A stretch of DNA of 64,000 bases from contig OZ005699.1 of assembly GCA_963930775.1 (NCBI GenBank), positions 4,919,501 through 4,983,500 on the forward strand. The letters run 5' to 3'. A program made the translations under genes and the position numbers. Below are positions 1 to 64,000 of the stretch, in pieces; the first letter of the stretch is position 1; the number at the start of each line of letters is the position of its first letter. Below the pieces are notes generated by a model, which made no database searches, had not been told where the DNA came from, and saw nothing but the letters and a program-made list of their open reading frames with translations. This stretch comes from Cliona cf. orientalis (Eukaryota > Porifera > Demospongiae > Clionaida > Clionaidae).

Positions 1-59
1 AAGCACCATGTGATTGGAGAGGTCTACTCAGCAGGCCACTGAACCTCGAGCGAAGCAAG

Positions 60-375
60 AGGCAACGTCTGTTCTTTGTCGTGCCTGTCGATAGTCTGGT
101 GGTAGATTCGATATTTAAACAGAGCGAGAACGTCACCATTGCAGTGATGTGTTTGAGCATAGTTTGAGTAGCTGCTGTTGCACATGGATCTGCATCGAGG
201 GGTGTGGTCTATGCAATGATAGGTTCGTAGTTTGTGCTGCTTCCATCAGTGCATGCGAACTGTACTGACAGTTGACATACCAGCTAGTGAGATACTGTTT
301 AGATTTTCTCTGAGCATGTGAGCTTACTGTTAATAGCTGATATGCATATTAGCCACATTATTCCGTGATTGTGAC
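60..375 (+). repeat. Dispersed repeat, second copy at 38115-38350
   Basis: The text here (for example the CTGTCGATAGTCTGG block near 86 and the GCCACATTATTCCGTGATTGTG block near 351) returns in diverged form at 38115-38350, in the same order and orientation. No open frame is conserved between the copies. Function unknown; edges are approximate. Confidence 0.6.
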
Positions 376-808
376 ATCAAACGTACTTGTTATATGGGAT
401 TATTATATTCCTGCAGAAACAAGTAGAAGAATTGTCATCTTTATTGGGAGCTCGAGTAGTGGAATCATTTTCTTCAGCAGGTACATGTCTAAATAACTCA
501 AGATGAGCCTGAGCGAGCCCCCAGTACACGAGAGACGATTTTGTATTATAGTTGACACACCCCTACTAGTACTGTATGAAATATAATACATGAGAGCAGA
601 GCTTTTGTTATAATTTTCATTTGATCTTAAAAATGCAAGGCCATACTCAGTTTGATCAGACATTTATGGTCAGACATCAGATAGAAAGGCTGGTAAGAAT
701 TTTGAAATGTGCTGCACATGCAAATGCATGCCATGCAGCATCTTCAGCACAGCTGCAGCCATCATGTGGGTATTAGGCCCACTCTCAACAAGCCTCCAAA
801 CCACTACC
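376..808. other. No gene recognised
   Basis: Only short unconserved frames are present. The longest (403-663, minus) matches no family I know and has no exon-like boundaries. Confidence 0.5.
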
Positions 809-810
809 TA

Positions 811-1882
811 CCGTATAGCGGGAAACTTTCAAGGGAGAAAACTTTCGCGAATTTCGCAAATTTTTGACCATCAGCGAAAGTTTTCTCTGCGAAATTTGGG
901 GCGTGGCATACCTAAAGGGATGTGCCATACATCACGTGTCATATCGAGGTGGCTACGTAGCAGAGGATGTTGGACACTATCACGTGCGCACAACAAGTGG
1001 GCGTGTTGCCCCATATACAACACTTTACAAAATGTAAGTCATGATCTAAAGCCTTGAAGACAGTTTTAAACGTGAAAGCAAGTTGAAATCCATAAGAAAA
1101 GAAGATCCAGCGCCATAACCCGCCCGTCCACCCCTCATACTTCTTGCAAATCGAGAAAACTTGTTGCTCAGAATGGCAACAACAAAAACAGTACTTGTCG
1201 ATCGCAGTCGGCTTCTTTCGATGTTACAACATTAGATCTACACAATTCATCTCTTTTCCAGCTTTAGATTTGGCCATAGTTCACAATTGCAAACATTTTA
1301 GCTACCAGCTACACTCGCAAATGGCATTCTTTTGAACGCGTGGCAGCATAAATTGCATACCAAGGTCATGTGACTATAGCATAAATCCGCATCATGTCCA
1401 ACCTCCTCTGGCTACGTAGCTACGCGGCTAGCTAAGCTAGGTGTCAGCCATCGATCTCAATGTCCCTGTTGAAGTACTTTCAGCCGAGCTCCATGCTACC
1501 AAAGCTGATGGTCGTCTATCTATATACCATTATTCCGTCTTCCAGTATTGCTGCTGCCAACAAAGAGGTGAAACAAGCTGACAAGCCTGACGAAGCGTGG
1601 AGCGTATGAACACTTGACTCCGGTAGACGCCACGTACGATGGTCTCTACAGTGTAGGTGCTCATCAGGCAGACTATTAAGATCTCATTTATAATAGTACT
1701 TGCTTGCTTCGAAACTTTCAGCTGATGATTGTGGGTGTGGCCATAGGTGGTCTGCCTGTGCGCATGCTCAGTCTATAGTCACACCCATGCAGGATCATAG
1801 GTCCACGAAAGTTTTCTCTGCGAAATCTTATATTTTACCGATTAGCGAAAGTTTTCTCCCTCGAAAGTTTCCCACTATACGG
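811..1882. mobile_element. CCGTATAG-type inverted-repeat element
   Basis: The left end CCGTATAGCGGGAAACTTTC and the right end GAAAGTTTCCCACTATACGG are inverted copies. Both are flanked by TA (809-810 and 1883-1884), as expected of a TA target duplication. A further inner inverted pair (GGCTACGTAGCAGAGGATGTTGGACA region near 950; its complement near 1400) and short GCGAAAGTTTTCTC blocks near both ends are present. No transposase frame exists, so the copy is non-autonomous. Part of its interior (about 1260-1425) is also found at 37100-37245. Confidence 0.8.
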
Positions 1883-1884
1883 TA

Positions 1885-2628
1885 CTTAGCTAAAATTAGC
1901 CACTTTGGATGCTGCCTAACCTAGTAAAATAGGATGGGGTCAGACTAACCTTATAGCACTATCCACGTACAGCTTGAACAGATAGGATATCAGACCAACA
2001 AGTCTGACATTAGTCAACGAAATTATGGATGTTGGACTGTTGATATAAGCCCTGTGAGTACATCATCCTATACAGCACTTATAGGGGTGCATTAACTGGT
2101 TGGTGACCACTGAGCCAGATACCTATAGTAGTTAGCTGTACTACAGGGCATTATCATCGTGATATTGCCTTAGCCACGGGACAAATGCATGTATACTTCC
2201 CTGGTGGTACCTCTCATAGGTGGAATGCAACATCATAGTCGGTATAGTTGGTAGACTCTATAAGTAGCTATATAGGGATGGCCTGGATATTACATATATA
2301 TGTAATTAATGAAAATATCTCAAGAATAGAATGGTTTCAGAATTTCTAACCTTGACCATCGTATTCTACGAGTGATTTTACACCTAGAAAGTCTATCAAT
2401 ATGCGCCGTGCATGTAGAGAGGGTCATACTTGATAGTTATTTAGCTTCCAATTACAAGTTAATAATCATGAAAACAGGACGTTTCGGTTCGTGGACCTTC
2501 ATTAGCTGAACTGAACTGCATGATACAGAAACCAAGAATAAATATAAGTATGATAAATTGAAAAGATGACGTAATAGTGCATGGGCATGAATTAGAAAAT
2601 TAAAAGGTTAATTAATAGCTGTACTAGC
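1885..2628. other. No gene recognised
   Basis: AT-rich sequence with no frame longer than 60 codons that looks coding and no clear repeat boundary. Confidence 0.5.
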
Positions 2629-2711
2629 TGCATGCTTGAACAGGAGGGAGTCAGCGATCCATTCTGGTCTCCCTTCTTGGATCGCTGACTCCCTCTTGTT
2701 CAAGTATGCAG
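2629..2711. repeat. Near-perfect 33-bp hairpin
   Basis: Arms 2629-2661 and 2679-2711 contain GAGGGAGTCAGCGATCCA and its complement, with only two mismatches and a 17-base loop. It may be a small fold-back insertion. No coding content. Confidence 0.8.
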
Positions 2712-2962
2712 TACAGTATCCTTTTTGAAAGTGTGCCATTCAATCTCATATATATAGTATCACATATCATTGCTGTCTGTGACAAGTCTGGGTGCTGTCC
2801 AAGGACATTGAAATTTCTCTGTGCAGTAGCCTCAGGGAAATGGATTGTCAATTTTGAATGTAAGTTTACATTAATTATTATGTATACATATAATTATGTA
2901 TAGTATGTATATCCCCAGTGGCGTAGTCAGATTAGTGTGGCTTAGACTGTCAACATACTTTT

Positions 2963-3110
2963 AGCAAGTATAAAAAACAATTGAATAAAATTGAAGATGA
3001 AGTAGGGATGGCAGTGCCAAAAAATGCACAAACAAGATTAATTTTGTGGGGATAACGTATCACATCCACTATATACATCCCCAAGCTTACTTTCTTGATA
3101 ATACTTCTGA
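2963..3110 (+). repeat. FB1 single arm
   Basis: Carries the FB1 arm: AAGTATAAAAAACAATTGAA, then GAAGTAGGGATGGCAGTGCC, then ATACATCCCCAAGCTTACTTTC. Only one arm is present. Confidence 0.7.
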
Positions 3111-3231
3111 TTCAGTATGCAAGTGTCGCTATACATGTACTTTGATCTTGACTCTATGCATGTGGGAGAAATTTAAGGGTAGTCAGTGTTGATTGTCTAT
3201 TTCTGCTTGTGCCCCATATATATCGTATGCA

Positions 3232-3372
3232 AGTATAAAAACAATTGAATAAAATTGAAGGATGAAGTAGGGATGGCAGTGCCAAAAAATACACAAATAA
3301 GATTTGTAGGGATAACGTATTACACCCACTATACATCCCTACACTTGCTTTTCTTGGTATATCATACACTTC
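3232..3372 (+). repeat. FB1 single arm, second tandem copy
   Basis: A closer copy of the arm at 2963-3110 in the same orientation, including TTTGTAGGGATAACGTATTA and CTATACATCCCTACACTTGC. Two same-strand arms lie within 400 bp, each without its inverted partner. Confidence 0.7.
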
Positions 3373-4158
3373 TGATTCAGTATGTATTAAAAGTATTGCT
3401 ATTATATTTTGATATTAATCCATGGGTATATGGTATTGATTTTCCATTCCTGCATGTGCCCCCTATCATAAGAGTCGGTAGACTCTATAAGTAGGGATGG
3501 CCCGGATATGCCATATATGTAATACATTACAAATACCCAAATATCTCAAAATAGGTAATTTTATAAAGTTTCTAAGTGTGAAAATCAGAATCTCCAGCAG
3601 ATTGTGCATCTAGATCATTCATCAAAGCAATTGTACACATCAGAACCAGACGTTCGAAAAATAGGCCATTTGTCAATCTTTCTTCTTTCTTTCTTTTTCA
3701 TTATCAGGGCTAACTCAAGACTGCCTCCACTGCTCATCTTACTTCGTGTATAAATCCACTCTATTTTGTAGCGCGCAGTGCAGTGGCACGCTAGTTTGAC
3801 GTTATCTCGACAGTTACGTAATAGTGGGTGTGTACGGCGCATTATCAAATGGGTGTGTCTAATACGCCATTTTGTGATATAATGCGCATGCTCAGAATAT
3901 TTTGCCATGGTGAAGTCATGTGACAGCGCCTGGCCCTATAGGCGAGCCATTGCTAGCGTGCAACGGCGCGCTGGGCCGATCATGGATATGAAGGTTCAAG
4001 GCTAGAGGAGCGGTAAGGCACTAGGTATAGGCGAGCTACTCACCAGCGCTTGCAGCGCAAGTGCTACGCTGGTCGGATCCGTCATAGATATGAAGGAACA
4101 AGGCTCGAGCAGCGGTATCAGTAAAACGTACTCAAAACATAGTACTGATAATAAATTA

Positions 4159-4472
4159 CCGTATTTCCTCGAAATCTCGCCGCACCTCGAAATCCCGCCG
4201 CCCTCGAAATGTCGCCGCATCTATCTGCCATCTCGCCCCAATAAACGCCGCCCTCGAAATCTCGCCGCATGGTAAGGGGTCGACAGAAATTTTCGTATGC
4301 GCAGGGACATTTTACGTGCATACAACTAGGCTTATTATTGAAGCTGTGTACGAGCGTGCATATCGATCTCTGTAGACGCCGCCCTCGAAATCTAGCCGCC
4401 CTCGAATTGTCGCCGCACCAAACGGAGCCTTGAAATAAAATCTCGCCGCGGCGAGATTTCGAGGAAATACGG
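4159..4472. mobile_element. CCGTATTTCCTCGAAATC inverted-repeat element
   Basis: Ends CCGTATTTCCTCGAAATCTC and GAGATTTCGAGGAAATACGG are exact inverted copies flanked by TA on both sides (4157-4158, 4473-4474). The interior is a string of CTCGAAATCTCGCCGC-type variants. The related composite repeat at 56023-57279 lacks this insertion at the matching point (AAAATATGCCGGG), so the boundaries and the TA target are supported by an empty site. No coding capacity. Confidence 0.85.
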
Positions 4473-4729
4473 TATGCCGGGTAGCTTAGCTGCTGCCAAC
4501 AGTAAAACATAGAACTTGGTTTTCTCCCTAAGCGGAAAAGTCTCATCACTACTTGGGCCGCCTAAAGCAGCCTTCTTTATCATCCTGTTCATCATCATCA
4601 TAATAATTATTATTAATATGCAAGTTAATGAGGGGCGTGGCAAAGAATTTTACGCACCTCCCATCTTCAGAAGTTGTGAGCAAACCGTGCGTTGATAAAT
4701 TACACTAAGTTCAATAAAAAAGAACAGAA

Positions 4730-5112
4730 ACAAGTATAAAAACAATTGAATAAAATTGAAGAATGAAGTAGGGATGGCAGGATCAAAAAGTACACAAACA
4801 AGAAATAATCACATCTACTATACATCCCTACGCTTGCTTTTTGAGGGGTGCAAAAATAGCCGGTAACAACTATGATGCGATTGACTCAAAACTGATAAAC
4901 CGAACCATCGTGACAACTAGGGAACAACCCTGCATGAATGTCTCCCACATACCGCACTCAACAAACACGTCAACCATGATTAATAGGTGCACAATAGTCG
5001 AGAAAGCAAGCGTAGGGATGTATAGTAGATGTGATTATTTCTTGTTTGTGTACTTTTTGATCCTGCCATCCCTACTTCATTCTTCAATTTTATTCAATTG
5101 TTTTTATACTTG
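4730..5112. mobile_element. FB1 fold-back element, complete
   Basis: Two arms of about 115 bp (left from ACAAGTATAAAAACAATTGA, right ending TTGTTTTTATACTTGT) are inverted copies. Inside each arm are GAAGTAGGGATGGCAGGATC and CTATACATCCCTACGCTTGC. The spacer has no conserved frame. Other complete copies lie at 48025-48405 and 56912-57279. Confidence 0.8.
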
Positions 5113-5139
5113 TATAATAATATTATGTGTGTGCATGGC

Positions 5140-5212
5140 TACTCAAAAAGCAAGCATAGCGATGTATATAGTGGGTGTAATACGTTATCCCTACAAATCT
5201 TGTTTGTGTATT
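5140..5212 (-). repeat. FB1 arm, outer part cut off by family D
   Basis: Begins with the AAGCAAGCATAGCGATG end of an FB1 arm and stops abruptly after TTTGTGTATTTTT, where AACCCTCGGCGC begins. The missing remainder of the arm continues at 6097-6155, so this is one arm split by the insertion 5213-6096. Confidence 0.75.
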
Positions 5213-6096
5213 TTTAACCCTCGGCGCATGCGCGAGGGTTACTGTAGTCGTTCTGTGTGTCTGTCTATCTGTCTGTCTGTTACCGCGCTAACTGCTACAT
5301 ACCTTATTTGCGAGTCCAAACTGCGATGTTTTAACATTCCTTATGGTGTTCCAAACGCATGATTTGTGCGGATTTCATAGAAAATGCTTTGTTGGCCAGT
5401 TTTGGCGTCATTTGCTGATTCTAAGCTTCTTGCCCAGCCCTCTGCTATGACTTTACGTATAAATAGAACGTTATGTGTCACACGCTATATACGGCATAGG
5501 CCCATTATACGCATGCGCGCGTGAGGGTTACGAGAGCGGGGTTTGGGGAAGCTACGTTCTTAGTCTAGAATACTTCTAGCATCTATGGTTCCCCCAGCGA
5601 AGCGTGTGTCATTATCAAGCTCGCAGTTTTCAGAGATGGATAATACACCGTATAGCCGGAAATATTGGCTGGAATCGCTATTGCAAAAATATTAGCGGAT
5701 TTAAATTTGGCAGTTCGGTACAGGATCGCCATACGTATATATGCGAGTTGGAAATTTTGGCGGATTTTAATTTGGCGATTGCAACATCGACCGCCAAACC
5801 GCCAAATTTAACTCCCCGCCAAAGTTTCCGGCTATACGGTACTCTACACAAGCTACAGTCAAGTCACATTCCCAAACTCAGGACAAGACTAGATGAGGAG
5901 TTTGTACCTTTAATAGTCAGCCCATAGATTGCTGCCACACCCCTCATTCATCAAAATAGGAGGATTGATGCGTGTGCAACTACGCGTGCTAACCTAGGAA
6001 GTTAATGCAGTTTGCATGCATCGCCTAATATTGTATTCTTGTGAGATAAGTGTCATACAACGCACCGAGGGTTTTGGGCTCTAGAGAGCTCTAATT
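5213..6096 (+). mobile_element. Family D element (putative Helentron-like), inserted in FB1
   Basis: Starts with the near-palindrome AACCCTCGGCGCATGCGCGA, followed by GTTCTGTGTGTCTGTCTATC, a short TCTG repeat. It ends with CACCGAGGG and a small palindrome (CTCTAGAGAG). CCCTCGGCGC at the left and GCACCGAGGG at the right form subterminal inverted repeats. The uninterrupted FB1 arm shows the element sits between T residues with no obvious target duplication. It contains the nested element 5648-5839. Assignment to Helentrons is inference from architecture only. Confidence 0.6.
5648..5839. mobile_element. CCGTATAGCCGGAAA inverted-repeat element
   Basis: Left CCGTATAGCCGGAAATATTGGC and right GCCAAAGTTTCCGGCTATACGG pair as inverted repeats over 192 bp. 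The interior repeats GCGGATTTAAATTTGGC-like blocks. It lies inside the family D copy 5213-6096, so it is the youngest of three nested insertions. Confidence 0.8.
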
Positions 6097-6155
6097 TGGC
6101 ACTGCCATCCCTACTTCATCCTTTAATTTTATTCAATTGTTTTTTATACTTGTTA
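6097..6155 (-). repeat. FB1 arm, remainder after the family D insertion
   Basis: TTGGCACTGCCATCCCTACTTCATCC followed by TTCAATTG and ATACTTGTTACTG completes the arm that begins at 5140. Confidence 0.75.
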
Positions 6156-6159
6156 CTGT

Positions 6160-6880
6160 TCTTTTTTAGTGCTTTCAGGGTAGTTCATGATTGTCATTAA
6201 TTTCATCAATGCCACCTAGCTGACTAATTTCGTGGGGACAGAGGCTGGGCGTGAAACTATACATACCATAGTGACCTGATATTATGGTTTGCCTATCCAT
6301 TCAGATTATTCAATGCATGGAACTAGCTACAACTTCTTTTTTCTGGACCTAGCTAGCTACATCCAACCGTGCTCCAACAATAATACATAATATGATATTA
6401 TAGGGAAGTAGGTACACCACTGATTCAACATGTTTGTGTGATCCTAGTCTTTGGGTCAGGCAGCCATGGTCCCCTAAACACACCGTGCGTTCAAATATGA
6501 ATACTCCTGTAAGTGCAAATCCCAGGCAGTCTTTTGATAGCTAGCTAGGATGACTTCTTTTGCATCACACACTATTGAACATATGTTAACGCTAGCATCA
6601 TCGGCTTCCTTGATCGTAGCGGGGCTAATCGATTCTGATAGCGGTCCACTGGGATCAGGAAGGTCACTCTATTTCGACGTCTTGGCAAAGAACTGATAAA
6701 GAGACATCATTCAGTGAGCTAGCATTACATTTAGCACCTGCTGCTAGCGACCGCGTGTGGCCATGCATGGTAGGCGTTTAGGTCAAAGGTCACGTGCAAA
6801 GGAAAAAAATTTTTGCACATTCAAATTTTTTTTTTCATATAAGGGAATGGAGCATATGAAAATTTCCTGTTATACGGTAG
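6160..6880. other. No gene recognised
   Basis: No exon-like frame or clear inverted repeat was found. The frame from 6757 runs into the repeat at 6887-7235 and is explained by it. Confidence 0.5.
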
Positions 6881-6886
6881 TTCGAC

Positions 6887-7235
6887 ATCATAGGAGTATG
6901 ATCGGAAGCCATCACTGGAAGAAAACCGGAGAAATAGCCAACTTCTTTGGCGAGATTCACTTCGAAATCAAGGTCAAGAGCCCGAACTTGTCTCAGTGGA
7001 ACATCACAGTGTTGAGCATAGCCGATCTCGTGCAGCTGGCTATCTGAAAATAGGTTGGTAAACTATGTAGTTCTAGCCATGTAGAGGATGGAAAACTCTT
7101 GATCGAACGGTGAATGTTACTGTCGTCTTTTTTGGGTGCATGCGCTTATTAGACAATACTTAACAACAGGAAGGAAGCATGCGCTTATTAAAAAATATAC
7201 GCTTAATAAGCATGTGCACTTATTAACCAGACTTT
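6887..7235 (+). mobile_element. Truncated GTTAATAAGCGC-type element
   Basis: Closely matches 35925-36280, the right two thirds of the complete element 35736-36283, including GAGTATGATCGGAAGCCAT, GATCTCGTGCAGCTGGCTAT and the end CTTATTAACCAGACTTTA. The left inverted arm is missing here. Confidence 0.75.
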
Positions 7236-7637
7236 AAGCATTGCATCATTGGGATTCTCGAGCTATAGCTAGCTGCACTGTAACCAGAGCCAATCTATTT
7301 TTCCAAGTGTGCGACTGCAGTACTACAGACTGACCTAGTCTTGCGCACCAGCCCCTCCTACGCCTACGCCTACGCGCGCGAGACTATAAAGACCTAAGAA
7401 TGACCTGTGAATGAAGCCACACTTCTCGTTATCTTGATCCCAATGCTGGCTGACTGGCAAACTTGAAAGAAGGCTGTTAAGAACCAAGTAGCGACGAAAA
7501 ACTTCTGTTTCAGGAGCATATTTTAGAGGCAAGTAGTTTACTATTGGTAGTAGCCACCATTGACAGTTCACTGAGCGGCACTGATCAGCTGAGCGCTGGA
7601 CTGGATGTGCCGGTGCATGCGCACCACAAAAGTCGGT

Positions 7638-8097
7638 CACATGACTTCACCATGGCAACACTGTATGAGCATGCACATTATATGATAAAATGGCAAATTA
7701 GACACACCCACTCGTAAGATGTGCTGTACACACCCATAATTAAATCACTATCCTGGTAACACAAAATGAGCGTGCCACAGACATGCACGCTCCAAAATGG
7801 AGTGAATCTGTACTCGAACTAATGTGAGTGATCAAAGCAGTCTTGATCGAGTTAGCCCTGGCAAACAGAAAGAAAGATTGAGAATGGTTATTTTTTACAT
7901 AGCTGGTTCAGGCGTACCTGAATGTTTCCATGGATGTATGGGGACTTATTAGGTAGATATTTTGATGTAGATCACAAATATGAATGTTAAAAATCTTAAA
8001 AATTAAGTTGCTTTGAGTTATTATATTGTTTTTGTAATGTATTACATATCCGGCCAACCCTACTTGTAGAGTTTGCCGACTCTATGATATATCCCAC
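7638..8097 (-). repeat. Family A copy, reverse orientation
   Basis: Reverse complement of the family A unit at 3473-3935: CACATGACTTCACCATGGCAAC at one edge, GAGTTAGCCCTGGCAAACAGAAAGAAAG in the middle, and ACTTGTAGAGTTTGCCGACTC at the other. Diverged; no conserved frame. Confidence 0.75.
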
Positions 8098-8157
8098 CTA
8101 AGTATTATATCAGCCGGGGTATAACTAGGATATTTTCTCTCCCTGAGGGGTACAAGG

Positions 8158-8560
8158 GAAAATATGATCCATATTTCCCTCCCTCTGGCTATTACTTTGA
8201 CCAATCAGAGCCATTGTTTTAGTTCACACAAACAGTCACATCATCATACCTACTACTATATTTGCGTTAACACAGACACAGAAACACACACTCTAATTGA
8301 CACTAATCAGGAACCAATTAGCTATCGCTCTATCTGGCAGTTCTACCATGTTGCAAGCTCAATTGCAAGTGAACTGTACCAGCTGGTAGTCCAAGTCTCA
8401 ATAGCGATTGCGCGAGTTTGTTGAACAGTGAAACTATTTTTCGAAGCTACCTGACTGTCTTCTGTTCACGGAAAGCTGAAGCACTGGTTGATTCAACTAG
8501 CCATGGTTCCGTGACTCAAGCCATTTGTCATTGGTTGTTTCTTTGCTTGTTTGTTTTTAC
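8158..8560 (+). repeat. Family E copy 1
   Basis: GACCAATCAGAGCCATTGTTTTAG, TAATTGACACTAATCAGGA and GAAGCTACCTGACTGTCTTC recur in the same order at 12560-13010. The frame at 8164-8424 is not open in the second copy, so I treat it as non-coding. Confidence 0.65.
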
Positions 8561-8869
8561 TGTGTGCAACTCTCTTTCTGTTCAGAACTATTGTTGCTAG
8601 ATTAGAACTGTTATTGCTATGCATGTAGACTATGGTGCGCGTGACTTTTAGCCAATCAGGTGGGATGTACAGTGCTACAGAGCAAAAGAATAGATTTTTT
8701 TCTAACTTTGCATGTACACCTACAATGAATAGAAATAGCACTTTTAGCTGCAGTACTGGTGTGCAAAGCATCAAACAAACATCGCTCCGTAACAGAAGGT
8801 ATGACGAACAATGACGTTGGTCTGGTATCACGTGCGCTATACATAGCAATACAAACAATCAAAAATCGC

Positions 8870-9444
8870 TAGATCGAAGGCTATGGACGAGTTGAGGTAA
8901 GTTTCTGAAGGTAGAGAATCGCTCTGGTATGTCTGCTTCTACACAGTAATACCGTACGTAGCTAACGCGAGCGACTGTCGGACTGCCTGGTGAAGCAGTA
9001 GCTGTCAACCCCACAAAAATACTATGGAGCGGTAAAAAGGCTTTTAGGCTGCTTATCGTTACTATCTTACCTCCCTTCAATACTTCAGAAGCGAAGCGCT
9101 CCACACGTTGAACGCTAAGAAGTCGGTTCTCGCTGCCTCTCGTTCTAAGATCGCCAATGGGCGTGGTCAATGACAACGTCACTATTGTATACATGCGTTG
9201 GGTACTACGTCGTCAAGGCAGACTTCGACCCGTCTGGAGCAACCGGCGGAAATATTTGCTTCCAGATTGGGCGTTTCCTGCAAGACATTCGCAGTTTCAC
9301 ATATACACTAGGATTGTTAATGCATAAGGATGCATAGAGCACAATATTGACTCTTAACTAAAGCTTTCATGCAAGATTCTGTGCCTAACATAAATAGACC
9401 ATATTTTAGGCTAGTTTGGTGAATATCTCCGTGACGCTTTGTGG
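8870..9444. other. No gene recognised
   Basis: An ATGGACGAGTTGAG|GTAAGT sequence at 8882 resembles a first exon with a donor, but no continuation was found. Otherwise nothing supported. Confidence 0.4.
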
Positions 9445-9448
9445 TTAA

Positions 9449-10046
9449 GGTTACGGTATACAGTTTAATTTCGCGCCGTGCGCGAACATTTATCTCCATA
9501 CAAAGCAATGGATGGCAAGCGCTTAAAATTTTCACGTCAGTTTTCGCATAGTTAAAAAACATAGGATACCGTATATACGGTCTGTTCTAATTCTGCAACA
9601 ATAGAGGCAGGGCCACACGTTTCAATTTTGCGTTTAGTATGTTCGAGGCCAGAGCTATGGCCGACTTTGTGCACAGTGGTTCAGTCCAAGGAGCCACTCG
9701 CGCCAGCGCTTTGTGGAGTCTATCGAAAGAGGGATGGTTTTGAAGCAAAAACGCTACCTGTGGCCCTCGAGAGTGATGAAAGCTTACTGCTGAAAGTGGA
9801 GCCTATAGCTAGGCTGCCAATGTCTAAGTAAAAACTGACGTGAAAACTTATGAAACGGTGGTGAAACTGCTCGTGCGGACCAAGATCAGAAGATATCGTT
9901 CGAGTAAGCTTTTTCTAGGCCAAGAGTAGCAGAAAGAAGTAAGGAGAAGGCTGGAACAGACTAGGAGTTTATAGCTATCTTTATTTATGATATACAGAGT
10001 GTTTTATTGATCTAATTAATTATTCATGAAACTGTTGACCGTAACC
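9449..10046. mobile_element. TTAA-flanked GGTTACGGT inverted-repeat element
   Basis: Left GGTTACGGTATACAGTTT and right, reversed, GGTTACGGTCAACAGTTT pair as short terminal inverted repeats. TTAA lies directly outside both (9445-9448, 10047-10050). The frame at 9628-9831 inside has no recognisable domain. Confidence 0.65.
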
Positions 10047-10052
10047 TTAAGA

Positions 10053-11029
10053 CTTCTTATTTGGCACAAAGATGTATCTAGTTGGTGCCTATCTTCAATT
10101 CAAATCATGATTCTTAACTATAATCCAATCCCGTGAAACTGTGCCTAACGTAAGAATCGGAAATTTTTGGCCATTCTTGCATGCTGAAGCCATATTGAAG
10201 GTGATATCAGCTTTCCACTGCATATGCAGATAGTCCATCCATTGACCTAACTGGGTATCAAATCAGATGAAGATACATGCAAGTTTAACCACAAAACACT
10301 GCAAAAATCACACAGTGGTAAAAATCTACTCTCTTACTCTGTAGCACTGTACAATAGTTAGATATAGCACGGTTACCAGGGATTTATGGTGATGTAAACC
10401 GCCCTTGTCCTCGGGCTACACCCTTGGACTAGGGTCAGTTACTGCCAGAGCGGCAAATCGATTACATATAAAACTAGAGCTCTGCGCAATCTGTAGATCA
10501 ACTTTTGTGTCCATAGTTATAATTTTATAGAATTAGAGCTAATCATAGGCGTAGCTCCCTATACAGCCAGTACGCGGCCATGGCCGCACCACATTTTGGG
10601 CCTAGACCTTCCCGTTAATTAGCTCTGGCACAACAGCCAGGTCAGTAGCTCAGTGACAAATATTATTACTGATAATCGATGACTGGCGGAGAACGCATTT
10701 AATTAGGGGCGTATTCAACATTTTGGGGGGCGTAGCTTTAAATTTTGCGCACACGCTTCATGCACGAAATGTGCCATACCACGTCAGATTTGCTAGTTAC
10801 ACCACTGCTAATAGAAATGGCGATGTCTGCTAAAAATGCACTGATTCTCTCTCTGCACCAGATCTAGACTAGGAAGATACGAACTGCTATTACATATATG
10901 ACATTGTAACTTTTGTTTTATTAATATAGCTATCTTACAGGGCAGATTCGGTTCCATAGGGGATAGCAGCCAAACCGTGGAGTATAGTCATGAGTAGAAC
11001 ATGTCAACGATCCTTACCAGTTCATATAC
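10053..11029. other. No gene recognised
   Basis: AT-rich sequence without an exon-like frame or a repeat edge I can defend. Confidence 0.5.
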
Positions 11030-11760
11030 TAGGCCAGTTAATTGTACGCATGAGCAGAAAGCTATGCATTATGTATTGAGAGTAGGTACTGTCCATATAC
11101 ATGTAGGCGTGCAGAGTGGATTATAACGGTCGGTCATCGGCTAAAATCCGACTAACATGGCTCCATGGCTGCCCCGAACCGCTCCTGGTCGGACATATGC
11201 CCGCCTTACCATCACTTGCCCGTATAGTTTGCAATGCGCATGCGTTCTTAGTACTGGCAGACAGTGGTCAGTAGCTGGGGGATGTTTGTAGTAGTAGTTT
11301 AGCACCCACTTAGCTTACAACTTTAGTGCTCTGTGCTGTGGTTTGTGGTATATGTAACTGCACCTGCTATGTATACTTAGTAGCTATCACTGTGCTTGTG
11401 CATTGCTGCTGCCTTCCCTTGCAAGGACACTTGTCTTACAATAATATTATTATCTGGCTGGACTACGCATAGACATATACAATGCATATAATGTCCGATC
11501 AAACTGGAATATGGTCTGACATTTGTCAGATCATCAACAAAAAGTTATAATCCACACTGGGCGTGGCTACAATGGCCAACACAAAGGCGATTTTTGTGCT
11601 CACGATGATGACAACAACGACACAATTGATTACTTTACCCCCTTGCGCATGTGTACGGGGTAAATATTTACTTCGAATTTGGTCTCTCTCATTACTGCAT
11701 GAGCTGATAATTGTTCTTTGATGATGCAATGCTGTTTTACATCTCCGTAGACTTGACTGT
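11030..11760 (+). repeat. Family F copy 1
   Basis: GTACGCATGAGCAGAAAGC, GGGCGTGGCTACAATGGCCAACA and the CCCCTTGCGCATG block recur in order at 29755-30190. Edges are uncertain. Confidence 0.55.
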
Positions 11761-12005
11761 ACTGCATATGGCTACACTGCACTCAGTCCTTGCACAATGT
11801 GCGTTATTTGGAATGACCACACCTATGCAAATGAATTAAGATGAGCGTGCATACATATGTGGTTGCTTCATAGGTAGGTGTGGCTATAGATAGCCACACT
11901 CGGGTTGTGCCACTACATATTCTACCTACGTATATACTCTTGTACTATAACAAGTGGGATATAGCTGTACATAATATATATTCCTTCCCTGAGGGGTACA
12001 AGGGA

Positions 12006-12032
<27 letters not shown>
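12006..12032. repeat. (TA)n microsatellite
   Basis: Uninterrupted run of TA units next to a TTCCTTCCCTGAGGGGTACAAGGGAA palindrome. Confidence 0.85.
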
Positions 12033-12036
<4 letters not shown>

Positions 12037-12559
12037 CAAGGAGTGAGCGAGTGAAGCGAGCTCACTCCTTTATCCCTGTGTGCATGTGTGGTCGACGACC
12101 TTTACCTACATATTTGTGTACATGCGCAGATAGCAAGCTAGCGCACGTGTACATCCTACCTAATCATGTGACTTTTGTCAATCACCTAGCTAAAGAATTT
12201 GTTACTTGTCTTGTAGCTTCGCTCGCAAGGGGTCCCAAGAGAAGACGCTTAGAATAGAATCGCCTCCCTCTGGAAAGCACCCATGGGCAACATCGACTCC
12301 AGAATGTCACCCTTTCGCATTTTCCAGGCCGTCATATGTAAGGTAAGTGTACAGTTCAGTATAATTCTGCCCTGCCGTTTTTTTAAGCAGCTCACTTTAG
12401 TGGCTGCTGGGGCCATAGCCAGCCGTGTCAGTGGGCTCTCTGTTATAGTGTCCCAAGTCCAATGATGCCGAGAAAGAACATTTTTTAGCTCGGGTCGAAT
12501 TGCTTCCGGTCACCTCCCGCTCGTACACACACACAGACAACTATAATCTTAGTATAATG

Positions 12560-13010
12560 ATAAATGATCCATATGTTCCTCCTTGTGGCTATTATTTTGA
12601 CCAATCAGAACCACTGTTTTAATTCACACAAGTAGTCACATCATTATACCTAATACATTTGTGTGCGCACCAGCACTAGTACGTACTACATAGCTATGGC
12701 ACCGTACACTGTGTGCATGCAATACTGGCAGTATAGACATTCATACGGAAACTCATGCGCACTAATTGACACTAATCAGGATCAAACCATTAGCTGTCGC
12801 TCGATCTGGCACAGTTCTGCCACGTGGCAAGTTCACCAGTGAAGAAGCTGTTAGCTAATTGCTAGCCAGTTTGTTATAGTCTAGTTAGCATAATTCTAGT
12901 AGCCATTGCCTGAGTATGTTGGGAAACAGTGAAACTGTTTCTAATATTTGTTTTCGAAGCTACCTGATTGTTTTTTATTCACAGAATGCTGAAGCACTGG
13001 TTTATTCAAC
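12560..13010 (+). repeat. Family E copy 2
   Basis: Diverged copy of 8158-8560, sharing TTTTGACCAATCAGAACCAC, AATTGACACTAATCAGGAT and GCTGAAGCACTGGTTTATTCAAC. It carries an internal insertion near 12655-12755 relative to copy 1. Confidence 0.65.
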
Positions 13011-13384
13011 TAGCCAACACAGGCGCCATAGTTCACTCAAGCCATCCATCATCAATTGTTTAATTCTTTGCTGATTTGTGTATACTTGACACTTACTATG
13101 GATGACTAGGTGCACGTGCCGCACTACTAACCAATCAGCTGACGTAATCCCGCGGATAAATAAAGCTAATCTTGCTCTATATATATCATGCATGCTGCAG
13201 TGCTTACCATGCTACCACGACCGATCTGAAGTTTGCCGGGAAGCTCTACGGCACTGTCGAGTTCATCTCCTGTGACTGAAGCATCGAAACGTGTCGAAGT
13301 TCAGCCAGCAGTACTTGTCGGAGAAAGTAGCACTCAGCTTTTAATGTATTCGGTGTCAGATACTCTACATACTTACCGATTTTG

Positions 13385-14155
13385 AAGTTTCAGAAAGGCT
13401 CACAAAAAGTGAATAATTTGAAGTCAATAAATCTTAAGACTTTTGACTTTCATATTTGTGATCTGCGCCAGAATACCTATCAAGCCCCAAAATATCAATC
13501 AGATATACACCTGAACCGGCTAGTAAAAAAGTATATTTTATCAATCTTTTTTTGTCATTTCCTTGAGACTGGCTCCATCCCCACCTTAATTACCTTGCGT
13601 GCGTGCATGCGCATCAAGGGATAAAGCAATCAGTTTGTCTGTTATCTGTTGTCTGTTGTCTATCAGCAACAAAATCAGCAAATTTCAACATTTAAGAGAC
13701 TTTATGGTCAATTAGTGAGATAAAATGGTCTAAGACAGTGATTAAACATCTTTTTAACCCTAGGCAATCGCCAGGGAAGGTACAAATCGTACAAATAAGT
13801 TCAGTATGCCTATTTGACACGCCTACTTAATTAGCTAAAGAGTCTACTGCACATGCTCGAGCTTCTGTGCTAGGTAATGGTCACCACAACAACATGCATG
13901 TCTGCTCATGTGCATAAGATGGTAAGTAATCACAGGCCCTACAAGATGCAAAATGCTGCACACGGGGTATGTGCTCCACAGAGCTCTAGTTTCAGTATCC
14001 ATTTTGTAGCGTGCAGTGCAACTAGTAGCTCGCTAGTTTGTGTTATCATGGCAGAATATTATAATTTAACAAATCGTGGATTTACACAGTGAACATTACA
14101 ATTGAATGTCATTTGTCGTATAATACATATTGCCATGGTGAAGTCATATGACTGA
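13385..14155 (+). repeat. Family A copy with an internal insertion
   Basis: TTTCATATTTGTGATCTGC, ACACCTGAACCGGCTAG and AATCTTTTTTTGTCATTTCC match family A as read from 7638-8097. The other half resumes at about 13985 (TCCATTTTGTAGCGTGCAGTGC) and ends CCATGGTGAAGTCATATGAC. About 350 bp of unrelated sequence separates the halves. Confidence 0.6.
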
Positions 14156-14309
14156 TGTTAATGATGTGCACGGACACAGCCAGGACCGTGAGCGCTCATG
14201 GAAACGCAGTGAACTGTCGATAATGGTGACTACTACCAGGAGTACATTACAATGTACTCCTGCTACTACCATTAGTAAAGTTTCTGGCCTCTAGAAGTTG
14301 ATCCCTACA

Positions 14310-14610
14310 CAGAAGTTATTCATTGCTACTTCAGTGTGCACAAAGACCCCATTTTTCCATACATTCTCTTACCCACACAGGATGTTAGTGTTTTCTTTGT
14401 GCCATGACTGTATTATGTCATGTGTCAGCGAAAAGCATGTGTGTTAATTTTATGATGTTTGCGGGCGCATCATATTCAGCATGTACTCTACTACTGTGTG
14501 TTTATATTTGTCAACCCTAATATCTGCATATGGGGTGGGACCGCCAAAGGTCATCGGGCTAACAGAAGGTCATGGAGGTGACATTTTTAATGTTTATTAT
14601 ATTGAACTAC
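14310..14610 (+). repeat. Family G copy 1
   Basis: CCCATTTTTCCATACATTCTCTTA and the GGTGGGACCGCCAAAGGTCATCGGGC block recur in diverged form at about 49625-49990. Confidence 0.45.
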
Positions 14611-15147
14611 TAGTGGTAATGTCTTCAACTGCCAATTAGCTCTTGAAGGATTCAAGGATTTCTTTCCCCATGCACTAAAATTCCAAAAACTTTAATCTTC
14701 AAAAGTGGTGTTGCAGATTCAGGTATATCTCCAAAACTACAGAAAAATAGAAGACAGGGAATGATTAAATTACGACTGAAGTAGTGAAAGTATGAATGCC
14801 TAGCCTCGGTATAGACTAATTAAGTCTCTTTCCCAGTCAGGCTACAACGTGCTGGACATAGTGAATATTTTTAGTTTTACACCTCATACAATTCTGATCT
14901 GGAGAGCGGCAGTCTCACTTGAACAATAAATGCTGAAGATTCGAAGGTACTGCACCCACTGACTCATACTCTTTACATTAGCGGAACACTAACATACTGA
15001 ATCACAAATGCCTGTTTCCCCGAACCGAAAATATTTGAAATTGTAGTTATATTGACAATGAATAGGCAGGTCACTGTGGTAGTGAGACTAGTCAGCAAGG
15101 TGGCATTAATGAAAATTAGTGACAATCATGGATTGCCTGGAGGGCAA

Positions 15148-15395
15148 TAAAAAAGAACAGTAACCAGCATAAAAAGGATCAATAGGGATGACAGTACCAA
15201 AAAGTACAGAGTTAAGATCAAACTATAGCGACACTTTCATACTAAATCGGAGGTGTATGATATTATCGAAAAAAGCAAGTGCAGGGATGTATAGTGGATA
15301 TGATAAATTATCCATGCAATACTTTTTTGTTTATTTTTTGCACTGCCATCCCTACGTTATCCTTCAGTTTCATTCAAGTGCTTGTTATAAGTTCA
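15148..15395. mobile_element. FB1 fold-back, diverged short copy
   Basis: Left arm CAATAAAAAAGAACAGTAAC with GGATGACAGTACCAAAAAGTAC. Right arm GCACTGCCATCCCTACGTTATCC with AAGCAAGTGCAGGGATGTAT. The arms are inverted but more diverged than at 4730-5112. Confidence 0.65.
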
Positions 15396-15399
15396 ATGA

Positions 15400-16427
15400 A
15401 AAGTTACAGCAAAGAAGGTCGATGGCATGGGTAGCCCAAACACCCCCTCTATAAGATGCTGTTGCAGTCCTTCGCTCATAGAGATTTTGCTGACTCAGCC
15501 CGTGTTAAATCATTTGCACTGCCCATTACGTACATGTACACGGATACGTTGCAATTCAAGTGCATAGCCTCAGACGTAGTTGTCAACCACCCCGAAACGT
15601 CCAGAATACTCCTGGAATTTGGCTATGTCCCAGTTGTGTCCCGGATTACCCAATGGGTAAGTGCCCATGCATATGGGTGTTTAAACATAAGTCACTATTT
15701 TGGGTTGCGTGGGTGCTTACCCGGGATCAAAATTCCATACATTTGTATAGAAGTTGCTAGAGTGGCCCCTTGAAATGCAGTACATGGACAGTTACCTGGG
15801 CGTCAATTCTTGCTGTACCAAGAACTACTGGTGTATTTTTTGTCAAGAAAAGCTGACCATGATCATCAAGAGCTGCAAAAATAGCCCTAAACAAAGCGTC
15901 TCAGTCTAAACTTTCAATGTGCGTACATATATCTCAATGGAGTTTTTAATGTCTAAACCTTGATATCACATAGCCTCGAGTTATCCTCATGCAGTACCCT
16001 CTTAGATTTTCAGCTTTTAATGTTACTCTCGCTTTTTGCATGCAACATTAAAAGCTGGCCTGGGAAGTGTAAAGTATCACCTATAGCTATGTCATAGGCC
16101 TCACCTACACTTAGCCATTAAATATGATTATCATAATTAATTCAGAGAACTGTTAATTTTGATGAAATCTCATGCTTATTTCCTGTGCTGGAGCCTGAAA
16201 CAATCAAGAGGCACCCACATAGGACTGAATACTCACATAGAAAGTGACAAGTGGCAAAGTTACTATAGTGCAGCTATGTAATAATATAGCCTGAATACCG
16301 GAGAATAACTTCACACTTTCAAATTAATTTCGCTGTCCAAGACCTACACTATGAATCAAAAGTGTGTATAGTACAAGTATGCATATATCCTGATCAGCCT
16401 TGTATCCTAGGCAACAGCCATGGTATA
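15400..16427. other. No gene recognised
   Basis: Left flank of the transposon. A frame at 15456-15773 has no recognisable domain and overlaps a palindrome (TTACCCAATGGGTAAGTGCC). A minus-strand stretch near 15800-15900 looks faintly exon-like (it ends in a GTAACT donor) but could not be linked to anything. Confidence 0.4.
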
Positions 16428-16633
16428 AAGGGAGGGTTGCATGAAAAAATATTTTTTTTTATTTTTTTGGCTAAATAGGCTCCTTATATGTATATAATAA
16501 CATCCAGAATATTAAAAATGTTGTGTATGTCGTGATCTCTGAAATACTAGCACTTCTATTATGCGCTCTGCATGCTGCATCCGCTCGTGGTCGAATGTAG
16601 GTGTGGCTACGCGTGACGTCACTGAAGGAACCT
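16428..16633 (+). repeat. Left terminal inverted repeat
   Basis: Matches the reverse complement of 21124-21328 nearly base for base, from AAGGGAGGGTTGCATGAAAA to CACTGAAGGAACCT. Shared internal blocks include CCAGAATATTAAAAATGTTG, TCTGAAATACTAGCACTTCT and GAATGTAGGTGTGGCTACGC. Such a long repeat must contain the promoter of the gene starting at 16677, because the transcript can begin only about 40 bp beyond it. Confidence 0.93.
16614..16621. promoter_or_regulatory. TGACGTCA (CRE-type) site in the left repeat
   Basis: A perfect palindromic TGACGTCA, the consensus for CREB/ATF factors, 56 bp before the ATG of the P2RX7_C gene. The identical site stands in the right repeat before the transposase ATG. 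Function is inferred from position and conservation only. Confidence 0.5.
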
Positions 16634-16676
16634 CGCGTACCCGAATACTAGAGCAGTAGCCAAGTCTAGTCGATCA

Positions 16677-17482
16677 ATGGAAGAAGAGAGGGACGACTCT
16701 AGTGATCGCCGACTTTCCGACAGTCAAGACGGATCATCTGTTGATTCAAATGGTAGCCAATCGTCTGACAACCAGAGCGATCTCAGTCTTTCCTATTCTT
16801 CCTCGCCTTTTGAGGGTCACGGTGACGAGACCGATGAAGAGGAGGTTGAAGGGACTATTGAACCATACCTGTACGAACCATCTGCAAGCTCTAGTGGCGA
16901 GTCAGTTGATAGTGATGACTCTGAAGACCTTAGCCGTCTTAATAATACTGATTGGTGAGTGAATATCCATTGTTCAGTGGTGCAGTAAGGCTGGCAATCT
17001 TGTTATGAATTATTGTTTGGGGGTTTGCTTAGGTGTGAATGTGGAAACTGTCAGGTAATGCCTACTGCAAGGGAGTGTGTATGCTGTTGTGAGATGGATC
17101 AAGTCAACGAAAAGAAGCAAGAGACCTGGAGTGGTAGCGAAGTGGCATGCATAGTTGATCATGAAGGCTTCGAGTCGGTCTGCTTGAATGTGTGGGTGCT
17201 GCAGGCTGCCTACTTTGCGTACAGATATCACTATGGTGAAGTGGGAGGTCTAACACACGAGTGAGTGATCCTGTAGGTTTGTGACATTCTTAAGTTATCA
17301 AAAGCTTCTGTCTATGAAGGAGATACAGATTTGTTGCATATCGTCAGCTGACAGGGTGGTGTTGGGGGTGGCTTGGGAGGAAAATGAGAGTGATTCTCCC
17401 AAGTTGTGCAGTGACAAAAATTAGGAGTACTTTCCCCTCCGCTGCTTACACAGGATTTAAGTATCCAAATACTAGTACTTAA
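16677..17482 (+). CDS. P2RX7_C-domain protein, transposon partner gene (3 exons, 222 aa)
   Basis: Exons 16677-16954, 17033-17260 and 17320-17482 have GT-AG introns and join in frame. Residues 1-92 are an acidic, serine-rich leader with many Asp/Glu/Ser runs. Residues 93-222 match the cytoplasmic C-terminal domain of the P2X7 receptor (Pfam P2RX7_C). The cysteine cluster shows WCECGNC (93-99) and ECVCCCE (107-113), followed by an aromatic and Trp-rich middle (YRQLTGWCWGWLG), LPSCAV and the end YTGFKYP (212-218), close to the YSGFKSP end of vertebrate P2RX7. There are no membrane segments, so it is not an ion channel. In P2RX7 this domain binds zinc and guanine nucleotide; whether this protein does is unknown. 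It lies inside the transposon, head-in from the left repeat, and its stop is 75 bp from the transposase stop. A role in transposition, such as accessory DNA or zinc binding, is only a hypothesis. Confidence 0.88.
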
Positions 17483-17557
17483 GTATTGTTATTATTGTGA
17501 AAATGAAACCCATACAACCATTGCTAACATGTAGTTATTGCATTGTGTGTACCAAGT
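17483..17557. other. 75-bp gap between convergent stop codons
   Basis: The plus-strand stop TAA (17480-17482) and the minus-strand stop (17558-17560) are separated by only 75 bp. No canonical AATAAA is visible on either strand here, so the two 3' ends probably overlap. Confidence 0.7.
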
Positions 17558-18240
17558 TCATGAAATACCAAATCGTGATCTGTGTTGTTTTATAGCCGTA
17601 TCTTTTTCTGGCCTTTCATACTGGCTACACAGTGGCTGTGGAACCTCAGAAGGTGTTGCTACATTCCCATCTTTAAATCGCTTGATAGTTTCTTCAATGA
17701 GTTCATCCAAGTAACCTACGTATATAATATTATTGCATGACAGCTACATTACACCATGCTGGTTGTGTGCATTACATACTGACTAATAGTTCTTACCGTA
17801 TGTGGGGTCCTTAGTGACCTTCTTTACTATGTAGCCACCCTTTTTATATTTTGGGAATACAATACCATATCTGAGTTCTCCAGCCTTGGTGACAGCTTGA
17901 TCGCGATGTGCATTTTCATTAAAGTGTAATGCAGCTAGCTGTATTCTGACGAAATACCACATATAAAAATTAATATTATGTAGATATGTAATGTACCGGC
18001 ATTCCATCCCTAAATATGAGAATGCAGTCAATTTGGGGGCGAAGTGATTGACAACACATGTGGTATCACTCCAGTGAAGATGTCTGATGAGAGGGACACA
18101 GTCTAGCGATATCTTTAGTCAGATTCACATTTGTCAATAGTGGAGTAAGCTTTTTACTAGATTTTGTGTCTGCATAGAGAGAGGAAGCCATGACATTGTC
18201 AATTGTAACCATAATACGGTTGTTATACCTATATACGTAC

Positions 18241-18872
18241 GTTTTTTTAGCCATTTCTTATTCTTGTCTCTTCCTTGTAATTTCCCATGCAAGCACTTGG
18301 GAAAATCTTTACTGTGTCCGCGGTGCACATTGTGAAGGTGATTGTCAAGGGATAACCACTTGGCTTTGATGATCGTCTCATTACCGTCGGGAGTCGAGGC
18401 CACACACCAGTAGAGATGGTTTATGATACATTTTCCCCACTTTCCTACCACCTCACAGCCTTTCTGTTTTGCCAGAGCTTGAACCTTCTTGCGCAAACCT
18501 TATGATACCCAATGACATGTAAACATGCATGATGCATGTATTTTAAATTAGGTGCTGAATCAATTATAGCTGTTACGTACTGTAACAGATTCAATTCCCA
18601 CATACATGTCATACACTATGAACAGGGCATGCAATGCATACTACCCCAGCCATACATCTGTATATTATAATATTATATCCCTTACCTTTCGCGACGTGCC
18701 AAACGTCATAAAAATGTTGAATGTTAGGGTGGGTTTCTCGTAGCCACTTATTGATCAGTTTGTGCCGGTCAGTGACGATTATTTCAATAGCTACCTTTTG
18801 CTGTTTCAGGTACTTCATCACACGACATAGTCCCTCTTTCTCCATGTGATAGCTTCCTCCTACTTCATTGCT
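18241..18872 (-). CDS. Transposase exons 5-6: second Asp and D-x-W-H region
   Basis: Exons 18872-18686 and 18498-18241. They encode IIVTDRHKLINKW, HFYDVWHVAKG, then a region with NHLYWCVASTPDGN and NVHRGHSKDFP typical of the insertion domain of this transposase family. Both are open and in phase. Confidence 0.87.
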
Positions 18873-18877
18873 CTATA

Positions 18878-19540
18878 TATAACAAGTATGTTTAATGTCA
18901 CAATCATGGGATAATGTGGCCAGCATCCACGATCATCTATTAACAGTACATGCTCACAAAAAATAGAGACATAGTTCATGCACAAACAGTATCCTGCCTG
19001 GGCAAGATTGTCCATTAGTACCGTGCGCATGCGCAGATGGAAGCGGTTGCAGAGGCCACACCCCTTGGCAAAGCAAGCAAGTGTGCTATGGCAACGTTCT
19101 CGCTCTGCTCGAACGTTGCTACCGGACTACTGACAGGTATGAACAGACCTCGCCTCTCGCTTCGCTCGAGGCTCGGTGGCTAGCGCCAGCGCCTGCTTAG
19201 CAGGCCTTTCGAAACGCGCGGCGCTTTCGCGCCGATCGTTCGCCCGACAATGCGTCTCTAGCTGTAGCTATGGCCCGAGGCATTAAGGCCACTCTAGATC
19301 TTCTTTGTGCACACGGCCCTACAGTTCTGACCAATCCTGAGCCTTGTAGTGTTGCTCATTCATAGCAACCGGGCGCATCCAAGACTCGTATCCATGCCCT
19401 CATGTAATGACACGGACTATATAAGAAAAATGACCGTCTGAAAAATATTTTTCGTTGTATATAGTATAATAATTGTGAGGGTGTTAATTGAATTATAAAA
19501 ACATGATCTCCATGGCAATCACATAATAGGTAATGATATC
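18878..19540. repeat. Repeat within the transposase intron, second copy at 49135-49610
   Basis: Most of the intron between exons 4 and 5 matches 49135-49610: AACAAGTATGTTTAATGTCACAATC, GCGCATGCGCAGATG, the TCGCCTCTCGCTTCGCTCGAG block and CACGGACTATATAAGAAAAATG. It either inserted into the intron after the transposon arrived or is a family the element carries. A minor TATATAAG box is present. Confidence 0.65.
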
Positions 19541-19569
19541 CTATAGTGAACAAGAAAGTGCTTACACAC

Positions 19570-20116
19570 CTGAACTAGCTTAAAATCAATGACTTTGTTG
19601 CATATTAACTCCACCAAAGTGTAGCAACCATATTTGGCACTGTGCCCTGGACTATCTGCACGCCCGTCACCTGCAACCACCAATGACTTATTCTCATGCT
19701 TAAACCCACTAAGTAGTGCCTGTTGATATTTTTTCCATACGCTGTTGATGGCAGGCCACATGAAATCACTTTGATGACGAAAGAAGGCTGATCGGCTTAT
19801 GGTGGCACATTTCAAAACTTGAAACAGTCTGAGAGCCTTAGATGGAAGGGAACCAGTGTAGAGTATTGCGGATGACAGAAGAACATTTCCAGCCGGTCTA
19901 CTACCAACGAAAGGTTGGCTTTCCCATACACGCTTTTTCCCACAATCGTTACATGATTGTATTACTCTCAAAAAAGTTCCATTTACCACCTTCTTAATTT
20001 GCGTGCTCAAATATCCACAATAGGAACACACTTTAAAAAGAAGTAGAAGGGCTGACTCAAACACAATATATGTTTGTTGTGGTACACGTGCAAGTGAAGT
20101 ATCAGTAGCATCAGAC
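19570..20116 (-). CDS. Transposase exon 4: zinc ribbon and first catalytic Asp
   Basis: The longest exon (182 codons). It holds paired CxxC motifs (CSYCG, CNDCG), the conserved VWESQPF and AGNVLLS stretches, and DGRADSPGHSAKYG, where the first Asp of the DDE core is expected. Open throughout, with a clean GTGTGT donor at 19569. Confidence 0.88.
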
Positions 20117-20674
20117 CTGCCAGTATAGCATAATAATTATTATAGCATCAAGTAATGTGTAAATTTTCACCTACATAGTGCTTTCTTGAGATAGGTGTAA
20201 ACTCTGGTCCGTATGAGTATCTAGCTCTGACTCAGATGACTCGGCAAGATAATGTGGGGGAGTAGACATAGCAACTGGAGGCACTTCACACTGAACACTA
20301 GGAAGCATAGGAGGTAGCGAGCACTGCACACCAACATCTCGAGTACATACTTGCGAGCCCACTTGTACTTCTAATAATAATGATTTACCATCTCAGTGTG
20401 TATGTATGTATACAGTATGGATTATGGAATACCTTGAGAGTGTGACTTCGGCTTTATTTGAGTCCGGATATTCCTTCTGCATGGGCTGGCTTGGATACCT
20501 ATGCTCAGCTGTGATTATTCTATGGGTGTACTAGTGCTTGGAGTCAGAGTTTCAATATCAGCAGCCTCCTCAGGGTGGTTAGAATCAAGCAATTCATCAA
20601 CAATCTATGATAATAATACTGTTAGTTTTTGCCTATAGCTATCCTATGACAATACTAAAGTAGCTACTGCTTAC

Positions 20675-21070
20675 CCTTATCCTTTCTCGTTTTTCAGCGG
20701 CTCCTCGTGCACGTTTACTGGAGGTAGCAGCCAGAGGATCGGCGGACCTTTTCCGCGGTACTCGCTGATCCTCAGACCCTGAACCTACTGAAGACTGCCT
20801 CTTAAAAATTGTGGGCACAGCGTCTGGTTTAAGCCTTCTTTTTTTAGAAATGCCAAACGTCGCTGCTATGGCAGAATCGACTTCAAAGGAATCCTCACTG
20901 AAGTGCTCACTACAAAGAACAGAGTGCTTGGTTGGTGTCCATTGGGCACGAGTCCTCCTGACTTGTTTCACCCACTTTTCTCTGAGTTTTGGATCGGCAG
21001 GAAACTTGTGTAGACTTATACGTTCACTAGGAGTGCTGGAACAGCCAGCTGCAGCGCAGCGATTCACCAT
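20675..21070 (-). CDS. Transposase exon 1: THAP domain
   Basis: Starts MVNRCAAAGCSS and has the full THAP C2CH signature: Cys5, Cys10, Cys53, His56 (CSEHF), with Trp33 and the closing AVPTIF at 84-89. THAP domains bind specific DNA, here presumably the terminal repeats. The ATG is 54 bp inside the right repeat. A basic tail (KKRR, RKRS, KRAR) could be a nuclear signal. The exon ends in frame at a GTAAGC donor (20674-20669). Confidence 0.92.
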
Positions 21071-21123
21071 ACTGTACGACCTCGTGCCAGAGAGCTAGTG
21101 CAAGCGCCAATATCGCTGCAGGC

Positions 21124-21328
21124 AGGTTCCTTCAGTGACGTCACGCGTAGCCACACCTACATTCGACCACGAGAGGATGCAGCATGCACAGTACATAATA
21201 GAAGTGCTAGTATTTCAGAGATCACGACATACACAACATTTTTAATATTCTGGATGTTATTATTCACATATAAGGAGCCCATTTAGCAAAAAAAAGTAAA
21301 AAATGATTTTTTCATGCAACCCTCCCTT
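21124..21328 (-). repeat. Right terminal inverted repeat
   Basis: Inverted copy of 16428-16633 ending CATGCAACCCTCCCTT, then the flank TAAGGTTACGG. It supplies the transposase promoter region and differs from the left repeat at only a few positions outside A/T runs, which suggests a fairly recent insertion. Confidence 0.93.
21136..21143. promoter_or_regulatory. TGACGTCA (CRE-type) site in the right repeat
   Basis: Same perfect palindrome as at 16614-16621, 65 bp before the transposase ATG. Confidence 0.5.
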
Positions 21329-21331
21329 TAA

Positions 21332-22520
21332 GGTTACGGGATAGTATTTGACGCGCAATTTATAAATGATTGATATTATGCACGGACACAATTCACGTAT
21401 GTTTTAATGCGGTTTAGTTGGAAACGCGAATGAACATCGACCATTTGCAGATATAAGCAAAGTATAAATTTCTGCGGCAACTTTTGAAGACCAGAGAACA
21501 GGGGTGGGGGAAGGGGGAGTGGGATGAAATAAATAGTAACCGTGGCATCTGATTGAGTGAATACGGTATGATACGTTTATATTATGTTCTTGTTCATGCA
21601 TTTTTTGGCACTGCCATCCTATTTTATCCTTCAATTGTTTACATGTATATATGTTTGGTACAACGGTCACATTCAGTATACATGCATGCTGCCCTAATTT
21701 AGTGACTTTCAACACTCATGCATTGATAGATACAAGACAAGCAAAATTGTTGGATATGCATACCATATCATAGACTGATCGCTAAAAACGTTGAAGTTAT
21801 CACACAGTGCTCTCGATAAATTTTTCACTTGTACTGTCAAAGTGTCAGTATAAATCTAACTTTGTCCAGGCACATACAAAATTTATCCTGTAGACTCATG
21901 TTTTCCTGCTGATGATGGACAAAGGATTACCAACATTTATAGCACTCTCCATAATGTTTTACCTATAATAGTGCTCAAGATCTAAGCAAAAGACTAAGAA
22001 ATATCCATGCAGACAAATTTAGAACTCACAAACAGCTAAAGCTGCCTACCAAATCTGCCAGTGGTTGTGTGGCTTGGGTGCACTAAACAGGTTTACTCTA
22101 CAAACTGTGACCACTCCAACAGCCCAGTGGCCCACCCAGTACATTGCCTGTGTAAGCTGCCACCACTAGCTTACTACGGTTTGTACTGCTACTATGTCTG
22201 GATGAAGTAATTTTTAAACTGTCAAATTTTATATTTAAGCTGAAATTGTCTGGTTATGGAGCGTTAATTCGAGCCCTGTCACATATAAACTGGAGAGGAG
22301 TATGACTCCAAAGGAGGCGAAAGTTAGATGAGCTTATCATTTGCAATCAGATGCAAGGAGTGGCGACAAATAAGACAATGCTTCTCAGACAGTCCATCAG
22401 AGACAGCTAGAAGCTATCCTTGCAATGAAGGAGTAATCAACTCATCACAGCAAAGATTAGCTAGCTTGCAGATAAAACTAGAATATATAGATAGATACAG
22501 GTACAAGTAACCATACCTAT
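21332..22520. other. No gene recognised; FB1 fragment at about 21600-21650
   Basis: TTTTTTGGCACTGCCATCC with ATCCTTCAATTG at 21600-21640 is an FB1 remnant. The sequence directly right of the transposon (GGTTACGGGATAGTATTTG) resembles the end of the TTAA element at 9449. No exon-like frame is supported. Confidence 0.5.
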
Positions 22521-23550
22521 GACTATCATGGTCCACTTTGGTCTATGATAATGCTTCATGCAGTTTTCATGATCTATGGCTTTTTGAGTCTGATGGAACC
22601 TGCTCAGCTCAGGCTTGTTCCAAATAGGCCTTGTATGATGCTAGTTGCTGAGTGCATTAGCACGAGACATTGGGTCACAGATAGTGGACTGGGGATTGCC
22701 AGCTAGCATTTTATGTATGTATGTATGTCCATCACGCTTTTGGAATGCAGTTAGTTTTGGTAAAGATCGTTCATCTTCTGGTAAAGATCGCTCGGGGTTT
22801 AGAAATGCGTGCCACGTTGCGCTCGAAAATGTGGCACAGAAAAGCAGGAGGACTTGGAGGACATACTTTCGTGCTAGAGCGGCAGCCAGAAAGCTAAGTA
22901 AACCAGAGAGACTGTGAAGCAATCATGGAAGAATAATTTGAGGATGTCTTCTCTCTTCTCTGATCGTGCCCAGGCCCTTTGTTCTCCTCAAAGTCTGCCT
23001 GAAAAAGAGCCTTCCTTTCTGAAGAATTATTTTGACACTGGCCCTGATGTGCACATACTGGAAAATTGTGTAGTAGTAGCAGCAGTCTCGCCTTTCTGAT
23101 ATGTACTGGGCCCAAATCTGAAGTACCGACTGTCTGTAGCCTTCATAGACTATAGCTTAATACTTGTAGAGTCTGTGCCAGCTATGATGAGTTGCTCATG
23201 TATGCTCACTCATTCCTTTTGCTCACGCTTTGCACCATGTGTACTCCTGGTATAATATGTTACTATGCATGTGCTTAGGTTTGGGTATGCTTAATGGTAC
23301 TGTGGCAATAAAATGAATGTCTTCTCGTCCAGCTGGTTTAAAATACGACATACTACCGTTTATTGATACATTATGTGTTCCGCTATTGCAAACTGGGGGC
23401 TGCATTTATGAATGATAATTATGATTTTTATACTTTCCTAGCCTATTGTATGTACAAGAGCTAAATGGTTTATGTACCTGCAACACATACACTTACTTAT
23501 AGGGATATGTCAGTGTCTGCAAGAAGGCTCTTGGGTTAATGAAGCGTGTG
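22521..23550. other. No gene recognised
   Basis: Overlapping frames at 22641-22922 on both strands lack any known domain. A local direct repeat (GGTAAAGATCGTTC / GGTAAAGATCGCTC) lies at about 22758-22792. Confidence 0.45.
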
Positions 23551-23559
23551 CGTTAATGC

Positions 23560-24130
23560 AGGTTTTATTGCTTCCGATTGGGCGTGGCTTCACGGGCCAG
23601 TGCTTGGACATCGGCGCCTGGGACTTGGCCTTGGCGATAGGTGGGCGTGTCCCGGAAGCGGTGGTGACCTTTGAACCCCGTGAGGAGGCTTTGGGGGCGT
23701 GGCAGGAGGTCAAAGGTGAGGCCGTGTCAGTTAATGAGGCACTGTACGCTGGTGCGATCGAGGGGACCGCACGGCTGGACGGAAGCTGACGATGGTTTGA
23801 AGCGGATGTGGCTGCGATGACGTGTTGTTACCCCGCCCACACAGGAAATGAGGTGAGCTCTTGTGTGGGCGGTGTGGCAGAACGGCCTTGAAGTGTTTGT
23901 GTGTGTTTTGGCCTTGAGGAAGCTGTGTGTTTTAATTGGGATTGATTGTGGGCTTCCGGTGGACATCCGGTGGCAAGTCGGCACTTGATTGAGAATGGTG
24001 GTCCTTGAGGCACAGGGTGGTGCTGTTTTGGGCGTGGCCTGGCCCCTCCCTTCCGGCTCGGCTTCCGGTCCATTGAGGATATTAAATGAACACTTCCGGC
24101 TCTAGCAGCCACACCCCTGAAACCTGGGCA
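23560..24130. other. GC-richer block with repeated GGGCGTGGC-type boxes
   Basis: Clearly richer in G+C than its surroundings. It contains TGGGCGTGGC, TGGGCGTGTCC, GGGGCGTGGC, GTGGGCGGTGTGG, GGGCGTGGCC and AGGGCGTGGTT, resembling GC/GT boxes bound by Sp1/KLF factors. Several frames cross it without a recognisable domain. Promoter, CpG-rich repeat or unknown exon cannot be told apart here. Confidence 0.35.
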
Positions 24131-24354
24131 ATTAAAAGGGCGTGGTTACACAGCATGCACCTCACTTATGACTTTGATGTGGTTTAGGTGTCATTCCCCA
24201 CCTCACGCCCACGCAATTTAATGGTACCTTAAGTAACAGTTTTACTTTTGACTATATTGAACATATCTCATCAAATATTCATCGTAGCATAAGCTTTTCC
24301 ACCTCAACTCCCCCTGTCAAATGTAACTATCTAATGTTTAAATGCCTCGACCTC

Positions 24355-24465
24355 TAATCTATCAAGCTAGACCCTTTTTCGCCCGACGACCTTTACCCAC
24401 TCTATTCGCGTGTGGATAGTGGGTAAAGGTCGTCGGGCGAAAAAGGGGTCTAGCTTGATAGACTA
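24355..24465. repeat. Perfect long hairpin
   Basis: CTATCAAGCTAGACCCCTTTTTC-type arms with CGACGACCTTTACCCACT and their complement face each other over about 45 bp each, around a loop of about 15 bases. Fragments of the GTAAAGGTCGTCG motif also occur near 25250, 40365 and 50880. Confidence 0.8.
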
Positions 24466-24561
24466 CTCGACCCCCTGCCAAATGTAATTAATGTGTAAAT
24501 AATGCCTCAATCACCCCCCCTGCCAAACAGTTACTTTATTGATTGACAATCCAAATTAGAT

Positions 24562-24665
24562 ACCGTAAACTCTGGTTATTAAGCGCACCTCGCTATTAAG
24601 CGCACATTATTTATTAAGCGCATGCCCTCTTCTTGTCATAAGGTATTGTTTATTAAGCGCAAGGC
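24562..24665 (+). repeat. Single arm of a CCGTAAA...TTAAGCGC element
   Basis: TACCGTAAACTCTGGTTATTAAGCGC followed by three more TTAAGCGC units resembles the left arm of 35736-36283. No matching right arm was found nearby. Confidence 0.6.
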
Positions 24666-24669
24666 GTGG

Positions 24670-25360
24670 CATTCTATGAACCTGACCTTGACTGGCTGGA
24701 AAGTATTTGGAGTCTATCTTTGGAGAAATGATGGCCATGAATAACATTATCATGCAAAAAGTAGTAGAAAGTAATTATATAGTCTAATGACTATAAAGTG
24801 GAGTCAAATACATCTAATTAGACAAATTTGACTGGGATATCATACTTACAGATAGCTGTAGCTACTTAATGTATCAAGTAAATACCAATCTTGATAGAAT
24901 ATACTGGCAAAATGCATGTACTTTCGATTAAAATTAATTACACATATCTAATTAAGTATTAATTAAAATTAACATGAAGTAGCCCTATAATTTATGAAAT
25001 AGCCAATACTGCACCCTTCTCAAATTATTGAGAGCTCGACAAGGCAGCAGTGGTCAGCAAATGTCGCCAGAACTGTTGAACAAAACATTTTCAATGAAAT
25101 CCACACAATTCATGTCTTGAAAGTACCACGAAAAGTCTAATGGCACCTTTTCAACAGGTTCCAGACACACACGGTATTGTGCGTGATTTTTAATTTTCAC
25201 ATCAACGACTCAATGCGCATGCTCAGACAACACGTCGCTTACCGTGACTGGTAAAGGTCGTCATCACCTCAGTCGGATTTGCGGTGGTGTGAGCTAGCTC
25301 AAGGGTGTGCGTCGTGGCGCATATGGCATATATATACTAGTGACATGCAGGGCCTGTTTG
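24670..25360. other. No gene recognised
   Basis: AT-rich with no exon-like frame. Around 25020-25200 lies text that resembles the interior of family D (AATGTCGCCAGAACTGTTG, AATCCACACAATTCATG), probably an old remnant. Confidence 0.4.
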
Positions 25361-25367
25361 GGGCGAG

Positions 25368-26038
25368 CCTGAGCTGAGCCTCTGAAAGTGTCTGTCAGTA
25401 GCTGCTACTCGAAAACTTTAATAAAGCCATAGCACGATAAATCTTGAAGACTACTGGTACAGATCCAAGCAAACAATGACAGACAGTCTCATAGTGCCGT
25501 GTAGGCCTGTAGGTCTACAGCTGCATGATAGTCCCCTTCCATCCTTCAGTACCGACAGTCAATACAAAGTTTTACCAGAGTCATCAGTGAGCAGTACGTC
25601 TAGTCTATCTTTATCGTATTCTTAGCTGGTCCTTGCGCTATTGAGCTGATGACAGGCTCTATCTCGCTCAGAGTGTCCTCCTTTGGAGCCTTCTGCTTGC
25701 TTCTGTACGGCGCACGATGCGCTCTCTCTCTTTCGCGCCTTCTTTGAAGCCTTTTCTCTCTCTTCGCTTCAGCAGATTGAGTGTTAGTAGAACTCATACT
25801 AAAACAGTAGCAAAGAATAAGTATAGTCGTAATAAAGTGGCCTTTGAAATAATTCAATGTGTCAAAAAAACACGTGACTATGCTGACGCAAATGTTTTCA
25901 TGCGGCCTTTTGAAATATACCGCGCAGCGCTGTACAATGTCTATGGCGGTTCGCGCGTGACGGACGTACCATACATATAACATAATATAGATTGCGAGCG
26001 TTTGTCTCGTCTATGTGGGGCTCGCTCAGGCTCGCCCC
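25368..26038. mobile_element. GGGGCGAGCCTGAGC inverted-repeat element with an ORF
   Basis: GGGGCGAGCCTGAGC at the left and GCTCAGGCTCGCCCC at the right form inverted ends about 670 bp apart. A partial copy of its left interior (CAGATCCAAGCA...ATGACAG) lies at 35090-35380 and a fragment of its right end at 36500-36600. It carries the minus-strand ORF at 25600-25797. Confidence 0.5.
25600..25797 (-). CDS. Short basic ORF (66 aa), function unknown
   Basis: Starts at the ATG of MSSTNTQSAEAKREKRLQ and ends at a TAA. The first half is a strongly charged run rich in Arg and Glu (KRLQRRRERERAHRAP), likely helical. Similar Arg/Glu repeats occur at the N-termini of Helitron-associated and other repeat-encoded proteins of sponges, but such composition is weak evidence. 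It sits inside the inverted-repeat element 25368-26038. No promoter or intron is visible. It may be a captured exon or not translated at all. Confidence 0.3.
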   Translation of the reverse strand: MSSTNTQSAEAKREKRLQRRRERERAHRAPYRSKQKAPKEDTLSEIEPVISSIAQGPAKNTIKID

Positions 26039-26058
26039 AATTATATAGTCGTGGAGTA

Positions 26059-26126
26059 GTCTCGCGCGCCAGCCCCTCCTACGCAAAAACCGAGGTTTTT
26101 GCGTAGGAGGGGCTGGCGTGCAAGAC
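26059..26126. repeat. Hairpin with GCGTAGGAGGGGCTGGCG arms
   Basis: GCCAGCCCCTCCTACGCAAAAAC and its complement flank a 4-base loop. The same arm occurs at 7337-7383 and as an inverted pair at 62427-62628, so it marks a separate small family. Confidence 0.8.
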
Positions 26127-26129
26127 TAT

Positions 26130-27095
26130 ATAGTCGTGGAGTGTGCTATTGGGTAACTTTCCGAAATTCGACTAGAGCTACTTGTTTATCTCGAGTTAGA
26201 ACCATGGCAGTGGCAATCATTCACGGTTGGTATGCCACTATGATATTCAGTAACTAGCTATGCCATATCAAAATGCATGACTGCACCCTTCTCCGAGTCC
26301 AGCTCATAATTAGTAAAAATGCTGGAGTACAGCTGATGCCATCATAGATATTGTGAGCGAAGGCTCGCCCCACCTGATGATATCAAGTCTTCCTAGTATT
26401 ATGTATATTACATCAAACTTTTAGATTATTCCTTACACTTTCTTTGCCACACACAATAACAAAGGAGGCTTCAAGATACAATTTAGTCTTTGTTCCGTAA
26501 AATTTTAGTGAGTGGTTGCGGAGATATGGCTATTTTAATATTTCTAAACATCATAATTTTTCTGCCAGGCTTGTGTGTATTATTCCAATCGAGAATGGCA
26601 CATAACATGTTGATTGCTTTAGAGGCCTATAACTCAAAAACTACACTACTGATTGACTCCAAACTTGAAATATAGCATGTAAGTACCTCTCTGCTTATTC
26701 TACTGATGAAGTTAACATGCATAATGAATAAAAAAAATTTGGTGTGCACACCTGTTTGACTGCTACTGTAGCTAACACTTTTTCCAGAAGCTGACTTTTG
26801 TTCATGCATAATTTTTTGAAATTATTAGTTTCGACGTCCACTCACAAACGCATAGCTACGTAAGCTTTCATAGTAGTACACACACACGTTCACACATGTA
26901 CATGTTCATATGCACATATTAATATTGTTTTCTGAAGTGGAATCTATTCTTAAAGTGTAAGATGAGCCCCGAGTTCTTTAGAAGCAACAAAGAGTTTAAA
27001 GTGCGTGCACTTTCTATGTATCATATTGACAGAAATTGTCTAGCTAGGGGTAGTTTGAGCCAAAAATTTCGTTTTTCATATTTTCAACGCATTTT
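26130..27095. other. No gene recognised
   Basis: No exon-like frame or defendable repeat edge. Confidence 0.45.
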
Positions 27096-27103
27096 CTCAT
27101 ATA

Positions 27104-27397
27104 CAGTCGAGCCTCCGAACAAAGGACACTTTGGGAACGGGCCTCTTGTCCTTTGTTCGGAGGTTGTCCCTATCTCGGAGGTTCATGATTTCTCAATCCA
27201 TTTTGATTGTGTTTAAGAGGCAGTTTTGCATTGAAAAGTCACGTGGATCTTGTCCGCTGTCCGGAATCAAGAAGCGTCCGCTTCTCGGAGGTTGCTAATG
27301 TACTATAACTATGCTAAATTCAATCGGTAACACGGCACTTGTCCGCTGTAGAGAGGTTGTCCGCTTCTCGGAGGGTCCGTTATCGGAGGCTAGACTG
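27104..27397. mobile_element. pogo/Tigger-type non-autonomous element
   Basis: Ends CAGTCGAGCCTCCGA and TCGGAGGCTAGACTG are inverted and flanked by TA (27102-27103 and 27398-27399). CAGT termini with a TA duplication and an internal GTCCGCTTCTCGGAGG pattern are typical of Tigger-like MITEs. No transposase is present. Confidence 0.75.
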
Positions 27398-27399
27398 TA

Positions 27400-28089
27400 T
27401 ATGTGCATGTTATTTTGCACAAAGTAAAATGCTTATTGAGCTCTTTTCAACCGAACATTTCAAAAACCATTGAAACTACTAAAAAAATTTGAAATCAGCA
27501 CCTTGAGTTACCCCTAGAAGCATAAAATGCTCTGGAGAATTGAAGTGAGCAACGTGGAGCAAGTTGAAGTTATCCATTAGCAATATTTGTGTGCCACAGT
27601 AGTTGAGTATGTGGCATTTATGGAGTTTTCCTGAAGCCCTAAAAAATTGCCTATAAAAACCTACACACATGAATATTATGAAGTTTCAGGGATAATAACT
27701 ACTCACTGCAATGTGCTATGAACACCACACTGGCACCACAGGCTTCAGCAAAGATACGTAGCTCTACACTACAGTATCCAAAGTGTTGGGTCGTAACCAT
27801 TTCCGGCATTGCAGGGTTCTGACATGCCTACTAGTATTATTAGTGTTTGCTTGGCTTAGCTAGGAATTGACTAGCCAGTCCCACTATAATTATTATACAT
27901 AATAATAGCTATTGTATTTATATACATAATAATAGCTATTGTATTTACAAAATTTAACGTGGACATTTACTTAATACCGGTACAATACCAACAATTCTAC
28001 AGGTAACAATATTTTAAAAGTATAAAAGAAAAGAGATGAAACGATTTAAGTATAGTGTACTTCATATAATATTACAGAATCTGAAATAA
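27400..28089. other. 3' flank of PIP4K; 27898-27955 short tandem duplication
   Basis: CATAATAATAGCTATTGTATTTA occurs twice in tandem at about 27898-27950. No canonical AATAAA was seen in the first 200 bp beyond the PIP4K stop on the minus strand. No gene. Confidence 0.5.
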
Positions 28090-28170
28090 TCACTCAATAA
28101 TTTTTGATAGAAATTCCACAAATCTGCGACCATATTGTTCTGGTTTTACAGTAGAAATTTCTGCACCAGC
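28090..28170 (-). CDS. PIP4K: PIP4K last exon: AGAEIST loop and C-terminus
   Basis: 27 codons including [23 protein letters not shown], then LSKIIE, corresponds to the STVNPEQYSKRF end of PIP4Ks. The Ala of GAGAEIST (Glu in PIP5Ks) sets substrate preference. Confidence 0.94.
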   Translation of the reverse strand, partial: AGAEISTVKPEQYGRRFVEFLSKIIE

Positions 28171-31100
28171 CTACAGTAATCAAGACAGTTTGCATTATTC
28201 AATAAGGATCTGACAATATTGAAAAAGGGATCACTCTTGGATCATGCATGGTTAATCCAAAACAAATACCAAAAGGTGTGCCTGTGCGATAATATTACAC
28301 TGTAGTAGATGTGCCATTTATGTTTGCTAGATCTGAAATGGTGGGAATTCATAATACAGTGCTGCAGAGCAGAAGGTTTCAAATAGCACTTTATTATGTC
28401 TACGCCAGAACACAGTAATTAGGTACTAACTGATAGTAGTTGAACTTTATGGAGTGGGAGGAGTTTCCACATGTATGAACACCACTGGTGCCAAACCCTC
28501 GGCGCTGTGAAATTTATAGTAATGACATAGCTACTACGATGATCGTAGAGACACGTCGTCACCAGCAAGGCCTCTGAAGATTGCGAGCTTGATAATGCTT
28601 AGCTATCCGTACGTCCCCAGACCCTGCCTTCGTAACCCTCGCGCATGCGTATAACCAGGAGTACATTACTCCTGGTATAACTATTAGGCCTATGCCGTAT
28701 ATAGCGCGACACACCCAGTGTTCTATTTATACATAAAGTTAGCTGGCCAGGATCAGAGAAGTCAAGAAGGTTAGAATCAGCAAATGACGCCAAAACTAGC
28801 CAATAAAGCGTTCTCTGCGAAATCCACACAAATCATGAGTTTGGAACGCCATAAAGAACCTTATAACATCGCAATTTGGACTCGCAAACGAGGTATGTAG
28901 CAGTTAGCGTGGTAACAGACAGACAGACACACACAGAACGACTACCGTAACTCTTGTGCACCCGCCGAGGGTTAATGATGCAGTGTTTCATATAGAGCCT
29001 AAGTTGTGGCATGGGAACCTAAACTTCTGGGGGAGGGGGGGGGGGGGGAACTAATATATACAAAACATAATTATGACCACGTGAGGGGGAAAATGGGCTG
29101 GAGGATAAATCGTGTGCATACAAAGATAATGTTGCATGCTCCTCATGCACTCCAGAATGCCATTGAGGGCAAGGTACTTGCAGTACTGCTAGATGACCAA
29201 TGTATCTGTCTGCTGCTTGAGGTACTCACGCTTGCTAAAGGTAAATCTACTTGTGATACTAGTACTACAATACTAAATCATGAAAAAATGGAGTTGCTAA
29301 AATAGCAACATTTGACTAGCTTACAGGGAAAATAAAAAATATTGTTCTCTTGCTCTGTATTACTGTAGATACTAGTCTTGCAATTAGAAAGATTCTCTTT
29401 GTGGCATACTCTGGAATATGAACTCTGACACCTGTGGGCAAAACGTTATCCTCGACTGCTTCCAAAACTGCACTTGTAAGATACAGATGCAATTGTGGGA
29501 TGACCACCCCTCCTTTCCTGTTGTCCTAGGACATTTGGGTATTTGAGCCTAAAGGAACTGCCAATTGTACGTTTTGTCCCATGAGTACATGTACATGGCA
29601 TGCATAACTTACTCCGTGTTTCATTGTCTTGGCAGCATGTGCAGCTCTTTTTCGTGCTCCATACACAGTGAGCACATCTATTATACCCAAGAAATATACT
29701 TGTGGCTTTGTTCCTATAAACAGACAATAGTATACATGTACATCCAGTTTATCATGCATACATGATACAAGAAAACGAGCTCTCTAGAGCACATACCCCA
29801 CGCATTGCATCTGCATCCTGCGCAGAGATGCATGGTAAACCTGTATTGCCTGCATAATATTCTTCTAGGTTGTATGCATGAGCAGAAAGCACATGGCCTA
29901 GTATATAGTAGGCACTGTCGATAGGCGTGGCTACGGTGGCCAACAGAAAGGCACTATTTGTGACCAGAGCTCTGATTTGTGACGCTTGTGGACCGAGTCC
30001 ATCAATTTTGAAGCACACTGGACTCAGTTTTTCTCTAATTTCGATTGATTCGTTGGGCTTACGAGTTCCTCACGATGCCTACATCACCAGATCTAGCAAT
30101 TTTTGTGTGGACTACAACAAAACCAATTATTTTACCCCTTGTGCATGCCCCCTTGCGCATGCGTGCAAGATAACACCAAACTACTACAGATATACTGGAT
30201 CTACTTCGAAGATACTGGATCTCAGAAAAACATCAGCAGGGTTGCTAGCGCTATTAATCTTCGATAAATAGTGTTGTATGTATAATATACCATAGGAACT
30301 GCTGATTGCAAACACATCAGCTTGAGGATGATCCATTGCAGCAGCAGCAACACCACCTTCAGACTGGTCTGCAACATGCACCTCTCCCTTGCTAGCAACC
30401 GGAGTTTCTGCATCGTCTACAGTAAATATCCAATTGCTATAAAAATGTTGATACACAGTATAATACAGTAGAAGAGGATCCATGGGTGATAATCTTACAT
30501 CAGACTATACTCTAAGCAGGGGAGGTTCAACAGGATCAAAAGGTCACAATTGGCTAATTATGTGCACCGATGCGTTTGTATGTGAGTACTAATTATATTA
30601 TTACTGTACGTCAGCTATCTTGCTATGAAAGTGTCTCAGTGTCTTTCATTGTATCTAATACTGCTTCCAGTCCTGTACCATTCATGAACAACCTTTAGGC
30701 TACAATTTGGCTGATCAAGGTAAGCTGCAGTAGGCAGTAGTAAGAATAATGGTACAGAAAAGCTGCCAATTACTTCTTAAACGTCTGTCACCCGGCCCCT
30801 CCTCCCCCTGCCTTAGCATTTATCACCAGGATAAATCAAGGCTATCCGTTAGTTCAAATTAATTTAGAATTGATTTCATATTGTCTACTTTTCTGTTTGA
30901 GACACATTTCTAGGGCACATTATGCAAATTCAGTACAGAGCTACCTCTGGGCACTTGATGTACAGCAGACTCATGGGTTTTTTTTCCCCTCACTCACTAT
31001 TTTTTCCTCTCTAAGATTTTTTTGTGTGTGTATCAGGTTTTTTTTTTCGTCGGGTATGTTAAAGATGCTCTGAAACGGAAGTCGAACCGCCCGCCTACAT

Positions 31101-34100
31101 TTTAAAATTCTGACCCGGTTTTCAAAGTTCAAACCTGATTGGTCAATCCAAGTCATCGTGAAGGCGTAACCAAGCGATATTTTCGCATGTTCGCGCTTAT
31201 GCTCGCGCTGATTGAGAGGTGACACACAACAAAAGCTATCAATCGATTCACGAAGTGAAACGTAGAGATTTCACGATCCTGCTGACATCAAGAGGGGTAG
31301 GGGTGGTAGGCATCCAGGAGCTGGCCTTGTGCTCGTGAACTTTTTATACTACGAGTAGCTATAGCTATCATCATTAACTGAGCACAATCTATTGTATGAA
31401 GATCAAGAAATGAGGAAAATGTATAGTTTAATAATAAACAGTTGTGCACCACATTCCCAGTATGTTGGGAGTTTTGGTCCCTATGACAAGGGGTGGTCTC
31501 TCCTATACCCAGTGTGGTCAGATATGCGACCGGGGTCACGGGGTAGTCACTGGGTCACCGAGGTTTTTCATAAGTGGTCACCAGGTCACAGCGCTAAAAT
31601 TGCTATTCCGCGGTCACAGAGCACAAACATGGACGAGGTTGTCAGACATGTCAAATACTAGCTAAATAATACGTAGGTACATATTCAGAGATGATATACT
31701 TGCCCTTTAAACGTTCCATATCCACATGGCATGTTCTGGTTCGACGTTCTACAGCTAGCTATATAGCTACGTTACTAATATCATTTAATAATTATGTTCA
31801 CGTGAGCACGCGCGGCCCGCGCGGCTACTACTATACTATGCTATACTATACTATACTATACTATAGCTAGCTAGTGCTAATAGCCGACGATTTTTAAGCG
31901 TGGTCACTAGGTCACAGCCGAATTTTAAGCACGGTCACGAGGTCACAGCCGAATTTTGGCGGTCACAAATTGTGACCCCGGTCGCAGATCTAACCACAGT
32001 GGGTATAGGAGAGACCACCCCTTGCTATGAGGCTACAGAATTGTCTGGGCAACTATAGCTAAGATAATAGAGGGGCAACCCTTTACTATGCTGTGAGCGA
32101 AGGCTCTCCCCCTCGATGGTTTACATCACCCTAGTAAATTATTGCATGGCCTGATAGTACAGAGCTCATAATGGAGACCTACTTGTAGAACCAAGTGCTA
32201 CACCAAAGCATGGTACCTTGGCTACACTACTGTAGACTTGGGTTATTAAGTGCATGCGGTTACAAGTCTGAATGGTGAGGAAATATGCACTTATAGAAAA
32301 GTGTGCACTTATAAAGAGTGATTTATAGCAACACCCAATTTTCAAGGCTTATCAGCATGCTAGGTACCATACTTACTCGGATAGAAGCTGTGGCTCTATT
32401 AATTTCAGCCTTGCTGGAGTGCAGCTACTGAGGACGGCTTCTATTAATCTTGGAGCTAGACTAATTTTTCACTTGATTTTTTATTGGACGTCTTGAGAAG
32501 TACTGAAAGAGTAGAAAGAGCGGCCAGCATATTAAACAGGGTGCGATCCTTGAGCTTGCATCGATCTCAACCCTCAGATACAGGCATGATCTTCGACCAT
32601 GGTGACCCCAGAAAAGCTTTTAGACTCGAGAGTCTTCTATTAAAATTTGCCGTAGCACTGAGCTAGTCAATCATAAAAATAGTGTTGGTACCAATTCTGT
32701 GCATCATACTAGCATGCTGCATACAGTTATGCTTTTTTAGTATCAAACCAACAACAAAGTATGCACTTATATGAAAAAATGGGCACTGAATAGTCTAACT
32801 GCTAATATTCACTGTACACAGCATGACTAATAAAGCTTAAGTCCACACTTTGTCTACCAGTTCACAAAGTGTCACAAGGCCTTGCATTGTGTCAATTCGT
32901 GAAATAAAAGTTAAATATCACAATTTTTCTGGTCTGATGCAAGAATGTAATGCAATTAAAGGAATGCAAGGACAGAATCCGAGTCTATCCTAGCGTATAT
33001 TGCGTTGCACTCCTACAAGCGTCAACGTGAAGGTGATACAACGCACTGTAGCATATTGCGAACCGGCCTTAAGACACAGTACTCATATACCGTATTTATT
33101 CGAATAGTAGCCGCACCTGGAGCTCCACCAAAGAAATAGTAGCCGCACGCATGCGTGAACACAATTAAGTGGGTGTGGCCACGTTCGCACGCTATGAACG
33201 ATCGTCAGTTCGAGGCAAAAGCATGACAGAAGACGTCCCTGGCTTGATTCTACTGCTGCTTTTCGATCATAATATCTCGATAAATCGAAAAGTAGTCCTA
33301 AAAAACTAGTCTATCACAACAAGATACCACCGGATTGGCACAAAGGTATCCCTCCAAAATAATAAACGTCGTCCTCGAATAAGAGCCACCCTCGATTAGT
33401 AGCCGCACTCCAGCAAGGCTGAAATTAATAGTAGCCGCGGCTACTATTCGAATAAATACGGTACTTCCACTACTAGAGGGTGAAATCTTTGACACAAGTT
33501 GGACAGCTACAACACAAGAGCAGCTCTAGTAGGCAATAATTTCTCTCTTATGAATATTGAACTTTGGTATAGTCCATAAAACAATAATCCTACCTGAAAT
33601 TTATTTGCAATTGCAATTTTAAATTAATGGCACATTATTAATTTAGTGGTTATATGTGACACTACAACGCCATTCAATGTTTAATGGTAGCAATGCACTA
33701 TGTCTGTAGCAAATAAAGGATGTAGGAGTTCATAACATTAAAGCTGTGCTACTCAGACTCCCATGGTACTGCAACGGTCTCACATAGTATCTCGACTGTT
33801 CGAAAAGCCACCTTGAAAAACTTTAGTCTATCACATCAAGAAACATCACTCCAAAATAAATGAAGCACTATAGTGCAAACCCTCGGTGCACAAGCACTGA
33901 GCAGTACTGTATGTTCAATATTACCATAAGATGCTCACAGCACATGCTTGTTACCAAACTTAGCCAGAGAGTCAAAGGAGAATCCACAAAAATACAATGC
34001 ACATTGCGCGCGATTGCTCCAGCAGTCTCACGTGTGCAGTGCAGTGTCAGCAGTTTATAGCACGCACAGATAGCCAAGAAGCTTCTCTGCCAGTGTGCTA

Positions 34101-37100
34101 CGATCAGTGATAAGTATTATTGCATCTATGACCAAGCATACATACTTTTCGAGGTAAAAAGAAGCCATCACCATCTCGTTTGTCTACCAAAAGCTCACCA
34201 GTGGGCGAGAAGGCAGCAGTGACCAGCAAATGACACCAGAAATTTTGAACAAAGCGTTTTTAGTGAAAGCCACACAGTAAAAACCTCGAAAATACCATGA
34301 AGAACCCTATAATTTTATTCACAATGTAAAAACGAGTTAGGTAGCAGATTTCCTGGAAATAGAGACAGACAGATACACACACACAGACAGACGGAATGAT
34401 TATACCATAACCCTGCGGTGCATGTGCTGAGGGTTAATAAAAGCGGCCCAGCTGCACTCCAGCTAGGCTAAAGTTACTAGGACACACGCGAGTGCAGGAA
34501 TTTCCTTGCTCAGCACACAAGCCAATGGCTAATGGACACGTACAGGGATTTAGTGTTGCACCGGCACCAGAGGCTGAGGCGCCGTACCAGGTGCACCAAA
34601 GCATGAGGCTGAGGCTAGGGTGGGGCAAGTTTGCATCAATACGAGGCAGATTGTGCTTAATAAATACTTGTGTTCTGTAGAGCTGTTTGGCCATCTTTGG
34701 CGAGGCACTAGTAAGAGTTGGAATCTGAATGTTTATTATTGGATAGGGATCAACTTGAGACATCTCCTGTGCTTGTGAAGGGGATGATAAAGGGACTACA
34801 GGTGTGCGAATAAGTCCACGGATACAATATCACACCCACACAGTAATTTAGCTAGTTTATCAGTAAAGAGTGGGCTGATTGTCAGCCAATCTGTGAGTAC
34901 AAGTATTAATGAAATGGGGGCCACAACTGTGACAGTAGAGCACTTGCGGGCTTTAAGGGAGGCGCACAATTTTTCAATGGGGTACATACACTTAGGCAAG
35001 ACGAAGAAGCATTGCAGGGCTTTGTACACTTGGTAGCAGGTAAGTAATGCTCCATATGTGGGACTAGTATAGATCACAAGCTGACTTGAAAGCTATGGAA
35101 TGTGGAGACCATGGACACAGATCCAAGCAGATCATGACAGTCACAGTTACCATGTACATGCCCGATTGCCCCCTCCATGTAGCGTCTATTCTATGCCAAC
35201 AGTTTAATAAATAGCTTCCTTCAGCTGCATAGCTGTCTATAATTAGTACAGTCTCAATGAGGTCTATCTCAATTATGTTCTTAGCCACCCCTCGCACTAT
35301 TGAGCTGACTGTGATTGACGATGAGCTCAGTTTTGCTCTGTCCTCCTTTGCAGCCTCAGGCTTACTTTACATTAACACACTTGGTTCAATGTTCATGCCA
35401 TTATATAATATTATATATTATAGATAGCGTAAAAGTACAAGTGTAAATCTGCAATTTACTAAATTAGAACAGTGTACATAATTATGGCCTGTGGCCCAGG
35501 CATGAGAATATGCAATAGAGAGGTCAACGCTAATTAAATCATTAGGTATAGGCTTTCATGAAGGTTTTTGGAGGATATCGTTGCGATTTTTAACCTTAGC
35601 GCTATTGATTTAGTGGGGGAGCCCCTGTTAACTAGCTAGCACTCCAGAGCAATTTTTAGGTCCTTGGAATGTACGCTAATTAGCTGCTTTAATTAACATT
35701 CCAAAGACCTAAAAATTGCTCTGGAGTATTAGCTACCGTAAAGTCTGGTTAATAAGCGCATGCGCTTATCACTCTGGGTGGTAAGGAAACATGCGCCTAT
35801 TAGACGATGTGCGCTTAATAGAGAGTGGAATTTTGGCCCCGCCCACTGCCAGCACGTTCGAGCGCTCAATCACAAAGCTAGCAAGTTATGAACACAGCGA
35901 TTCTTGGACTAAGCTCTGTAATAGTTCATGGGAGTATGATCGGAAGCCATTGCTGGAAGAAAACCGTGGAAAAATAGCCGACTTCTTAGGCGAGACTCGA
36001 GGTCAAGAGTCCGAACCCATCTCAGTATAAATTATCTATGGTGGAACATCACAGTGTTAAGTATAGCCGATCTCGTGCAGCTGGCTATGATCCGAAAATA
36101 GGTTGGTAAATTAGTTCTAGCCACGTAGAGCATGGAACACTCTTGATCGAACGATGACTATAACCGTCGTTTTTATTGGGCGCATGCGCTTATTAGACAA
36201 TACTTAATAACAGGAAGGAAGCATGCGCTTATTAAAAAATATGCGCTTAATAAGCATGTGCGCTTATTAACCAGACTTTACGGTAACTGAGAGGGTTCCC
36301 CGCTAAATCAATAGTTCTAAGTTTGAAAATCGCAACAAAAACCTTCATGAAAGCCTATACTAGCTATTAATTAGTGACCTATTAGCCAAAGGTCAAGTCT
36401 GTCCTACCTCCTCTTTGTGTACATACAGCCCATGGCTCAGGCATGAGAATGCACAATAGAATACTTCGTGCTTATGTCCATAGAGCCACGCTGGCATACA
36501 TTTCGCGTGACTGACGTACCATAATAATAATAGAAAATTCGCACATAGATGTACTGTTTATGTTGGGCTCGCTCAGGCTTGCCCAAGTTATTCGAACAAA
36601 TACGTTGTGTAAGTACCTGTAGCTGGCATTCTAATGGTGATAGTAACAATAATTGTATATTATATACATGCACCTTCATTACCGCTGTCCTGCTTTAAAT
36701 CTTCAGCCTCAACAGATACTTGCCCATGAGAATCATGTGCATCATATCCAGGAGAATCCACGTCAGACACATGTAAGTGAGCTGCTTCATTATCACCCAC
36801 TGGAACTTCATCAGCACTTTCATCAAGTATATCTTCTGAGCTAGGCTGTTCATCACCTATCACATGCACACGTACATGTACAAGTAGATTAATTATTATG
36901 AAATGTGTACCGTAGTGCATCTTTGACAGCCACACATGCACTAGTGGAATCCCACTTAATAGACACCCCTCAACAGTGGATACCAGGGAATTCTGAATAT
37001 CTGAATTGTATCTCCATAGATTTCAAATCCCTCACAGTGTACATTCAACTACTCCATATCTTTCAATAACTATAATATTATACAAATCTAAGTAGCCTTG

Positions 37101-40100
37101 AGGGCTTCAGATTTGGCCATAGTATACTGTTATATGCAAACATTTTAGTTACCGGCTACACTCACAAATGGCATATTTAGCCGCATACCAACTATAATGT
37201 AAATGTGTGTCACATTCAACCTCCTCTAGTTGTTAAGCTACATGCATCACTACTAGACAGTATTCCCATGAAATGTTAATGAAAGGTATAGGAAAACCCT
37301 ATGAACTCATAAAATGATACTATGAAACTCGCGTCATAGCCAAATCCTAGGATATTCATGGGACACGAAAATACCATGAAATAATTTCATGGGATCTATA
37401 ATTTTACCAAAAAACCTATGAAAATAGAAATCATAGGTTTCAACAAACCTATGAAATAGTACAAAAGCTATGAAATTAATTTCATGGGATTATATAGGAT
37501 ATGAAAATGCCATGAAATAGGGATATGAAATATCCATGAAAACGAAAGTCATAGGTCTTAACGAACCTATGATAAAGATTTCATGGGATTTTCATGGAGA
37601 CGACTGTGCACATGCATCACATGTGACATAGGTGCAGTGGCAGCTGCTTCTATTTTAAATCCTAGCTCACAATAGTTTGTTTAAGATGGCAGTTCAGTAG
37701 AACAGCTAGACCAAGTTGTTAGAGCCTAGCTCTCTTAGCTTAGTTGGCTGTGTTGTGAACCATCTGTAGTACTGTGTGTCTGGACATCTCTATCCAAAGT
37801 ACACTACTGAACAGCTGCTAGAAAGAAAGAAGAAGCTCCAAGTCTTCAGATGCTAAGGGAATTTCCTTGTAAGAATTAGCATGCAATGTGGAAGCAATAA
37901 TTATTAGGTCTAAGAATTGGTTGTGAGTAAGCCTATTAATGGGTATTGGGTTGTCAAGTAAGTAACCTATTTAAACTCCTTTATCAGTGTGTATTAATTT
38001 TGATCATAGCTGTTGTGATTCAATTGGTCTGGAGGAGGTGTTTATTTCTCAAAGATACGTGTACCTATAAAATTCATAGCTTGAAGCTTGACACCAAGCT
38101 TAATTGGTTCTTATACTATAATATCTTGTCTATCAATAGTCTGGTCGTAGATTTGACATTTAAACCAGTCGCCATTATGCTAGCTTAGTGGCAGCTGCTG
38201 TTGGTCAGCTGCAGTGAGGAGTGTGGGTTAAAGTTTGTGCTGTATCACACTGTACTGACGGGATATGTGGTAAGGGAGATAATACTGTTTACATTTTATC
38301 CGAGTATTTATTCTTGGTATCAGCCACATTATCCCATACTTGTGCCTTGTATCCATGGATACAAGAAAGACTGCCTAGTTGAGGCACCTATATCCAAGTA
38401 CCTGTGGTTGAACACGCAACCACAAACCACTCACAGTACGCAACCAATTCAGATAGGTTGAGTCCATTTGGTGCCTGCTGTAGAGCTATTATAGATAATA
38501 TTATAGCAAGTTCACCTAAGAAGCAAAGGTAATAGTGACTTACCAGCATTACCTTGTCTGTTAATTAACTAAACTATATTCGAGTATTACCAGGAGTACA
38601 TTACTAATGCAAACATCTCTTTCCAGATTTGACATCACACCACCCTTGTACAGGGGCCTGAATATCATTAGAAGGTACTTACGTTGTAACCACTGAGTTA
38701 CATTCTGTATAGCTGCAGCTGCAGCTAGTTACTGATAGGACAGTGCAGACATAACCTTCATGGCTTCATGGTTTTCGTGGTTGCATATTAATGATATTCT
38801 GTGATGTCAAATCTGGAAAGAGATGTTTGCACTACTGTTGTGTGCGTTGCACACTCCTAGTAATGTACTCCTGGTATTACTAATAGCAAAATTTCATAGC
38901 ATTATCTTAGGTAAATCATAGGTATATCATGACAATAATATTATATATACCATGAAGACTGCATGAAAATCCTAGCGTTTTCATTGGTAAATATGCTATG
39001 ACAACCCCATCAAATTACCCATGGTTTCATAGGTTGGAGTTTCATGGGGTTTTCATGGCTTTTGGTAGGTCAAAAATTTCATAGGTATTTCATTGGTCTA
39101 TGTTTCATGGTAAAATCATAGTATGTTCATGGTATATTCATGAGTAAGTGACCCCATGAAATGTTAACGTTTCCTAGGGTTGATGGTCATGAAAATAACA
39201 TGATATGAACATGAAATTATTCATGTGAATTTCATACAGATTTCATACAAATATGTCCACTAGTGATGTACATTCACACATCGGGAACTCCTTCTCAATG
39301 ATCTTTGGTAATTCAACTTTATAAATTATCTGGGATGCTACTTGAGAGTAATGGATGATAACCAGAAATCAAAAATATCAACATACATCTGTATTCTGAT
39401 ACAGGACACCCATTACCTTACTAGCTATATTTTTTATGAATATATTCCGAACTCGAGGTGCAAAGAAAATGCAGGATCAAAGTAGAAATTGTTATCATGT
39501 GGCCGGTTTGCACTTGCACAGTAAACCTACTTTGCGTAGTTGCATTGCGAGAACTAGCTGCTGCGTGGCTGCCAAGTCAAGTTCTAAGAGCAAATTCTTT
39601 CTGATATGCAGTCAAGTGACTTTTTCTGCTGATGAACAACAAATCCACAGACATAGCTATTTCGAAGCAATTAGTGCTAGTTGGATGGTACGTGACTGAC
39701 AGCGGTGTAAAACATCCCATTTGCATATTGGAGGTATCTTAACTTAGTAGCCTGTATATACTTTCCCTCTGATGTCCTCCTTCATCTCAGCTCTCTCTTG
39801 TATCTTTCAGAAAGATGTTGACCTCTCCCTCATACAGCCATTTTTGAAGACTACAATCAATTCCATCAAGGAGATATATATAATTATACATAGTCCTGGG
39901 CCAAATCTCAGCAAAACTGATCGTGTGCTGGTGACCGATTTGAAACGTTTTCAAATTGTAGCTACTGATACTCAAAAGAAACTTTCAAGAGTCTACATTC
40001 AAGCTACGAGTATTGTTTAACCGTTTTTCACATATGGAGCTTCTAGATTCTTTCACACTTCCATCTGATGAGAAAGAGCTAACTACCGTAATTACCCCGT

Positions 40101-43100
40101 GCAGGGTAATGTAATCAGTTGTGTCTGTCTGTCGTCTTGTTAGCACAAAAATGGCCAGATCTAGGCATCTGAGCGACTCACAATCACAATTTATCCGTCA
40201 ATATCGTTGAAAATTTGCTTCATTATACTGAATTCAAATTGTTTAGTAAGCCCCACGAGCGTAGAAACACTGCGTTTTGTTGATCACGCCTATCACCACT
40301 GCACAGCAGGCCAGAGCTTTCTGATTGATTGCTCATTTGCATGACCTAGCACAATATGTAGGTAAAGGTTGTCAACAGGGTTGATGCTACAATGGATGGC
40401 TGCACTGGATTCCGCTGCAAGCAGGATGCAATGCACGCGCGCTCTCCAGAGCTCTAGTTCACATTGATTTCGTTCGCAAAATTTATATTAGAATTTTTGT
40501 GCAACAATATTTTTGTCAACTTCGAATTCAAGCGCACGCTATATATATTCGCTGTACAAATTAGTACAGGTGAGCCTATTTTTGTCAGTTTAATTTGTAA
40601 AAAAATTTTTAACATGAGAATTTCATGAATTATGGTACTCATGGTCAGGAAAGGTTGGAAATACTTTTAGACACTTTTGGGGAAGATTGTGTTGACCGTG
40701 AGGAAGTACAAGTGAGTAGGAATGTCTCAAGAGACTAATTCACAACAAATACTTGTCCTTGACACTGCAACAAATATTGAGAGTCCTCTGCATGGATAAG
40801 TCATTACAAGATATGTTCCATCAGCTAACAAGCCATCTACTATAGCTGCTTTAGTTCTGGTCAGTACAGCAGAGTGTGAACGTGAGTTTCCCCCATGAAT
40901 TGTATAAAGATTGAACTGAGGAATTGGCTAAAGACAACTATGCTTGACTGTTTGATGCGATTTGACTTTGAGGACCCATCTTCGTCTAATTTTAACTTCG
41001 AAAGAGCAGCTGATATTAAGGGTGGGATGCGAAATAAATGACTGTCAGTTCATAAATTGTGACTGCTTTCGTGTGCATGTTAGAATTTCATTCTAATTAC
41101 TGAATCTCTTGACAATTTCATCAACAAACAGTCAGAAATCCCCTGAAAATATTAATCAATTTATGTGACCTCAGAAGCCATCACAAGCTATCTCGGAGGT
41201 TATAAATGTCGAAATTTTCCTGGGGGAGTATGGAACTAGACCTCCCTAGAGTCTGCAGCTGCATGCTTATGAACACCAGTCCCTCCATTCTATAAAATAT
41301 CCTGGCTATAATACTGGTGTTGCTGCCCAGCTTTGCTGGACATAGTTGGTGGATGCTACTATGTTCTTACGCTGTTTCACTGCTTCGTATTATGCTGCTC
41401 AGACAGGGAACACATCAAACCAGGGATGGTACTCCCAAGACATCATAGATAGGAACATATGCCACACAAAGTCTTCTTTCCACGAAGCGCTGTAGCCCAC
41501 CTTGTGTTTGTTCGTCGAATCTGTTGAACTATCCAAACTTGAACGTGGCCTTTTTTCTGCCAGACATTTTCGAAGTTTGAAACGAAAGACATACACATGG
41601 CCATATGAGTAAATCCCTACTGATTACTCGATTGTACCATGTGTACGTGCAAGCGCTTCGTTAAGGGGTGTGGGTCATTGCAAGGTATAGCGTGGTGGCG
41701 CGCCATGCTCTGGAAGAATACTCCTATGTACTATTAATAGTACATTGCTACTTCACTATCTAATTGGACACCCCTCCCATGAAAAACTTGGCTATGCAGT
41801 TGGGAGGTGGATAGCCTGACATACATGTACACGTACACGTATATGTAAACATCAGGGGTTCCCTATATTATATCAGGCATCCTTCACTTTTGAAACACTC
41901 TGCCTTGAAAACCAGTACCAAGTAGTGATATCTCTTAAAGATGGCTACTAGATTTAGGGAACCCCCAAACATGTCCATACACACGTATACGTAGTTACGT
42001 AAAGCTTGTCACAGTAGTAGGGAAATGTACATGTACACTTAACTAAAGGGCTAAAACGAAGCATGCATAAAAAATTGTGCCTGGTGAAGCTCACATAAAA
42101 TTATGTGCTTAACAGTCAGTAAGCAGCACTTAACAACCAGTTTCTACAGTATTCGAAAGCAAGCTCACCGGTGTTATTAGGAGAAAGTGGTAAATCAGTA
42201 TACTCTTCACCAGACTCATCATCACTGAAGTCTTCGAAATCACTCATTTCACCAGCAGGAATAGTGCTATCATGTATCCCCACAAGTAGACTATAGTCCA
42301 TCAAATTCAAAGACTGCAATAACTGAAATAACATACTTTGGTATATTCTTCATAAATTTTATCCTAGTGTAAAACCAGATGGATCATGCAAATACACATG
42401 TACACATGTACATGTATACTGCATATCCCTACCCATTTTCATACTTTTGGCTAGTATTACAGATGCATGTGTAGATATCTTGTCTTCATACTCAAAGTAA
42501 TACTGGTCACATGACCATGGTACAGTGTAGTCCACCTAATTCGAATCCGCATACCACGAATTTTCTTCTAATTCGAAGTCTTTCCAATTCCCCACATAAA
42601 GCTAATACATAAATTCGAAATGCCACTTTCGCTTAATTAGAATACGCACAAGGTCTAGTAACTATACGGACATGCACATAATATACGGAACAGAGATCAC
42701 GTGGGCACCACATGGCTGCAGCTGAGTGCAGCTGCACTAGCCAGAAGTAGCTATATCTAGCAGTATCAGGCTCTAAACTGTTAAAAGAAAGCTAGAAATA
42801 GTAGATAGAGTGGACAGTCTGCCTGAGAAGAAGAAAAGGTTGTTTCATCTGAATATGTAAATATTATTATTATGTGTGGTAGCTATTTATCCCTTTAATT
42901 CAAAATTATCATTCATATGAGCAAAATTCAAATTAAGTGGATATTGCTGTAATTCAAATTTTCCTTTAATTCAAATTATTTGGGTGGATTTGTAAATTCG
43001 AATTAAGTGGACTACACTGTATTACTGTTTATGGATTTAATGCATGCAATATTTCACTGTAAAGATAGTAGTGGCAGTCAGGGTGTGAGTGTAGGTTATG

Positions 43101-46100
43101 TCGAGGTTTAGATAGCTTCATTAACCCTCAGCATATGCACAAGGGGTACGGTAGTCATTCTGTGTGTGTGTCTGTTACCACGCTAACTGGTACATACCTG
43201 TTTTGTATATGGTAGTTCAAGATATGCATTGTGTGGAAAAGCTTTGTTCAAAAGTTCTAGTGATAGTTGCTCACCACCGTTACTTAACAAGCTCTTAATC
43301 GATGAAAAAGATAGCAACTGCTTCATTTCAAGGAGACTTGTGTGTAGGTCTAGCGATAAACTCGAATGATTCCTCACTAGTCACAGTAGGCCATCAACTG
43401 GCTTAAGTTTAAAATTACTCATTGATCTGGCATGCACTTGGTACTATTACATAATCCTGTATAATTGTTGCTGGCATAGCTGACTAGCTATACTTTGTCA
43501 CTACTATTTCTTATTGCAATGAATCTCTCAGCACCAAGGGTTGGCACCAATGGTGTTCATTATCATAGCTACCATATCCTTTACTTTAGGCTACTAGTTC
43601 TTATTCCTACAATTGGGTTACAGGTTTCTCTGTGAATACAGTGTGACAGGTAATTGCAAATTTTCATTGTTTTCATGGTTGACTCAGCAGTCACGAGAAT
43701 TTCCACTCACAAAAATTAATGCCTATGATGATATACTATGTAAGTGGATAGCTGATGAGCGTGGCCAAAAACATCATGAAATGGCGTCTTCGACACCAAT
43801 ATTCTTGTATCTCGTGCTATTTGTCCAAGTCTCTGCAAATCTATGTGGCTTAGTGACAAAGAACATGGTGAGTGAAATGGAGCGAGTGTATCGATTATAC
43901 TATCATGTGTGCAGTCCCGTGCCTCAGACTTTCAACAAATGATTATTAACACCCCCGAAAATTATCCGCATTATAGTATGGTATATCACCGCACTTGTGC
44001 ACAAAAATATTGGGCAGACAGGTAAGGGGGCTTATAAATATGCAAAAAATAATATTATTTTTGGTTTCATCTAGCAACAATATTTGGGGTGGAAGTGCGA
44101 TAAATGAGTGGGCATATTTAGCACACAAAGTTCCTTGGGACGTATTTTAGGAGAATTCCTCTGGGTAATTTTTGATCACAAACAAAATTAATGCTAGCAA
44201 TTTGATTTGGTGACTTATTGTGATAATATTATGGTGCTTAATTTAATTGAAGTCAAATTTTTAGGGGGGGAAGCTAGGGAGTTTGGACCCCTGTCCCCCC
44301 CACTGAATGAAACCCTATTATTTCTGTATGATTACCATGAACGCATGCAATCTGCACTTATAGTGGCTGTCTGATGGATCCTTCAATTTGTTCAATTGTT
44401 TTTATACTTGTAATAATATTATACGAAATGAGAGGCTTATCAGTATCAAACAGCTCTTGTATTTTCCTGGTCACCATTCTTAGAGGTTTCTTGATTTTGA
44501 CCCTCTCCGTTAGTATTGACTTTTAAGCACATCTAGGACTTACGCGCATACTATATTTACAAGTATAAAAAACAATAAAATTGAAGGATGAAGTTGGGAT
44601 GGCAGGGTCAAAAAGTACACAAACAAGATTTAAACGTTCGATGAACAAACTAGTGTAGGCAACGTTTGTACCTGGTTTTATAGCGACCTACTTCCATTCT
44701 AAGCCTTTATTGGTAGCACCAAAGATCAAGAAGGCAACACCAATCGTCGAGACAAGTAAAAACTCGAGTCGATTTAATAGAGACGGTGGTGGTGAAAAAC
44801 AGCTCTGAGCTGACAAAACGCCATCACACGCTGTATCAAGACTAAGCTGGGGTCACGAGACGTCAAAGGCCTTCGTTCTAAGCTAGTCTTCAATACAACA
44901 AAACCAGAAGCCTACCCCATCACTTCTGTCTCCATTGTTGAGCGGTAAAGTGAACTGGAGCTTTACATTGTTGGAGACTCAGACTCGGCTCGAGTTTGTT
45001 ACTGACACTTCGTAGCGTTGAGAACCACCTGAAAGGGCCATGATAGCCTCTCTTTTTTGTCAAATCTCGAAAAGAACGGGCTGACAAGCCATCAAACAAA
45101 ATTTCATAGCTAGTCAAAAAATCTGTTTTTAGTAACATGTTGGATTTCGCCGTCTACGTACGTTACATGCCCTCTCGCCGCCTACGGCGGCTCGATAAGC
45201 CCTTGGTTATACATCCCTTCGCTTGCTTTTCTCGATTATTGTGCACCTATTAATGTCGATGTGTTTGTCGAGTACGGCATGTAGGAGCTCGAGATTTTCA
45301 GGTTGATTCCTGGTTGTCATGATGGTTCAGAATAGATTCTGTTACATTATTTTTGCACCCCTAAAAAAGCAAACGTAGGGATGTATAGCAGATGCTTATG
45401 CCTTACAAATCTTGTTTGTGTACTTTTTGACCCTGCCATCCCTACTTCATCCTTCAATTTTATTGTTTTTTATACATGTACTTGTTTCTGTTCTTTTTTT
45501 ATTGCTCTTACATTTATCAATACCATCTTATATGGCTTGCTCATTTAACTCTCAGTGTAATTAAGTAGCTAGCAGATGGGAGGTACTGAAGTTCGCTCGT
45601 GCGTGCAAAGTCTTAGCCACGCCCTTCAAGGAGGCTGACAAAGAAGGCTGCCCAGCTCAGGTAGCGGTGTGTCTCTTCCGAAGTTGTGAACTGGCTGATA
45701 GGCTGACTGCTGAGGAGCCTCTTGATACTTAGTTCACTGTATAGCGCTCAGCTCGCACTGGCCTAGTTAACTAAGCTATAGTTAGCTCGCGCGAGGAGCG
45801 TGGCGCCTAGATTGAGGCAAGAACTGAGCGCCGCCAGTGTCTGAGCGATCGAGCCAGGCACTGACTAGGCCGGCCAGTTGCATTGTACATCGCGCGCGCC
45901 GCGCCCCTGGCTATAGTCACATGATTTCATCATGGCAACACATTCCGAGCATGCGCATTGTATGACAAAATGGCGAATCAGACACACCCATTAGTTAATG
46001 CGCCGTACACACCCACCATTACGTGTAACTGTTGAGATAACGCCAAACTAACGTGCCATGGACCTGCGCGCTACAAAATAGAGTGGATTTATACGAGAAC

Positions 46101-49100
46101 TAAGGCGAGCGGTCCAGACAGTCTTGAGTTAGCCCTGATAATGAAAAAGAAAGAAAGAAAGAATGAGAAATGGGCTATTTTTCAAACATCTGGTTCTGGC
46201 ATATACAATTGTTTTTATAAATGATCTTGATCTTGCTAGATGCACAATTTGCTGGAGATTCTGATTTTCACACTTAGAAATTTCACAAAATTACCTATCT
46301 TGAGATATTTGATCCTTGACCTCGATACCTACATGCTTGCCTTGTTATCCCAGAATTCCAGCCTTTCGAGTTAGTCAAAATTACGATGGCTACTGGCGAT
46401 TCTCTGGTTTTTCAGCATGAGTACCATTTCAACCTGGTCTGAGCGCACCAATGTGCTGCGTGAATGATCGTATGATTGGTTGAGCGATTGGCCACACATC
46501 TTAAAAATACCTATGAACATGCATGTATACTTGGACGTAGCTCTTTTTAGTGCATATCGCTGTTTGACACACTTTGCTATTAAGCGCAGGCTTTCTTTCA
46601 GTGGAGATGTAAGTGCATGCGCCTAATGGTGCAAAACTATGGTTATTGCAGTTTCTTGCTGATTTGCAATAGGTGCACACACTTAAAAACCCTACAGTAT
46701 TAGATTTGTAGCTGGCTTCACTAGCATACATGCATGCACATGTTAAACTGAATCATTACATCCCGAGTCCCAAACAACAAACATAAATTCAGCCAACCTA
46801 TGATCAAATTGAGGTAATTGATGATTAAATTGCTGTTTTAAATGTTTAGCTCGATGTTGGGACCCAGAATTTGAACTTAGTGTAGAAGAGATCATGGACT
46901 ATCAATGATATATGGCGATTCTCTCAGTTCGCTTTCTTTGGCGATCTCACACTCTCGGGGATTTCCCTATTCAGCCTAGCACATGACAGATAAGGTCACC
47001 TGGTCATGTCCAGATCAACAGGTTAAGCTGCGCGCCTCAGTGTTATCATAGAGTTGGTAGACTCTATAAGTAGGGATGGCCCAGATATACCATAATATTA
47101 TATGTAATACATTACAAATACCCAAATATCTCAAAATAGGCAATTTTGTGAAATTTCTAAGTGTGAAAATCAGAATCTCCAGCAAATTGTGCATCTAACA
47201 AGACCAAGATTATTCATTAAATCAATTGTATACGCCAGAACCAGATGTTCAAAAAACGGCCATTTCCCATTCTTTCTTTCTTCATTCATTCTTTCTTTCT
47301 TTCTAGTTTCTTGGGCTAGCTCAAGACTGCCTCCACCGCTCATCTTACTTTGAGTATAAATCCACTCTATTTTGTAGCGCGTGCACTGCAGTGGCACGCT
47401 AGTTTGGCGTTATCTCGACAGTTACGTAATAGTGGGTGTGTACGGCGCATTATCGAATGGGTGTGTCTGATATGCCATTTTGTGATATAGTGCGCATGCT
47501 CGGAATATGTTGCCATGGTGAAGTCATGTGACAGCGCTAGGTGCCTATATCTGATATAGACCTAGCTCGTACATCGCTAGACGTGCAACAGCACGCTGGA
47601 CCGATCATGGATATGAAGGTTCAAGGCTCGAGGAGCGCTTGCAGCGCTAGTGCTACACTGGATCGATCATAGATATCATACCATCATACGAAGGCGCAAG
47701 GCTCAAGCAGTGGTATTAAACGTACAGATCATAAAATTATGCCAGGCTGGGTAGCTAGCTGCTGCCAACAGTAAAACTTAGAACTTGATTTTCTCCCTAA
47801 GCGGAAAAGTCTCATCACTACTTGGGCCGCCTATTAAAGCAGCCTTCTTGGTCATCCTGTTCATCGTCATAATAATAATTATTATTATTATGAACCGGCA
47901 AGTTAATCAGGGGCGTGGCAAAGAATTTTGTGCACCTCCCATCTTCCACTTAATCAAAAGTTGTGAGCAAACCATGTAAGATGACATTGATAAATTACAC
48001 TAAGTGCAATAAAAAAGAACAGAAACAAGTATAAAAACAATTGAATAAAATTGAAGAATGAAGTAGGGATGGTAGGATCAAAAAGTACACAAACAAGAGA
48101 TAATCACATCTACTATACATCCCTACGCTTGCTTTTTGAGGGGTGCAAAAATGACCAGTAATAATGCAATTGAATCAAAACTGCCGGATAAGCCCGAAAC
48201 ACCGTGACAACTAGGGAACAACCTGCACGAATGTCTCCCACATACCACACTCAACAAACACATCAACCATGATTAATTGGTGCACAATAGTCGAGAAAAA
48301 CAAGCGTAGTGGATGTATAGTAGATGCGATTATCTCGTTTGTGTACTTTTTGATCCTACCATCCCTACTTCATTCTTCAATTTTATTCAATTGTTTTTAT
48401 ACTTGCACAATACGGAACATACGCAGTTTGTCGTTGTGTCCGAGGTCAACAATGGTGGCGTATATAAAGTAGCACGTAATACTTTTCATGAGGGACGAGG
48501 GATATAGTAAGTTTTTCATTACATCCTGAGTCCCAATCTCAACAAAAAAAATTCAGCCAACCTATGATGAAACCTGTGATGCAATTGCTGTAAAGAATGT
48601 TTCAAAGTGTTTAGCTTGAATGAAAGGCTGTTGGGACCCGAAATTTGAATCTAGTGTAGAAGGACTATCGATGATATATGGTGATTCTCTCGGTTCACTT
48701 TCTTTGGTGAGTTGCACTCTGGGGAGATTTCCCTATTCATCTAGGTGCACGTGTGGAGGTCACGTCTGGCTTAAGCCGTGTGTACAGGTGTCCGGGTCAA
48801 CTGGTTCAAGCCGTGTGCCCCAATATATACGTATATGGAGCATGCGCAGTTTAAGGACGTGTCGTAGTTCAAATTATGGCAGCATACAGTAGTGCGGTGT
48901 AATATTTTTCATGAGGGACGAGGGATGTAATAAGTTTTTCATTACATCCCCAGTAGCACTTTACTTTTCTGTGGTTAATTATGGTGTAATTTAAGATGAA
49001 ACCTATGGTGTAATCTATGAGGTAATTATGGGAAATTCAGGGCCTCAATGGAGCCTTTCTGATCATGAGACTTTCATACACTTAAAATATGTCCTATAGT

Positions 49101-52100
49101 ATAGTAATATTATGGCATACATTATTATTACAATACAAACAAGTATGTTTGATGTCACAATCACGGGATAATGTGACTGAACACTACTAACAGCATGCTA
49201 TAGTACAATCGAGTGCTAGTTAGTATAGTGCGCATGCGCAGATGAAGACCACACCCCTCACTGCAGGCCAAGAGTACTCACCGTGTAATGGCGACGTTCT
49301 CACTCAGCTCGAACGTCAAATCTACCACCAGACCATGACAAAGAGCAGACATCGCCTCTCGCTTCGCTCGAGGCTCGGTGGCCTGCCGAGCAAGCCTGTC
49401 GAAACGCGCGGTGCTTGCGCCGCTCGCTCGAGCTCGGGAATGCATCTCTATGGCCCCTAGGCCCTGGCAACCTCGTTTGTGCACACGGCACAACAATTCT
49501 GACCAATCGTGAGTCTTCTGAACTTGTGGGAGAGCGCATCTTTTATGCCCTCCAGGTTAGGACACGGACTATATAAGAAAAATGTCGCTCTGAAAAATAT
49601 TTTTCATTGTATATATCAGTCTGCAAGAAGGGGTCACGTTTTCCATACACTTTCTTATTTGTACAGGAAGTACATTGTTTACTTTGGTTGCCAGGCCATG
49701 GTAACGTATGTGCCTAGGGCTAACGCATTGCGCGAGCGCCAAACATATACGCATTCATGATAATATATTGTGCAGAGATTGCATGAACGTGATTGTATAC
49801 GTTTGCGCGTGTTTTTACGATTAATATTAGCGCAACCGCCAAAAAGGTCAGCGGGCCAAGCAGGGGTCAAGGGAGCCAGCCAAGTGCACCATATTGCAAA
49901 AATCAGGATTTGATACCAAAAATCTCTTACAAATAGAAACAATCAAGATTCAGCTATAACATATGTTAAACTACTGGTTGTAATGTATCTACACTGGTGT
50001 TTTTGAAAGATTGGCTGCTTATCTTCACCATGTTCAAAAATTAATTCTGAAAATGCTCCAGACACAAAAATCTCCAAATGTGTTGTATGAAGTAGATCAT
50101 CACTCACAAACTATCATGAATTGGAGTATGATGTTGGTTCTACTGGAGAGTGTTAGGATAGAATCTTAAGACATCCATTTAATCCAGCCATCAGCGTTGG
50201 GTAGGCTCTGACTGGGGGCCTTGAATATATATAGTGGAAATTTTCGGTTTTATGCACCTCACAGAGCCCAACTAGGGCCAATCTGTATCTCTTGAAGAAG
50301 CATGTTGTAGATATTATGGTATTGAAGTCCTGTACCAAGTTTTAGGTCCATCGCAGGCGTGCAAGTATATGTTCAAAAATTCTGAAATATGTTGAAATGA
50401 GGACCCCTGCAGATAGTGGCAGCAGCAGGAGAGCTGTTTTACACAACCTACATCAGGATAACTCTTGAAATGACTGCGTGTAGCTCATATTATAGTTGTT
50501 TCAACCAGTTCTTGGCTCAAAAGCCTTCGCACCGGCGTTGCTGACATGTACCGTCGACTTGAGTTGACCGCCTGTTCTGTCCGCCATGTTAAAATTCGCC
50601 CATACAAAATCCCCATAGTGTAAATTAACTTCCGGGTGCGTGATTCACTTCCGCACGAATAAGAAATTTGACCCCTTCATGCAGACTGTATATAATGAAC
50701 ACCCGGATTGGTGCCAAACCCTCGGTGCTATGAGATTTATTTCAAATAATAGTGACATACTGTGAGTCTAAAGGCACAGGTAGCTACAGCTGGCAGTTGC
50801 AAATTTGTAAGCTAAGCCATGGAGGCATAGATCTATGATAAAGCAACACTGTTGCTGTTGGCAGTGTGGAAAGAGTAGGTAAAGGTTGTCGAACTAAAAA
50901 GGAGTCTAGCTTGAAGACTCGTGACTCAAGGAAGAATAGTTAATTAGCTTACAATGACCAGTGATGAAATTATAAGAACTATCACTAGACCTACACACTA
51001 AATCTTCTTAAAGTGAAGCGATTGCATATCCACCTAGATCTTGTCAAGAAGCAACCCTTGGGACGAGGCTATTATCAAGCTAGCTGCTACATGCCTGGTT
51101 TAGACGTTGAAAGCTTAAGGAAGGTGCTGTTAGACTTCTTATGGCACTTTTAAGGTAAGCAATGTCTGGATTTCGTCTGGTGATATTTGCCGGCTGCCTC
51201 TGCCTCTGACCACGAGTGACTATTGTAACCCTCGCACATGCGCCGATGGTTAAATACATATATACCGTATATGCACCGCTCGTGTATGACTTCATGTATA
51301 AATAGAAGGCAGAGTATTGAAAGTCATGAAACTTAGCATCAGCAAGTAACACCAAAACTGGAGAATAAGGTCTTTTCAGTGAAATCCACATAATACATGC
51401 TTTTGAATGCTGCAAGGAACCGTACAAAACCGCATTTTGGACTCACAAACAAGGTATATATAGTATATATGTAGCAGTTAGCTGACACACAGAATGGCTA
51501 CAGTAACCCTCGCGCATACGCCGAGGGTTAATAATACCAATTCTTCTTCAATTTGGGAGAAATATATTCCTGTAGTAAACTAGTACACATAAAAATTAAT
51601 GAAAAATTAAATTTCTTACCTTTACATCTGACTCCAATTTCTTAAAAAAAGATTCCTTTGCCTCTGGTCCAATAGTTATTTTCTCTCCACTGGAGGTGAA
51701 GTCAATATCCTTCAATGTTGGACTCAGTTTGGCCTAATTATTACGCAGGAGAATAAAAATAAATGTGCATACATGTACAAGGTCTGTCTGTTCACCCAAA
51801 GAGGTGATTTTGGTGCTATATCTCTGGCTACTAAGCACTGGAAATATGTAGCTACATGCTTTTTGAGTAGCTATAATATGGAGTGTAGGAATAAATTAAA
51901 CTAACTAGCTAGCTAGTACTATGATGCAACAATCTACTCCTCACAAGCCATAATAATATAGGCCGGCCCACATGCATAGAGTTATAAAGTCTCAAAAGAT
52001 AGCACTAACGTATACTGAATCAGAAGGACCCATTTCCAAGATAATTGAGAAAAATAAAGACGTACAGTGGATGTGATTATTCCTACAAATATTATTTGCA

Positions 52101-55100
52101 TACTTTTTTTGACACTGCCATCCCTACTTAATCCTTCGATTTATTCAATTGTACTTACATAATTATATACACACATCCACACAAACTTTCAATACCATAC
52201 CGTGTAATCTGGTTAATAAGCATATGCATGTATAATAGTAAACGGAACAGTAGTATGCGCTACATGTATGTACTTATAAGGTGCATAACCACATCCACAA
52301 ATATTTGGGCATATGATGCGAGGCGTGCTAGCTAGCTAGCTCAAATTGATCGAGCACATTAGCATTTATAGCTGCCGCTAGCGCTGGAGCTGAGGTGTGA
52401 ATCAAGATCAAGATGACAAGTGCTGGCGATTAATCTGAAGACTCGATCTTCTTGCATGACAACATATCTTCAAAGAAATCAGGTCAAGGTCAGGGTTCAT
52501 AGAACACCATGCCTATTAAGCACATGCGTTTAATAAACAATAACTAATGGCGGGAAGAGAGCAAGCGCTTAGTATATAATGTATGGTAATAATATATTCA
52601 TATTATGTGTACCTTTTCTTTGGTACTGGCTTGTCTGTCAACAGTAGATCCTTTCAAATCAAATTTTTGATGAACTTTCAGTTTGGCACTAAACACATTT
52701 CTCATAACCATCCAATAAGTTTCCGTGCTATTTACAGTTAGGCGGTACATCCCAAGGTAGTGTGGCAGTAGTGTTCTGGCTTCTGTAGTTACAATGTGCT
52801 AAAGAAAAGTTGTGAAGATATATACAGTAATTGATCATATCTGTTACATGTGTATTGTGTCAATTATATGCATATACATACATAATGGGGTAAGTGCATG
52901 TGGGTGCATAAATATAAATTGGCCTCCATGGGTGCTTAGGCCAGACCAAATTAATTTATTGTTGCTCGGATTCACTGGTCCAATTTTTGCCTTACTTGAA
53001 ATGCCCTTAGCTATACTGCACATAACATCCCTACTTATAGAGTCTATTGACTCCATAAATTAAAGTGCATTCTTCACTTGATCCTGTTTGTGTATAGTAT
53101 AGTATTGTATAATTATTGTATAATGTGAGTATAGTTATACATAATATACATTTTATACATTTTGTTACTGTGAACATAATATGACATTACATAATATTGT
53201 AGAATATAAGTATGACTATACCATAACCTAGTGCAATAATATTATAGTATGTTATACATAGTTGGGTATAATTCTAGTATAACATGTATAATTAGATCGA
53301 ACAGCAAATTAGATAGTTATACGTATAATGAGTGTATAATTCTAGTATAACATGTATATTTAACCATTTCTGCACACTTATGACCCAAGCCACACAACCA
53401 TTAGCAGACTTGGGTAATCTTATGCACTTAAAAATGCTTTAGCTGCTTATTAGTTCTGAATTTGTCTACATGGATATTTCTTAGACTCTTGCTTAGATTT
53501 TGAGCACTATTGCAGGTAAAACATGGAGAGCACTGTAAATGTTGGTAATCCTTTGTCCATTATCAGTAGGAAAGTATGCGTTGATAGGATAAATTTTGTA
53601 AATGTCTGGACAAAGTTAGATTTATACTAGCATTCTGACAGTACAAGTGAAAACGTTATCGAGAGCCCTGCATGTCCGTACCTTACCATGCTGTAACGGC
53701 CTGTAAGTTTTATTACGGGTCTGTAACAGTGTGTGGATATTTTGCTGTAATAGTGAGAGAGTATATACATTGCACCATGGTTGCAATATTCTGGCCAATC
53801 AGATTGCTGCATAGGTGGTGTAGAAGACTCCTACTAGGAGGTTTCTCATTTTATAAGACACTCTTCTCTGAGGCTACATGATCCTGCCTGTCAGGCTAGT
53901 TACAGCATACAGTGTGCACTGGATGCACACTGCAACGACTACTACATAATAGTTAGACACTGTTTTGGAGGTTTCTACGTGATTTAGAAGACCGAAGGGC
54001 TCTATGTAGAATCCTGAGGTAGGATCTAAATAATAGTTAGACACTGTTTAGGAGGTTTCTATGTGATTTAGAAGACCGAAGGACTGTATATAGAATCCCG
54101 AGCGAAGCGAGGGTTCTATGAGAGCCCTGAGGTCTTCTAAATCATATAGAAACCAACTAAACAGTGTCTAACAAGTTTAGATCATATAGTTTTGTATTGC
54201 TAAGAGCCAGAGGGCAAAACTTGTAGGTGACTCTTATGAAAATCTTGTAGGTGACTATGAGATATAGATACCTGTCAGTAGCCAATCAAATTGCAGTATT
54301 TGTTACAGCTATGATCTAAAGTATATTATAAATATCATGTCCACGAGGGCAGTATGAGGTTTATTGCCTAAGCCAGAGGGTGAAGGCAATAAATCCCATG
54401 TGGCCTGAGGGGGCGTGGTATAACCATTTTAAAGCAATGCATTTGCATTACTATAGCAACACCTCCTATATTGATGTCATCCAACCACAACCATAGCAAC
54501 TACAACAGTTCTATAGTGACCATATGACGTCATACCGTTTGAACGCATGTACTAGCTAGCCAGCTGTGTAGCTGGCAGCACTTTTGTACACTAGCTAAGT
54601 AGCAGTGATGATTCTACCTAGCTTCTTGACTCTTGGTTCCTACAGTGACTATTGATCATCTGCAGCAATTCCTTGACTGAAATTCTGGCCTTTGTTGCTC
54701 ATTTTTGTTTCTAATGTAAGCAAAAAGATATGCTTGTATCGCCTGGAGAGATCTAGCTGAAACAGGCAGCATCAGACTTACTGGGCTTTGTACAATCATT
54801 TTGTAGTGTGTGGTAGAGATGCAGATTGTATTTACTAACTAGATACGATTGCTATGTATGGCATACACATATTGCAGCAGCAGCAGTAGCTAGCTGCAAT
54901 GTGAGTCCTCTTACGAAACTAGCAATAATTAAATCACTAGTCAACACAGCCAAACACACCCGTAACACACATCCAATGAATTCATACATACGTACATAGA
55001 CATTGCTTTGAATACAGCTTCTATGGCAAAGCTCATGCTCATGGCGCAAGAGTGGCCGGGCAATACTCGTATTGCCCTAACCACATTCAGATATCCAGGG

Positions 55101-55787
55101 AGATATGAGTATTGCCCTCGCCTTGGTCAGCTTTACAGTGTATAGCAGAAGTGTGCGGCACTAGGCAGTAGGCTTTGAGTAACTGTATTACAAATGCTAT
55201 AGCTATGTGCGTAGTATTTAGCTATACCTAGCTAAATAGTTGTATGTGATTGAAAAGTGGGCAGATCTGTTATTGAATGGGAGAAGCGATTGTACTCATT
55301 CAGCAACTTGGAGAAGCAGCTGCAAACAGCAGAACGCAATAAGAAAGCCAGGGCTGAACGCTACCAGCAAGTATTACTGACATGTCGTCGGGCATCAACT
55401 CGGTGACGGCCTCAGTGGCTATGTGTCCGAGCCTTTTATGGCCATACAGTTGCTAAGCTATAAATGCATTGTCAGAGTCATGCATACGTAGCCCATGGTA
55501 CAAGTCGGTTACATCATTTGGTTCAGTCTCTTTGCAATTTACACAGCTTTGGGCCTCTGGCCCTTGGTGTGTAAATCTCAGAGAGACCTGCACCTATGAT
55601 GCAACCTATAGTAGTATACATACATTGCACTTACAGCATGATAAGGCTGAAGAATCAGATGTAATAGTGCCACTTCTTCTCCAGTAATACTTTTGATAAC
55701 AAATCTCTTGTCAAAGGAAATGAAAAATTTTGCTCCACTTCTCCCAGGGCTGTCCATTGGCACTGGAGCATGAGTAATCAGAGAGCT
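28090..55787 (-). CDS. PIP4K: Phosphatidylinositol-5-phosphate 4-kinase, eight exons, 5' end missing
   Basis: Exons in transcript order: 55787-55635, 52798-52613, 51733-51620, 42322-42169, 36856-36674, 30416-30291, 29713-29613, 28170-28090. All introns are GT-AG, all phases agree, and 365 codons are open to TGA. The fragment starts in the nucleotide loop (GRSGAKFF, catalytic Lys in FVIKSI) and continues through [30 protein letters not shown], a long acidic insert, [10 protein letters not shown] and the activation loop [19 protein letters not shown]. The Ala in GAGAEIST and the AAHAAK loop are type II features, so the product should phosphorylate PI5P at the 4-position, usually on inner membranes or in the nucleus as a dimer. 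About 80 N-terminal residues (dimer region and VFRNLRE-like helix) were not found. Repeats have stretched two introns to 5-9 kb. Confidence 0.93.
28497..28977 (-). mobile_element. Family D element, reverse orientation
   Basis: Reversed, it starts TTAACCCTCGGCGGGTGCAC, then TACGGTAGTCGTTCTG, and ends GCGCCGAGGGTTTGGCACCA. A local ACCAGGAGTACATTACTCCTGGT palindrome is inserted near 28658. It lies in PIP4K's last intron. Confidence 0.7.
29027..29048. repeat. Poly-G run
   Basis: GGGGGAGG followed by a G tract, ending GGAAC. Length is prone to sequencing error. Confidence 0.8.
29613..29713 (-). CDS. PIP4K: PIP4K exon g: IID metal site and activation loop
   Basis: 101 bp, phase 1 to 0. [18 protein letters not shown] has the metal-binding Asp of the IID motif. 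[15 protein letters not shown] is a type II activation loop. Confidence 0.95.
29755..30190 (+). repeat. Family F copy 2, in a PIP4K intron
   Basis: GTATGCATGAGCAGAAAGC, TAGGCGTGGCTACGGTGGCCAACA and CCCCTTGCGCATGCG repeat the order seen at 11030-11760. It fills the intron between PIP4K exons f and g. Confidence 0.55.
30291..30416 (-). CDS. PIP4K: PIP4K exon f: end of insert and DVFAI strand
   Basis: 126 bp, phase 1 to 1. The end [11 protein letters not shown] matches the DIYAIKSAPG segment of PIP4Ks. Confidence 0.88.
30490..31480. other. No gene recognised
   Basis: Intronic to PIP4K. A short block at 31065-31230 (CGGAAGTCGAACCGCCCGCC, a CCAATCAG-type element) is richer in CpG than its surroundings, but no frame with a known domain was found. 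Confidence 0.4.
31481..32029. mobile_element. GGTCAC-rich inverted-repeat element
   Basis: CTATGACAAGGGGTGGTCTC and its complement GAGACCACCCCTTGCTAT mark the ends; TATACCCAGTGTGGTCAGA continues the arm. The interior has many GGTCACNNGGTCAC steps on both arms and a CTATACTATA microsatellite at about 31838-31865. No transposase. Confidence 0.8.
32235..32790. repeat. Diverged TTAAGTGCATGC / GCACTTATA repeats
   Basis: GGGTTATTAAGTGCATGCGG, then ATATGCACTTATAGAAAAGTG and, at the right, AAAGTATGCACTTATATG resemble a decayed GTTAATAAGCGC-type element. Near 32370-32450 lies one arm of the 33090-33461 family (TACTCGGATAGAAGC, GCCTTGCTGGAGTGCAGC). Confidence 0.45.
33090..33461. mobile_element. CCGTATTTATTCGAATAGTAG inverted-repeat element
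   Basis: CCGTATTTATTCGAATAGTA and TACTATTCGAATAAATACGG are exact inverted ends, flanked by TA (33088-33089, 33462-33463). The interior repeats AGTAGCCGCA. It lies in a PIP4K intron. Confidence 0.85.
33877..34438 (-). mobile_element. Family D element, reverse orientation
   Basis: Reads CACTATAGTGCAAACCCTCGG at the left and TGCATGTGCTGAGGGTTAA at the right, with an ACAGACAGA tract next to it. The palindrome GCACTATAGTGC stands where other copies have GGCACCAATGGTG. Confidence 0.7.
34580..35077 (-). other. Coding-like open stretches, not identified
   Basis: Two minus-strand frames (35077-34796 and 34763-about 34580) have protein-like composition: [36 protein letters not shown], then [20 protein letters not shown] stop separates them. 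The first faintly recalls the VAPxW segment of tyrosine-recombinase (DIRS) retroelement polyproteins, but I cannot support that. It may be a decayed retroelement. Confidence 0.25.
35090..35380 (+). repeat. Partial copy of the 25368-26038 element
   Basis: CACAGATCCAAGCAGATCATGACAG and the CTATTGAGCTGAC block follow the same order as at 25459-25660. Confidence 0.5.
35641..35728. repeat. Hairpin inside the nested element
   Basis: ACTCCAGAGCAATTTTTAGG with CCTTGGAATGT is answered by ACATTCCAAAGACCTAAAAA and TTGCTCTGGAGT, with one mismatch, around a 25-base AT-rich loop. Confidence 0.85.
35736..36283. mobile_element. CCGTAAAGTCTGGTTAATAAGCGC inverted-repeat element
   Basis: CCGTAAAGTCTGGTTAATAA and TTATTAACCAGACTTTACGG are exact inverted ends flanked by TA. 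Several GCGCTTATTA units lie in both subterminal regions. A truncated copy is at 6887-7235. Confidence 0.88.
36674..36856 (-). CDS. PIP4K: PIP4K exon e: acidic insert
   Basis: 183 bp, phase 1 to 1. Rich in Asp/Glu/Ser/His with no fold of its own. Assigned by strand, by exact phase match to both neighbours and by matching acidic composition. In animal PIP4Ks this insert is variable and disordered. Confidence 0.8.
37100..37245 (+). repeat. Copy of part of the 811-1882 element
   Basis: AGATTTGGCCATAGTATACTG, GCAAACATTTTAGTTACCGGC and TTCAACCTCCTCTAGTTG repeat the text at 1264-1420. Confidence 0.6.
37266..37605. repeat. Cluster of CATGAAAT / ATTTCATGG motifs, left
   Basis: About every 15-30 bp there is a variant of CCATGAAA, TATGAAA or their complement. 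The matching cluster at 38885-39255 has the same vocabulary; together they bracket about 1.3 kb. Reads as subterminal repeats of an element rather than a coding tract. Confidence 0.55.
38115..38350 (+). repeat. Copy 2 of the repeat at 60-375
   Basis: CTATCAATAGTCTGGTCGTAG, TTTGTGCTGTATCACACTGTACTGACGG and AGCCACATTATCCCATACTTG match the window start in order. Confidence 0.6.
38586..38881. mobile_element. ACCAGGAGTACATTACTA inverted-repeat element
   Basis: Left ACCAGGAGTACATTACTA with GCAAACATCTCTTTCCAGAT is answered at the right by ATCTGGAAAGAGATGTTTGC and TAGTAATGTACTCCTGGT. The right arm has an extra 30 bp (TACTGTTGTGTGCGTTGCAC). Related short palindromes occur at 14238 and 28658. Confidence 0.8.
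38885..39255. repeat. Cluster of TTTCATGG / CATGAAA motifs, right
   Basis: Mirror of 37266-37605 with GTTTCATGGTAAAATCATAG, TTTCATGGGGTTTTCATGG and CCCCATGAAATGTTAACG. The CCATGAAATGTTAA phrase is shared with position 37269. Confidence 0.55.
39436..41035 (+). pseudogene. Decayed hAT-derived (ZNF862-like) protein gene
   Basis: Disjointed plus-strand pieces follow the order of ZNF862/KIAA1586-like hAT transposase relatives. They are a Cys/Ser-rich N-part (39436-39699), [16 protein letters not shown]...[10 protein letters not shown]...[14 protein letters not shown] (39808-40020), [13 protein letters not shown] (40653 on), [10 protein letters not shown] (about 40862-40900), and then, one frame away, [19 protein letters not shown] with the end FNFERAADI (to about 41026). 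The last two are the hAT dimerisation region. Several stops and at least one frameshift near 40905 exclude function. About 370 bp of foreign repeat (40084-40450) interrupts it. It lies in the PIP4K intron on the opposite strand. Confidence 0.75.
40084..40450 (+). repeat. Insertion within the hAT pseudogene
   Basis: TACCGTAATTACCCCGTGCAGGG, then TGTGTCTGTCTGTCGTCTTG, resembles a diverged family D start. The hAT text resumes past about 40640. Edges are not certain. Confidence 0.45.
41040..42110. other. No gene recognised
   Basis: Intronic to PIP4K. The frame 41399-41596 (minus) has no known domain and does not phase with PIP4K exons. Confidence 0.45.
42169..42322 (-). CDS. PIP4K: PIP4K exon d: catalytic [11 protein letters not shown]
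   Basis: 154 bp, phase 0 to 1. [18 protein letters not shown] carries the catalytic Asp. It is followed by a very acidic stretch ([14 protein letters not shown]) that opens the variable insert. Confidence 0.93.
42523..43019. mobile_element. CAGTGTAGTCCACCTAATTCG inverted-repeat element
   Basis: CAGTGTAGTCCACCTAATTC and GAATTAAGTGGACTACACTG are inverted ends flanked by TA (42521-42522, 43020-43021). Many AATTCGAA/AATTCAAA units lie near both ends. CAGT termini plus TA suggest a pogo/Tc1-mariner type MITE. Confidence 0.82.
43122..43566 (+). mobile_element. Family D element
   Basis: TTAACCCTCAGCATATGCAC, TACGGTAGTCATTCTGTGTG and the end CACCAAGGGTTGGCACCAATGGTG. Most diverged at the 5' palindrome. 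Confidence 0.7.
43600..43942 (+). other. Open frame without recognised domain
   Basis: About 100 codons open to TGA ([46 protein letters not shown]). A hydrophobic stretch is present and an ATG|GTGAGT donor-like site occurs at 43866. I know no family that fits. Lying antisense in a PIP4K intron, it is more likely chance or an old element. Confidence 0.2.
44385..44640. repeat. FB1 fragments
   Basis: TTCAATTGTTTTTATACTTG at 44391 and, inverted, ACAAGTATAAAAAACAATAA with GAAGTTGGGATGGCAGGGTC at 44558-44635. The arms are out of their usual order. Confidence 0.55.
44641..45340. other. No gene recognised
   Basis: A minus frame at 44920-45138 begins [17 protein letters not shown] and is antisense to nothing known. 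No family match and no splice context I can defend. Confidence 0.35.
45360..45505 (-). repeat. FB1 single arm
   Basis: AAAAAAGCAAACGTAGGGATG through CCTGCCATCCCTACTTCATCC to ACTTGTTTCTGTTC, followed by TTTTTTATTGC, which shows the outer extension of the arm. Confidence 0.7.
45905..46340 (-). repeat. Family A copy, reverse orientation
   Basis: CACATGATTTCATCATGGCAAC, GAGTTAGCCCTGATAATGAAAAAG and CACTTAGAAATTTCACAAAAT mirror 3530-3935. Confidence 0.75.
46757..47035 (+). repeat. Family H copy 1
   Basis: TTACATCCCGAGTCCCAAAC, TTGGGACCCAGAATTTGAAC and GGGGATTTCCCTATTCAGCC recur at 48520-48960. The composite repeat begins directly after it. Confidence 0.65.
47045..48405 (+). repeat. Composite repeat copy 2 (family A plus FB1 48025-48405)
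   Basis: Same order as 3473-5112: GTTGGTAGACTCTATAAGTAG, AGAATCTCCAGCAAATTGTG, GCGCATGCTCGGAATATGTTG, GCTAGCTGCTGCCAACAG, then a full FB1. It lacks the insertion seen at 4159-4472. Confidence 0.8.
48470..48965 (+). repeat. Family H copy 2
   Basis: TTCATGAGGGACGAGGGATATAG opens it and the same phrase (TTCATGAGGGACGAGGGATG) closes it near 48908, so the copy is flanked by direct repeats of about 45 bp. Confidence 0.6.
49135..49610 (+). repeat. Copy of the transposase-intron repeat
   Basis: Matches 18878-19540 in order, including the CTCGCTTCGCTCGAGGCTCGGTGG block and the GGACTATATAAGAAAAATG end. Confidence 0.65.
49625..50000 (+). repeat. Family G copy 2
   Basis: CACGTTTTCCATACACTTTCTTA and CAACCGCCAAAAAGGTCAGCGGGC correspond to 14340-14560. 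Confidence 0.4.
50001..50700. other. No gene recognised
   Basis: PIP4K intron sequence with no exon-like frame. Confidence 0.45.
50708..51533 (-). mobile_element. Family D element(s), reverse orientation
   Basis: GGTGCCAAACCCTCGGTGC at the left; GTAACCCTCGCACATGCGCCG in the middle (51226); AACCCTCGCGCATACGCCGAGGGTTAA at the right. Two starts and one end suggest two overlapping or tandem copies. Confidence 0.6.
51620..51733 (-). CDS. PIP4K: PIP4K exon c: TLKDIDF region
   Basis: 38 codons, phase 0: [17 protein letters not shown], then [13 protein letters not shown], matching the TLKDNDF...FLEKLKRDV stretch of PIP4Ks. Confidence 0.92.
51780..52600. other. PIP4K intron; FB1 arm at 52040-52165
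   Basis: TTTTGACACTGCCATCCCTACTTAATCC marks the FB1 arm. GTGTAATCTGGTTAATAAGC at 52202 is a diverged GTTAATAAGCGC arm. No further exon. Confidence 0.5.
52613..52798 (-). CDS. PIP4K: PIP4K exon b: LGMYRL and DLKGSTV region
   Basis: 62 codons, phase 0. Contains [27 protein letters not shown] and [13 protein letters not shown], hallmarks of the PIP kinase fold. Confidence 0.93.
53060..53640. other. PIP4K intron; TATAATNNNAGTATA-rich sequence
   Basis: Repeated ATAATTCTAGTATAACATGTATA-like phrases at 53268-53350 form a loose AT-rich repeat. No gene. Confidence 0.45.
53951..54180. mobile_element. TTAGACACTGTTT element with duplicated left end
   Basis: AGTTAGACACTGTTTTGGAG with TTTAGAAGACCGAAGG occurs at 53951 and again at 54030. 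The inverted partner AGGTCTTCTAAATCA with AAACAGTGTCTAAC is at 54129-54173. A CCCGAGCGAAGCGAGGG palindrome sits between. Confidence 0.7.
54185..55630. other. PIP4K intron, no other gene
   Basis: Includes a GGGCAATACTCGTATTGCCC palindrome at 55059-55078, echoed at about 55106. No exon-like frame beyond PIP4K. Confidence 0.45.
55635..55787 (-). CDS. PIP4K: PIP4K exon a: ATP-binding loop and catalytic Lys
   Basis: 51 codons, phase 0 at both ends. It encodes [19 protein letters not shown], then [15 protein letters not shown] and [10 protein letters not shown]. Acceptor TTGTTACAG and donor GTAAGTG are strong. This is the first exon I can recognise; the preceding exon should end near a VFRxLRExFGI motif. 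Confidence 0.92.
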
Positions 55788-56022
55788 CTGTAACAAAATG
55801 GATATACAATGTCATGTATCTAATTATTTTATACATCGGTACTACATTGTTGCTATAAGTGCAGTATATAACTGTCTCATGCATGTATGCAGTAGCAATC
55901 GCAGATATGGAGTCTGAGACCGACTCTTGACCTCTCAGTGCTTCAATCACAGATAAACTGAGGCTTATCAAACGCAGACAGTGATCAAGGTATTTATACA
56001 TATTTTTATAGCAGTGATAATC

Positions 56023-57279
56023 ATAGAGTCAGTAGACTCTGTAAGTAGGGATGGCCTGGATACACCATATTATATGTAATACATTACAAATACCCAAATA
56101 TCTCAAAATAGGTCATTTTATGAAATTTCTAAGTGTGAAAATCAGAATCTCCAGCAAATTGTGCATCTAACAAGACCAAGATCATTCATCAAAACAATTG
56201 TACACGTCAGAACCAGATGTTCAAAAATAGGCCATTTGTCAATCTTTCTTTCTTTTTTCTTTCTCATTTTCAGGGCTACCTCAAGACTGTCTGGACCACT
56301 CACCTTAGTTCTTATTTTGTAACACGCAGTGCAGTGGCACGCTTATTTGGCGTTATCTCGACGGTTAATTACGTAATAGTGGGTGTGTACGGCGCATTAT
56401 TGAATGGGTGTGTCTGATACGCCATTATAATGCACATGCTCAGAATATGTCGCCATGGTGAAGTCATGTGACAGCACCTGGCCCTATAGCCTAGGCGCCT
56501 TGCTCAGGTGCACGATCGATGATTACTACCTCGTATACATCGCTAGCGCTCACAGCGCTAGTGCTACGCTGGATTGATCATAGATGTCATACCATCATAC
56601 GAACTTGCGCAAGGCTCGAGACGCGAGCGGTATTAAACGTACAGATCCTTAAAATATGCCGGGTAGCTAGCTGCTGCCAACAGTATAACTTAGAACTTGA
56701 TTTTCTCCTTAAGCGGAAAAGTATCATCACTACTTGGGCCGCCTAAAGCAGCCTTCTTTGTCATCCTGTTCATCGTCATATGAACGCAAGTTAATGAGGG
56801 GCGTGGCAAAGAATTTTGCGCACCTCCCATCTTCCACTTAATCAGAAGCTGTGAGCAAACCACGTAAGATGGCATTGAAAAATTACACTAAGTGCAATAA
56901 AAAAGAACAGAAAAAAGTATAAAAACAATTGAATAAAATTGAACAATGAAGTAGGGATGGCAGGATCAAAAAGTACACAAACAAGAGATAATCGCATCTA
57001 CTATACATCCCTACGCTTGCTTTTTGAGGTGTGCAAAAAATAAATCAAACTGATAAACCCAAACCATCTTGACAACTAGGGAACAACCTGCACAAAACTA
57101 ATGTCTCTCACAAACCGCACTCAACAAACACGTCAACCATGATTAATAGGTGCACAATAGTCGAGAAAAGCAAGCGTATAGGGATGTATAGTAGATGCGA
57201 TTATATCTTGTTTGTGCACTTTTTGATCCTGCCATCCCTACTTCATTGTTCAATTTTATTCAATTGTTTTTATACTTGT
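56023..57279 (+). repeat. Composite repeat copy 3 (family A plus FB1 56912-57279)
   Basis: Third copy of the block at 3473-5112 and 47045-48405. Its uninterrupted CCTTAAAATATGCCGGGTAG gives the empty site for the element at 4159-4472. Confidence 0.8.
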
Positions 57280-57295
57280 ATAATACTGTATTTAT

Positions 57296-57340
57296 TAACC
57301 CTCGGCGCATGCGCCGTAGGGTTACGGTAGTCGTTCTGTG

Positions 57341-57391
<51 letters not shown>

Positions 57392-58550
57392 TAACTCTGT
57401 AACTGCTGCATACTTCGTTTGTGAGTCTCAAGCTCGTGTTATATGATTCCTTATGGCGTTTCAAAGCCATGTATTGTGTGGATTTCGCTGAAAACGCTTT
57501 GTTCTCCAGTTCTGGCGACATTTGCTCAGGACCGCTACCTTCCACTATAGGACCATCCTTCCACGCACCTTGGCAGCTTTTCGATGGACAGAATGAACAA
57601 TAGTAGACTTCTTTCAAGGTACAAACTAAGAAGTTCCAGCTACAACTCCAGTAAAGCTACTGCCTGCCTGCCAATAGTCAGCGAAGTATAACTTGAACTG
57701 CTTAGCTTCTTGACTTCAAGCCACACCCAATGCACCTGTCTCTATTTACACGCAAGTTATGCTACCGTATACATTGTACTGCACTCTCTAGCCAGCTGTT
57801 TTTCTCTTGAAAGGCTGCCCAGCAGCTGGTAAGGACGTTTAATAGTACTAATATGAATGTGCTTGTAGCCTTGTACCCAGGCCCTTGGAGGGTACCTTTG
57901 GTTCTCTACCACCCAGTTCACATGCAACACTTTCTGGGCAGAGTTATTGTATTTTGTGATTTGATTATGCCTCCAGTCTGCCAGCAGTGTCCTAAATGTT
58001 CAGTGTTCCATGGCAGAAATCTGTGTGTGTGTGTATGTGTGACTTCCAGTTTATTCCACTGGCCTAAGGAAAGCAAGAGAATGAGCAATAGCATCACTGA
58101 GAATCAGCAGATGAGATTGCATTGAGGCTAGTCACGGATAGCACCAGAAAAGCACAAAAGTGAGCCTACACAGAATACAGCCTAGTCTAGTCACTAGACC
58201 AGAGATGAGATAAGGCCTTTATACTCCACCTCCAAACTGGTACGACACCCCTCAACTTGAGCTTGAGAAGCATGCATGTGGGCACTCAGTTATCATTCAT
58301 GTGCCAGCTTGTACGTGCAACAAATGTTGAGAAGAATCACTCATGTCCAGGTCTGCCACGTGGTGCCAGTATCTTTGCCATATTTGGCTCGAAGTTCAAT
58401 AAAATTTAATGACAAGAGTGTTGGGTATCATGTGACTGCATAGATCTGCAGTGAGTGCAGTCGAAGACTGAGAGTTTCCCTGCCCAGTATTGTACGTCAC
58501 TATACTATGAATCTCACAGCGCCGAGGGTTTGGCACCAATGGTGTTCATT
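57296..58550 (+). mobile_element. Family D element with (TCTG)n
   Basis: ACCCTCGGCGCATGCGCCGTAGGG, then a (TCTG)n run at 57342-57392, ending at GCGCCGAGGGTTTGGCACCA near 58520. Longer than other copies, so probably contains inserted sequence. The 115-aa minus frame here is the microsatellite plus repeat. Confidence 0.65.
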
Positions 58551-58811
58551 ACTAACTGCAATACCGGTAAGTGTGTGTGTGTCATAGTATAATCAAGCCC
58601 TACTGTGGAAAATCTTAGTGCACGGAATCATGAAGCCAGTTAATTACTTAGTTTCTTTGACTGCCTTAACTTCTAGGCTTGATGGCTTTTTTGCTGACTC
58701 ATCAATCATGATATCAGGATGTGATTTGGCAATGCACATATGCGTGCATTTGTACGCAAGTCTGTACTTGTGGTTACTCCAGTTCGTACTTACATGTGTA
58801 TATTCATGATA

Positions 58812-59254
58812 CCGTATAGCCTAAAAATTTGGTGGGAATTAAATGGCAGATTGGCCTTATCAGCGAGAACAAAAATATTGGCAAATTTTAATTTGGCAAA
58901 TAGCTGAGCTCGATCTAGCCACACCCTGAATTTGGCCCCTAACATTATATTATTGATCGAGGGGAGTGGTTGGCTGCAGATCGAGCAATATGGAGTTGAA
59001 ACTGGCAGCTACAAATGAGGGCATCAGAAATATTTGGACTCCAATTATTGGCGTGAGATTATCCTGTACTGAAAGAGAAACCAAACAAGCCTAGGTAAGC
59101 GGAGATTCGAGCGAGCGACACGAGGACCCAAAGACCACACTCACTAATTTACTTTGCGATGCAATCGCCTTGGCGCATGTGCAGAGGAATGACTTAATAC
59201 TAAATTAAATTTGGCCGTTGGCTGGTTAATCTGCCAAATCGCCTTGCTATACAG
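58812..59254. mobile_element. CCGTATAGCC-type inverted-repeat element
   Basis: CCGTATAGCCTAAAAATTTG with ATGGCAGATTGGCC at the left; CTGGTTAATCTGCCAAATCG with TTGCTATACAG at the right. The ends are inverted but worn. Flanked by TA. Confidence 0.65.
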
Positions 59255-59259
59255 TATAA

Positions 59260-60310
59260 AGTAGTTGCCAATTATCACTCTTTTAAATTAGCACAGTAAC
59301 TTCCCTGTACGGTGTTCAACTCAAAGAGACCAATTTTCTTGGTTGATGTGCTAACAGTTTCAAGAGAAAACGTAAAGTAATTGACTCTAAATACAGAGTG
59401 AGAATTGCCGTAAGGTACGTGGGCAAAATATTGAATGAACCACCGAGGTCACAAACTGAGTGGCAACTCGAGTGCACATGGAACAGATCGTAAATAATTT
59501 CGAAAGATACAATAAGTCAACAATATTTAATAATATTACTATATGATCCAATTTGTAGTGGCCATACATGTACAGGGTTTCATTTTGGAAGCCGGTTGCT
59601 CTCCCTTGAGAGTAGCCACCATCCATACAGGCAATACATGTACATATAAAAAGTTTGAACTGGTGCAAGTGTCCAAAGCGGCGATTTTGCTCATTTTAAT
59701 TCATGACCTAACTGAAGCTTCACACTACGTGCGGTAGGAGACACATCCCACATCCTTGCAACATTTGACTATTAAAATGGAGGGGAACCAGTGGGTATTA
59801 CTAACAGGCTTTTCCCCATCCAGGTGCTCAGAAGCCACCAGAAACAGTCTCAGAGGTTGAAACATTAAAAAATTTTCCTGGGCGAGCATACCCCCAGACC
59901 CCCTAACATATCCAATTTAGTGAGCACTACATCATTCTTTGCGGATGGAAATTAAAACACTTGAAATATTACTATAGTCTTTGCCTCCTTCTAACTCTAG
60001 TATCTGCAATTGTCATGTTTGCCCCCCCCCCCTTGATAAAAATCCTAAATGAAAACCTGATGTAGGTCATGACAGAGAGATTAAAACTTTTAGTAGTGTT
60101 CTTGCTAGTGTCTGATTCTTCTTAATTTGTTGTTTGTTTAATGAGTCTACCAATTTGTTTCCAATATGTTCACTCTATGGATGAGTTTGCATGGGCAGCA
60201 ATACTGTTGGGACTAAATCAGGTGTCTGCATTTAAAAAGCTCTGTTTACACACACTGATCCAGATTAAACTAAACCGGTTTAAACTGCATTTACACACTA
60301 GTGCTTAATC
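59260..60310. other. No gene recognised
   Basis: No exon-like frame; a C-tract lies near 60022. I searched the minus strand here and elsewhere right of 55.8 kb for the missing PIP4K N-terminal exon without success. Confidence 0.4.
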
Positions 60311-60317
60311 AATTATT

Positions 60318-60896
60318 AACCCTCGGCGCATGCGCCGCAGGGTTACGGTAGTCGTTCTGTGTGTGTGTGTGTGTGTCTGTCTGTCTGTCAGTCTGTTACC
60401 ACGAAATCAGCTGCCTACCTCGTTTCTACGTCGTAAACAAAGTTTTATAGGGTTCTTTATGGTGTTTTCAACGTTTTTACCGTTTGGCTTTTCCTGAAAA
60501 CGCTTCGTTCAAGAGTTATGGCGTCATTTGCTGGTCACCGCTTCCTTCCTCGCTCCCTGGCGAACTTTCGACGGCCAAACAAGACAGCGATGGCTTCTTT
60601 TCAGCTCGAAAAGTATATATGGTTAGTTATAGATCCAACAACACGACTGGTTCATCACTGATCGTACTACACTGGCAGAGAAGCTTCTTGGCTATCTCTG
60701 CATGCTACAAAATGCTGACACAGCATTACACACGTGATACTGCTGGACATTACGCAATCGCATGCAATGTGCATTCTTGTGGTTACTCTGACAGAAGCCC
60801 ATAGGCCTATATATATATGATGCATGTAAGCATCTGCACTAATGCAGTACTGCTCAGTGCTTGCGTGCCGAGGGTTTTGCACTATAGTGCTTCATT
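60318..60896 (+). mobile_element. Family D element
   Basis: TTAACCCTCGGCGCATGCGCCGC, then TACGGTAGTCGTTCTGTG with (GT)n and (TCTG)n, ending GTGCCGAGGGTTTTGCACTATAGTGC. Confidence 0.72.
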
Positions 60897-60917
60897 TTAC
60901 ATGTAATCCACTCTTAA

Positions 60918-61551
60918 CCCTATACGAAATCTTATGCATGTAACATGCATGTTACAAGCACTTACATGCATGTTGACCCAAACATGCCTGTAACATGAAT
61001 GTTAACGTTACACTCATGTGTAGTGCATGTCAAAACAACATGCAGGTTACAGTCTAGTACTAGTAGGGGCAAAATACATGATGCATGTCAAAATAAGCGT
61101 AGCATGCACAACACACGTAGCATGCAGGAGTAACAGGCAAATAACAGGCAAGTGACATTCATGTTACATGTAAGTAACATGACATGTTTGATGCATGTTA
61201 AAAGAGGTGTATGTGCTAAGTACATGTATATCATAATATTATAGGTATTCGTTCTGAATCTCGACGTTTAAACATGTTGACTCCATCCCATCTAGTAGAT
61301 GTATATGCATACACGTACATGTATACATGGATAAGCAAGTTTTGAAAGCAACTTTAATCCTTTGTTTTATGCATGTTACATGCACGTCATGTAGCATGCA
61401 TGGAAAATGCCATGCATGTTACACGAAACGTGTGCTACATGCATGTACAGTGTACATACAAATGGAACCTGCATATGATATGCGCCAAGGTTAGCACATG
61501 TCATCACCTGAAATATACATGCATGTAACATGCACAAGATTTCGCATAGAG
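60918..61551. mobile_element. TTAA-flanked element built of ATGCATGTTACATG motifs
   Basis: Ends CCCTATACGAAATCTTATGC and GCACAAGATTTCGCATAGAG are inverted, with TTAA directly outside each (60914-60917, 61552-61555). The interior is dominated by variants of ATGCATGTAACATG in both orientations. TTAA plus CCC ends resemble piggyBac-type MITEs; that is inference. Confidence 0.75.
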
Positions 61552-61943
61552 TTAATACACATCAGGACATGGATTCTAATCCGGATTAACTAATCCAGAT
61601 TAAAAGTAGATTAAGGCGTTTACACAGAAACTGGATTACCGGATTCTTATCTGGATCAAGAGCCTAGTGTAAATGGGCTTTTGAGGGGTTAAAATACACA
61701 GTTAGCATAGGTAATATGATCCATGCCTGATGTGAGCAATCATATTAGCGTGGTGTCTATAATATTTCAGGAGCTGGATTAGAGAGATAATATTACCGTA
61801 ACTTCGCGAAAGAGGGCCCACTACGGAATGTCAGCCCACCCCCCACTTTGGGCTCAATTTCCTGCTAAGGTCTAGTGTTTACTTGAATATGTGCCCATGT
61901 CCCATGTGTAGCTGCCCTTGAAAATGCAGCTCAAATGGCTGGT

Positions 61944-61991
61944 TAACCCTCGGCACATGCACGAGGGGTACGGTAGTCGTTCTGTGTGTGA

Positions 61992-62032
<41 letters not shown>

Positions 62033-62420
62033 TGTTATCACGCCAGCTGCTACATACCTGGTTAATACGATGCAAACAAGGTGTCATTAGGCTTTTTACG
62101 CCATTTTCAAGGTCTGAATTGTGTGGATTTCGTTGAAAACGCTTCGTTCAAAAGTTCTGGCAACATTTGCTGACCACCATGGCCTTCTTCACTTCTTGAT
62201 GAGCTCTCAATCGATGAAAGAGACAGCGATGGCTTCATTTCAAGATTAGTAGTGTGTAGCTCTAGCGATAGTTCTTAGAACTTGACTGACTCTTCACCGA
62301 TCTCAGTAGGCTATCAACTATGCTTCTTAGCTTTACTTTGTATACTAGATCTACCGATCTGGCATGCACGTGGTACTATTACGTAATACCGTGCAATCCG
62401 CATTCTTGTGGCTACTCTAC
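61944..62420 (+). mobile_element. Family D element with (GT)n
   Basis: TTAACCCTCGGCACATGCAC, TACGGTAGTCGTTCTGTGTG, then a (GT)n run to about 62031. The 3' end is not clear. Confidence 0.6.
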
Positions 62421-62426
62421 AATAGT

Positions 62427-62628
62427 CTTGCGTGCCAGCCCCTCCTACGCAAAGAGAGAGAGAAGGTCTGGTGAATGAACCTACTTCCGTTTGTCCCTTT
62501 GGAATGTATATTACGTCACTTATGTGACGTAGTACCTAACCACATTGCACTTTGCGATGATAATAATAAGTGCGTGTGCACATAAGATTGCTGTATTCAC
62601 GCACGCGTAGGAGGGGCTGGCGTCTCTG
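62427..62628. mobile_element. Inverted pair with GCCAGCCCCTCCTACGC ends
   Basis: AGTCTTGCGTGCCAGCCCCTCCTACGC at the left and GCGTAGGAGGGGCTGGCG at the right, 200 bp apart. Same arm as at 26059-26126 and 7337. It contains a TGACGTAA/TTACGTCA-like pair at 62510-62530. Confidence 0.65.
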
Positions 62629-62704
62629 CGGTCACGATCAGCTGACGAGTTTGAGATGGCTGCAGCTGGAAGATACTGTACGTCTTGCTTGTGGACAAGC
62701 AGCG

Positions 62705-63749
62705 ATGGCCAATAATAGACGTTTGTTGAGTAGTGAGTCTTCAATCAGTGTGCATAAAGCGTGGAGAAATCTAGTTGATGAGAGGCTGAAAGAAAATGAA
62801 ATGGAACTGGACATGGACTTGGTAGAGAAAATTTCAGCACCCACTTACATGTACAAAAATGCCATAGATCGTATGAAGCATTCTGTGAGAGGAAAAGTCA
62901 GCTATTGGAAAGATTAAATCCAGCTACTGAGAAAATGCTTAGTGTTCATAGTTCATCTCACCAGTCAGGTCACACCATCCCATCGCGTAAAAGCTGTCCA
63001 TTCTCGCATCCTTAACGCAGAATCAAGTATCCAAGGGTGTCAATCAGTGAATCAGATATGGATTGTAGTTGCGCATCTCCAGGAGTTGAGGTATTAAAAT
63101 TGATTTCAGCGATTATATTTGCATACCATTTACTACATACATAATATGTAGTAGTACAGCTACTTACTATAGCCTCGTCCCTAGCCCCCTCCCTGCTACT
63201 TACCTACTAACCTCCTGGTCTCACATCAGCCACTCAATATCATAATAATATTATTATTATTGTTATGATGTCTTCCAAATATTTGTACAGGTCATTATAG
63301 GACATAAGTCAAAGCCAAAGGCAATAACACTCACACACCCACTAGAAAAGTACTTGCCAAACGCCTTGCTCGTGGGAGTGCGGTCTCTGTTGCTGTTGAG
63401 TGCGTATGAAATAAAAGAACACAGAAGCATGTCATCACAGCCCTTGCTCAGAACATCAGAAAGGAATTGAAAGAACTTTGTTCTCGCCGTGTCATGTCGC
63501 TTCAGAGAGCTCGTGATTCCAGCACACTCCAGGAGTTTAACTGGGATGCCATTGTCGATGAAGCAACAGAACATGCTCTGAACTTGGTTCAACTCCTAGC
63601 TGAATGTACAAAAAGAAAAAAAATCAGAGACGACACAAAATCAATAATTGGAATGTTGTTATCATTGTTGTGCAAGAATCGTAATCCCAAGATGACTCTA
63701 TTTCAAAGAATGATCTCTCTTGTCCTGTATGCTGGCCACTCTGCAAAAG
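62705..63749 (+). pseudogene. DUF6589-like repeat-encoded protein, N-terminal part, broken
   Basis: Starts MANNRRLLSSESSISVHKAW, then MELDMDLVEKISAPTYMY. A frameshift near 62895 moves the reading to ERKSQLLERLNPATEKM. After an intron ending TTTGTACAG at 63290, exon 63291-63749 reads TRKVLAKRLARGSAVSVAVE, an in-frame TGA (63407-63409), then QKHVITALAQNIRKELKELC, FNWDAIVDEATEHALNL, and IIGMLLSLLCKNRNPKM with MISLVLYAGHSAK, ending at a GTTAGA donor. This layout matches the N-terminal half of multicopy proteins with a DUF6589 domain in corals, sponges and fish; the domain itself would lie right of the window. At least two lesions. Family name from memory, moderate confidence. Confidence 0.6.
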
Positions 63750-63842
63750 GTTAGAACTTGTTAATTATCATTAACTACCAGGTGCTAACAGCAAAGCTCA
63801 GACGTGTTGATATTTAATAATTATAGTATACACTGTGTGATA

Positions 63843-63987
63843 CCGTATAGCGGGAAATTTTCGTTGGTGCTAATTTTCGTATGATTGACCAAAATACCCT
63901 TAGAATAAATTTTCGTATTTTTTAATTTCGTATGCTTGCTGTGGGAGATTGTGCGCATGCGCAGCTGCTAGCGCTCGCACTATACGG
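63843..63987. mobile_element. Small CCGTATAGCGGGAAA inverted-repeat element
   Basis: 145 bp between TA pairs (63841-63842, 63988-63989). The left end CCGTATAGCGGGAAATTTTC is like 811; the right end CACTATACGG keeps only the outermost bases. The interior repeats AATTTTCGTA. Confidence 0.75.
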
Positions 63988-64000
63988 TAACGCTAGCATC

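Follow-up and report, generated by a model that had tools for sequence, protein, structure and literature searches.

A 4.9-kb DNA transposon was identified in a 64,000-nucleotide stretch of the genome of the sponge Cliona cf. orientalis (hereafter the window), and it is very probably a copy of a Kol0-type Kolobok element, with KolX as its partner gene. This assignment follows from the TTAA found at sister copies, together with the DDE/DxxH signature, the partner gene and ends that read 5'-AG...CT-3'. Kojima and Bao (2022; PMC9587614), who credit Kapitonov and Jurka for the Kol0 lineage with KolX, presented KolX as the ballast domain of P2X7 and its likely source, named sponges among the hosts of Kol0 and assigned the ballast domain of stand-alone proteins to Kol0 transposons. 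Since the identity of KolX with the ballast and its likely role as the source are thus in print, the pairing itself is not new; this was the only paper tying P2X7 to Kolobok found in the literature searched. Compared with Kol0 as presented in its text, nothing essential differs in the window copy, which likewise has a TTAA duplication (exact in sister copies), 5'-RR...YY-3' termini, a DDE transposase with DxxH and KolX with the ballast. In that text we encountered nothing on the orientation of KolX, on selection or on the linkage of copies; a CXC-like KolX is unmentioned there, and the data files of the paper may include one.

Table 1. Features of the Kolobok element and its flanks (window coordinates).
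Feature	Position	Strand	Basis or remark
Whole element, without target-site duplication	16429..21327	.	delimited by inverted ends and by TTAA beside sister copies
Left target-site copy ATAA	16425..16428	.	1 change from TTAA; TTAA in sister copies
Right target-site copy TTAA	21328..21331	.	read from sequence; compared with sister copies
Left terminal inverted repeat, start AGGGAGGGTTGCATG	16429..16633	+	
Right terminal inverted repeat	21124..21327	-	
KolX exon 1, acidic Ser-rich leader	16677..16954	+	predicted from splice sites (GT donor, AG acceptor) and an open frame of 222 aa
KolX exon 2, cysteine-containing ballast part with WCECGNC	17033..17260	+	PF20478 on spliced protein
KolX exon 3, AYRQLTGW, LPSC, YTGFKYP, stop at end	17320..17482	+	PF20478 E 1.3e-8 (exon by itself)
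Transposase final conserved stretch	17558..17743	-	
Transposase segment with third catalytic Glu	17783..18257	-	frame broken at or just after Glu in window copy
Transposase exon, Cys/His-rich segment	18236..18499	-	conserved in relatives
Transposase exon, second Asp (VTDRH) and DVWH (C/DxxH signature)	18684..18872	-	MULE E 2.2e-4, below cut-off
Probable nested insertion inside transposase intron, foreign to family	18883..19464	.	missing from both close copies; similar pieces at 49140-49615
Transposase core exon, first catalytic Asp (GDGRADSPG)	19558..20112	-	
Probable linker exon of transposase, open stretch	20171..20392	-	88-91% protein identity in two close copies
Transposase first exon region, THAP domain (exon 3' limit not fixed)	20639..21070	-	PF05485 E 1.4e-21; first ATG of open frame 21068-21070

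The arms 16426-16633 and 21124-21330 share 93.75% identity over 208 columns, i.e. the inverted repeats of approximately 205 bp are 94% identical, and the termini AGGGAGGG...CCCTCCCT (5'-AG...CT-3') agree with the Kolobok 5'-RR / YY-3' rule. The repeats had been correctly recognized in the preliminary description of this DNA, but the span given there (16428..21328) is one base too long at either side; the element in fact runs from 16429 to 21327, with ATAA on its left and TTAA on its right. As exact TTAA was found on both sides in 2/2 close sister copies, the left TTAA of the window copy has probably mutated. Further members with exact TTAA on both sides are located at C2, C8, C5:6.21, C9, C1:26.79, C1:27.97, C1:22.34 and C3:8.08 Mb; the sequence is inexact at the window copy (ATAA/TTAA), C7:5.54 and C19, and for many of the remaining places in this survey the stretch read contained no ends. 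The target-site duplication of the P element, which also has THAP, is 8-bp, and this element was ruled out because the duplication here is TTAA. The 582 bases at 18883-19464 are missing in both close sister copies and resemble pieces elsewhere in the window, and are therefore probably a nested insertion.

Enclosed by the repeats are two convergent multi-exon genes, as had been claimed: the transposase (minus strand) and KolX (plus strand). The former had been called a THAP plus DDE transposase. Its THAP domain matches the Pfam profile (Table 1) and the DDE segments were found (GDGRADSPG and VTDRH...DVWH, in line with the DDE plus C/DxxH criterion of Kolobok), but in the window copy the frame is interrupted at the catalytic Glu or immediately beyond it; sister copies have SSLES ahead of HFAPK, and it is at this same spot that the window frame is broken. 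The Cys/His-rich exon is present where the Kolobok zinc-finger motif (between DxxH and E) is looked for, and a THAP DNA-binding domain is given as usual in the Kolobok superfamily (PMC6004289). The best named transposase matches come from sponges, with 48% identity in both Halichondria panicea (94% of the query covered) and Dysidea avara (76% covered) and 43% in Amphimedon queenslandica (98% covered).

The KolX frame of the window copy is open (222 aa), its exon junctions being placed by prediction, on the basis of GT/AG sites and relatives rather than RNA. The spliced protein matches the P2RX7_C profile (PF20478) with an E-value of 1.3e-13 and 51.7 bits (cut-off 23.5), exon 3 matches it by itself, and all four motifs quoted earlier for this domain (WCECGNC, ECVCCCE, LPSCAV and YTGFKYP) are present in it; the acidic leader joined to the domain was likewise recovered, as the Ser-rich exon 1 of the predicted frame. 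KolX thus contains the same domain as the P2X7 cytoplasmic ballast (PF20478; PDB 6u9v, 6u9w; phmmer E 1.7e-4 for a query lacking three residues). The fold modelled for P0001, a P2RX7_C relative from amphioxus and not the window protein (mean pLDDT 66.9), matched P2X7 structures with a Foldseek probability of 1.00 (best E 3.4e-5). In the P2X7 receptor the channel and the ballast are joined, whereas KolX is free-standing, without the channel part. A P2X7-type channel gene was ruled out, since the P2X channel matches found (PF00864) are confined to C10:212-228 kb and C2:4.61 Mb and none lies near any P2RX7_C place. The same domain occurs in the stand-alone ZCD/nanor-type proteins (PTHR36981; Rump et al. 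2020, PMC7016195), which are short, have a variable N-terminus and are handled as host genes in that paper, whose main text does not contain the string 'transpos'.

Linkage of the two genes was analyzed across the genome. Among the matches listed, P2RX7_C occurs at 39 places, and in 28 of them a transposase core lies within 8 kb (1.3-6.4 kb from KolX), in convergent order in 28/28; no other order within 8 kb was found among the 39. A further six P2RX7_C places keep the THAP exon without a detected transposase core. Conversely, KolX accompanies 29 of the 32 listed transposase places (28 by core pairing and one more via exon 2), while the other three are partial matches, for which the 5.4, 9.0 and 5.8 kb read contained no KolX. 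The preliminary description had named two cases that would speak against the pairing. Neither was encountered: no full-length copy without P2RX7_C was seen among the 32 listed transposase places, and a single-copy host gene was ruled out by the 39 P2RX7_C places, most of them with a convergent core. The suggestion that stand-alone P2RX7_C proteins may largely be the second gene of this transposon is thus supported in this one genome, having been argued before in PMC9587614. In other animals, both proteins were found in 3/7 named species; viral contigs were also scanned with alignments of relatives, and no relative was confirmed there.

Both KolX and the transposase are under purifying selection between families, a point that the preliminary description had suggested checking for the P2RX7_C frame. 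Among the closest copies, KolX dN/dS is near 1 in 2/8 pairs listed (1.04 and 0.92), and the transposase core of three close copies (pN/pS of 0.64 and 1.14, and 7 replacement vs 0 silent changes) shows no purifying selection; constraint on the acidic KolX leader is weak (ratio 0.68 over 17 pairs). The distances of KolX correlate with those of the transposase (r = 0.82, matched in 0/5000 shuffles), i.e. the two genes are inherited as one unit. That the transposon was inserted around, or once captured, a host P2RX7_C gene by chance is extremely improbable and was rejected, given the convergent pairing at 28/39 listed places with none out of order, the correlated distances and the pairing published in other animals (PMC9587614).

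A second, diverged group of copies (group B) includes members whose KolX bears a CXC-like motif of nine cysteines, either once or twice. The motif was found in 10/11 group B N-terminal regions vs 0/5 of the window's group (0/2000 shuffles each) using our own cysteine pattern, whose limits are narrower overall than the published ones; the published CXC superfamily pattern, CX[C/H]X2-13CX4-7CXCX5-60CX2-4CX1-2CX2-15CXN (PMC3447885), fits 9/11. Among the 11 group B frames listed, four contain the motif and the remaining seven are shorter (111-171 codons). The CXC-like assignment rests on cysteine spacing: as in the CXC / pre-SET Zn3Cys9 domains of MSL2, tesmin/TSO1, LIN54 and EZ (PMC3447885), there are nine cysteines in the published order with a CxN end in most, but, unlike those domains, group B KolX gave no significant match in the Pfam (preSET_CXC E 2.7; CSRNP_N E 0.0075, below cut-off), PDB profile (best a scorpion-venom inhibitor, E 0.45, then EHMT1 and snake phospholipases, ~0.47-0.5) or Foldseek searches (EZH2 E 4.0, from a low-confidence model with a mean pLDDT of 53.8), and the window KolX lacks the motif. 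No THAP match was found in the nine group B transposase pieces examined, and no published link of CXC to Kolobok or the ballast was found in the literature searched.

The element would move by cut-and-paste into TTAA, with KolX as a putative zinc-stabilised accessory subunit acting beside the transposase on the transposon DNA ends, where it may serve in end binding, complex assembly or target control. We give this subunit role about an even chance over its rivals. KolX could instead be a regulator that represses or times transposase expression or activity, e.g. via sites in the inverted repeats; we regard this as possible, at clearly less than even probability. The convergent order and the acidic leader would fit such a function, and so would the six deleted copies keeping KolX and the THAP exon without a detected DDE core, as repressor-making elements might; however, a stop lies inside the KolX exon-3 match in 5/6 of these copies and stops occur among the KolX codons in 2/4 of those mapped, so most are not maintained KolX makers. 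It is rather unlikely that KolX counteracts host factors for silencing or DNA repair, or that it serves as a nucleotide-binding sensor, much as the P2X7 ballast binds GDP/GTP. Two of the five listed GDP contacts are kept, namely the arginines R546 and R578 (rat P2X7), described as kept in invertebrates in PMC7016195: the equivalent of R546 does not vary among the 12 A1 rows or the 14 A2 rows, and that of R578 is invariant in A1 and at least 90% conserved in A2. By contrast, in the window KolX, aligned by eye, F, V and S stand in place of H547, R574 and K583, the other contacts given in the legend to a figure in PMC7016195. The selection on KolX would likewise be compatible with regulation or with evasion of the host.

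Under the subunit reading, sequence-specific DNA contact in the window family would come from the THAP domain of the transposase, and members of the diverged group would obtain it from KolX itself via the CXC-like modules, which hint, without proof, that KolX acts on DNA. More tentatively, and with less than even confidence, KolX may be a second DNA-engaging subunit of Kolobok transposition, with the DNA-reading zinc module placed on different proteins in the two lineages: in one, the transposase would bear THAP and KolX would be acidic; in the other, the transposase would lack THAP and KolX would carry one or two CXC-like modules. P2X7 would later have captured the ballast module as its cytoplasmic tail (the case for this origin is that of PMC9587614), and the tail would in that case go back to a transposon subunit that was nuclear and bound to DNA.

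Such a pairing could explain both the 'P2X purinoceptor 7-like' proteins of animal databases that lack a channel and how the P2X7 tail arose, a case already in print (PMC9587614). This genome adds a quantitative test of linkage, order, selection and co-inheritance, and thereby independent support for the pairing of 2022. It also adds a KolX variant with CXC-like modules, which looks as if it could bind DNA and points to DNA as the putative workplace of KolX, a proposal that is directly assayable.

The transposon in the window is a Kol0-type Kolobok element whose limits were set by comparison of its ends with those of the sister copies, its two closest full-length relatives. Its inverted arms (93.75% identity over 208 columns) enclose two convergent genes, KolX on the plus strand and the transposase on the minus strand, and the preliminary description, which had reported such an arrangement, was right. 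A search of the source genome (assembly size 216.8 Mb; the window is C11:4919501-4983500) with the left repeat, as had been proposed there, gave seven matches: the two window ends, four ends of two other full-length copies (both ends of each) and one fragment. The sister copies carry the termini AGGGAGGG...CCCTCCCT with TTAA on either side, and TTAA also flanks several more diverged members.

Positions of KolX, transposon and P2X features (window positions, or contig coordinates in the same assembly)
Feature	Position	Strand	Remark
KolX predicted exon 1	16677-16954	+	GT donor/AG acceptor prediction
KolX predicted exon 2	17033-17260	+	GT donor/AG acceptor prediction
KolX predicted exon 3	17320-17482	+	GT donor/AG acceptor prediction
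Window element	16429-21327		flanked by ATAA (left) and TTAA (right)
Sister copies	C1:29.69 Mb; C1:30.06 Mb		full-length; left-repeat search
KolX with THAP exon, core not detected	C5:6.21, C7:5.54, C7:5.62, C9:5.16, C17:3.39, C18:4.18 Mb
Group B frame L012	C2:4155122-4155967		1-2 CXC-like motifs before ballast
Group B frame L013	C8		1-2 CXC-like motifs before ballast
Group B frame L016			1-2 CXC-like motifs before ballast
Group B frame L019			1-2 CXC-like motifs before ballast
P2X channel exons	C10:212595-227697		apparent cluster of several genes
P2X channel exons	C2:4611609-4616151

The predicted spliced KolX of the window copy comprises 222 aa with zero internal stops and matches P2RX7_C, the cytoplasmic "ballast" of P2X7 (PF20478), with an E-value of 1.3e-13, which bears out the domain claimed for the plus-strand gene; rat P2X7 residues 472-596 (query three residues short) matched it with an E-value of 1.7e-4. 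The claimed THAP and DDE transposase was likewise recovered: THAP matched with E 1.4e-21, GDGRADSPG lies in a core exon and VTDRH...DVWH in a further one, and there are also a Cys/His-rich exon, the segment bearing the third acidic residue and a final conserved stretch. In the window copy the transposase frame breaks either at the catalytic Glu or directly behind it, where both sister copies read through. Since 582 bases (18883-19464) are absent in both sister copies and resemble 49140-49615 of the window, they are probably a nested insertion or repeat in a transposase intron. Pieces related to this repeat lie at 49.1-49.6 kb, 35-74 and 317-389 of the window.

Genome searches for KolX with the P2RX7_C family (at least 25 matches) and with KolX exon 3 (at least 39 matches, accepted at E up to 0.1, the last few being weak) were merged into at least 39 places, and two transposase-core searches (at least 35 and at least 37 matches) into at least 32. 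A core was located <8 kb from KolX at 28 of the 39 places found (27 at ≤3.6 kb and one at 6.4 kb), and all 28 pairs were convergent, as in the window. Conversely, KolX stood beside 28 of the 32 transposase places found and KolX exon 2 beside one more (C1:22.34 Mb), while at three KolX was not found in the stretch read. This shows a TTAA transposon family in which a partner gene is kept beside the transposase at most places found. At six KolX places (L077-L080, L084 and L085) a convergent THAP exon is kept and the DDE core was not detected in the stretches read; because the main shared pieces of L077-L080 are ~86-92% alike in the four pairs compared, the core-deleted form has probably spread as a non-autonomous family. 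Neither core nor THAP was detected in the 5.6 and 5.8 kb read at C1:32.70 and C1:33.50 Mb, nor in the 5.0 kb read at C1:13.52 Mb, and the weak KolX matches at C11:3.15 and C4:5.11 Mb had no core match within 8 kb. The C1:13.52 Mb place is a lone KolX exon 3 (L076, C1:13519952-13520101) with an open frame and 77% identity to that of the window; it is probably a fragment, otherwise a candidate for host use.

Selection was analyzed in the 16 of 37 stretches with any match that passed thresholds of ≥90 KolX codons and ≥250 transposase codons; the dropped stretches include C12, whose element is split over two of them. The ballast gave a median pS of 0.83, pN of 0.26 and ratio of 0.31 in the 113 of 120 pairs <85% identical, with pN < pS in 113/113, synonymous sites being saturated in between-family comparisons. 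The ratios were 0.40 for the transposase core (114 pairs), 0.33 for THAP (73 pairs) and 0.68 for the acidic leader of KolX (17 pairs). When only the three closest copies were compared, pN/pS of KolX was 0.20, 0.40 and 0.40 (Fisher p 0.003, 0.048 and 0.048, for non-independent pairs), and the transposase core showed no constraint (0.64, 1.14, and 7 replacement versus 0 silent changes). The suggestion of purifying selection on the P2RX7_C frame holds between families; against it stand two young KolX pairs with dN/dS near 1 (1.04 and 0.92). Ballast and transposase-core distances were correlated (r = 0.82, reached in 0/5000 shuffles), and thus KolX and the transposase travel as one unit.

A second, diverged KolX/transposase group (group B) includes the elements at C2:4.155 and C8:3.438 Mb, which share 99.6 and 99.8% identity in two pieces (jointly ~4.6 kb) and have ends with a 26-base exact inverted match, TTAA included. 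Another stretch (L010, C1:27288000-27297000) holds a fragment of group B-like transposase and, ~3 kb off, an 82-base piece of window-family end. THAP was not found in the nine group B transposase pieces examined, of which four belong to C2 and five to C1:1.67 Mb and for which exon models are incomplete. The open KolX frames, of 281 codons at C2:4.155/C8:3.438 Mb and 347 at C1:1.68 Mb (stop to stop), carry one or two nine-cysteine motifs N-terminal of the ballast, C-x-C-x3-6-C-x3-4-C-x-C-x6-7-C-x3-4-C-x-C-x2-5-C, with all nine cysteines invariant across 11 motif copies hand-picked for alignment. The motif is present in 4 of the 11 group B KolX frames listed for this genome and absent from the other seven, which are shorter. 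At least 15 public relatives exist; 11 N-terminal regions (three of this genome and eight public) were tested, the remaining relatives having mostly cut-short N-termini. Our own pattern, ending in CxN, fitted 10 of these 11 and the published CXC consensus, as given in the part of PMC3447885 consulted, 9, as against 0/5 window-group regions and 0/2000 shuffles each. Profile matches of this part to known families were weak, and a fold search with a low-confidence group B KolX model placed EZH2 next after 14 P2X7 chains (E 4.0, probability 0.44).

That Kol0 Koloboks encode KolX with the fold of the P2X7 ballast is already published and not new: the consulted part of Kojima & Bao 2022 (PMC9587614) also derives P2X7 from a fusion with KolX and regards nanor as a probable domesticated KolX. 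The earlier view that stand-alone P2RX7_C proteins may for the most part be the second gene of this transposon family is largely right as far as this one genome shows (28 of 39 places paired), and was anticipated there. A literature search for 'KolX' gave nothing beyond that paper, one for P2X7 with Kolobok added a review, and one for Kolobok or the ballast domain together with a CXC domain found none. Stand-alone ballast proteins were described by Rump et al. 2020 (PMC7016195), with no transposon link in the text consulted; in databases, proteins named P2X purinoceptor 7-like occur in amphioxus, sea cucumber, molluscs, coral and frog. Both protein kinds co-occur in three of seven named species (Branchiostoma floridae, Lineus longissimus and Biomphalaria glabrata), a species-level overlap, irrespective of gene order, drawn from the best 120 of 491 transposase relatives.

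The P2X channel exons on C10 and C2 showed no linkage to any KolX/P2RX7_C place found, in line with a later capture of the ballast in vertebrates. KolX relatives retain two of the GDP-contacting arginines of rat P2X7 (contacts as in the consulted text of PMC7016195), and a phosphate-binding patch may therefore be older than the receptor. The present data thus contribute quantitative support and a CXC-like KolX variant. KolX would be a zinc-built accessory subunit, and because MSL2 and LIN54 bind DNA through their CXC modules (PMC3447885, consulted in part), the CXC-like module of group B is, by analogy, the strongest hint to its site of action.
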